Source of the DNA: an uncultured Rhodobiaceae bacterium
GTDB lineage: Bacteria; Pseudomonadota; Alphaproteobacteria; Parvibaculales; Parvibaculaceae
Assembly (NCBI GenBank): GCA_913057645.1
Contig: CAJXOU010000030.1
Span: forward strand, 1-38,682
DNA: 38,682 nt
Reading direction: 5' to 3'
The translations under genes were made by a program, and so were the position numbers. Of this stretch, positions 1 through 38,682 are shown piece after piece; position 1 is the first letter of the stretch, and the number at the start of each line of letters is the position of its first letter. The notes beneath the pieces were generated by a model. That model did not search any database and was not told the origin of the DNA. It worked only from the letters and a program-made list of their open reading frames with translations.

Positions 1-1760
<1,760 letters not shown>

Positions 1761-2088
1761 TCACACTTTCTCCGACATTCGAGGCTGTTCCGGCGCTCCA
1801 CGAGAGGGAGGCATGCCCGAAAGGCCCAATTCCTAGAACCAGATAGGTCACGGTTGCGTACGGACCAGAGCGCTGCGGCAACAAACCCCATGCCGCAAAG
1901 GCAAAGGAGGGCGCTAAAAAGAGGAGTGACATGCCGGTGCGCACCGGATGCCGCATCCTCACCCTCGCTGTCGCTTGTCGCCTGAAAGCTCCGGCCGTCC
2001 CCTGTGCGGGAATTTCACCCGCGACCGCCCGAAGCTGCTCTGCCCTCGTCCCGCTGGTTGACCGATCCCCGTAGTAGCACGTTCCGAA
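1761..2088. other. Intergenic region between dnaG and rpoD
   Basis: This 328-bp stretch separates the dnaG stop from the rpoD start and must hold any rpoD-specific promoter. It contains a perfect 14-bp palindrome CCGGTGCGCACCGG at 1934-1947. I could not pick out a convincing -35/-10 pair or heat-shock promoter by eye, and no coding frame in it looks real. A leftward frame running from here into the rpoD start region in another phase is a shadow. Confidence 0.5.
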
Positions 2089-3996
2089 CTAACCGAGCCC
2101 GTCCGCCGTCTCCGTGCGCTCGAGTTGCGCATGGATGGCCCGGAGGCGGGCGAAATTCTCTTCCGTCATGTCTTCCGCGAGCGCGCGCTCGGCAGCCTTC
2201 AGTTCCGCTTCCAGCCCGATGGCGCGCTGGTGCCGCGCAAGCATATGGAGGAAACCTGCTTCCGCCTCGTCCGGCGCCGCATCGGGCCAGGCAAAACGGT
2301 CGCTTCTGAAGGCCGTGCCGGCCTCCAGCCGCCGGGCGATTTCCGCCAAATTCCTGCTCAGCAAGTGGCCCTTTAGCGCCTCCCTTTCAAGAGGCGCATG
2401 AAGGGCCGCTATATCTATGATTTCATTGCGTAATCTGTCAAGCGCCGGGGTCCTTATCTCGATTCGCGAGATATCCTCTGCGTAATTCTCCAAGAGTTCC
2501 GGGTGGTTAAGCAGGGTGAGGAGCAGAAGTCCCTCCCTGCCATTGTCGCCCGCTCCGCCGCTGGCGAGCGCCGAACGGCGCAATTCCGGGCTCACCGGCG
2601 GCATATAGGTCTCGCCCCGGCCAAAGCCCTTCCCCCGGAACGGCCGGTTGCCGAAGCGCTCGTTCCTGTAGCCGCCCTGCCCGTAACCGCCTGACGGGCC
2701 CTGCAGCTGGCGCGCGCCGCCGAAGAACTTGGCGACGCGCTCGCGCAGCGCCTGGGCATAATGGCCGCGCACTTTCGGATCGCCGATGGCGGCGACGGCG
2801 GCTTCGAGATCGGCTTCGAGCTTGGCGCGGCGCTCCGGCGTGTCCCACTGGCCGGTCGACGTCTCCTTTTCCCAGAGCATGTCGGACAAGGGCCGTGCCT
2901 TCGCGAGGATGTCGCGCATCGCGTCTCCGCCTTCCTCGCGCACGAGGTCGTCGGGGTCCTTGCCTTCCGGCAGCAGCGCGAAGCTGAGCGAATGGCCGGG
3001 CTTCAGCAGCGGCAGCACGCGCTCGACCGCGCGGTAGGCGGCGCGAAGCCCCGCCTTGTCGCCGTCGAAACAGAGGACAGGTTCGGGCGACATGCGCCAG
3101 AGAAGCTGGATCTGGTCTTCGGTAAGCGCGGTGCCGAGCGGCGCGACGGCATTCATGATGCCGCCCTGCGCGAGCCCGACGACATCCATATAGCCCTCGA
3201 CGGCAATCACCGTGCCCTCGTCATGGGCAGGCTTGCGCGCGCGGTTGAGATTGTAGAGCACCCGGCCCTTATGAAAGAGCGGCGTCTCGGGCGAGTTCAG
3301 ATACTTCGCCTTGGCGTCCGCCGAGAGCGCGCGGCCGCCGAAGGCGATGACGCGGCCCCGCGCATCGGCGATCGGAAACATCACCCGGTTGCGGAAGCGG
3401 TCGTAAGGTTCGGCGATGTCCGGCCCCGCGATCACGAGCCCCGCTTCCGTCATCTGTTCGAGCGTGATGTCCTTCGACTTCAGATATTTCAGGAGCGCGG
3501 TGCGCTCCGCCCGGTCGTCGCCCGGCGCATAGCCGATGCCGAACTGGTCGAGCGTGACGCCCTTCATGCCGCGCCGTTCGAGATAGGCGCGTGCTTCCGC
3601 GCCCGCGCCTTCCTGCAGCTTCTGGCGGAAGAACTGCGCCGCCATCTCCATCACGTCGATCAGCGTCGCCGCTTCCTTGTCGCGCTCCGCCGCAAACGGG
3701 TCTCGCTCCGGCATTTCCATGCCGGCTTCCGCGGCAAGCCGCTCGACGGCTTCGATGAAGGAGAGGTTCTCCGTCTTCTCCAGGAACTTGATGACGTCGC
3801 CATGCTCGCCCGACGAGAAGCAGTGATAGAACTGCTTGTCGTCGTTCACCGTGAAGCTCGGGCTCTTCTCGTTCGAGAACGGCGACAGCCCGACGAACTC
3901 CCGTCCCCGCCGCGTCAGCTTCACCTTGCGCCCGACGACTTCGGAGACGCGGATGCGCCCCTTCAACTCGTCGAGAAAGCCTTTGGGGAAGGACAT
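2089..3996 (-). CDS. dnaG: DNA primase DnaG with degenerate zinc finger
   Basis: Makes RNA primers at the replication fork together with the DnaB helicase. Domains in order: N-terminal zinc-binding fold (about 1-100), catalytic core with Toprim motifs (VIAVEGYMDVV and LCFDGDKAG, about 255-320), a glycine/arginine-rich linker (about 430-470), and a C-terminal helicase-interaction domain. At 635 residues it is of normal length. In the zinc fold the usual CPFH...YHCFGC ligands read SPFS (38-41) and YHCFSS (57-62), so only Cys59 of the four ligands remains. The surrounding residues (EKSPSFTV, GEHGD) are kept, which suggests an evolved loss of zinc rather than decay. I recall the same loss in other alphaproteobacterial primases. 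It lies 69 bp after the yqeY stop and upstream of rpoD, probably one transcription unit. Confidence 0.97.
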   Translation of the reverse strand: MSFPKGFLDELKGRIRVSEVVGRKVKLTRRGREFVGLSPFSNEKSPSFTVNDDKQFYHCFSSGEHGDVIKFLEKTENLSFIEAVERLAAEAGMEMPERDPFAAERDKEAATLIDVMEMAAQFFRQKLQEGAGAEARAYLERRGMKGVTLDQFGIGYAPGDDRAERTALLKYLKSKDITLEQMTEAGLVIAGPDIAEPYDRFRNRVMFPIADARGRVIAFGGRALSADAKAKYLNSPETPLFHKGRVLYNLNRARKPAHDEGTVIAVEGYMDVVGLAQGGIMNAVAPLGTALTEDQIQLLWRMSPEPVLCFDGDKAGLRAAYRAVERVLPLLKPGHSLSFALLPEGKDPDDLVREEGGDAMRDILAKARPLSDMLWEKETSTGQWDTPERRAKLEADLEAAVAAIGDPKVRGHYAQALRERVAKFFGGARQLQGPSGGYGQGGYRNERFGNRPFRGKGFGRGETYMPPVSPELRRSALASGGAGDNGREGLLLLTLLNHPELLENYAEDISRIEIRTPALDRLRNEIIDIAALHAPLEREALKGHLLSRNLAEIARRLEAGTAFRSDRFAWPDAAPDEAEAGFLHMLARHQRAIGLEAELKAAERALAEDMTEENFARLRAIHAQLERTETADGLG

Positions 3997-4065
3997 GGGG
4001 GAAGCCGCTCCGATAGCGTATGGGCGGCTATTCTGCCACCCGCCCCGGATTGAAGCGAGTCGGCC

Positions 4066-4530
4066 TTACGCCAGCTTCTCTTTCACCAAGGCGCCCGCCT
4101 TGGCGAAGTCCATCTGGCCGGCGTGGCGTTTCTTGAGTTCGCCCATCACGCGGCCCATATCCTTGATGCTGGCGGCGCCCGTTTCGGAGATCACGGCCTC
4201 GACGGCGGCGGCCGTCTCCGCGTCGGAGAGCTGCTTCGGCATGTAGCTCTCGATGATCTCGACTTCTTCCTTCTCGCGCTCGGCAAGCTCCATTCGCCCG
4301 GCAGACTCATAAATACCGATCGACTCGCGGCGCTGCTTCACCATCTTGGAGAGGACGTCGAGGATTTCGGCATCGCTGACGCCCGCGTCGCGCCCGTCGG
4401 TGCGGCCCGCGATGTCGCGGTCCTTCAGCGCCGCCTGGATGAGACGCAGCGTTGCCATGCGGCGCTTGTCCTGCGCTTTCGTGGCTTCGGTCAGCCCCTG
4501 CTTGATGCTTTCGCGCAGGCTCTGGGTCAT
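4066..4530 (-). CDS. YqeY / GatB-Yqey domain protein
   Basis: A 154-residue all-helical protein of the YqeY family, which is related to the tail domain of the amidotransferase subunit GatB and is thought to bind tRNA; its exact role is unsettled. Typical family features are the start (MTQSLRESIKQGLTEATKAQDKRRMATLRLIQAALKDRDIA), the central KMVKQRRESI..Y segment and the C-terminal IKDMGRVMGELKKRHAGQMDFAKAGALVKEKL. Length is standard. The ATG at 4530 follows a GGAGA sequence. It lies directly upstream of dnaG and rpoD, a common order, and is divergent from carA across 364 bp. Family assignment is firm; function is inferred from relatives. Confidence 0.93.
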   Translation of the reverse strand: MTQSLRESIKQGLTEATKAQDKRRMATLRLIQAALKDRDIAGRTDGRDAGVSDAEILDVLSKMVKQRRESIGIYESAGRMELAEREKEEVEIIESYMPKQLSDAETAAAVEAVISETGAASIKDMGRVMGELKKRHAGQMDFAKAGALVKEKLA

Positions 4531-4694
4531 TGCCTTGTCTCCGATGAAAAAGGGAGCGCCGCAGCATGTGGCTCACGCGCCCCCGGAATCGGCGACACGC
4601 TAAACCAAAGCCCGAAGCCGCGCAATCCTGCAACGCCTCGCCGCGCCCTTCATAAGCATATGATTTTATTGATATTTTTCGCGCATAAGCCTGC

Positions 4695-4723
4695 TTGACG
4701 GAAATCGGGCGATCCCTTAGTGT
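4695..4723 (+). promoter_or_regulatory. Candidate sigma-70 promoter for carAB
   Basis: TTGACG at 4695-4700, a 17-bp spacer, and TAGTGT at 4718-4723. It is preceded by an unusually A/T-rich tract (4651-4690) flanked by two CATAAGC copies, which could act as an UP element or operator. It lies 172 bp upstream of carA, leaving a leader long enough for a leader peptide. Visual call only. Confidence 0.5.
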
Positions 4724-4820
4724 CCGCCAAATTCAACGGGAAACCGAGTCTGTCCGCGCGAGGCGCACCACGCCGCGCGCCTGATCCTGACGGGCACGTT
4801 CCTCCCCTGGAGTTGCCAGT

Positions 4821-4898
4821 ATGAAGGTGTCGACGAGAGCCGCCACGGAACGGCGTGTGCCCAAGGCCGCGCAAAGTTCCGGGGAGGAGTCGGCATGA
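4821..4898 (+). CDS. Putative 25-residue carA leader peptide
   Basis: A short frame with an ATG at 4821 and GGAG at 4809-4812, eight bases upstream. It encodes 25 residues beginning MKVSTRAATERRVPK and ending in TGA at 4896-4898, so stop and carA start overlap as ATGA. It has three arginine codons, including the rare AGA. Pyrimidine and arginine control of carAB through a leader peptide is known in Pseudomonas. Whether this one is translated is unknown; it could be a chance frame. Confidence 0.4.
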   Translation: MKVSTRAATERRVPKAAQSSGEESA

Positions 4899-6094
4899 GC
4901 AATTCGCCGTCCGAAACGAAAGCCAGAGACATGACCGCGACCGAAAAACCGACCGCCCTCCTCGTCCTGAAGGATGGCACGGTGCTTCAGGGGCGCGGCA
5001 TCGGCGCAACGGGCGAGGCAGTCGGCGAGGTCTGCTTCAACACCGCGATGACCGGCTATCAGGAAATCCTGACGGACCCTTCCTATGCCGGCCAGATCAT
5101 CACCTTCACCTTCCCCCATATCGGCAATGTCGGCACCAACGACGAGGACATCGAAACCTCGAACCTCGCCTCGACGTCGGGTGTGCGGGGCATGGTCATC
5201 CGCGCCAACATCACCCAGCCTTCCAACTACCGCTCGGCGAAGCACCTCGATGCATGGCTGAAGACGCGCGGCATCATCGGTCTTTCCGGTATCGACACTC
5301 GCGCGCTGACGAGCCGCATCCGCGACAAGGGCTCGGTCGACGGGCTGATCGCGCATGACCCCGCCGGCAATTTCGATATTCCCGCCCTGCTCGAAAAGGC
5401 GAAAGCCTGGCCCGGCATGGTCGGCCTCGACCTCGTGAAGGACGTGACCTGCGGCCAGAGCTACAGCTGGAACGAGGCGCGCTGGAAATGGGGCTGCGGC
5501 TACGAGCCCGGCCACGAGCTGAAATACCGCATCGTCGCCATCGACTACGGCATCAAGCGCAACATCCTGCGCTGCCTCACGAGTGCGGGCTGCGAAGTGA
5601 CGGTCGTTCCCGCCGAGACGAAGGCGGAAGACATATTGTCGATGAACCCGGACGGCGTCTTCCTGTCGAACGGCCCGGGCGACCCGGCGGCGACCGGCGC
5701 CTACGCCGTGCCGGAAATCAAAAAGCTCGTCGAGAGCGGCAAGCCCGTCTTCGGCATCTGTCTCGGCCACCAGATGCTCGCGCTGGCGCTCGGCGCGACG
5801 ACGGAAAAGATGCATCAGGGCCATCACGGCGCGAACCATCCCGTGAAGGACCACACGACCGGCAAGGTCGAGATCACCTCGATGAACCACGGCTTCGCCG
5901 TCTCGCGCGAAAGCCTCGGGTCCGATCTCGAGGAAACGCATGTGTCGCTCTTCGACGGCTCGAATTGCGGCATCCGCCTGAAAGGCAAGCCCGTCTTCTC
6001 GGTGCAGTACCACCCCGAGGCCTCTCCCGGCCCGATGGATTCACACTACCTCTTCGAACGCTTCGTGAAGCTGATCGAGGAGGCACGCGGTTAG
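4895..6094 (+). CDS. carA: Carbamoyl-phosphate synthase small (glutaminase) subunit CarA
   Basis: Hydrolyses glutamine and channels ammonia to CarB, making carbamoyl phosphate for arginine and pyrimidine synthesis in the cytosol. The N-terminal half (about 20-180) is the CarA-specific domain (ALLVLKDGTVLQGRG, FNTAMTGYQEILTDPSYAGQIITF). The C-terminal half is a class I glutamine amidotransferase with the nucleophile elbow GICLGHQMLALALG and the His-Glu pair in VQYHPEASPGP. Length 399 is normal. The ATG at 4895 is chosen because GGGGAGGAG at 4881-4889 precedes it; a second ATG at 4931 lies close to the conserved start. carB follows after 3 bp, so the two are co-translated. Confidence 0.98.
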   Translation: MSNSPSETKARDMTATEKPTALLVLKDGTVLQGRGIGATGEAVGEVCFNTAMTGYQEILTDPSYAGQIITFTFPHIGNVGTNDEDIETSNLASTSGVRGMVIRANITQPSNYRSAKHLDAWLKTRGIIGLSGIDTRALTSRIRDKGSVDGLIAHDPAGNFDIPALLEKAKAWPGMVGLDLVKDVTCGQSYSWNEARWKWGCGYEPGHELKYRIVAIDYGIKRNILRCLTSAGCEVTVVPAETKAEDILSMNPDGVFLSNGPGDPAATGAYAVPEIKKLVESGKPVFGICLGHQMLALALGATTEKMHQGHHGANHPVKDHTTGKVEITSMNHGFAVSRESLGSDLEETHVSLFDGSNCGIRLKGKPVFSVQYHPEASPGPMDSHYLFERFVKLIEEARG

Positions 6095-6097
6095 GTC

Positions 6098-9000
6098 ATG
6101 CCCAAACGTACAGACATAAAGAGCATCATGATCATCGGCGCAGGGCCGATCATCATCGGACAGGCCTGCGAGTTCGATTACTCGGGCACACAGGCCTGCA
6201 AGGCGCTGAAGGAAGAGGGCTACCGGATCATTCTGGTGAACTCGAACCCCGCCACGATCATGACGGACCCGGAGCTGGCCGACGCGACCTATATCGAGCC
6301 GATCACGCCGGAAGTCGTCGCGAAGATCGTCGAGAAGGAACGTCCCGACGCGCTGCTGCCGACCATGGGCGGGCAGACCGCGCTCAACACGGCACTGGCG
6401 CTTGCCGACATGGGCGTGCTGGAAAAATTCGGCGTCGAGATGATCGGCGCGAAGCGCGAGGCCATCGAGATGGCCGAGGACCGGCAGCTCTTCCGCGACG
6501 CGATGGACCGCATCGGCCTCGAAAGCCCGCGCTCCAGGCTCGTCCACAACATGGAAGAGGCGATGGAGGCGCTCGAGGCCACCGGCCTGCCCGCGATCAT
6601 CCGCCCCTCCTACACGATGGGCGGCACCGGCGGCGGCATCGCCTACAACAAACAGGAATTCTCCGACATCATCGAAAGCGGCCTCGATGCGAGCCCCGTG
6701 AACCAGGTGCTGGTCGAGGAAAGCGTGCTCGGCTGGAAGGAATACGAGATGGAAGTCGTCCGCGACAAGGCGGACAACTGCATCATCATCTGCTCCATCG
6801 AAAATGTGGACCCGATGGGTGTCCACACCGGCGATTCGATCACCGTCGCGCCCGCGCTGACGCTCACCGACAAGGAATATCAGGTGATGCGGAATGCGAG
6901 CATTGCGGTGCTGCGCGAGATCGGCGTCGAGACCGGCGGATCGAACGTGCAGTTCGCGGTGAACCCGAAGGACGGCCGCCTCGTCGTCATCGAGATGAAC
7001 CCGCGCGTCTCGCGCTCATCTGCACTCGCCTCCAAGGCGACGGGCTTTCCGATCGCGAAGATCGCCGCGAAGCTCGCCGTCGGCTACACGCTGGACGAAT
7101 TGCAGAACGACATCACCAAGGTCACGCCCGCGAGCTTCGAGCCGACCATCGACTATGTCGTGACGAAGATCCCCCGCTTCGCCTTCGAGAAATTCGCGGG
7201 CGCCGAAAAGCTGCTCGGCACGGCGATGAAATCCGTCGGCGAGGCCATGGCCATCGGCCGCACCTTCCAGGAATCTCTGCAGAAGGCGCTGCGCTCGATG
7301 GAAACCGGGCTCACCGGCCTCAATGAAGTGACCGTGCCCGGCATGGGCGAAGGCGACGACAAGAACGCAATCCGCGCCGCGCTCGGCCGCCCGACGCCCG
7401 ACCGCCTGCTCGTGATCGCGCAGGCGCTGCGCGAAGGCATGAGCCACGACCAGATCCGCACATCGTGCAACTACGATCCGTGGTTCCTCGAACAGCTTCA
7501 GGAAATCGTCGACGCGGAAGCAGCCGTGCGCAAGGACGGTCTGCCGCAGACGAAGGCCGAAATGTGCCGCCTGAAGGCGATGGGCTTCTCCGATGCGCGG
7601 CTGGCGGAACTCAGCGGCTCCGAAGAGGAAGCCGTGCGCAAGGCGCGCCGCGAGATGGGCGTCCGCCCCGTCTACAAGCGCATCGACACCTGCGCGGCGG
7701 AGTTCGAAAGCCTGACGCCCTACATGTACTCGACCTACGAAACGGATTTCGACGGGAAGGCCGATTGCGAGGCCGACCCGTCGGACCGCAGGAAGGCGAT
7801 CATCCTCGGCGGCGGCCCGAACCGCATCGGCCAGGGGATCGAATTCGACTATTGCTGTTGCCATGCCGCCTTCGCGCTCGACGAAATCGGCATCGAAAGC
7901 ATCATGGTGAACTGCAACCCGGAAACCGTGTCGACCGACTACGACACCTCGGACCGGCTCTATTTCGAACCGCTGACCGCCGAAGACGTGCTGGAACTGA
8001 TCGACCTCGAAATGTCGAAGGGCACACTGCTCGGCGTGATCGTGCAGTTCGGCGGACAGACACCGCTGAAACTCGCGAACGATCTGGAACGCGCGAATGT
8101 GCCGATCCTCGGCACCTCGCCCGACGCCATCGACCTTGCCGAAGATCGCGACCGTTTCTCCGCACTGCTTGGAAAGCTCGACCTGAAACAGCCGCCGAAC
8201 GGCATCGCACGATCCGCGGCCGAAGCGAAGGCGATTGCCGAGAAGATCGGTTACCCGGTCGTCATTCGCCCGTCCTATGTGCTCGGCGGGCGCGGCATGG
8301 AAATCGTGCGCGATACGGCGCATCTCGAACGCTACATCAACGAGGCCGTCATCGTGTCGGGCAAGAGCCCGGTGCTGATCGACGGCTACCTGCGCGACGC
8401 CATCGAAGTGGATGTCGATGCGCTGTGCGACGGCAAGGATGTCGTGATCTGCGGCATCATGGAACATATCGAGGAAGCGGGCGTGCATTCCGGCGACAGC
8501 GCCTGTTCGCTGCCCCCCTATTCGCTCAAGCCCGAAACCATCGCCGAAATCGAACGGCAGACGCGCGACATGGCGCTGGCGCTCAATGTCGGCGGGCTGA
8601 TGAACGTGCAATACGCGATCCAGGACGGCACGATCTATGTGCTCGAAGTGAACCCGCGCGCCTCGCGCACCGTGCCGTTCGTCGCCAAGGTGATCGGCGA
8701 GCCGGTGGCGAAGATCGCGGCCAAGGTCATGGCGGGCGAGAGCCTCGCAAGTTTCAACCTGAAGCCGAACGCGCATGGCCGCGTCGCGGTGAAGGAAGCG
8801 GTCTTCCCCTTTGCGCGCTTCCCCGGCGTCGACACGGTGCTCGGGCCGGAAATGCGCTCGACCGGCGAGGTGATGGGTCTCGACCGGAGCTTCGCCGTCG
8901 CCTTCGCGAAGAGTCAGCTTGGCGGCGGCACCAAGGTGCCGGTCAAGGGCACGGTTTTCGTGTCGGTAAAGGACGCCGACAAGACGAAGGTCGTCGCGCC

Positions 9001-9337
9001 GGCGAAGAAGCTCCTCGACATGGGCTTCAAGCTCGTCGCGACCGGCGGCACTGCGCGCTTCCTCGCGGATCAGGGGCTGGAAGTCCGGACCATCAACAAG
9101 GTACTGGAAGGCCGGCCGCATATCGTGGACGAAATCAAGAACGGCGAGGTCCAGCTCGTTTTCAACACGACCGAGGGGGCGCAGGCGCTCGCCGATTCGA
9201 TGTCGCTCCGCCGCGCGGCGCTGATGATGAAGGTGCCTTACTACACGACCGTGGCGGGCGCCCGGGCCGCCGTGGAGGGCATCGACGCCATCCGCAAGGG
9301 ACAACTGGAGGTCGCCTCGCTCCAGTCCTATATCTGA
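6098..9337 (+). CDS. carB: Carbamoyl-phosphate synthase large subunit CarB
   Basis: Makes carbamoyl phosphate from bicarbonate, ammonia and two ATP. Two homologous ATP-grasp halves are visible: the carboxyphosphate half ([52 protein letters not shown]) and the carbamoyl half ([50 protein letters not shown]). The C-terminal MGS-like allosteric domain (about 940-1079) reads [19 protein letters not shown], the usual site for UMP and ornithine control. The length of 1079 residues is complete. The ATG at 6098 has its Shine-Dalgarno inside the carA 3' end (GAGGAGGC). Function is certain. Confidence 0.99.
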
Positions 9338-9353
9338 AGCCCGCAAATCGCAT

Positions 9354-9383
9354 TTGACGGGCGCCAACGCCCTCGCCCACAAT
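9354..9383 (+). promoter_or_regulatory. Candidate greA promoter
   Basis: TTGACG (9354-9359), an 18-bp spacer, then CACAAT (9378-9383), starting 16 bp after the carB stop. It would give greA its own transcript with a leader of about 120 bases. Found by eye. Confidence 0.45.
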
Positions 9384-9454
9384 CAGCCTGTTGTCCCGCC
9401 ACATGGGTTCCCGGACGGAGCCCGGCGGGATTTTCATCAGGCGCAAGACGAAAC

Positions 9455-9478
9455 GGCCCGCGAGACAACGCGCGGGCC
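9455..9478 (+). other. GC-rich hairpin in the greA leader
   Basis: GGCCCGCG (9455-9462) can pair with CGCGGGCC (9471-9478) across an 8-base loop. No U-run follows, so this is more likely a leader structure than an intrinsic terminator. It lies 30 bp before the greA start codon. Confidence 0.45.
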
Positions 9479-9508
9479 CCGCAACTGCAAGAGAGATCGT
9501 CGAGAGAA

Positions 9509-9982
9509 ATGGAAAAGATTCCAATGACTTCCGAGGGCTACAAGTCCCTGGAAGAGGAGATCAGGTTTCTGAAGTCCGTGGAGCGGCCGCGCATCATCAA
9601 GGCGATCGCCGAAGCCCGCGCGCATGGCGATCTCAGCGAAAATGCCGAATATCACGCCGCGAAAGAGCAGCAGGGCCTCAATGAGAGCCGTGTGGCGGAG
9701 CTTGAAGACAAGATTTCGCGCGCCGATGTGATCGACGTGACGAAGCTTTCCGGCGATACGGTGAAGTTCGGCGCGACCGTCGACCTCGTGGACGAGGATA
9801 CGGAAGAGGAAGTGTCCTACAAGATCGTCGGCGAGATCGAGGCCGACGTGAAGAAGGGCCGCGTCTCCATCACCTCCCCCATCGCGCGCGCGCTGATCGG
9901 CAAATCGGTCGGCGACAGCGTGGAAGTCGTGACGCCCGGCGGCGGCAAGAGCTACGAAATCCTGAAGATCAGGTTCAAGTAG
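9509..9982 (+). CDS. greA: Transcription elongation factor GreA
   Basis: Rescues backtracked RNA polymerase by stimulating cleavage of the nascent RNA in the secondary channel. The N-terminal coiled coil (about 1-75) carries [51 protein letters not shown] with the acidic tip DLSENAEY. The C-terminal FKBP-like domain ends in [29 protein letters not shown]. Length 157 matches the family. Start choice: an ATG at 9509 preceded by GAGAGA; a second ATG at codon 6 is possible. It follows carB in the same direction and is convergent with the Lrp-type gene, whose stop is 7 bp away. Confidence 0.98.
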
Positions 9983-9993
9983 GCAGCGCCTAC
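9979..9993. terminator. Short hairpin spanning both convergent stop codons (greA / Lrp-type gene)
   Basis: GTAGGC (9979-9984), loop AGC, GCCTAC (9988-9993). The greA TAG and the leftward stop of the regulator both lie in the stem. The T-rich stretch after it (TCCTCTTCC) is weak, so termination is only plausible. Confidence 0.35.
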
Positions 9994-10475
9994 TCCTCTT
10001 CCAGCGTTTCCACCGGCACACCCGGCTCGTGCTTCGAGCGGCGGATGGTGAGCGAGGTGCGCACGCTCGCGACATTCTCCGCGGGCGTGAGCTTTTCGGT
10101 GAGAAAGCTCTGGAAGGTGGAAAGGTCCGGCGCGACGCACTTCAATATGAAGTCGATCTCGCCGTTCAGCATGTGGCATTCGCGCACAAGCGGCCAGGTC
10201 GCGACCTGCGCCTCGAACGCCTTCAGGTCGGCTTCCGCCTGACTGTGCAGCCCGACCATCGCGAAAACCGTCACCTCGAAACCAAGCGCGCGCCCGTCGA
10301 GATCGGCGTGATAGCCCTTGATGAAGCCCGCCGTTTCAAGCGCACGGACCCGGCGCAGGCAGGGCGGCGCGGAAATGCCGACACGCGAGGCGAGATCGAC
10401 ATTGGTGATCCGCCCGTCGGCCTGAAGCTCGGCGAGAATCTGCAGATCGATATGGTCGAGCTTGGCCCGCTTCAT
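9990..10475 (-). CDS. Lrp/AsnC family transcriptional regulator
   Basis: Feast/famine-type DNA-binding regulator, usually sensing an amino acid. From the ATG at 10475 it has 161 residues: an N-terminal HTH (KLDHIDLQILAELQADGRITNVDLASRVGISAPPCLRRVRALETAGFIKGYHADLD, about 5-60), then the RAM ligand/oligomer domain (VTVFAMVGL...VRECHMLNGEIDFILKCVAPDLSTFQSFLTEKL). An upstream in-frame GTG at 10493 is possible. The 10475 ATG is preferred because GGGAGGGAG stands just before it and the family begins close to LDxxDxxIL. It is divergent from the ELM1-family gene across 115 bp and could control it. The effector is unknown. Confidence 0.93.
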   Translation of the reverse strand: MKRAKLDHIDLQILAELQADGRITNVDLASRVGISAPPCLRRVRALETAGFIKGYHADLDGRALGFEVTVFAMVGLHSQAEADLKAFEAQVATWPLVRECHMLNGEIDFILKCVAPDLSTFQSFLTEKLTPAENVASVRTSLTIRRSKHEPGVPVETLEEE

Positions 10476-10541
10476 GGGCTCCCTCCCGCGCACCGGAGTG
10501 CCTTTCCGGCGTGACTTGTGGCCTTCGGCGATTTACTTACT

Positions 10542-10571
10542 CTGAAAGACGCCGCGATTCAGCAATAATAT
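10542..10571 (+). promoter_or_regulatory. Candidate promoter for the ELM1-family gene
   Basis: CTGAAA (10542-10547), 18-bp spacer, TAATAT (10566-10571), 19 bp before the ATG at 10591, in the divergent gap shared with the Lrp-type regulator. Visual call. Confidence 0.4.
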
Positions 10572-10590
10572 TACCGGATAGCGCACGAAT

Positions 10591-11583
10591 ATGACCGAAA
10601 CCGGGGCACCTCCCGCCCACAGCCGCCTGCCCGCGGGCACCACCTGCTGGGTGCTGACGAATGGCATGGCGGGCTTCGAGAGCCAGGTGCTCGGCGTCGC
10701 GGAGGCATTGGGCCTCGCGCCGGAGATGAAACGTGTTTCCTCCGCCCCGCCTTTCAAATGGATGGCGCCCTGGGGCCCGGCCCAGCCGAACGAAACCGTA
10801 GCTCCGCCCTGGCCGGACCTGCTGATCGCTTCCGGACGGCAATCTATTCCCTACGCCCGAATGATCGGCAGAAAGTCCGGCGGGCGGACCTTCACCGTGA
10901 TCCTGCAGGACCCGCGCGTCGATCCGGCCAAATTCGATTTCGTCTGGGCGCCCGCTCATGACCGGCTGACGGGTCCGAACGTGCTTTCCACCGCCGTCTC
11001 GCCTCATCGGCTGACACGTGAAAGGCTAGCGAGGGAAGCAACTCATTTCGAACCGCAGGTCGCGCACCTGCCTCATCCCCGCGTCGCAGTCCTGATCGGC
11101 GGCACGAATGCGGTCTACCGGCTGACCGAAGAGGTCGCTGCCCGGCTCGGCAAGGACCTTGCCGCCATTGCGGACAAGGGCGCCGGGCTGATGGTGACGC
11201 CATCCCGCCGCACGGGCGAAAAGCAGACGCAAATCCTGATGGAAACGCTGAAGGACAAGCCCGCGCTCGTCTGGGACGGGACAGGCGCCAACCCCTATTT
11301 CGGATTCCTGGGGCAAGCCGACGCCGTCATCGTCACCTGCGACTCGGTCAACATGGTCGGCGAGGCGGCATTTACGGGAAAACCGGTCCATGTGGTGGAA
11401 CTCGAGGGCGGCTCGCCGAAATTTCGTCGGTTTCTCGATGCCATCTACGCAACCGGCGCCGCACGCCCGTTCCGGGGCGAGCTTGAAAGCTGGGTGTACG
11501 AGCCATTAAATGCTACCGAGGAGATCGCGGACGCGATCGCAGCGCGCTTCGCGGCAAAAAGAGCGCAATCGAAAAAGGGTTAA
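10591..11583 (+). CDS. Mitochondrial fission ELM1 family protein (DUF1022), GT-B-like
   Basis: A 330-residue bacterial relative of plant ELM1. In bacteria this family is usually treated as a putative glycosyltransferase-like protein and its activity is not established. Family features seen: WVLTNGMAGFESQVLGVAEALG near the N-terminus, PDLLIASGRQSIPYARMI, VWAPAHDRLTGPNVLSTAVSPHRLT, a central VAVLIGGTNAVYRL, GLMVTPSRRTGEKQ, and VTCDSVNMVGEAAFTGKPVHVVELEGGSPKF toward the C-terminus, which resembles the donor-binding region of GT-B enzymes. There is no signal peptide. A hairpin follows the stop, and the 2OG-oxygenase gene begins 128 bp downstream in the same direction. Confidence 0.88.
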   Translation: MTETGAPPAHSRLPAGTTCWVLTNGMAGFESQVLGVAEALGLAPEMKRVSSAPPFKWMAPWGPAQPNETVAPPWPDLLIASGRQSIPYARMIGRKSGGRTFTVILQDPRVDPAKFDFVWAPAHDRLTGPNVLSTAVSPHRLTRERLAREATHFEPQVAHLPHPRVAVLIGGTNAVYRLTEEVAARLGKDLAAIADKGAGLMVTPSRRTGEKQTQILMETLKDKPALVWDGTGANPYFGFLGQADAVIVTCDSVNMVGEAAFTGKPVHVVELEGGSPKFRRFLDAIYATGAARPFRGELESWVYEPLNATEEIADAIAARFAAKRAQSKKG

Positions 11584-11589
11584 TCGGGT

Positions 11590-11607
11590 GCGGCAATTCG
11601 TTGCCGC
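11590..11607 (+). terminator. Hairpin after the ELM1-family gene
   Basis: GCGGCAA (11590-11596), TTCG loop, TTGCCGC (11601-11607): a perfect 7-bp stem beginning 7 bp after the TAA stop. Only a short T-run (ATTTGGG) follows, so it may stabilise the 3' end rather than terminate. Confidence 0.4.
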
Positions 11608-11711
11608 GACATTTGGGACGTTGCGGCAGCCGCGTTAAGCTCCGCATCATCCTCCGCGAGCTAGAACAAGGCGCCCGGACGGCGGGCGGCACAGACAAGG
11701 CAGACGGCATC

Positions 11712-12359
11712 ATGAGCCTGATCGACATCGACGCGCTGCGCGCCACCCCGCTGAAGACAGAGCCTTACGACTATCTCGTGGTGCCCGCCTTCGTGACGGG
11801 CAAGGCGCTGGACAGTGTGATCGCCGACTTCCCGAACATCCAGTCGACCGGTTCCATTCCGCCGAGCGAGCTCGACATCTATGGCAGCTTCGGACAGTTG
11901 CTCGACGAGATGAACGGTCCGGATTTCCGTGACGTCATCGAGGAAAAATTCGGCGTCGATCTTACCGGCCGGCCGACAATGTTCACGGTGCGCGGCTATT
12001 GCGCGCGCAACAATGGCAAGATCCACACCGACACGCCCTCGAAGATCATCACCGTGCTGCTCTATCTCAACCAGGAATGGGAAGCGGGCGGCGGCCGCCT
12101 GCGCATTCTCCGTTCCGGCACGGATCTCGACGATGCGGCGGAGGAAGTCTCGCCCAATGGCGGCACGCTTCTGATCTTCAAGCGTTCCGAAAATTCATGG
12201 CACGGCCACGAGCCCTTCGAGGGCCAGCGCCGCGCGATCCAGATGAACTGGGTTACGGATGAAGACGTGGTCGCCCATGAGCAGCGCCGCCATCGCTTCA
12301 CCTCGACGCTGAAGCGCCTCAACCCGTTCGGCAACCGCGCCACCCGGGAAACCGCATGA
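11712..12359 (+). CDS. 2OG-Fe(II) oxygenase superfamily protein
   Basis: Predicted dioxygenase using Fe(II), oxygen and 2-oxoglutarate to hydroxylate an unknown substrate. The 215-residue product has the double-stranded beta-helix signature: iron-binding HTD at His105/Asp107 (GKIHTDTP), a distal His in NSWHGHEPF (164 or 166), and the 2OG-binding arginine in GQRRAIQMNW (173-174). TVLLYLNQEWEAGGGRLRIL is the typical strand pair between them. The ATG at 11712 is chosen as the first one giving an intact N-terminus (MSLIDIDALR). Its stop overlaps the next start as ATGA, so its partner is probably the 659-residue unknown protein. The C-terminus is basic (RRHRFTSTLKRLNPFGNRATRE). Confidence 0.88.
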   Translation: MSLIDIDALRATPLKTEPYDYLVVPAFVTGKALDSVIADFPNIQSTGSIPPSELDIYGSFGQLLDEMNGPDFRDVIEEKFGVDLTGRPTMFTVRGYCARNNGKIHTDTPSKIITVLLYLNQEWEAGGGRLRILRSGTDLDDAAEEVSPNGGTLLIFKRSENSWHGHEPFEGQRRAIQMNWVTDEDVVAHEQRRHRFTSTLKRLNPFGNRATRETA

Positions 12360-14335
12360 CCCTGCAGATCGAAACCTTCAAGAACGCCGATCTTTCGCAT
12401 GGCTGGCGGCCGGGCAACAACGCCGGCGGCGCAACGCTCTTCAAGGCGCTCGGCCACCCGCTGACCGCGCCGAAGGGACAGGCGCTGATCGCGGACCTCG
12501 CGAAAGCCGGTCCCGTCGCGGTCTACGACCCGACCGGCACCATCGGCAATTTCCACGCCTACTACGATCTCGGCCGCCTCGACATCGCGGGCTATTACGT
12601 CCAGCGCGTCGAGGACCTGGGCGGAACCTTTCTCGGTCATGACGCAAAACCCGTCAGCGCGATGAAGACGTCCGGCGCGAAGGCCGTGCTCGTCCTCCTC
12701 TTCGATGCGCAGAAGACGTTGCCGTCCATCCAGCATGTCTTCCCGGACGGTGCACGTGTCGCAACGCTCGACGAGATTCGCCTGCCCGACGACATGCTGA
12801 CCAACAAGTCGAACTATCTCGACCCGATGAACTTCGCGACCAACTTTGCGCTGATGCGCGAGAAAAAGGGCGCGAACGGCCATGACGGGATGCATACCCG
12901 CGTTGCGAGCGCGAACTACTGGGCGCTGCACGGCGCGGAGAATCCGGAACTCTGGCTCTGCCTTTTCGGCGAAACGGGCGAGCAGCTTGCCGAGTGGCGC
13001 GAAACGTTGCCCGGGCCCGGCGCCCCCTTCACCATCGACAGCGCGGAAGTGCGGACCCGCTTCGGCCTCGACGACTTCACCGGCTCGCTCTTCATTCATG
13101 CCGTGCGCATCAAGGGCCACGATGTCGTCAAATACGCGCTCGACATGTATGGCGAGAACGGCCTCGCGCTGTCCTGCAGCCATGACGCCAACGCCTGGCC
13201 GGCGGACTACTACGCCGGCATGCCCGCGGGCGACGCGGATGAGCGTGTCACGCTCTTCGTGCAGAACTCGCATCCGATGCCGATCCCGCCGCGCACCGTC
13301 GGCCTCAACATCATGGGCGCGCAGGATGTCGTCTGGTACGAGGACGAAATCCCGCCCTTCGGCACGCGCGGGATTCCCGTCGAAAGTCTGCTGCCGGACG
13401 CGAAATGGCCGGATCAGATCGAGGTCGTCGCCGGGCGCTATTTCGTGCGGCCGCGCTACGAGGTCAAGCGCGAAGGCGGCCAGCGCCGCATCGCGCACGC
13501 CAATGTCGAGCGCACAGACCTGAAGCCGAACCCGGACATTCCCGGTCTCGAGAAGCACATGGGCAAGGGCTACATCATGCCGCTGCCCGTTCTGCCCCGC
13601 GATCGCTTCGAAACCGTGATGCTGCCGACGCCGATGGCGCGCGACGAGCATGAACTGCCGCTCCGCGCCGAGATGATCGACGCCGACGGCACGGTTGTCG
13701 CCTCGAAGTATCTGGGCCGCATCCCCCGCCGCGAAAGCGTCGAGGTCGATATCGAGAAATGGATGAAGGAAGAGGCGCTGAAGCTCCCCTCGGGCTACGG
13801 CCATGTCGAGTTTCTGTACGACTTCCGCGAAGGCGGCGAGGCAAACGGCTGGCTCCACGCGCTCGGCCGCTTCGAGCAGAAATCGAGCGGACACCGGGCG
13901 GAAACGATCTTCGGCGCGCATATCTACAACACCGCCGTGATCTACAAGGACGAGCCGCAGAGCTACACCAACAAGCCGCCCGGGCTCACCACCCGCCTTT
14001 TCCTCCGGATCGCCGGCCCCGCGCTCGAGGACGGATCGCTCGACACGCTCTGCCACCTGATCTACCCGGCCTCGAGCGACTGGCACCCGAAGAGCTCGAC
14101 GCTCCTCATCCTTCATGACGCCGACGGCAAGCCCGTCGCCGAAAGGAAGGTCGAGATTGCCTGCGGCGGTTCCTTCCACTGGCGCCTGTCGGAAATGTTC
14201 GGCGCGGAAGAACGCGAGCGCATGGGCGGCACCGGCTATGTCATCATCCGTGACACGACCTGCCGCCTCTTCGGCTTCCACGGGCTCGTGAACGGCGAGA
14301 AGAGCTTCTGCCTCGATCACATGTTCGGGTTCTGA
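12356..14335 (+). CDS. Conserved hypothetical protein, 659 residues, translationally coupled to 2OG oxygenase
   Basis: I do not recognise the family. The N-terminal 170 residues look alpha/beta (AVYDPTGTIGNFHAYYDLGRLDIAGYYVQRVEDL, GAKAVLVLLFDAQKTLPSIQHVFPDG). The rest is rich in predicted beta strands and aromatic residues, with segments such as PELWLCLFGETGEQLAEW, GLALSCSHDANAWPADYYAGMP, HNxAVIYKDEP-like HIYNTAVIYKDEP and the C-terminal GFHGLVNGEKSFCLDHMFGF. There is no signal peptide, membrane segment or repeat. Its start overlaps the oxygenase stop by 4 bp, so the two are made together. It might be the oxygenase substrate, a scaffold, or an enzyme of a surface-modification pathway with the ELM1-like protein; this is inference only. 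Codon use is like the neighbours, so it is native. Confidence 0.9.
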   Translation: MTLQIETFKNADLSHGWRPGNNAGGATLFKALGHPLTAPKGQALIADLAKAGPVAVYDPTGTIGNFHAYYDLGRLDIAGYYVQRVEDLGGTFLGHDAKPVSAMKTSGAKAVLVLLFDAQKTLPSIQHVFPDGARVATLDEIRLPDDMLTNKSNYLDPMNFATNFALMREKKGANGHDGMHTRVASANYWALHGAENPELWLCLFGETGEQLAEWRETLPGPGAPFTIDSAEVRTRFGLDDFTGSLFIHAVRIKGHDVVKYALDMYGENGLALSCSHDANAWPADYYAGMPAGDADERVTLFVQNSHPMPIPPRTVGLNIMGAQDVVWYEDEIPPFGTRGIPVESLLPDAKWPDQIEVVAGRYFVRPRYEVKREGGQRRIAHANVERTDLKPNPDIPGLEKHMGKGYIMPLPVLPRDRFETVMLPTPMARDEHELPLRAEMIDADGTVVASKYLGRIPRRESVEVDIEKWMKEEALKLPSGYGHVEFLYDFREGGEANGWLHALGRFEQKSSGHRAETIFGAHIYNTAVIYKDEPQSYTNKPPGLTTRLFLRIAGPALEDGSLDTLCHLIYPASSDWHPKSSTLLILHDADGKPVAERKVEIACGGSFHWRLSEMFGAEERERMGGTGYVIIRDTTCRLFGFHGLVNGEKSFCLDHMFGF

Positions 14336-14344
14336 GCTCTCAGA
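14331..14344. terminator. Small inverted repeat across convergent stop codons
   Basis: TCTGAG (14331-14336), CT, CTCAGA (14339-14344). Both TGA stops, one on each strand, lie inside the arms; only 4 bp separate the two genes. No U-run is present, so termination is uncertain. Confidence 0.3.
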
Positions 14345-16127
14345 GCCGGTCGAGCGTTATGCTTTCCGGATCGAACGCTGCCGCTTCCTTCAGCAACTCG
14401 GCGGTGTAGCTCGCCGTTGCTTCGCCGGCGGCCTCCTGCGCTTTCATCAGCCCATAGAGCGACCACGCATTGTTCGGATGCCGGACAAGTGCGGCGCGGA
14501 ATTCATCGGCCGCCGCCTCTGCATCGCCGGAGGCCAGCAGCACCGCACCGAGCGTCTGCTCGACGGGATAATACCAGTAAGGCGGTTCGGTATAGGCAAG
14601 CGCGCTCTGCAGCGTCACCGCTTCTTCCAGTTTCGCCTTCGCGGCATCGAACGCTCCTTCGTGCCAGTCGATACGGGCCCGCAGAACCAGTTCGGAAAGC
14701 CGCAGGATATCGGGCGCAGGTAGCATCTGGTCTGCAAGCGCAATTGTCTCCGGGTCCTCGCGCAACGCGGCAATCGCGTCGGCTTCCGCAGCCGCTCGTT
14801 CCGCATCGCCCGCGCGGATCGCGGCAACGCCATGCACATAACGCCAGATCCCCTTGACGAAGGGCAGCTCCTCCGGCGGTTCCGGCATGTTGGCGATGTC
14901 TTCATCCGTACCGAAATCGAGATAGGCGTAGTAAGGCGCAACCTTGACCGGCTGCACCAGCGCCGCCGTTTTCACCGCCTCGAACGGCACCAGCGCATCG
15001 AGCTTGCGCGCGTATTCAAGCGCCGTCTCGCCGTCGCCCGCCATCTGCGCCGACACCAGTACGAAATGAACATTGTGCGGGTAATAGCCGTAGCGATAGA
15101 GGTCCGAGCCCTGCGTCTTCGCCAGGTAGTCCTCGTCGACGCCCACCGCCTTCACGTTGGTCTCGAGCGAATCGAGATAGCGTCCGATGCGGAAATAGAT
15201 GTGCCCCGGCATATGGACGAGATGCCCCGCGCCGGGCATCAGACCGGCCAGACGGTCCGCCCCGGGCTCGGCGCGTTCCGGCATGGCGGAAGCTTCCATC
15301 ATGTGAATCTGCAGATGGATCGCACCGGGATGGTTCGGGTTGGCGTCGAGAACGCCCTCAACCGCCGCAATGGCCTTTGCAATATGCGGCTTCGGCGTCT
15401 GGTAGTCGCGCTCCCAGTAATCCCAGGGCGAGAGGTCCATGAGCGCTTCGGCGTAAAGCGTGGCGATATCCTGATCGTCCGGAAACCGCGCATGCGCTTC
15501 GCCGAGCGCATCGGCATATTGCCGGTCGAGTTCCGCCCGCTCGCCCGGCGCATAGCGAAGCGCCAGTGCCTCGATGAGCGCGCGTTCCTTCTCGCTCGCT
15601 CCCTCCGCCAGCTCCTGCGCCTTGGCTATGGCAACATTGGCGGGCGTCGCCGCCGCATCGGCCATCGGCGCATTGATGTTCGGGCCATGCGCTTTCGCCT
15701 CGCCCCAGTAGCAGAGGGCGCAGGACGGGTCGAGCGCCTGCGCCTTGCGGAACGAGCGGATCGCTTCCCAATGGTTGAATCCGTAGAGAAGCGCGAGCCC
15801 CTGATCGAAATAGGTCTGCGCTTCGGCGCTCGCGGTCGTGACGGGGAAACTCCGCTCGCCGAGCCCCGGCCAGAGCGGCACCTGATCCGCGTTCCCGGTC
15901 GAGGCCTGCGCGGCAGAAGCCAGCGCAAGCTGGAAGGACGGCTTGAAAAAGGCCGCCCGGCTCTGCCCCTCGCGTCCGCACTGGTTCTGCGCGATCAGCC
16001 GCGGATCGAGCAATATATCGAGATCGCTTTCGGAGAGCTTCGTCTCCTGCGGAAGCACGCTCGCAAAGAATGCGGCACCCGCAATCGCGGTCGCGCCAAT
16101 GGTGATGAGGAAGGACGGCCTGGCCAT
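14340..16127 (-). CDS. Tetratricopeptide-repeat protein with N-terminal export signal
   Basis: A 595-residue protein starting MARPSFLITIGATAIAGAAFFASVLP, a signal peptide or membrane anchor, so it is probably periplasmic. TPR-like units are visible at about 105-145 (AQTYFDQGLALLYGFNHWEAIRSFRKAQALDPSCALCYWGEAKAHG) and near the C-terminus (LLASGDAEAAADEFRAALVRHPNNAWSLYGLMKAQEAAGE). In between are GAIHLQIHMMEAS and AGHLVHMPGHIYFRIGRY, His-rich motifs seen in a widespread uncharacterised family of exported TPR proteins. Cys pairs (CALCY) are present. No enzymatic function can be assigned. The ATG at 16127 has GAGGG just upstream. It is convergent with the 659-residue gene and divergent from the peroxiredoxin across 361 bp. 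Confidence 0.88.
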   Translation of the reverse strand: MARPSFLITIGATAIAGAAFFASVLPQETKLSESDLDILLDPRLIAQNQCGREGQSRAAFFKPSFQLALASAAQASTGNADQVPLWPGLGERSFPVTTASAEAQTYFDQGLALLYGFNHWEAIRSFRKAQALDPSCALCYWGEAKAHGPNINAPMADAAATPANVAIAKAQELAEGASEKERALIEALALRYAPGERAELDRQYADALGEAHARFPDDQDIATLYAEALMDLSPWDYWERDYQTPKPHIAKAIAAVEGVLDANPNHPGAIHLQIHMMEASAMPERAEPGADRLAGLMPGAGHLVHMPGHIYFRIGRYLDSLETNVKAVGVDEDYLAKTQGSDLYRYGYYPHNVHFVLVSAQMAGDGETALEYARKLDALVPFEAVKTAALVQPVKVAPYYAYLDFGTDEDIANMPEPPEELPFVKGIWRYVHGVAAIRAGDAERAAAEADAIAALREDPETIALADQMLPAPDILRLSELVLRARIDWHEGAFDAAKAKLEEAVTLQSALAYTEPPYWYYPVEQTLGAVLLASGDAEAAADEFRAALVRHPNNAWSLYGLMKAQEAAGEATASYTAELLKEAAAFDPESITLDRL

Positions 16128-16488
16128 GGGACCCTCGCGCTTTCTGAATGGTGAATGGCGCGGAAGCTACCCGAACTGTTCCCCGGTTCCCAAAACAAAC
16201 ACGACCGGAAAGCGGAACAGTCAAAAGAGCCGGAGTCTCGGTCAATCGCCCGCCCCATAGATCCTCTTGCGGCGCGAAACAGGCAAACATCTGGCAATCG
16301 CGTTCGAATCTCCCTACACCGCAGAAAGCCGCAGAAACCCTGCCGCTGCCCCCTGCCGGCGCCTGCCCTGACAACATGTCGCAGCGCAGCAAAATCCCTT
16401 GAAATATTTTTAGAATAAGTCTAACTAGCGGGAAAGGGCGGCGCGTGCCGTCCAGCCAGTTTCTCAGCCAGTCAAAGGAGTTTTCCGC
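16128..16488. other. Divergent regulatory region between TPR gene and peroxiredoxin
   Basis: 361 bp without a believable gene. It holds an imperfect ICE-like palindrome at 16409-16425, a TTGAAA at 16399-16404 that could be a -35 element, and an AAAGGAG ribosome-binding site at 16474-16480. The half closer to the TPR gene shows nothing I can name. Confidence 0.55.
16409..16425. promoter_or_regulatory. ICE-like (Irr-type) palindrome upstream of peroxiredoxin
   Basis: TTTAGAATAAGTCTAAC matches the rhizobial iron control element TTTAGAA-N3-TTCTAAA at 12 of 14 defined positions. It lies just downstream of TTGAAA (16399-16404), overlapping the likely promoter spacer/-10, a position suited to repression. 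A related site stands upstream of dps. Irr is known to bind such boxes in other alphaproteobacteria; binding here is inferred. Confidence 0.5.
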
Positions 16489-17094
16489 ATGGCCGTTCTC
16501 GTAGGCAAACAGGCCCCCGATTTCACCGCAGCCGCCGTTCTGCCGGATGGCGACATCGTCGAGGACTTCAACCTCCGCGAATATCTCAACGGCTCGTACG
16601 GGCTCGTTTTCTTCTACCCGCTGGACTTCACCTTCGTGTGCCCCTCGGAAATCCTCGCCTATTCGAACCGCGTGCCGAAATTCGAGGAGATGAACGTGAA
16701 GGTCGTCGCCGTCTCGGTCGACAGCCAGTTCACGCATGCCGCATGGCGCAACACCGCGCCGAACGACGGCGGCCTCGGCCCCGTGAAGTTCCCGATGGTG
16801 GCCGACATGACGAAGCAGATCGCGCGCGACTATGACGTGCTGATCGAGAAGGACGGCGTGGCGCTGCGCGGCACCTTCCTGATCGACCGCGATGGCGTCG
16901 TCCGCCACCAGCTCGTGAACGACCTCCCCCTCGGCCGCAATGCCGACGAAGCGCTGCGCATGGCCGACGCGCTCCAGTTCCACGAGGAACACGGCGAAGT
17001 CTGCCCCGCCGGCTGGAACAAGGGCGATGAAGGCATGAAGGCGGACGCCGAGGGCGTCGCGAAGTACCTCGGCACCCACGCCGAGGCGCTCTGA
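16489..17094 (+). CDS. Typical 2-Cys peroxiredoxin (AhpC/Prx1 type)
   Basis: Reduces hydrogen peroxide and organic peroxides. Peroxidatic Cys51 sits in FYPLDFTFVCPSEI, and the resolving Cys is near residue 172 in HGEVCPAGWNKG, which together define the typical 2-Cys class. The strand AVSVDSQFTHAAWRN and FPMVADMTKQIARDYDVL are characteristic, as is GTFLIDRDGVVRHQLVNDLPLGRNADEALR. Length 201 is usual. The ATG at 16489 has AAAGGAG eight bases upstream. The thioredoxin reductase gene follows 104 bp downstream, which makes thioredoxin the likely electron donor instead of AhpF. The upstream ICE-like box suggests iron- or peroxide-linked control. Confidence 0.96.
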   Translation: MAVLVGKQAPDFTAAAVLPDGDIVEDFNLREYLNGSYGLVFFYPLDFTFVCPSEILAYSNRVPKFEEMNVKVVAVSVDSQFTHAAWRNTAPNDGGLGPVKFPMVADMTKQIARDYDVLIEKDGVALRGTFLIDRDGVVRHQLVNDLPLGRNADEALRMADALQFHEEHGEVCPAGWNKGDEGMKADAEGVAKYLGTHAEAL

Positions 17095-17198
17095 GCCTCT
17101 CTTTTGGCGGGCCCCGCCGGTCCCTATATAGTGGACTGCAGGGCCCGCCTCTCGACCCGCCCATCCGCCCTTCACGGCCCCAAGCGCACGGAAGCATC

Positions 17199-18203
17199 AT
17201 GTCCGACACGAAACACGCGAAAGTCCTCATCATCGGCGCCGGCGCCGCTGGCTATACGGCCGCGATCTACGCCGCGCGCGCCATGCTGGAACCCGTCCTC
17301 ATCCAGGGCATCCAGCCGGGCGGCCAGCTCACCATCACGACCGATGTCGAGAATTATCCGGGCTTCGCCGAGGCCATTCAGGGCCCCTGGCTGATGGAGC
17401 AGATGGAAGCGCAGGCGCGCGCCATGGGCACCGAGATGATCGCGGATACGATCGTCTCCGCCGACCTGAAGAAGCACCCCTTCGAACTCAAGGGCGACAG
17501 CGGCACGGTCTATACCTCGGACGCGCTCATCATCGCGACGGGCGCCCAGGCGAAGTGGCTCGGCATTCCCTCCGAAGAAAAGTTCCAGGGCTTCGGCGTT
17601 TCGGCCTGCGCGACCTGCGACGGCTTCTTCTATCGCGGCAAGGAAGTGATCGTGGTCGGCGGCGGCAACTCCGCCGTCGAGGAAGCGCTGTTCCTCACGA
17701 ATTTCGCGACGAAGGTAACGGTGGTTCATCGTCGCGACACGTTCCGCGCCGAGAAGGTCATGCAGGAGCGCCTCTTCAACAATCCGAAGATCGAAGTGGT
17801 CTGGGATTCGCAGATCGAGGAAATCGTCGGCGACGACAACCCGCCCGGCGTCACCGGTGCGCGGGTGAAAAACGTCAAGACCAGCGAGATCACCGAAATC
17901 AAGGCCGACGGCGTCTTCATGGCGATCGGCCATTCGCCCGCGACCGAACTCTTCAAGGACCAGTTGAAGACCAAGGCGGGCGGCTATCTCGTGACCGCGC
18001 CGGACTCGACCGCGACCAGCATCCCCGGCGTCTTCGCCGCAGGCGACGTCACGGACGACATCTACAGGCAGGCCGTGACAGCAGCGGGCATGGGCTGCAT
18101 GGCTGCCCTCGAAAGCGAACGCTGGCTTACGGGCCAGGAAGCGGAAAAGGCCGGCAAGGGCCCCGGCCCGCTCGAGCGCTCCCGCGAGGCGGAAACCGCC
18201 TGA
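17199..18203 (+). CDS. trxB: Thioredoxin-disulfide reductase TrxB
   Basis: FAD- and NADPH-dependent low-molecular-weight thioredoxin reductase. The FAD-binding motif is IIGAGAAGYTAAIYAARA near the N-terminus, the redox centre CATC is at Cys137/Cys140 (SACATCDGFFYRGKE), the NADPH-binding motif is VVGGGNSAVEEALFL, and the C-terminal FAD motif is GVFAAGDVTDDIYRQAVTAAGMGC. Length 334 is slightly longer than the roughly 320 norm because of a polar tail after the core. The ATG at 17199 follows GGAAG. A TATATA at 17125-17130, after a GC-rich hairpin (about 17106-17118), may be its own -10. A strong intrinsic terminator follows. Together with the peroxiredoxin it forms a peroxide-reducing relay. Confidence 0.97.
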   Translation: MSDTKHAKVLIIGAGAAGYTAAIYAARAMLEPVLIQGIQPGGQLTITTDVENYPGFAEAIQGPWLMEQMEAQARAMGTEMIADTIVSADLKKHPFELKGDSGTVYTSDALIIATGAQAKWLGIPSEEKFQGFGVSACATCDGFFYRGKEVIVVGGGNSAVEEALFLTNFATKVTVVHRRDTFRAEKVMQERLFNNPKIEVVWDSQIEEIVGDDNPPGVTGARVKNVKTSEITEIKADGVFMAIGHSPATELFKDQLKTKAGGYLVTAPDSTATSIPGVFAAGDVTDDIYRQAVTAAGMGCMAALESERWLTGQEAEKAGKGPGPLERSREAETA

Positions 18204-18238
18204 TAGCCCGCCAGAATCGCGGAACCCCACGGAAATCA

Positions 18239-18272
18239 GGGCCGTCCGGATACCTTCCGGGCGGCCCTTTTC
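18239..18272 (+). terminator. Rho-independent terminator after trxB
   Basis: GGGCCGTCCGG (18239-18249) pairs with CCGGGCGGCCC (18257-18267) with one T-G wobble and a 7-base loop, followed by TTTTCT. Starts 35 bp after the trxB stop. Confidence 0.88.
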
Positions 18273-18392
18273 TGTGCCTTTTCCGCCACTTCCAAAATAG
18301 ACCGTGTACGCATAATCTCCGCCGCGGTTTGGCGGTGAGGGCAGAAAACCCGCGCCGCCTCTTTTGGTATGAACCCACCCCGGAGATCCAGA

Positions 18393-19319
18393 ATGTCCTC
18401 CCCCGACATTATGTGGCCGAAGAAGACGCGCGAGCTGCACAGCAATCATTTCATTTCGACGATCTGGAACGATTTCAGGTTCCGCGACGATGACATCGTG
18501 ATCTCGACCTATGGCAAGGCGGGCACGACCTGGACGCAGCAGATCGTGGGTCAGCTCATCTTCAATGGCGCCGAAGACGTGCCCGTGAACGAACTTTCAC
18601 CCTGGCTCGATCTGCGCGTTCCGCCGCCTGAGATCAAGTTGCCGCTCATCGAGGCACAGACCCACCGGCGTTTCGTGAAGACGCATCTGCCCGTCGATGC
18701 ACTCGTCTATTCTCCGAAAGCCAAGTACATCTATATCGGACGTGACGGGCGCGACGTGCTCTGGTCGATGTACAACCATCACGCCAATGCCAACGACGCC
18801 TTCTACGAAGCGATGAACGAGACGCCGGGCCTCGTCGGCGAGAAACTCGAGCGCGTGACGAGCGAAGTCCGGACCTATTTCAATACCTGGGTCGAACGAG
18901 ACGGCTACCCCTTCTGGTCGTTCTGGGAAAACGTGTCGAGCTGGTGGGCGATCCGTCACCTGCCGAACATTCACTTCATGCACTTCGAAGCGATGAAGCG
19001 GGACATGGAAGGCGAAATCCGCCGCCTCGCGGCCTTCCTCGACATCGAGATCGACGAAGCGCGCTGGCCGGCGATCGTCGAACATTGCAGCTTCGACTAC
19101 ATGAAGAAGCACGCGGACAAGAGCGCGCCGCTCGGCGGCGCATTGTGGGAAGGCGGTGCCTCCACCTTCATCAACAAGGGCACGAATGGCCGCTGGCGTG
19201 ACGTGCTGAGCGCGGAAGAATGCGCGAGCTACGAAGCGCTCGCGCGCGACAAGCTGGGCGAGGAATGCGCTCGCTGGCTGATGACCGGCGAAGGACTGGA
19301 TATCGCCCGTTCGGCCTAG
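18393..19319 (+). CDS. Sulfotransferase (PAPS-dependent, cytosolic-type fold)
   Basis: Transfers sulfate from PAPS to a hydroxyl or amine acceptor; the acceptor is unknown. The 5'-phosphosulfate loop is STYGKAGTTWTQQIVGQL (near residue 36), a catalytic-type His follows in RFVKTHLPVDAL, the 3'-phosphate motif is YIYIGRDGRDVLWSMYNHH (about 105), and the C-terminal GxxGxW motif is FINKGTNGRWRDVLS. Length 308 is typical of the family, which includes eukaryotic-like SULT enzymes. The start at 18393 is favoured by CGGAGAT 5 bases upstream; an ATG at 18369 in frame lacks a good site. It is isolated from trxB by a terminator and its stop overlaps the convergent HAD gene by 4 bp. Confidence 0.92.
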   Translation: MSSPDIMWPKKTRELHSNHFISTIWNDFRFRDDDIVISTYGKAGTTWTQQIVGQLIFNGAEDVPVNELSPWLDLRVPPPEIKLPLIEAQTHRRFVKTHLPVDALVYSPKAKYIYIGRDGRDVLWSMYNHHANANDAFYEAMNETPGLVGEKLERVTSEVRTYFNTWVERDGYPFWSFWENVSSWWAIRHLPNIHFMHFEAMKRDMEGEIRRLAAFLDIEIDEARWPAIVEHCSFDYMKKHADKSAPLGGALWEGGASTFINKGTNGRWRDVLSAEECASYEALARDKLGEECARWLMTGEGLDIARSA

Positions 19320-19984
19320 TCCTCGATCAGCAGAGCAATCAGGGCGCTCATGTCGGAAATGACATGGGCGCCTTCCCGTGTGAGCGCCGCCTCATCGGTC
19401 ATCGGGTCGCCCGCATAGCCGATCACGGTCATGCCCGCCGCAACACCCGCCTGCACGCCCGGCACACTGTCCTCGATCACGAGACAGCGCTCCGGTCCAT
19501 GTCCCATACGGGCGGCGGCGTGCAGAAAAAGGTCGGGCGCAGGTTTCCCATGCGCCACTTCCTCCGCGCTGAACAGCACGTCCTCCACAAGCGGCAGCAA
19601 CCCCGTCGCCCCGAGCGTGAAGCGCATCTTCTCGAACTTGCCGGACGACGCGACGCAATAGGGCATGCTTCGTGCGTCGAGACCGGAAAGCACGTCTCGC
19701 GCACCCTCAACCGGCTCAACCCCTTCCGCAAACGCCTTCAGCGTCGCATCGCGAATACGCTCCGGCCAGTCCTCCCCGAGCGGCCGCCCTGTCGCCTCCT
19801 CCACATGCGCCTGTACGGCCTGCATGGTGCGTCCGACAAAGAGGCGCCGGCATTCCTCATAGGAAATCTCGTAGCCGCACTCGCCGAGAAAGCGGGCAAG
19901 CGCGCGGTTCGCCACTGGCTCGGTGTCGACCAGCACGCCATCGCAGTCGAAAATGATAAGGGAGGGAGAAAAGGAAAACGCCAT
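19316..19984 (-). CDS. HAD-superfamily hydrolase, subfamily IA (beta-phosphoglucomutase / phosphoglycolate phosphatase-like)
   Basis: A 222-residue phosphatase or phosphomutase. Motif I is IIFDCDGVLVDTE (nucleophile Asp13, acid/base Asp15), followed by a helical cap domain (about 18-85). Motif II is the Ser in VASSGKFEKM, motif III is the Lys in AHGKPAPDLF, and motif IV is VIEDSVPGV. The substrate cannot be read from sequence; the presence of DGVLVDTEP plus GKPAPDLFL fits sugar-phosphate phosphatases. The ATG at 19984 lies inside a hairpin that looks like the dps terminator, so its expression may be restricted or depend on readthrough. Its 3' end overlaps the sulfotransferase gene by 4 bp. 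Confidence 0.93.
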   Translation of the reverse strand: MAFSFSPSLIIFDCDGVLVDTEPVANRALARFLGECGYEISYEECRRLFVGRTMQAVQAHVEEATGRPLGEDWPERIRDATLKAFAEGVEPVEGARDVLSGLDARSMPYCVASSGKFEKMRFTLGATGLLPLVEDVLFSAEEVAHGKPAPDLFLHAAARMGHGPERCLVIEDSVPGVQAGVAAGMTVIGYAGDPMTDEAALTREGAHVISDMSALIALLIED

Positions 19985-20010
19985 GACCGCGTTATAACCG
20001 CGATCATGGC
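19966..20010 (-). terminator. Intrinsic terminator for dps, containing the HAD gene start codon
   Basis: On the minus strand GCCATGATCGCG (20010-19999) pairs with CGCGGTCATGGC (19991-19980) with one G-U wobble and a 7-base loop, followed by GTTTTCCTTTTCT. It ends the dps transcript 47 bp after its stop. The HAD ATG (19984-19982) is in the 3' arm. Confidence 0.65.
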
Positions 20011-20056
20011 GCTTTCGGTATCACATTCCGTGTCCGGCTGTTACACCGTCGGCGGA

Positions 20057-20524
20057 TTACTCGACCATGCTGCGAAGCATCCAGGCCGTCTTTTCGCTCG
20101 CCTGCATCCGCTGCACCATCAGGTCCGCCGTCACCTCGTCGCTCGCCTCGCTGGCGGAAGAGAAGAGATCGCGCGCGGTCTTCACGACCGTTTCATGACC
20201 CTTCACGAGGTTCTTCACCATCTGGTCGGCGTTCGGCACGCTGTTGTCTTCCTGGATCGAGGAGAGCTTGCTGAACTCGGCATAGGTGCCCGGCGCGAAC
20301 TCGCCAAGCGCGCGAATGCGCTCCGCGATTTCGTCGGTCGCGGCCCAGAGCTCCTGATACTGCTCTTCGAACATCAGATGCAGCGCGCGGAATTGCGGCC
20401 CCGTCACGTTCCAGTGATATTGGTGCGTCTTGAGGTAGAGCGTGTACGTGTCCGCGAGCACGCGCGACAGCCCTTCGGCGATGTCGTTCCTGTCATTCGC
20501 TGCAATGCCTGTATCGACTTTCAC
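20057..20524 (-). CDS. dps: Dps family DNA-protecting / ferritin-like protein
   Basis: Mini-ferritin that forms a dodecamer, oxidises Fe(II) with peroxide and protects DNA. The 155-residue four-helix bundle contains the intersubunit ferroxidase residues in [44 protein letters not shown] (His, Asp/Glu positions kept). The N-terminus ([31 protein letters not shown]) is typical. The start is GTG at 20524 with a near-perfect AAGGAGGTGA upstream, so translation should be strong. The promoter (20555-20583) and an ICE-like palindrome just upstream of its -35 suggest iron- or oxidant-responsive control, matching the peroxiredoxin gene in this window. Confidence 0.95.
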
Positions 20525-20554
20525 GTGTCACCTCCTTGGTTCGTGTTCTTGCCT

Positions 20555-20583
20555 ATATGTAGTGCGTAATCAAACCAATGCAA
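20555..20583 (-). promoter_or_regulatory. Candidate dps promoter
   Basis: On the minus strand TTGCAT (20583-20578), 17-bp spacer, ACATAT (20560-20555), 31 bp before the GTG start. The ICE-like palindrome at 20589-20605 abuts the -35 element on its upstream side. Confidence 0.55.
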
Positions 20584-20588
20584 GATAT

Positions 20589-20605
20589 ATTGGAATAATT
20601 CTAAT
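20589..20605. promoter_or_regulatory. ICE-like (Irr-type) palindrome in the dps / M48 divergent region
   Basis: ATTGGAATAATTCTAAT matches TTTAGAA-N3-TTCTAAA at 11 of 14 defined positions and shares the TAA centre with the site upstream of the peroxiredoxin gene. Upstream-of--35 placement would fit either repression or activation. An OxyR-type site cannot be excluded. Confidence 0.5.
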
Positions 20606-20705
20606 ATAAGGAGCCGCAACCCGTGATACGATGCTCACCGGCTTACGGCACCAGACGACCTGTCCTAAACTGGGATCAGACATTCCCCCGACAGCGGAGA
20701 ACGAG

Positions 20706-21518
20706 ATGACGTCTACTATCCAGTTTCTCGGCGGCAAGCCGATCGAACTCAACCGCCGCCAGATCGTGAAAGGCCTTGCTGCGGGCTACATCGTCGCCGT
20801 CGGAGGATGCGTCCAGAACCAGGCTCTGGGGCGGCAGCAACTGCTGCTCGTTTCCGAAGCGCAGATGACACAGCTTTCCGCCTCCGCATGGACTCAAATC
20901 CGCAAGGAGCAAAAAGTTTCCACGAACAGGACATTAAATCGCAGGCTTGGGACAGTCGGCCCGAAAATCGTGAATGCCGCAGGGCTGCAGAATCAACCCT
21001 GGGAATACACCGTTTTCCAGGGCGATGAAGCCAACGCCTTCGTGCTGCCGGGCGGCAAGGTCGGCTTCTACGAAGGCATCTTCAAGCGCATGGAAAACGA
21101 CGACCAGCTTGCGACCGTGATGGGCCACGAAACGGGACATGTCGCCGCGCGCCACTCCGCCGAGCGCTACAGCCAGCAAATGGCGGCGGGCGTCGGCATG
21201 CAGGCAGCGCAGGTCGCGCTTCAATCGGGCGATGTCAGCGGCGCGGGCGCGATCGCAGCGGTGCTCGGCGCAGGCGTGCAGTTCGGCGTGCTGCTCCCCT
21301 ATTCCCGCACCCATGAACTTGAAGCGGACCGGCTCGGCCTGAACTACATGGCAAAGGCAGGCTACGATCCGCGCCAGTCGCTGCGCTTCTGGCAGAACAT
21401 GACGTCGCAACGCGGTAGCAAGGCCCCGCCGCCCGAATTCATGTCGACGCATCCTTCCGACCAGACCCGCATCGCTTCCCTGACGCAGCAATTGCGCCAG
21501 ATGGGCTATCAGGTCTGA
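20706..21518 (+). CDS. M48 family zinc metallopeptidase, predicted lipoprotein
   Basis: A 270-residue Ste24/HtpX-like peptidase of the periplasmic type (compare LoiP/BepA). The zinc site is HETGH (VMGHETGHVAARHSAERYS), with the third ligand Glu in HELEADRLGLNYMAKAGYDP. The signal region carries a twin-arginine-like NRRQIVKGL followed by a hydrophobic stretch and the lipobox VGGC, so it may be a Tat-exported lipoprotein. THPSDQTRI near the C-terminus is typical of the family. The ATG at 20706 is preferred over an in-frame ATG at 20631 because a GGAGA site precedes it and the signal peptide then sits at the N-terminus. It is probably involved in envelope protein quality control. Confidence 0.92.
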   Translation: MTSTIQFLGGKPIELNRRQIVKGLAAGYIVAVGGCVQNQALGRQQLLLVSEAQMTQLSASAWTQIRKEQKVSTNRTLNRRLGTVGPKIVNAAGLQNQPWEYTVFQGDEANAFVLPGGKVGFYEGIFKRMENDDQLATVMGHETGHVAARHSAERYSQQMAAGVGMQAAQVALQSGDVSGAGAIAAVLGAGVQFGVLLPYSRTHELEADRLGLNYMAKAGYDPRQSLRFWQNMTSQRGSKAPPPEFMSTHPSDQTRIASLTQQLRQMGYQV

Positions 21519-21540
21519 CAGCGACGCCCCTGCAAACGAA

Positions 21541-21568
21541 AAAGGCCCCGCACTGCGGGGCCTTTCTT
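21541..21568. terminator. Bidirectional terminator between M48 peptidase and aminotransferase
   Basis: AAAGGCCCCGC (21541-21551), 3-base loop, GCGGGGCCTTT (21555-21565), with T-rich sequence following on the plus strand (CTTG) and A-rich sequence (GAAAAA) before it, so it serves both convergent genes. Confidence 0.88.
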
Positions 21569-21584
21569 GTTGGGGCGTGCGCCT

Positions 21585-22829
<1,245 letters not shown>

Positions 22830-22863
22830 CTAAGCCCGCCCGTTCGCACGCGCAACAGGCTTC

Positions 22864-23238
22864 CTATCTATCGAGACAATAAAACACCAGCGCGACCAGA
22901 AGGAGCGCCGACCCGGCAATATCGGCCACGGCAACCTTGGAGATATAGCGGCTGGGTTCATCCTGAAGCCGGGCGAAAACCACGAAGGACAGCATGCTCG
23001 CAAAGCCGAGCACGAAGCCCGCGGGCTGCAACTCCCGCCGGAAGGCCGCCACGATCAGGAACACCCCGATGAGTCCGAGCATGACCGCCCGGTGCTGCAT
23101 CAGGGTCAACAGGTTCGCATCCGTCATGGGAATGCCGTAGAGGCCGCGAAGCTGCTTCGCACCGAGCATTCCGATTGCCGGGTAGGCGTTCAGCAACCCG
23201 ACCAGAACGAAAATCAGGCCGACCACAATGCCGTACAT
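22864..23238 (-). CDS. Small four-helix integral membrane protein
   Basis: A 124-residue protein that is mostly hydrophobic: helices at about 1-22 (MYGIVVGLIFVLVGLLNAYPAIGM), 45-65 (AVMLGLIGVFLIVAAF), 70-90 (AGFVLGFASMLSFVVFA) and 100-122 (VAVADIAGSALLLVALVFYCL). I recognise no enzymatic motif; similar proteins are annotated only as conserved membrane proteins. The start ATG at 23238 shares one base with the stop of the PaiB-like gene (TGATG), so it is translationally coupled as the last gene of the DUF1272-PPOX-PaiB cluster. Confidence 0.8.
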   Translation of the reverse strand: MYGIVVGLIFVLVGLLNAYPAIGMLGAKQLRGLYGIPMTDANLLTLMQHRAVMLGLIGVFLIVAAFRRELQPAGFVLGFASMLSFVVFARLQDEPSRYISKVAVADIAGSALLLVALVFYCLDR

Positions 23239-23861
23239 CAGACGGTCTCCCGTTCCGGTTTCATCGCGTCGGCAAGCGCCACGTCGCCGCCCTCGCGCGT
23301 CAGCCCGGCAACCGCGCCGAGCCGGTCTTCCTCCGCCATGTGCTGGCCGAGCTTCCATTTGCCTTCAAGCCGGACGACCGGCATCTCGAAGACGACGAGC
23401 GCCGTGAACAGCTTGTCCGCCTCGCGCTCCGGCAGGGACGACATCTCCCACGGATCGGGCCGCCCGGTCTCGAAGCGTGCCGTCAGCGCGGCAATCGCCT
23501 TACGGGCCGCCCCGGCATCGTCCACGACGCGCGGGGCGCCATAGGCATGGACTGCGATGTAGTTCCATGTCGGCACCTTCGCAGACGTCGCATACCAGGC
23601 AGGCGAAATGTAGCCATGCGGCCCCTGAAAGACGGCCAGCGCCTTCCGCGCGCCGTCGAACGCCTGCCAATGCGGATTGGCCCGCGCGACATGACCGACA
23701 AGCACCGCCTCATCGCCGCGCCTTTCCACGAGAAACGGCAGGTGGGTAGCGAAGGGCACACCATCGTCGCCCGCCGTCGCCAGCAGACCGAAAGGCTCCG
23801 TTTCGATCAGCGCAAGACACTGGTCGCGGTCCGTCTGCGCAAAACGCGGCGGCACGTACAT
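23238..23861 (-). CDS. PaiB-like FMN-binding negative regulator family protein
   Basis: A 207-residue split-barrel flavin-binding protein. The start MYVPPRFAQTDRDQCLALIETEPFGLLATA, then THLPFLVER, LVGHVARANPHWQAF, AVFQGPHGYISPAWYA, VPTWNYIAVHAYG and the C-terminal GKWKLGQHMAEEDRLGAVAGL are the standard PaiB series. PaiB of Bacillus is linked to repression of degradative enzymes and sporulation, while many homologues simply bind FMN or heme; the role here is unknown. The ATG at 23861 follows GAGGAAG. It sits 11 bp after a PPOX-fold gene, and the small membrane protein overlaps its stop. Confidence 0.9.
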   Translation of the reverse strand: MYVPPRFAQTDRDQCLALIETEPFGLLATAGDDGVPFATHLPFLVERRGDEAVLVGHVARANPHWQAFDGARKALAVFQGPHGYISPAWYATSAKVPTWNYIAVHAYGAPRVVDDAGAARKAIAALTARFETGRPDPWEMSSLPEREADKLFTALVVFEMPVVRLEGKWKLGQHMAEEDRLGAVAGLTREGGDVALADAMKPERETV

Positions 23862-23872
23862 GACTTCCTCTC

Positions 23873-24487
23873 CTACTCTGCGGGCATGGCGGCGATGTCG
23901 CGCACCGGCTCGCCGAACGTCATCGCCATGGGCACCACGCCCGCCCAGACCGGCAGATCCATGTCTTCCGGGTCGTCGAGCGGCCCGCCGGTCCGCACTT
24001 TCGCCGCCACCTCGACCAGCGGCAGCCGCAATATCTGCGTTGCTTTCGTCTCCTGCGCATTCGCGGGCCGCGTCTCCTGCGGCCGCCCCTGCCGGACCCG
24101 CGCCGTGAAGAGCGAAAGCGCCCGTGCCTTCTCCGCCTCCGCCACGACTTCCGGCACGCCATGCGCCATGACGGAGCGATAGTTCATCGAGTGATGGAAG
24201 GCCGAGCGCGCAAGCACCAGCCCGTCGACATGGGTGACGGTGAAGCAGACCGGCGCGCCCCCGCCGAGCAATCGCATGAAACGGCTCTTCCGCGATCCGT
24301 GGAAAAGAACGGCCGCGCCATCGCGGACGTAAAAGAGCGGAAGCGCGACCGGCCCCGAATCCGCCGCAAAAGCAACATGGGCGACATAGCCCGCATCGAG
24401 AATGGCGTGCACGGTTTCCCGGTCGTAGACGGCCCGCTTCGGCACCTGCCGGACCCTGTGTGCCTCTGTCGTCTGGTAGTCGCCCAT
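23873..24487 (-). CDS. Pyridoxamine 5'-phosphate oxidase family (flavin-binding split barrel) protein
   Basis: Predicted FMN-binding protein of 204 residues with the split-barrel pattern: RAVYDRETVHAILDAGYVAHVAFAADSGPVALPLFYVRDGAAVLFHGSRKSRFMRLLGGGAPVCFTVTHVDGLVLARSAFHHSMNYRSVMAHG. This resembles proteins sometimes annotated as nitroimidazole-resistance-like or flavin-nucleotide-binding. It has no catalytic proof of PNP oxidation. The ATG at 24487 with AGGA upstream is preferred over an in-frame GTG at 24508. It lies between DUF1272 and PaiB-like genes and is divergent from a MocR regulator, and MocR regulators often control such genes. Confidence 0.88.
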   Translation of the reverse strand: MGDYQTTEAHRVRQVPKRAVYDRETVHAILDAGYVAHVAFAADSGPVALPLFYVRDGAAVLFHGSRKSRFMRLLGGGAPVCFTVTHVDGLVLARSAFHHSMNYRSVMAHGVPEVVAEAEKARALSLFTARVRQGRPQETRPANAQETKATQILRLPLVEVAAKVRTGGPLDDPEDMDLPVWAGVVPMAMTFGEPVRDIAAMPAE

Positions 24488-24510
24488 CTCTTTCGTCCTG
24501 AAAATCACCG

Positions 24511-24690
24511 TTAAAGATCGAGGGTCCGCTTCGGCCGCGGCAGAAGTTCACCCCCGCAATTCGGGCAGACATGCGCCATCCCCTCGGCGCAGGGCGGGCA
24601 GAAGGTGCATTCGAAGCTGCAGATTTCCGCCGCGCCATCCTTCGGCGTCGCTGTCTCGCATTTCTCGCAAGCCGGTTTCATCTCGAGCAT
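24511..24690 (-). CDS. DUF1272 zinc-ribbon-like small protein
   Basis: A 59-residue cysteine-rich protein. From MLEMKPACEKC it carries paired cysteines: CEKC, CSFECTFCPPC and HVCPNCGGEL, which probably bind two zinc ions. This layout is the DUF1272 family. The ATG at 24690 is chosen because the family starts MLEM(R/K)P and a GGAGGGG stands just upstream; an earlier ATG five codons before is possible. Function unknown. It is the first gene of the leftward cluster facing the MocR gene. Confidence 0.88.
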   Translation of the reverse strand: MLEMKPACEKCETATPKDGAAEICSFECTFCPPCAEGMAHVCPNCGGELLPRPKRTLDL

Positions 24691-24734
24691 CGGCCCCTCC
24701 ATCATTCGTGACGGCCCGGACTATTTGCCGAAAT

Positions 24735-24780
24735 TGGCCCTGTAAAAAGGTCCATTAGGGGAAATATGATGGGGCCATAA
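24735..24780. promoter_or_regulatory. Candidate MocR operator in the divergent promoter region
   Basis: Three related half-sites: TGGCCC (24735-24740, inverted), GGTCCATTA (24749-24757) and GGGCCATAA (24772-24780). The last two are direct repeats 23 bp apart, about two helical turns; the first two form an imperfect palindrome. A TATGAT at 24765-24770 is a likely -10 for mocR between the repeats. Direct repeats of this kind are typical for MocR regulators; assignment is by position and pattern. Confidence 0.5.
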
Positions 24781-24799
24781 CAAAACCGGGATTGAAGCC

Positions 24800-26308
24800 A
24801 TGCCCGCAAGCCCTCTGCCGCTCGGCACCATTGCGCTCGACAGCGGCGCGGAACTGCCGCTCTACCGCCAGCTTTACGACGCCTTGCGCGAGGCGATCCT
24901 CGAAGGCCGCCTCCATCCGGGCGCGCGGCTCCCCTCCTCCCGCACACTGGCAGGCGATCTCGGCGTCGGCCGCAACACCGTGCTGGCCGCCTATGACCAG
25001 CTCACCGCCGAGGGCTATCTCGAAGGCCAGGTCGGCGCCGGTACGCTTGTGGCCGCCACCCTGCCCGACAGCCTGTTGCAGCTCGACCGGCAGGCAAGCC
25101 CGCGCCGCACCGAGCCCCCCGCCAGCAACGCGCGCACCCTCTCGAAGCGCGGCGAGGCCCTCTCCGCCTCGCGCCGCCTCGCACCCGCCTACAAGCGGGG
25201 ACTCGGCCAGCCCTTCCAGCACGGCCTGCCAGCCATCGACGAATTCCCGGCCATGCTCTGGAGCCGCCTCCTCGCCCGCCATTCGCGGGACACGCGCAAC
25301 GGCCACTTCGGCTACGAGGTCGGCTTCGGCGTGCCCGCGCTGCGCGAAGCGATCGCCGCCTATGCGGGCGCGGCACGCGGCGTCGTCTGTTCGGCGGATC
25401 AGGTGATCGTCACCGTCGGCGCGCAGGGCGCGCTCGACCTCACCGCACGCATGCTGCTCGACCCGGGCGACCCCGTCTGGATCGAGGAGCCCGGTTATCT
25501 CGGCGCCCGCGGCGCATTGGCGGGCGCAGGCGCGCAACTCACGCCTGTTCCGGTGGACGCGGAAGGCATCGACGTCGAGGCGGGCATCGCGCGCCAGCCG
25601 TCGCCGAAGCTCATCTATGTGACGCCCTCGCACCAGTTTCCGCTCGGCGCGACGCTTTCGCTCCCGCGCCGGCTCGCCCTGCTCGAGCACGCCCGGCAAA
25701 GCGGCGCCTGGATCCTCGAGGACGACTACGATTCGGAATACCGCTATCAGGGCCGCCCGATCCCCTCGCTGCAGGGCCTCGACCGGGCCGGCACCGTCAT
25801 CTACATGGGCACCTTCGCCAAGACGCTCTTCCCGGCCCTGAAGATCGGCTACCTGATCGTGCCGCAGAACCTTGTCGACGCCTTCGCCACCGCCATCCGC
25901 ATCACCGGCCACGTCCCGCCCTCGGCGGTACAGGCCGCACTCGCGGATTTCATCGGCGAGGGGCATTTCGGCAGCCATGTCCGCCGCATGCGCGCGCTCT
26001 ATTCCGGCCGACGCGCCTGCCTCATCCAGGCGCTCGAAGGTGAACTCTCGCCCTGGCTGAATGTGGCGCCCGGCGAAGGCGGGTTGCAGCTCTCGGCCTA
26101 TCTGCCCGACAAGACGGATGACCGGGCGGTTGCGGCGGCGGCGACACAGGCCGGCCTCTTCATCAGCCCGCTCGCGCTCTACCGGCTGGAAGAAGGACGG
26201 CCGGGCCTCTATATGGGGTACGCCTCGGTGCCCGAAGCAGCCCTCGAGCGCGCCGCAACCCGGCTTGCGGAGATACTCCACAGCGGAAATTGGCCACGCT
26301 TCACCTGA
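24800..26308 (+). CDS. MocR/PdxR-type transcriptional regulator (GntR HTH fused to aminotransferase-like domain)
   Basis: A 502-residue chimera: an N-terminal winged HTH (PLYRQLYDALREAILEGRLHPGARLPSSRTLAGDLGVGRNTVLAAYDQLTAEGYLEGQVGAGTLV, about 20-85), a linker of about 55 residues, then a fold-type I PLP domain (about 140-500) with VTVGAQGALDLTARMLLDPGD, IYVTPSHQFPLG, LEDDYDSEYRY and the PLP lysine in YMGTFAKTLFPALKIGYL. Such proteins sense PLP or an amino compound. It is divergent from the flavin-protein cluster with shared repeats in the 109-bp gap, and is followed after 8 bp by a glutathione S-transferase gene. Whether it regulates vitamin B6 or another pathway is open. Confidence 0.93.
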   Translation: MPASPLPLGTIALDSGAELPLYRQLYDALREAILEGRLHPGARLPSSRTLAGDLGVGRNTVLAAYDQLTAEGYLEGQVGAGTLVAATLPDSLLQLDRQASPRRTEPPASNARTLSKRGEALSASRRLAPAYKRGLGQPFQHGLPAIDEFPAMLWSRLLARHSRDTRNGHFGYEVGFGVPALREAIAAYAGAARGVVCSADQVIVTVGAQGALDLTARMLLDPGDPVWIEEPGYLGARGALAGAGAQLTPVPVDAEGIDVEAGIARQPSPKLIYVTPSHQFPLGATLSLPRRLALLEHARQSGAWILEDDYDSEYRYQGRPIPSLQGLDRAGTVIYMGTFAKTLFPALKIGYLIVPQNLVDAFATAIRITGHVPPSAVQAALADFIGEGHFGSHVRRMRALYSGRRACLIQALEGELSPWLNVAPGEGGLQLSAYLPDKTDDRAVAAAATQAGLFISPLALYRLEEGRPGLYMGYASVPEAALERAATRLAEILHSGNWPRFT

Positions 26309-26316
26309 GGGATCCC

Positions 26317-26925
26317 ATGCGCCTCTACCAGATGCAGGACAGTGGTAACTGCTACAAGGTGCGGTTGGCCGCACATCAGCTCGGCCATTCGCTCGAACTC
26401 GCCGATATCGACATATTGAAAGGCGAGAGCCGCACCGAGGACTTCCTCGCGCGCAATCCGAATGGCCGCGTCCCGGCGCTCGAACTCGACAATGGCGTGA
26501 CGCTGGCCGAATCGAACGCCATCATGTTCTATCTCGCAGAAGGCACGCCCCTCCTTTCCTCCGATCGGCTCGAACGGGCGCGCGCGCTCCAGTGGATGTT
26601 CTTCGAGCAATACAGCCACGAGCCCTACATCGCGGTCGCGCGCTTCTGGCACACGATCAGCCCGGGCGGACGGGAAGAGAAGAAGGACAGCTTTCCTGTC
26701 TGGCATGAGCGCGGCCACCAGGCGCTTGCCGTGATGGAGCGGCACCTCGCCACGCATGACTGGTTCGCGGGCGGCGCCTATTCCATCGCCGACATCGCGC
26801 TCTACGCCTACACGCATGTCGCGCATGAGGGCGATTTCGACATCGCACCCTACAAGGCGCTCAACGCCTGGCTCGCACGCGTACGCGGCATGCCGGACCA
26901 CGTGCCGATGGACTGGCGTCCGTAG
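26317..26925 (+). CDS. Glutathione S-transferase family protein
   Basis: A 202-residue protein with the thioredoxin-fold N-terminal domain (MRLYQMQDSGNCYKVRLAAHQLG; SGNCYKV is the glutathione-activating segment), the conserved cis-proline region (NGRVPALELDNGVTLAESNAIMFYLAEG), and a helical C-terminal domain with the N-capping motif (WFAGGAYSIADIALYAYTHVAHEGDFD). The closest general type is the bacterial beta/theta-like group; the substrate is unknown. The ATG at 26317 follows GAGGGAT. It lies 8 bp after the MocR stop, so they probably share a transcript. Confidence 0.92.
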   Translation: MRLYQMQDSGNCYKVRLAAHQLGHSLELADIDILKGESRTEDFLARNPNGRVPALELDNGVTLAESNAIMFYLAEGTPLLSSDRLERARALQWMFFEQYSHEPYIAVARFWHTISPGGREEKKDSFPVWHERGHQALAVMERHLATHDWFAGGAYSIADIALYAYTHVAHEGDFDIAPYKALNAWLARVRGMPDHVPMDWRP

Positions 26926-27090
26926 ACGGACGGCCCCGCGCACGGTGTGAGTGGGCTTGAACACAAAATGGCCTTGAAATCGGTCCGCTCTCGTCCCCTT
27001 TCCTGACCCCTTCCGCCCTAATTGCCCGCGACACTTTGTCCGTCTGAGGAGGGCTTGCCTCGGACGCGCACTCAACGCGGGGAGACTGCC

Positions 27091-29355
27091 ATGTCATATC
27101 TGTCACAACGGCCATCCGTTGCGGGTTCACCGCGCGGCTGGTCCCATTCGCTCGTCTTGTTTTCGACCTTTGTCTGCCTTGTTCTTTTGTTCATTGCGTC
27201 CTTTGTCCAGAACGCCCGCGCCGATACGGGCGGCCTTGTGAAGCTGAACGACGTCGAAAGCGGCGCGCTGCTCTTCAATTCGACCGAGCCCGGCAAATAT
27301 GTGCCTGCTCCGCTGCTCGCCACCGATGTGAAGATCGACGTCACCGGCCCCATCGCGCGCACACGCGTGACGCAGCAATTCATCAATCCGGGCGACGGTT
27401 GGGTGGAAGGCAAGTATGTCTTTCCGCTCCCTGAAAATTCCGCCGTCGACACGCTGAAAATGGTGATCGGCGACCGTGTGATCGAAGGAAAGATCAAGGA
27501 GAAGGAAGAGGCCCGCCGCGTCTATGAGGAAGCAAAGGCTCAAGGGCAGAAGGCCAGCCTCATCGAGCAGCAGCGGCCCAACGTCTTCACCAATTCCGTC
27601 GCCAATATCGGCCCGAAGGAAACCATCCTCATCCAGATCGAATATCAGCAGACGGTCCGTCGCGACGGCGACGCCTTCTCGCTCCGCTTCCCGATGGTCG
27701 TTGCGCCACGCTACACGCCGAAGACGGCCGAACCGCAGTTCGTCGACTTCCGCTCGGACAGCGAAGGCTGGGGCACGGTGCTTCCGCCGGAACGGAACGA
27801 CGATCTCGAACAGCCGCCGGTGCTCCACCCCGACATGGGCGACATCAATCCCGTGAGCCTCGCGGTCACGCTCGATGCAGGCTTCCCGCTCGGCGACATC
27901 ACCAGCGCACATCACAAAATCGCACTCAAGCGGGACGGCGAGCGCAAGGCGACGCTCACCCTCGCCGAAGAGCTCGTCCCCGCGAACAGGGACTTCGAAA
28001 TGGTGTGGAAGCCGGCCGCGACAAGCGCGCCGACAGCCGCCCTCTTCCGCGAGCGCATCGGCAACGAGGATTATCTTCTCGTCATGCTGACGCCGCCCTC
28101 GGGCAGCGTGCAGCCCGAAGCAAAGCCGCGCGAGGCGATCTTCGTCATCGACAATTCCGGCTCCATGTCCGGCCCCTCGATGGATCAGGCGAAGGAGAGC
28201 CTTCTCTGGGCACTCGACCGGCTGACCCCCGGCGACACCTTCAACGTGATCCGCTTCGACGACACGCTGACGGTGCTCTTTCCCGATGCCGTGCCCGCGC
28301 ATGGCGAAAATCTCGCCGTGGCGAAGAAGTTCGTGAAGGGCCTCGAAGCGAATGGCGGCACGGAAATGCTGCCCGCCCTTCGCGCCTCGCTTGTCGACCG
28401 CAACGCCGGCGACGACACCCGTGTCCGCCAGGTCGTGTTTCTTACGGATGGCGCGATTTCGAACGAGCGTGAACTCTTCCACGAGATCACGAACAATCTC
28501 GGCCGCTCGCGTCTTTTCACGGTCGGCATCGGTTCCGCGCCGAACAGCTACTTCATGACCCGCGCTTCGGAGGCGGGGCGTGGCACCTTCACCCATATCG
28601 GCTCTGAGGAGCAGGTCACCGAGCGCATGAGCGAGCTTTTCGACAAGCTCCGCAATCCGGTCATGACGGACATCACCGCGACCTGGCCGGACGCCCGCAC
28701 GACGGAGAACTGGCCGAACCCTGTGCCCGATCTCTACAAGGGCGAGCCCATCGTCCTTTCCGCCCGCATGCCCGAGGCGAAGGGCACGTTGACGCTGCGC
28801 GGCGAAGTCGCGGGCGAACCCTGGGAAGTGCGGATGCCGATCGCCGCAGGCGAAATGCGCCCCGGCATCGGCAAGCTCTGGGCGCGCCGCAAGATCGAAC
28901 AGCTCGAAGCGGATGCGCAGATCGCAGGCAACTGGGAACAGAACGACGCCGAGATAACCCGCGTCGCTCTCGAACATCACCTTGTCAGCCGCCGCACCAG
29001 CCTTGTCGCGGTCGACGTGACGCCGTCCCGTCCGGATGGCGAGAAACTCACCTCGAAGGACATGCCGGTCAACCTGCCCGACGGCTGGGACTACGAGAAG
29101 GTCTTCGGCGAACCCGCCATGCAGCGGGCGAAACAGGCGAGCTTCGGGACAAGCGGCGCCATGCTTGCCATGGCGGCGGCGCCCGCGGCGGAGGCCGACG
29201 CCTCGACCGGTCTTGCCCTGCCGCAGACCGCGACGGACGCCCCCGCGCTCATCCATGGCGGCATGCTCGCCCTGCTGCTTGCGGCCATGCTCTCCGCCCT
29301 CTGGTGGCTGCAACGCCACTGGACGGCGAGCGCCTGGGCCCGGAGGCGGCAGTGA
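27091..29355 (+). CDS. VIT and vWA domain protein with C-terminal sortase signal (marine proteobacterial sortase target type)
   Basis: A 754-residue exported protein that is the probable substrate of the adjacent sortase. Order: signal region with a hydrophobic stretch (about 20-40, ending NARA), a VIT domain (about 55-185, VTQQFINPGDGWVEGKYVFPLPENSAVDTLKM), a von Willebrand A domain with the metal site DNSGSMS at 354-360, and a sorting signal LPQTA at about 710-714, followed by a hydrophobic helix and a basic tail (RRRQ). The ATG at 27091 with GGGGAGA upstream gives the correct signal peptide. Its stop overlaps the sortase start (GTGA). It may resemble inter-alpha-trypsin-inhibitor-like adhesion or envelope proteins; the biological role is unknown. 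Confidence 0.93.
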   Translation: MSYLSQRPSVAGSPRGWSHSLVLFSTFVCLVLLFIASFVQNARADTGGLVKLNDVESGALLFNSTEPGKYVPAPLLATDVKIDVTGPIARTRVTQQFINPGDGWVEGKYVFPLPENSAVDTLKMVIGDRVIEGKIKEKEEARRVYEEAKAQGQKASLIEQQRPNVFTNSVANIGPKETILIQIEYQQTVRRDGDAFSLRFPMVVAPRYTPKTAEPQFVDFRSDSEGWGTVLPPERNDDLEQPPVLHPDMGDINPVSLAVTLDAGFPLGDITSAHHKIALKRDGERKATLTLAEELVPANRDFEMVWKPAATSAPTAALFRERIGNEDYLLVMLTPPSGSVQPEAKPREAIFVIDNSGSMSGPSMDQAKESLLWALDRLTPGDTFNVIRFDDTLTVLFPDAVPAHGENLAVAKKFVKGLEANGGTEMLPALRASLVDRNAGDDTRVRQVVFLTDGAISNERELFHEITNNLGRSRLFTVGIGSAPNSYFMTRASEAGRGTFTHIGSEEQVTERMSELFDKLRNPVMTDITATWPDARTTENWPNPVPDLYKGEPIVLSARMPEAKGTLTLRGEVAGEPWEVRMPIAAGEMRPGIGKLWARRKIEQLEADAQIAGNWEQNDAEITRVALEHHLVSRRTSLVAVDVTPSRPDGEKLTSKDMPVNLPDGWDYEKVFGEPAMQRAKQASFGTSGAMLAMAAAPAAEADASTGLALPQTATDAPALIHGGMLALLLAAMLSALWWLQRHWTASAWARRRQ

Positions 29356-29948
29356 AAGCGCTGACGGCAAACAAGGCGGCGGTCCTCTGGGCCGCCGCCA
29401 TCCTGCTTTGCGTCGGCCTCGGCGCATGGCAGGTCGGACAAGGCCTCTACATCATGGCGAAGGCCGAACTCGCGCAGGTTCTTCTCGAACGGGCCTGGGC
29501 GAAAACGCTGGAAGACGGCAAGCCGCACAAGGCCTGGTCATGGGCCGATACATGGCCTGTCGCGAAGATCGAATTTCCTTCGCTCGGCGAGAGCCGAATC
29601 GTCCTGTCGAACACGAGCGGCGAGGCGCTCGCCTTCGGTCCCGGTCATCTCCTCGGTTCGCCGCTTCCCGGCAGCACCGGCACTTCCGTCATCGCCGGAC
29701 ACCGCGACACGCATTTTTCACTTCTGCGTGACCTGAAAAATGACGACATCGTCATCCTTACCTCTGTCGACGGAACTGGACGCGAGTACAAAATCCGCGA
29801 AAGCAAAATCGTTCTTGCAGATAACTCACGCATCGATCCGCGCGCTGCGGCAGGTTTGGTGCTTGTTACCTGCTATCCTTTCGACGCGAGGGAAAGGGGA
29901 CCGCTGCGGTATGCGGTCTTCGCAAACGAGAAGCCAGATGCGAGCTGA
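29352..29948 (+). CDS. Class GN sortase
   Basis: Membrane-anchored cysteine transpeptidase of Gram-negative bacteria, 198 residues. A hydrophobic anchor (KAAVLWAAAILLCVGLGAWQVG) leads the protein. The catalytic His117 is in IAGHRDTHFSLL, Cys174 in LVLVTCYPFD and Arg186 in GPLRYAVF, the full sortase triad. LGSPLPGSTGTSVIAGHRDTHF is characteristic of the class. The start is GTG at 29352, overlapping the substrate stop by 4 bp; earlier frame codons lie inside the substrate gene. It probably cleaves LPQTA of the partner and joins it to an unknown acceptor, possibly periplasmic peptidoglycan or lipid. No dedicated histidine kinase or response regulator gene is adjacent. Confidence 0.93.
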   Translation: MKALTANKAAVLWAAAILLCVGLGAWQVGQGLYIMAKAELAQVLLERAWAKTLEDGKPHKAWSWADTWPVAKIEFPSLGESRIVLSNTSGEALAFGPGHLLGSPLPGSTGTSVIAGHRDTHFSLLRDLKNDDIVILTSVDGTGREYKIRESKIVLADNSRIDPRAAAGLVLVTCYPFDARERGPLRYAVFANEKPDAS

Positions 29949-30130
29949 AATCAGAAAAAAATCATGATCCGCTTTTCATCCGTATGCGTAACGCTATTTC
30001 ATGGTTCTGAGCGCTTAAGGCAAGACGGCTATTTTCCGGATTATCCTTGACCGTCCGGGTGATATTCGACGTATTGATTGTACGGGGCAAACAAAGGCCA
30101 GAAGCGCCCCCCTCAGGAGGCAGCTGTAAT

Positions 30131-30787
30131 TTGGGATTGGCAAGCTATAGAAGATCGGTCAGCGAGACCAAACGAGCCGCTATTCTGAAGGCAGCGCGCG
30201 AGAACTTCCTGAAGGGTGGATACAGTCGCGCGGCGATGGCGGAAATCGCCCGTGATGCGGACGTATCGACGGCAACGCTTTACAAGCATTTCTCGTCCAA
30301 GGATGCCCTTTTCACGGCGATCGTTCAGGACGCCTACACGGGCACGGAAGGTTCGCTTTACACCGACATAACCGGCCTGTCTGCGCGAGACGTTCTGAGA
30401 AATATCGGCCGCACCTACATGCGCCAGCAGTTCGACGGGCAGATGAACGCCCTTCTGCGCATCGTCATCGCCGAGGTTCCCTCCGCGCCGCAGCTTGCGC
30501 GCGATGCGTATCAGAACGGCGTCCTGGCGCGTTACGATCAGATCCGGCAGGTCATTGAAGAGCTCGTCGCCCGCGGCGACCTGAAGCCGCACAACCTCCA
30601 TGACGGCGCAAGACATCTTGGCGGCATGGTGAAGGAATTCGTCGTCTGGCCGGCTCTCTTCACGCCCGACTTTCAGAAGCCGGACGACATCGATGCCAAG
30701 ATCGACGCCTGCATCGACGCCTATCTGAAAATATACGGCGCCGAATCCGCGGTCGCTCGCCCTCGGGAAAAAGAAATTGGGACTTGA
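30131..30787 (+). CDS. TetR/AcrR family regulator, first of a tandem pair
   Basis: A 218-residue repressor-type protein. The HTH is AILKAARENFLKGGYSRAAMAEIARDADVSTATLYKHFSSKDALFTAIV (about 18-65); the C-terminal domain (DVLRNIGRTYMRQQF, ALLRIVIAEVPSAPQLA, VKEFVVWPALF) resembles the AefR-like C-terminal class. I choose the TTG at 30131 because AGGAGG lies 10 bases upstream and because the next gene begins with the same sequence (xGLxSxRRxVS). Upstream in-frame codons encode unconserved sequence. It is 182 bp after the sortase gene and overlaps the second TetR gene by 11 bp. Ligand and target are unknown. Confidence 0.88.
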   Translation: MGLASYRRSVSETKRAAILKAARENFLKGGYSRAAMAEIARDADVSTATLYKHFSSKDALFTAIVQDAYTGTEGSLYTDITGLSARDVLRNIGRTYMRQQFDGQMNALLRIVIAEVPSAPQLARDAYQNGVLARYDQIRQVIEELVARGDLKPHNLHDGARHLGGMVKEFVVWPALFTPDFQKPDDIDAKIDACIDAYLKIYGAESAVARPREKEIGT

Positions 30788-31403
30788 ATCGCATCGCCGG
30801 AAAGTCAGTTCGCAGAAGCAGGCCTCCATACTGGTGGCGGCGCGGGACAACTTCCTGAAAAACGGCTACAGCCGCGCCGGCATGGCCGAAATCGCGCGGG
30901 ACGCGGACGTGTCGACCGCGACGCTCTACAAGCATTTCGCTTCGAAGGAAGCGCTGTTCTCGGCGGTCGTGCGGAATGTCGCGCGCTCGACCGGCGACTA
31001 TTCCGGCGTCATCGACCCGGGCGATACGGCACGCGAGGTACTCTACAAGCTCTGCCGCGCCTATCTTTCCGTCCAGTTCGACAGCAACGCCAACGCACTC
31101 CTGCGGATCGTCATCGCCGAGGTGCCCGGTGCGCCCGGTCTCGCCGGCGACATGTATGAGGTGCTCGGCAACCGCAGGAACGACAGCCTGATGCACGTGC
31201 TCGACGAGTTGATCTCGCGCGGCATGCTGAAGCCGCATGACAGCGCTTTCGGCGCCCGGCTGGGTGCAGGCATGCTCAAGGAAATCTTCGTCTGGCCGGC
31301 GCTTTTCGATGCCGAACTCGGCTTGCCGCCCGACACGGATGAAAAGATCCACCGCGTCATCGACGCCTATCTCGCCCTTTACGGTCCCGACGCCCGCGAC
31401 TAG
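30777..31403 (+). CDS. TetR/AcrR family regulator, second of a tandem pair
   Basis: A 208-residue paralogue of the preceding regulator. HTH: QASILVAARDNFLKNGYSRAGMAEIARDADVSTATLYKHFASKEALFSAVV. The C-terminal domain keeps LYKLCRAYLSVQFDSNANALLRIVIAEVPGAPGLAGDMYE and LKEIFVWPALFD. The start is TTG at 30777; the conserved N-terminus GLESHRRKVSSQK aligns with GLASYRRSVSETK of the first copy, and the frames overlap by 11 bp, so translation is probably coupled. The two may form heterodimers. The methyltransferase gene on the other strand overlaps its 3' end by 4 bp. Confidence 0.9.
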   Translation: MGLESHRRKVSSQKQASILVAARDNFLKNGYSRAGMAEIARDADVSTATLYKHFASKEALFSAVVRNVARSTGDYSGVIDPGDTAREVLYKLCRAYLSVQFDSNANALLRIVIAEVPGAPGLAGDMYEVLGNRRNDSLMHVLDELISRGMLKPHDSAFGARLGAGMLKEIFVWPALFDAELGLPPDTDEKIHRVIDAYLALYGPDARD

Positions 31404-32188
31404 CGCGTCGCGAGGAAGGCGTAGCGGTTGAGGCTGAAGAAGAACTCGCCGCGCTCCGCCAGCCGCAACTGGTCGTCGTACCAGGCCTGCACTTCCTCTT
31501 TCGAAAGCCCGTGCCTCTCGCCATTCGCGGCCGCATAGCCGCGGATCGTCTTCATGATGCCCGCCGCGTAGGAAACGGGCTGCCATCGCGGCGACAGCAT
31601 CGGCACGATTTCGACGCGCAGCACCCGGAAGCCCGCACGCCGCATCCGCGCGCCGAGCGTCGCGGGCAGATGCGGATCGGCCAGATGGTCGTCCCAGCAG
31701 TGAAGCACGCGCTCCATGCGCGCCTTGTCCGACGAATGCCAGACGATGCTGCGCCAGTCCGTGTCGAGGATGAGCGCCCGCCCGCCGGGCTTCAGCACGC
31801 GATGGAGCTCCTTCACCGCCTTTTCCATATCGGCCACATACTCGTGCACCTGCGTCGAGACGGCGATATCGAAGGAGGCATCCGGAACCCTGAGATCGGC
31901 CGCGTCGCCTTCCATGCATTCGGCCTGCGGCATCGCCGCAAGCCGTGTGCGCGCCACCTTCAGCATCGCCGCCGACGCGTCGAGCCCCACGAGGCGGCCG
32001 CTCTCGCCCACCATGCGGGCAAGATCGCAGGCAAGCAGTCCCGGCCCGGCGCCGATATCGAGTACATGCTCGCCGGGTACGGGCGAAAGCATCTCGATCA
32101 CCTTCGCGCGCTGGCCCACCACGTCGGGCGTGAGATACATCGCCTCCAGCGTGCGTGCTGCGTTGTCGTCGAATTCAAGCTGGCTCAT
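31400..32188 (-). CDS. Class I SAM-dependent methyltransferase
   Basis: A 262-residue Rossmann-fold methyltransferase. Motif I is VLDIGAGPGLLACDLARMVG (about 45), the acidic residue that binds SAM ribose is in GRLVGLDASAAMLKVAR, motif II-like segment AECMEGDAADLRVPDASFDIAVSTQVHEYVAD, and the following HRVLKPGGRALILDTDW is typical of UbiE/COQ5-like and arsenite or small-molecule methyltransferases. The substrate is unknown. The upstream PH-like membrane protein gene overlaps its start (ATGA), so it is second in a two-gene unit. Its stop overlaps the TetR gene stop by 4 bp. Confidence 0.92.
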   Translation of the reverse strand: MSQLEFDDNAARTLEAMYLTPDVVGQRAKVIEMLSPVPGEHVLDIGAGPGLLACDLARMVGESGRLVGLDASAAMLKVARTRLAAMPQAECMEGDAADLRVPDASFDIAVSTQVHEYVADMEKAVKELHRVLKPGGRALILDTDWRSIVWHSSDKARMERVLHCWDDHLADPHLPATLGARMRRAGFRVLRVEIVPMLSPRWQPVSYAAGIMKTIRGYAAANGERHGLSKEEVQAWYDDQLRLAERGEFFFSLNRYAFLATR

Positions 32189-32664
32189 GCCGCGTCTCTT
32201 TTTCTGTTGGCATCGTTGATCGCCGCCGCGATTTCCTCCGGCTCCGCGAGATCCGCGACCAGGTAGCGCTCACCGCCCCGCGCGATCAGCGCCAGCGCCC
32301 CGCCGCCGAACCGGCGCTGCGCGAAGGAGCGGCGCACCTGTGCGAGCGAAATCCCGGGAATGTCGAGCCGCGCGTGGCGGCGATAGGGGAAGCCCCATGT
32401 GAGCTCGAGCACCCCGTCCGAAATCTCCGCCCGGAGAACGCGCGCCCGCAGGAACGCGTGAACGAGGAGCAGCGGCACGACCACCGATTCGATGGCCAGG
32501 GCCACGGCGGGAATGGCCCTCAGCGGCGGCTCCTGCCAGATCGCCCAGAAATAGACCACCGTCCAGGTAAGCGCGACGACGAGCGACGGCAGATAGATCG
32601 TCCAGTGTGCGCCCGTCCGGATCGGCGGCGCGGGCTGGGGCGGATTTTCGGCGGCCTGGCTCAT
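32185..32664 (-). CDS. Membrane protein with PH-like domain
   Basis: A 159-residue protein with a proline-rich N-terminus, two membrane spans (about 22-45 WTIYLPSLVVALTWTVVYFWAI and 50-73 AIPAVALAIESVVVPLLLVHAFL), then a soluble beta-rich part (RVLRAEISDGVLELTWGFPYRRHARLDIPGISLAQVRRSF...GGALALIARGGERYLVADLAEPEEIAAAIN) that looks like the bacterial PH-like (YdbT/bPH) fold. Function unknown. It overlaps the methyltransferase start by 4 bp. It is divergent from the small single-span gene across 117 bp. Confidence 0.85.
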   Translation of the reverse strand: MSQAAENPPQPAPPIRTGAHWTIYLPSLVVALTWTVVYFWAIWQEPPLRAIPAVALAIESVVVPLLLVHAFLRARVLRAEISDGVLELTWGFPYRRHARLDIPGISLAQVRRSFAQRRFGGGALALIARGGERYLVADLAEPEEIAAAINDANRKRDAA

Positions 32665-32781
32665 GGAACCGAGAATTGCAGAACCCCGGCACTATGGAAA
32701 GCGGCGGATTCCCGCCCTTGCCGCGCCCGCCCTCTGCGCTAGTTCCCTCACCAGCGGACAGGACAGTCACAGGAGGTACGC

Positions 32782-33045
32782 ATGACCGGCCCCGAAAAGA
32801 AAACCGACGAAGCGCGGCAGGGCGTGACGGGCACGGGCACGCGCTATGTCTTCGCCATCTCGACGGCCGCGGCCCTGGTGGCGCTGTTTGCCATCGCCTT
32901 TGTCTTCTTCGGCGCCCCGGACATGGGCCTCGACGACGCGCGGAGCGGCGCGGATGCGACGCCGCCCTATGAGCTGCCCGAGGAGACGCCGGACTGGCAG
33001 GAGCCCGCCCCGGTCGAGAACCCGTCCAGCCCCTCCGCGCCCTGA
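32782..33045 (+). CDS. Small single-span membrane protein, 87 residues
   Basis: I do not recognise a family. A short cytosolic-type N-terminus (MTGPEKKTDEARQGVTG) precedes one membrane helix (RYVFAISTAAALVALFAIAFVFFG, about 21-45) and an acidic, proline-rich tail (DDARSGAD...PYELPEETPDWQEPAPVENPSSPSAP), probably exposed to the periplasm. The ribosome-binding site CACAGGAGGTACGC in front of the ATG is excellent, so the gene is real. The IS1-like element is inserted 38 bp after its stop. Confidence 0.8.
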   Translation: MTGPEKKTDEARQGVTGTGTRYVFAISTAAALVALFAIAFVFFGAPDMGLDDARSGADATPPYELPEETPDWQEPAPVENPSSPSAP

Positions 33046-33075
33046 CGCACGTCTCCTGCCGCTTTCCGGCACGAG

Positions 33076-33083
33076 CGGACGGG
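33076..33083. repeat. Left copy of 8-bp target site duplication
   Basis: CGGACGGG directly outside the left terminal inverted repeat; the same 8 bases stand outside the right end at 36302-36309. This is the footprint of insertion and shows that the element moved here as a unit. Confidence 0.85.
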
Positions 33084-33100
33084 GGTAGTGTCTCAGTTTG
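33084..33100 (+). repeat. Left terminal inverted repeat of the IS1-like element
   Basis: GGTAGTGTCTCAGTTTG, identical to the reverse complement of 36285-36301. The stop codon of the 46-residue gene (33093-33095) lies in this repeat. Confidence 0.92.
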
Positions 33101-33233
33101 AGGGAGGCCACTGATTGGGGTCTTTATCGTCCACGAGCTTCTGTAGCAGGAACTCAATCCGCTTTAGCTGGTTCGACACATAGGCCAGTCCGGCGATGAG
33201 TGTCACGAAGCCGATTGTTATTGCCGTTTCCAT
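33093..33233 (-). CDS. 46-residue single-span membrane protein encoded at the transposon end
   Basis: Start ATG at 33233 with GAGG eight bases upstream, sequence METAITIGFVTLIAGLAYV followed by SNQLKRIEFLLQKLVDDKD and ending in NQWPPSN. The first 19 residues form a membrane helix; the rest is an amphipathic, charged helix suited to self-association. The TGA stop lies in the left terminal repeat. It follows the 241-residue gene by 20 bp on the same strand, so both may be co-expressed. No family recognised; the size and shape resemble small membrane toxins or holin-like proteins, but this is speculation. Confidence 0.65.
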   Translation of the reverse strand: METAITIGFVTLIAGLAYVSNQLKRIEFLLQKLVDDKDPNQWPPSN

Positions 33234-33253
33234 TCATGGCCTCAGTCTGGGGT

Positions 33254-33979
33254 CTAGAAGACCGCTTTGGGCGGTGGCTTTATGTTGTCCCACCTCTCCG
33301 CAATAGCAAAGCACGCGGCCTCCATGTTCTTGAAACGCGTCACGCTATCGGTTGGTGCTGGGTAGGCAACCCCCGCATAGGCGTCAATCGTGAGGCACAG
33401 CTTCCGCTCCGGCTCCGCGTCGGTATCGGCCTCAACAAGGTTGAGGTATCCCAAAAGGAACGCGGATTGCCACTCGGCAACTTCGGGCTTGAGAGATGTT
33501 CCTTTTGCATAGCGCAGAGTCGCCGCGCCGATTTTCACCTTGTTCGTCTTTGTCAGCCTCCGAAACCGAAGTTGCAGATCGGGGGTAACTTTCACGTCCC
33601 CCAAGGTGATCGGCTGGCCCTTCCCCGGCGGAAGCAATTCCGCCTCGGGAAGCGACACCAAATGAGACACCTTCGCAAAGCGATCAATGTAATCGGCGTT
33701 GTGATCGTATAGATCGCGGTCAAAAGTCGAGTCTGCCAGCCGCGTCCGGAGCTTTTCGGCTGCCTCGGACAGGCTGCCAATTTCCGGATTCTCGGTCCGC
33801 AGGAATTTTGATACTATCTGCTTCGCCTCATTGTGTTGTACGACACGGGCGAGCGTTTGGTATTTGCATCCGACGAGAATTGAACGCTTCCTGATGTCGG
33901 TAGCGGCCATGTAGTCCGCGAGGTGGCGGGCGGAAATTTGCGGATTTTTAACCAGCCGGTGCGTTTGCTTGTCGGACAT
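33254..33979 (-). CDS. Hypothetical passenger protein, 241 residues
   Basis: Not recognised. It begins MSDKQTHRLVKNPQISARHLADYMAATDIRKRSILVGCKYQTLARVVQHNEAKQIVSKFL, a helical region with basic residues that could bind nucleic acid, and ends in a more beta-rich region (KLCLTIDAYAGVAYPAPTDSVTRFKNMEAACFAIAERWDNIKPP). No signal peptide or membrane segment. The start ATG at 33979 has GGGGGA from the palindrome CCCCCGGGGG upstream. It is divergent from the 75-residue gene (starts 26 bp apart). Codon use is less GC-biased than the host genes, as for the whole element. Confidence 0.78.
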   Translation of the reverse strand: MSDKQTHRLVKNPQISARHLADYMAATDIRKRSILVGCKYQTLARVVQHNEAKQIVSKFLRTENPEIGSLSEAAEKLRTRLADSTFDRDLYDHNADYIDRFAKVSHLVSLPEAELLPPGKGQPITLGDVKVTPDLQLRFRRLTKTNKVKIGAATLRYAKGTSLKPEVAEWQSAFLLGYLNLVEADTDAEPERKLCLTIDAYAGVAYPAPTDSVTRFKNMEAACFAIAERWDNIKPPPKAVF

Positions 33980-34004
33980 GGAATGGTCCCCCGGGGGTGA
34001 TGAG

Positions 34005-34232
34005 ATGGATGAGTTTTACTTCAGCGTAAATCTCGACAATGACAGAACGCTCTGTTTGGCACCTCTCACAGACCGGCGAATCGCTATGTCCGGTCAGGAA
34101 CTTGCAGATACTAGCGGATATTTCCTATACGAGCAGTGTAGCTCGGAAGGATTTGGCGGAGTGGAAATCATCGCCCGTGTTGTGTCCGATGAGGCCGTCG
34201 CCAAACTGCGCCAGTTTTTCAATATGGACTGA
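34005..34232 (+). CDS. Hypothetical passenger protein, 75 residues
   Basis: Begins MDEFYFSVNLDNDRTLCLAPLTDRRIAMSGQEL and ends RVVSDEAVAKLRQFFNMD. Looks like a compact alpha/beta protein; no family recognised. The ATG at 34005 is chosen with the GGGGGT of the CCCCCGGGGG palindrome eight bases upstream; a TTG at 33969 is possible but would overlap the start of the divergent gene. It is convergent with the transposase, the stops being 3 bp apart. Its existence as a gene is likely but not certain. Confidence 0.55.
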   Translation: MDEFYFSVNLDNDRTLCLAPLTDRRIAMSGQELADTSGYFLYEQCSSEGFGGVEIIARVVSDEAVAKLRQFFNMD

Positions 34233-34235
34233 GTT

Positions 34236-35060
34236 TTAGTCCGCCAACTGAGCAATATCCTCTAACGTCCAGACATGATCCGCAACACCTGCCTGCATGG
34301 CCGGGGTAACGCGAAGCGTCTTATGGATTTTCGCGAAGTTGTAGAACATGAAATGCAGCGCCACGGCATGGGCGTGGTTTTCGATCTTCTTTGAAAAGCC
34401 GTTGGTCAGGCGAGTGAACCGGCGCATATGCATCCGCATGGTGAGGTTCTGGCGCTCAACGTAGGACGTGGAGACATGCTCCCGGTCAGGGTTGCCCGTC
34501 ACCCGGTCCTTGCGCGCGCCCTTGCAGATGGCCGGACTATAGCGGCGCTGCCCTTCCGGGGCGCTACCGTAAATCTTGATGAGCGTGGCGAAGTCCACAT
34601 CGTCGCCAAAGGCATCCTCTACAGCGCCAAGGTAGGGGCCGTGGCCGTCGCTCGTAAGCTGCACACGGTTGGCAAGGCGGGAAGCCACATCCTGCATGAA
34701 CTCGTGCGCATATTCCGCGTCACGTCCGCCGATGAGATAGGAGACGATGAGCTTGCTATCGGCGTCGATTGCGGTCCACGTCCACGTATCGCCCGCGCCT
34801 TCCGGCGCGGCCTTGGCCGTCTTGACGTTCTTCGCCTTCGCGTAGGTGAAGGACCAGATTTCATCGACCTGCACCCGCTGAGACTTCACATTGCGCACAT
34901 GCTCATCGTGATAGGCGGCGCAGGCCGTGCCGACATCGATCAACAACTTTGTCACCGTGTTGATCGACACGTCCGCAAGGCGCGACGTGGCCCGGAGGCT
35001 CATGCCTTCGCAGAGCATTCCAAGGATCTGAGCGCGCTTCTGTGTGGACAGTTTGTTCAT
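34236..35060 (-). CDS. IS1-family-like DDE transposase
   Basis: A 274-residue single-frame transposase. N-terminal HTH (LSTQKRAQILGMLCEGMSLRATSRLADVSINTVTKLLIDVG, about 3-50), then the catalytic core: first Asp in VQVDEIWSFTYAKAKN, second Asp in LTSDGHGPYLGAVEDAFG, and the Glu in SYVERQNLTMRMHMRRFTRLTNGFSKKIENHAHAVALHFMFYNFAKIHKTL, which has the family look of IS1 C-terminal sequence. Unlike classical IS1 it needs no frameshift. The ATG at 35060 is chosen; the promoter -10 element ends 7 bp upstream, so the message would start at or next to the ATG. Confidence 0.88.
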   Translation of the reverse strand: MNKLSTQKRAQILGMLCEGMSLRATSRLADVSINTVTKLLIDVGTACAAYHDEHVRNVKSQRVQVDEIWSFTYAKAKNVKTAKAAPEGAGDTWTWTAIDADSKLIVSYLIGGRDAEYAHEFMQDVASRLANRVQLTSDGHGPYLGAVEDAFGDDVDFATLIKIYGSAPEGQRRYSPAICKGARKDRVTGNPDREHVSTSYVERQNLTMRMHMRRFTRLTNGFSKKIENHAHAVALHFMFYNFAKIHKTLRVTPAMQAGVADHVWTLEDIAQLAD

Positions 35061-35067
35061 GTCAATC

Positions 35068-35096
35068 AAGATAGGGAGTCAAGCATGATCGGTCAA
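35068..35096 (-). promoter_or_regulatory. Transposase promoter, probably leaderless
   Basis: On the minus strand TTGACC (35096-35091), exact 17-bp spacer, TATCTT (35073-35068). Only 7 bp separate the -10 from the ATG at 35060, so transcription should begin at the start codon. Two copies of ATGCTTGAC lie in and around the -35, a possible self-regulatory site. Confidence 0.6.
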
Positions 35097-35202
35097 GCAT
35101 AAAGGTCAGTTAAGTAGACACAGCTCCGCCAACCCATTGGCGGGACTCGCAAAATGGCAAATTGACTTTTGAATCAATCGGTTATATAAGAAAAAGGCTC
35201 GG

Positions 35203-35276
35203 GCCCCATGACAGGATTCGGACCTGCATCTCCACGACTAGCAATCGAGCGCTCTATCCAGTTGAGCTACATGGGG
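35203..35276 (-). tRNA. Unusual tRNA with GCT anticodon, short variable loop and Arg-like body
   Basis: Reading the minus strand, the cloverleaf is complete: acceptor CCCCATG/CATGGGG (7 perfect pairs), T8 A9, D arm GCTC-AACTGGATA-GAGC with A14, G18 G19 and A21, G26, anticodon arm CTCGA-TTGCTAG-TCGTG with one T-T mismatch, variable loop GAGAT, T arm GCAGG-TCCGAAT-CCTGT. The anticodon GCT would read serine AGC/AGU. A bacterial serine tRNA needs a long variable arm, which is absent. A20, C35 and T36 are arginine identity positions, and the D arm matches arginine tRNAs. Base 55 is C, normally T. The discriminator is C and CCA is not encoded. A T5 run follows the 3' end, as for a terminator. It is a passenger of the IS1-like element. 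Confidence 0.78.
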
Positions 35277-35367
35277 AAACCGAGTGGGAATGACCCGGCC
35301 AAAGCCGGGCTTAGACCCTCCTAACGGATGGCGGCCAGCACATCGCTTGCTCCTTTCGTTTCTACGG

Positions 35368-35898
35368 TTACAAAAGCCCCGGGTCGTCTGGTTGGTCGCC
35401 AGACCCGGGGTTTTCTTTGTTACGTTGATCCTCAGGGACAAAGAACCAATGAACGCCCTTACGCCGAACAAATCCCTCTTTGGATAGGCGGTAGAGCGTC
35501 ATTCCAGCGGTCTTGTCGTGAAATTTTGTCTGATACTCTGCCTCGATCTTCGCTTGGATCTTCGAAGCCTTTAGCGGATGCGGGTAGGCCTCTGAGAGCA
35601 ATTCGAGGGCGCGTACTCTAAACGGCTTGTGAACAGTCATGCTGGCCGACAGGCCGACGCTCTCAAGCGTTGCGGTTGCGGGAGACAGGTTCCCGGTTGG
35701 TACCGCTTTTTGAAGCCATGAGACAGGCAATTCCATGGCGCGGGCTGCTGTTGAGATTTCCGCCAATGCATCGTCAAATTGCCGCAGTTGCAGCTTCGCA
35801 GCTTCATCCGCCTTACGACGGGCCGCAAGAAGTTCATCGCGCCGCCGCGTAAGGTCCGCAGCAGCCTCTGCCTTCCATTTTGGAATATCGTCCGACAT
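35368..35898 (-). CDS. Hypothetical passenger protein, 176 residues, coiled coil plus winged-helix-like region
   Basis: N-terminal 60 residues form a charged helix typical of a coiled coil (KWKAEAAADLTRRRDELLAARRKADEAAKLQLRQFDDALAEISTAARAMEL). The C-terminal half (FRVRALELLSEAYPHPLKASKIQAKIEAEYQTKFHDKTAGMTLYRLSKEGFVRRKGVHWFFVPED) has the helix-helix-helix-wing pattern of a winged HTH, so it may bind DNA. No named family recognised. The ATG at 35898 is the natural start. It lies upstream of the tRNA on the same strand, with a strong hairpin between them. Confidence 0.75.
   Translation of the reverse strand: MSDDIPKWKAEAAADLTRRRDELLAARRKADEAAKLQLRQFDDALAEISTAARAMELPVSWLQKAVPTGNLSPATATLESVGLSASMTVHKPFRVRALELLSEAYPHPLKASKIQAKIEAEYQTKFHDKTAGMTLYRLSKEGFVRRKGVHWFFVPEDQRNKENPGSGDQPDDPGLL
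35372..35419. terminator. Bidirectional hairpin terminator at the 3' end of the 176-residue gene
   Basis: CCCCGGGTC plus TGG (35377-35390, with a GTC bulge) pairs with CCAGACCCGGGG (35399-35410), followed by TTTTCTTTG on the plus strand and, on the minus strand, CTTTTG. The left part overlaps the last codons of the 176-residue gene. Confidence 0.75.
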
Positions 35899-35976
35899 TT
35901 GTTCTCGAAAACCCCAACGTTGATTTCGAGAAGGTATCAGCGGGGGAATCGAAGGTCAATCACGGATGGGGTGTTG

Positions 35977-36225
35977 TTAACCGTTTTTCCGCCACCGGGC
36001 GGCGGCGGCCTTGCGCGCGATCTCGGACTTACGCTCATCAGACAATTTCTCGGCTCTCGCTTTGCCGCCTTTTTGGCCACCCTTACGGCCCAAGGCGACC
36101 GCTGCCGGGTCTTTCCCCTCATCGGGGTCCGGGTCCGTCGCCTCGCCCGTCGCAATGTCTGCGATCAGCTTGGCGAGCTGGTTTGTGTCCCTAGGGCGCT
36201 TCGGTTTTTTGGCGGAGTCTGTCAT
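35977..36225 (-). CDS. Small basic passenger protein, 82 residues
   Basis: Lysine- and arginine-rich, with an acidic middle (ATDPDPDEGKD) and the C-terminal repeat-like GRKGGQKGGKARAEKLSDERKSEIARKAAAARWRKNG. That tail is widespread in small plasmid- and phage-associated proteins and is often annotated as nucleic-acid binding; I cannot assign a function. The ATG at 36225 stands 6 bp after a promoter -10 (36232-36237), so the message may be leaderless. It is the first gene from the right end of the element and probably leads a unit with the 176-residue gene, 78 bp downstream. Confidence 0.75.
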   Translation of the reverse strand: MTDSAKKPKRPRDTNQLAKLIADIATGEATDPDPDEGKDPAAVALGRKGGQKGGKARAEKLSDERKSEIARKAAAARWRKNG

Positions 36226-36231
36226 GCGTCT

Positions 36232-36260
36232 AATATCGCATGGGAGGGCGGAAGGCCCAA
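36232..36260 (-). promoter_or_regulatory. Candidate leaderless promoter of the 82-residue gene
   Basis: On the minus strand TTGGGC (36260-36255), 17-bp spacer, GATATT (36237-36232); the ATG at 36225 follows after 6 bp. It lies just inside the right terminal repeat. Confidence 0.45.
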
Positions 36261-36284
36261 GGGGCGCTCAAAAATTCTCAACGG

Positions 36285-36301
36285 CAAACTGAGACACTAC
36301 C
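36285..36301 (-). repeat. Right terminal inverted repeat of the IS1-like element
   Basis: CAAACTGAGACACTACC, the exact reverse complement of 33084-33100. Confidence 0.92.
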
Positions 36302-36309
36302 CGGACGGG
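36302..36309. repeat. Right copy of 8-bp target site duplication
   Basis: CGGACGGG, identical to 33076-33083. Removing the element and one copy joins the 87-residue gene to the uvrB promoter with about 80 bp between coding regions. Confidence 0.85.
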
Positions 36310-36316
36310 CCTCCTC

Positions 36317-36345
36317 TTTGAACCGGCGCTGACTCGCGCCATATT
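36317..36345 (+). promoter_or_regulatory. Candidate leaderless uvrB promoter
   Basis: TTTGAA (36317-36322), 17-bp spacer, CATATT (36340-36345). The ATG at 36352 is 6 bp after the -10 and has no Shine-Dalgarno, so transcription probably begins at the start codon. The transposon end lies 15 bp upstream of the -35. Confidence 0.45.
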
Positions 36346-36351
36346 GGGCGC

Positions 36352-38682
36352 ATGGCGCACAATAACGGTCCCAAAAGCTTCGGGCGCGGCTCCGAAAGGC
36401 CGCTGCCCCGGAAACCTTCCGGTCTGGCGGAAGCCCCCGGCGCGAATTTCGTGCCGGAAGGCGGTCTTGCGCCCGACCGCGACACCTGGGCGGGCGCGCT
36501 GCAGGGCGACCCGGCAAGCTGGCCGCTCTTCGCGCCGCATCGCCCCGAGCGCCCGGAAAAGTCGGAAGGCGGCCGCCGCTTCAACCTCGTCTCCGAATAC
36601 CAGCCCGCCGGCGACCAGCCGACGGCGATCGAGGAACTGGTGAAGGGCGTGAGCGAGGGCGACCGCGAGCAGGTCCTTCTCGGCGTCACCGGCTCCGGCA
36701 AGACCTACACCATGGCGCAGGTGATCGAGCGCACGCAGCGCCCGGCCCTCATCCTCGCGCCCAACAAGACGCTCGCCGCCCAGCTCTATGGCGAGTTCAA
36801 GAGCTTCTTCCCGGAAAACGCGGTCGAGTATTTCGTCTCCTATTACGACTACTACCAGCCGGAAGCCTATGTCCCGCGCACCGACACCTACATAGAAAAG
36901 GAAAGCTCGATCAACGAGCAGATCGACCGCATGCGCCATGCCGCCACGCGCGCGCTGCTGGAACGCGACGACGTCATCATCGTCGCCTCCGTTTCCTGCA
37001 TCTACGGTATCGGCTCGGTCGAAACCTATTCGGCCATGACCTTCGGCGTGAAACTTGGCGAGCGGCTCGACCGCAAGCAGCTGATCGCCGATCTCGTCGC
37101 CCTTCAGTACAAGCGCAACGATCAGGCCTTCGCCCGCGGCACCTTCCGCGTGCGCGGCGACACCATCGAGGTCTTCCCCGCGCATTACGAGGACCGCGCC
37201 TGGCGCATTTCGCTGTTCGGCGACGAGGTCGAGGAGATCGCGGAGTTCGATCCGCTGACCGGCCACAAGACCGACACTTTCGAGGAAGTGAAGCTCTACG
37301 CCAATTCGCATTACGTCACGCCGCGCCCGACGCTCAACCAGGCGATCGAGGAGATCAAGCACGACCTCCAGGTCCGCCTGCAGGAACTGAAGGGGCTGGG
37401 CAAGCTCCTCGAAGCGCAGCGCCTCGAACAGCGCACCCAGTTCGACATCGAGATGATGGAGGCGACGGGAAGCTGCGCCGGCATCGAGAACTATTCGCGC
37501 TACCTCACCGGCCGCAAGCCCGGCGAGCCGCCGCCCACCCTGTTCGAATATCTCCCCGACAATGCGCTCGTCTTCGCCGACGAAAGCCATGTCACCGTGC
37601 CGCAGATCGGCGGCATGTTCCGCGGCGACTACAAGCGCAAGTCGACGCTCGCGGAATACGGCTTCCGCCTGCCCTCCGCCGTCGACAACCGCCCCATGCG
37701 GTTCGAGGAATGGAACGCGATGCGCCCGCAATCGGTCTTCGTCTCGGCGACGCCCGGCCCCTGGGAAATGGACCAGACCGGCGGCGTCTTCGTCGAACAG
37801 GTGATCCGCCCGACCGGCCTCATCGACCCGCCGACCATCATCCGCCCGGTCGCGACGCAGGTCGACGACCTCATCGCCGAATGCCGCGAGGTCGCGGCGA
37901 AGGGCCAGCGCGTCCTCGTCACGACGCTGACGAAGCGGATGGCGGAAGACCTCACCGAATACATGCACGAACAGGGCATCCGCGTGCGCTACATGCATTC
38001 CGACATCGACACGCTGGAGCGCATCGAGATCATCCGCGATCTCCGCCTTGGCGCCTTCGACGTCCTGATCGGCATCAACCTGCTGCGCGAGGGCCTCGAC
38101 ATTCCCGAATGCGCGCTGGTCGCGATCCTCGACGCCGACAAGGAAGGTTTCCTGCGTTCCGAAACCTCATTGATCCAGACCATCGGCCGCGCCGCGCGCA
38201 ACGTCGACGGCCGCGTCATCCTCTATGCCGACAACATCACCGGCTCGCTCGAACGCGCGATGGCCGAAACCGCGCGCCGCCGCGAGAAGCAGAAGGCCTA
38301 TAACGAGGAACACGGCATCACGCCGGAATCGATCCGCCGCAACATCGGCGACATCCTCGAAAGCGTCTATGAGCGCGACCATGTCCGCGTCGACACCGGC
38401 GAGGCCGACGAAAGCTTCATCGGCCACAATTTGCGCGCCCACATCGCCGACCTCGAAAACCGCATGAAGGAAGCCGCCGCCGACCTCGAATTCGAAACCG
38501 CCGCGCGCCTGCGCGACGAGATCAAGCGCCTCGAAGCCACCGAACTCGCCATCGCCGACGACCCCCTGGCCCGGCAATCCGCCGTCGAGGAAAGCGTCGC
38601 CCGCACGGCCACAAAGGGCCGCTCGACAAGCGGTAAGCCAGGGACTAGGGCGCGGAAATACAAGAAGGGCACGGAGACACAA
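36352..38682 (+). CDS. uvrB: Excinuclease ABC subunit UvrB, 3' end cut by window edge
   Basis: DNA damage-recognition helicase-like subunit of nucleotide excision repair, loaded by UvrA and bound by UvrC. 777 codons are visible. A proline-rich extension of about 75 residues precedes the normal start [20 protein letters not shown]. Walker A is [14 protein letters not shown], then the beta-hairpin region [39 protein letters not shown], Walker B VFADESH, helicase motif [15 protein letters not shown] and [12 protein letters not shown], and the C-terminal UVR domain [30 protein letters not shown] basic tail runs off the window, so only the last residues are missing. The ATG at 36352 is the only sensible start in the promoter context. 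Confidence 0.97.

Follow-up and report, generated by a model that had tools for sequence, protein, structure and literature searches.

A class I tRNA with a serine anticodon and an arginine-type body inside an IS1-like transposon

How does a tRNA that would read serine codons come to have the short, class I body of an arginine tRNA, what carries such a gene, and of what use might it be to its carrier? These questions are raised by a gene found in 38,682 nucleotides of DNA from an uncultured Rhodobiaceae bacterium (contig CAJXOU010000030.1; this whole stretch is called the window below). A preliminary description, made from the letters of the sequence, had proposed a mobile tRNA with a GCT anticodon on an arginine-like body.

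The tRNA gene and the transposon around it

The gene lies within a complete transposon, the parts of which are given here by their positions in the window. Loci in other genomes are designated by our own numbers, L101 being the closest relative.

33076..33083, unstranded: left copy of the target duplication, CGGACGGG (exact pair in the sequence)
33084..36301, unstranded: complete IS1-like transposon, 3218 bp, with tRNA cargo (exact 8-bp target duplication and matching ends)
33084..33100, plus strand: left terminal repeat, GGTAGTGTCTCAGTTTG (repeat search, giving 18 nt there, one base of them flanking)
33254..33979, minus strand: 241-aa ORF, further cargo (no Pfam, NCBIfam, PADLOC or PHROG family)
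33969..34232, plus strand: 87-aa ORF, further cargo (no NCBIfam, PADLOC or PHROG family)
34236..35069, minus strand: IS1-like DDE transposase, 277 aa from a TTG (ATG at 35060; PF03400, 35.1 bits, cut-off 24.1)
35203..35276, minus strand: class I tRNA, anticodon GCT, arginine-type body (ARAGORN, Rfam and segmentation)
35293..35310, minus strand: GC-rich hairpin directly upstream of the tRNA (from folding; weak evidence, a 7-bp helix)
35311..35343, minus strand: candidate short ORF, MCWPPSVRRV, after an AGGAG motif, read from the sequence and near-identical in L101 and L205
35368..35898, minus strand: 176-aa protein with an N-terminal coiled coil and a putative C-terminal winged helix (sequence and partial structure model)
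35977..36225, minus strand: 82-aa basic "KGG" protein, also encoded by most sister elements, whether or not these have a tRNA
36285..36301, minus strand: right terminal repeat, inverted (repeat search)
36302..36309, unstranded: right copy of the target duplication, CGGACGGG (exact pair in the sequence)

The terminal repeats are 17 bp long and perfect and, together with the 8-bp target duplication, they bear out the proposal that the tRNA gene is mobile. Along the minus strand, the genes for the 82-aa KGG protein and the 176-aa protein come first, followed by the hairpin, the tRNA and the IS1-like transposase, with the 87- and 241-aa ORFs past the transposase. The three nearest named loci belong to Parvibaculum and have 95-97% transposase identity; the host is probably of this genus. 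The host genome contains a second transposase of the family, 73% identical (L321, G000:C1:104400-105221), at a locus where ARAGORN finds no tRNA. To the left of the element, at 30176-30970, the window holds a repeat of 149 nt with 78% identity and a spacing of 646 nt, which suggests a diverged tandem gene duplication.

The tRNA itself is real and confirmed to be as first described. ARAGORN, the check that had been recommended, returns a single tRNA in the window (35201-35276, minus strand, anticodon gct), and Rfam model RF00005 matches 35203-35276 on the same strand with 53.8 bits (gathering score 29; E 5.5e-9). Segmentation gives an acceptor stem with 7/7 pairs, C1-G72 included, the D loop AACTGGATA containing A15 and A20, the anticodon loop TTGCTAG with U33, the five-nucleotide variable loop GAGAT with U48, the T loop TCCGAAT with C55, and the discriminator C73. 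Thus, the A15-T48 Levitt pair, the GCT anticodon with a 5-base variable loop, the bases A20, C35 and T36 and the C discriminator are all present as claimed. Two features had been overlooked: the anticodon stem contains a mismatch, U28-U42, and the gene does not encode CCA. The mismatch makes the cloverleaf imperfect. C55 is present as described, but it also occurs in phage arginine tRNAs and cannot be considered a unique oddity. With its U28-U42 mismatch, C73 and missing CCA, the window copy is probably weakened or decaying.

A 101-base query around the tRNA matches only itself in its own genome, where there are 42 tRNA matches, the window tRNA counted, and a search of plasmid and phage collections with the window tRNA gave no match. 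The host has a normal 93-nt tRNA-Ser(gct) of its own, which is class II, whereas the window tRNA is class I; the host's tRNA-Arg genes have TCT, CCT, CCG and ACG anticodons.

The arginine character of the body is firm. When the window tRNA was searched in the genomes of 192 relatives, all 28 further best-matching loci, counted after setting aside the window and one sister element, were tRNA-Arg (28/28), and A20 is found in 4/4 host arginine tRNAs and in 0/15 other host tRNAs (alignment A3). This upholds the reading of the gene as an arginine-like class I body with a serine anticodon. According to PMC9976931, the arginine identity set comprises A20, C35, U/C36 and A/G73, and the serine set consists of the variable arm and not the anticodon. 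The window tRNA has A20, C35 and U36, but C73 in place of A or G, and its GCT anticodon reads AGC/AGU instead of an arginine codon; nor does it have the long variable arm of a bacterial tRNA-Ser(GCU), its loop being 5 nt long. A or G73 is present in the related element tRNAs L211, L288, L400, L406 and L407.

tRNAs upstream of related transposases

A same-strand tRNA lies 88-162 nt upstream of the start in 15 of 184 non-redundant transposases, each with at least 200 nt of upstream sequence. Stricter de-duplication gives 14/180, and the strictest count, which drops the window copy and the loci retrieved through tRNA patterns (including L207 and L211, the contig of L207 having also been found by its transposase, as L255), gives 11/177 unique transposases. 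The 250-nt bin just before these 184 starts contains 15 plus-strand and 0 minus-strand tRNAs, the 15 including the window, a contig that entered the count twice and two loci retrieved through a tRNA pattern. All the other bins shown, from -3000 to +5250, contain 4 plus-strand and 4 minus-strand tRNAs in total, and one of them holds the L102 type, with its tRNA some 1.1 kb upstream and on the other strand. The window tRNA is carried by an IS1-like transposon as cargo and belongs to a recurrent set found just upstream of such transposases. The set also includes tRNAs beside two IS1595-type transposases, and many of its anticodons do not fit the body that bears them.

Overall, the arrangement is rare. 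Window-type transposases occur in 12/398 sampled genomes, and a pattern running from T arm to transposase, applied to one sample of 385 genomes and another of 398, matched only the window. Near the transposases of 196 loci, a covariance search detected either clear tRNAs or nothing, with no graded series of decayed forms between them. Scanning upstream regions with ARAGORN at -ps70 proved useless (46 matches upstream, 50 downstream and 36 in shuffles at 102 loci). Exact 8-bp duplications flank 8/16 tRNA-bearing loci (the window, L101, L205, L136, L207, L102, L154 and L400), and the same test found none at the other eight.

The tRNAs carried are diverse. Class I GCT tRNAs occur in six elements with two transposase families: IS1-like in the window, L211, L288 and L400, and IS1595-type in L406 and L407, the Pfam analysis of their neighbours having used the longer loci L410 and L409, respectively. 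A class I arginine-type GCT pattern, narrow enough to miss divergent forms, had three matches in 385 alphaproteobacterial genomes (the window, L406 and L407), all adjoining a transposase; its reversed control had 0 among the matches listed. The preliminary description held that the gene would be less novel if class I GCT tRNAs formed a recognised family. In a sense such a family exists, since five other elements carry one, but this recurrence makes the finding broader, not ordinary. Other elements have the anticodons ACT (L196), CCC (L101, L205), CGT (L084, L136) and AGT (L277). Three elements carry TTA tRNAs, which would read UAA, on a leucine body (L207 and L306-L309) or a serine body (L102), and a glycine body with a glycine anticodon is found in L119 and L154. 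L119, the anticodon arm of which is broken, is present on four contig ends of one Tsuneonella genome, so at least two copies have spread there. The tRNA of L093, next to a diverged transposase, has an 8-nt loop around TTAC. L407 also has a leucine-like tRNA with ACC, and L406 an odd TGC tRNA. The same tRNA slot has been filled independently by arginine, leucine, serine and glycine bodies.

Within the GCT/ACT/CCC group, assignment to an arginine body rests on A20, which occurs together with C35 in 9/9 tRNAs, U36 being present in the GCT and ACT members. Whole-tRNA similarity with the anticodon loop masked recovered the isotype of 74/120 control tRNAs and is thus a weak guide to the body. Applied to 14 element tRNAs (L400, L406, L407 and L093 were left out), it places the window, L101, L205 and L084 nearest to Arg, L207 and L306 nearest to Leu, L102 nearest to Ser, L119 and L154 nearest to Gly and L277 nearest to Glu, but L211 and L136 nearest to Met, L288 nearest to Asn and L196 nearest to Gly. 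The element tRNAs with threonine anticodons (L084, L136 and L277) could be charged with threonine and may be cognate tRNAs.

Several of these loci have particular architectures. In L409 (G324:C9, 676-2866), the IS1595-type transposase is followed by the leucine-like tRNA with the glycine anticodon ACC, a 130-aa protein (coiled coil and possible winged helix), a hairpin and the class I GCT tRNA. In L410 (G392:C16, 414-1732), it is followed by the TGC tRNA, which has a Ser/Leu-like D arm, and the class I GCT tRNA. L205/L227 is a deletion derivative that keeps its terminal repeats, its 8-bp duplication and about 26 transposase codons; its KGG protein runs into the C-terminus of the 176-aa family, and its CCC tRNA is well paired and has CCA. 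L306-L309 are four viral contigs with the same element, in which the leucine-body UAA-reading tRNA stands beside a DUF5343-like protein. Outside these elements, the phage tRNA genes L220 and L232 have leucine anticodons and short (class I) variable loops, and plasmids of Sinorhizobium, Methylobacterium and Bradyrhizobium (L413-L416) bear one type of tRNA-Met(cat) that is absent from the gene tables shown. Plasmid records matching the L407 and L406 tRNAs number 48 and 109, and proved to be Met, Arg or Ile tRNAs in the 6/6 records inspected.

The 176-aa family adjoins the tRNAs of the window, L101, L119, L154 and L205, and a relative is present without a tRNA in L204. The window protein matches no Pfam family and was not found in plasmids; its structure model has a mean pLDDT of 61 and is confident only for residues 7-54, the N-terminal helix. 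Sequence homology with the tRNA-side protein of L409 or L288 was considered and is not supported. At 6/14 tRNA-bearing loci with a KGG gene there is no same-strand ORF of at least 100 aa between KGG and transposase. Elsewhere, the slot carries toxin-antitoxin cargo: of the cargo ORFs in the slot that were scanned (64 of 100, L288 and L306 included), 13/64 match PADLOC RmrA and 13/64 match Pfam Peptidase_M78, RmrA being the antitoxin of RosmerTA anti-phage systems (PMC10440598). Sister IS1-like transposons hence bear RosmerTA-type defence genes, although RmrA and RmrT are absent from the window element, the five proteins of which match 0 PADLOC families.

The anticodon arm and possible roles of the tRNA

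Between the window and L101, the anticodon arm differs at 11/17 bases, as against 29/233 in flanking non-coding DNA (P 6.7e-7) and 35/134 at fourfold transposase sites (P 9e-4). By contrast, the D arm is identical, the acceptor stem has one compensated change and the T arm a single difference, U65 to C65, that keeps the pairing. The arm is only slightly faster than the 176-aa gene (P 0.03), which is 60% identical between both elements, with 36% for the spacer before it; as these have diverged too, exchange of a segment is a possible alternative to selection on the arm. In nine related tRNAs, both partners of 5/5 anticodon-stem pairs show changes, with pairing in 91% of cells, and the other stems are fully paired. 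Across 16 element tRNAs, mismatches number 0/112 in the acceptor stem, 0/80 in the T stem, 15/80 in the anticodon stem and 6/64 in the D stem (the last partly an artefact of fixed segment lengths), whereas 41 host tRNAs have 3/287, 5/205 and 2/205 in the acceptor, T and anticodon stems. The difference between acceptor plus T (0/192) and anticodon stems (15/80) has a Fisher P of 4e-9, and of 4e-5 without L154 and L093, which contribute 7 of the 15 mismatches and both have non-standard loops. U33 is replaced by C33 in L400 and L277. Nevertheless, the stem is perfect in 8/16 element tRNAs, seven of them with an altered anticodon (L211, L288, L400, L205, L207, L306 and L102) and one with an odd anticodon (L277). 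In summary, the anticodon arm changes fast and mostly keeps its pairing; about half of the copies have a relaxed or weakened arm, and its mismatches there make decoding look dispensable.

The best explanation, which we prefer tentatively and at somewhat less than even chances, is that the tRNA is mobile cargo that could be charged by ArgRS, place arginine at AGC/AGU codons and so act as a conditional effector of mistranslation. The gene would be transcribed together with the small operon upstream, RNase P would trim the transcript and a host enzyme would add the CCA. Charging with arginine would be expected from A20, C35 and U36, the main determinants of arginine identity, and from a class I body that does not have the long arm SerRS needs. 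The charged tRNA would compete with the host tRNA-Ser(GCU), so that some arginine might enter at AGC/AGU codons. The same rule might apply to the UAA readers on serine and leucine bodies, the synthetases of which would be independent of the anticodon. The likely use would be that of a costly, conditionally expressed module, transferable between hosts, occupying the slot where sister elements hold toxin-antitoxin genes and possibly controlled by the 176-aa protein where this is present. As misreading would harm the element itself, such an effector would fit being mostly silent, or the copy may be a non-working one. The element does not seem to recode its own transposase, since homologues have mostly Ser, Thr, Ala or other residues, and not Arg, at its five AGC/AGT codons, where Arg is outside the four commonest homologue residues. 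Antisense pairing between the anticodon arm and the element that carries it was also discarded, there being no match beyond shuffles in 20 tRNAs. Replacement of a host tRNA cleaved by a defence nuclease, one of the first suggestions, is unlikely because the body and the anticodon do not belong to any single host tRNA.

A broader version, in which a whole class of small transposons (IS1-like and IS1595-type) carries mistranslating and stop-reading tRNAs as transferable effectors with a diversifying anticodon arm in the toxin-antitoxin slot, is possible but doubtful. Taken jointly with it, the idea that such effectors would be RNA toxins or stress effectors, sometimes with a winged-helix control protein, deserves the same reserve.

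A role without decoding is plausible, since about half of the copies, among them that of the window, have broken anticodon stems. The tRNA fold might serve as a cut site for RNase P and RNase Z, that is, as an insulator, with the cut setting the transcript of the operon upstream apart from the transposase gene; we consider both parts of this proposal, taken together, rather unlikely. Such a role would preserve the acceptor and T arms while the anticodon arm drifted, as the mismatch counts given above suggest, and the place of the tRNA between cargo genes and transposase is fixed. A hairpin of at least 8 bp is found just upstream of 11/20 element tRNAs and 8/41 host tRNAs (P 0.008), but its energy is little different from that of host tRNA upstream regions (P 0.056), and it is weakly distinctive at best. 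Moreover, a drifting arm should not change faster than flanking and fourfold sites, half of the tRNAs keep a perfect anticodon stem despite a changed or odd anticodon, and most elements have no tRNA in the slot.

The tRNAs might also be neutral passengers, picked up by chance from phages or hosts and now decaying. The sharing of A15, A20 and C55 with phage arginine tRNAs is consistent with this, as are the several copies with broken anticodon stems and no CCA. However, bodies of four types have filled the slot independently, the anticodon stem covaries, and chance capture would rarely yield tRNAs that are perfectly paired and yet have an altered anticodon, which makes the proposal unlikely. 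Still less probable is an uncharged, arginine-like decoy with an antitoxin-like function, absorbing a tRNA-cutting toxin or a tRNA-binding factor. The variable arm on a conserved body and the toxin-antitoxin genes that sister elements hold in this slot would suit it, but Pfam, NCBIfam and PADLOC recognise no nuclease or tRNA-binding toxin in the window element, and leucine, serine and glycine bodies occur too. Finally, an unusual class I serine tRNA, charged with serine by some route and decoding normally, is very improbable: although the short leucine tRNAs of phage arrays (L220, L232) indicate that class rules can relax in mobile DNA, serine identity lies in the variable arm (PMC9976931), A20 and C35 are arginine determinants, and no synthetase family was found in the window element (Pfam for 4/5 ORFs, NCBIfam for 5/5).

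If mistranslating tRNAs are spread by transposons, misreading of serine or stop codons would be a horizontally mobile trait, and the related transposons with mismatched or stop-reading tRNAs in the same place hint that this ability can move between bacteria. Annotation based on anticodons would have hidden such tRNAs because ARAGORN labels them Ser, Gly, Thr or "Stop". Well-paired (L211, L400) and weakened (window) copies would constitute a test system for the worth of mistranslation to a selfish element. Even under the other explanations, a DDE transposase with a tRNA at a fixed position upstream is unexpected as transposon anatomy.

Comparison with known systems

Searches of the open-licence literature yielded nothing to the point, among the matches listed, on tRNAs carried by insertion sequences or transposons. 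As an IS1 family member (PF03400, NF033558), the window element has a DDE_Tnp_IS1 domain above the Pfam cut-off, terminal inverted repeats and an 8-bp target duplication, but its transposase is a single 277-aa ORF that scores 69.4 bits against the NCBIfam equivalog, under the cut-off of 100, and the element bears passenger genes and a tRNA. The likeness to RosmerTA (PMC10440598) lies in the RmrA gene found in the same slot of 13/64 scanned elements; the window element differs in matching neither RmrA nor RmrT. Phage tRNA-Arg genes (L228-L232) share A15, A20 and C55, bases that the search pattern required, but they have arginine anticodons and are located in phage tRNA arrays or phage contigs.

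The closest system in print is that of the dual-identity tRNA-ProX (ProA, ProN and ProT) of Streptomyces and Kitasatospora, for which mistranslation and toxicity in E. coli have been reported (PMC11415595, PMC10365949). Bacterial programmed mistranslation by dual-identity tRNAs is described there from a few actinomycetes. The window tRNA resembles them in that its body and its anticodon belong to different amino acids, C73 being the exception among the arginine determinants. By contrast, it has U33 where ProX tRNAs have A33 (PMC11415595), and no synthetase gene, full or truncated, was recognised beside it. In addition, the bodies in window-type elements are of arginine, leucine or serine type, and these tRNAs sit inside short DDE transposons.
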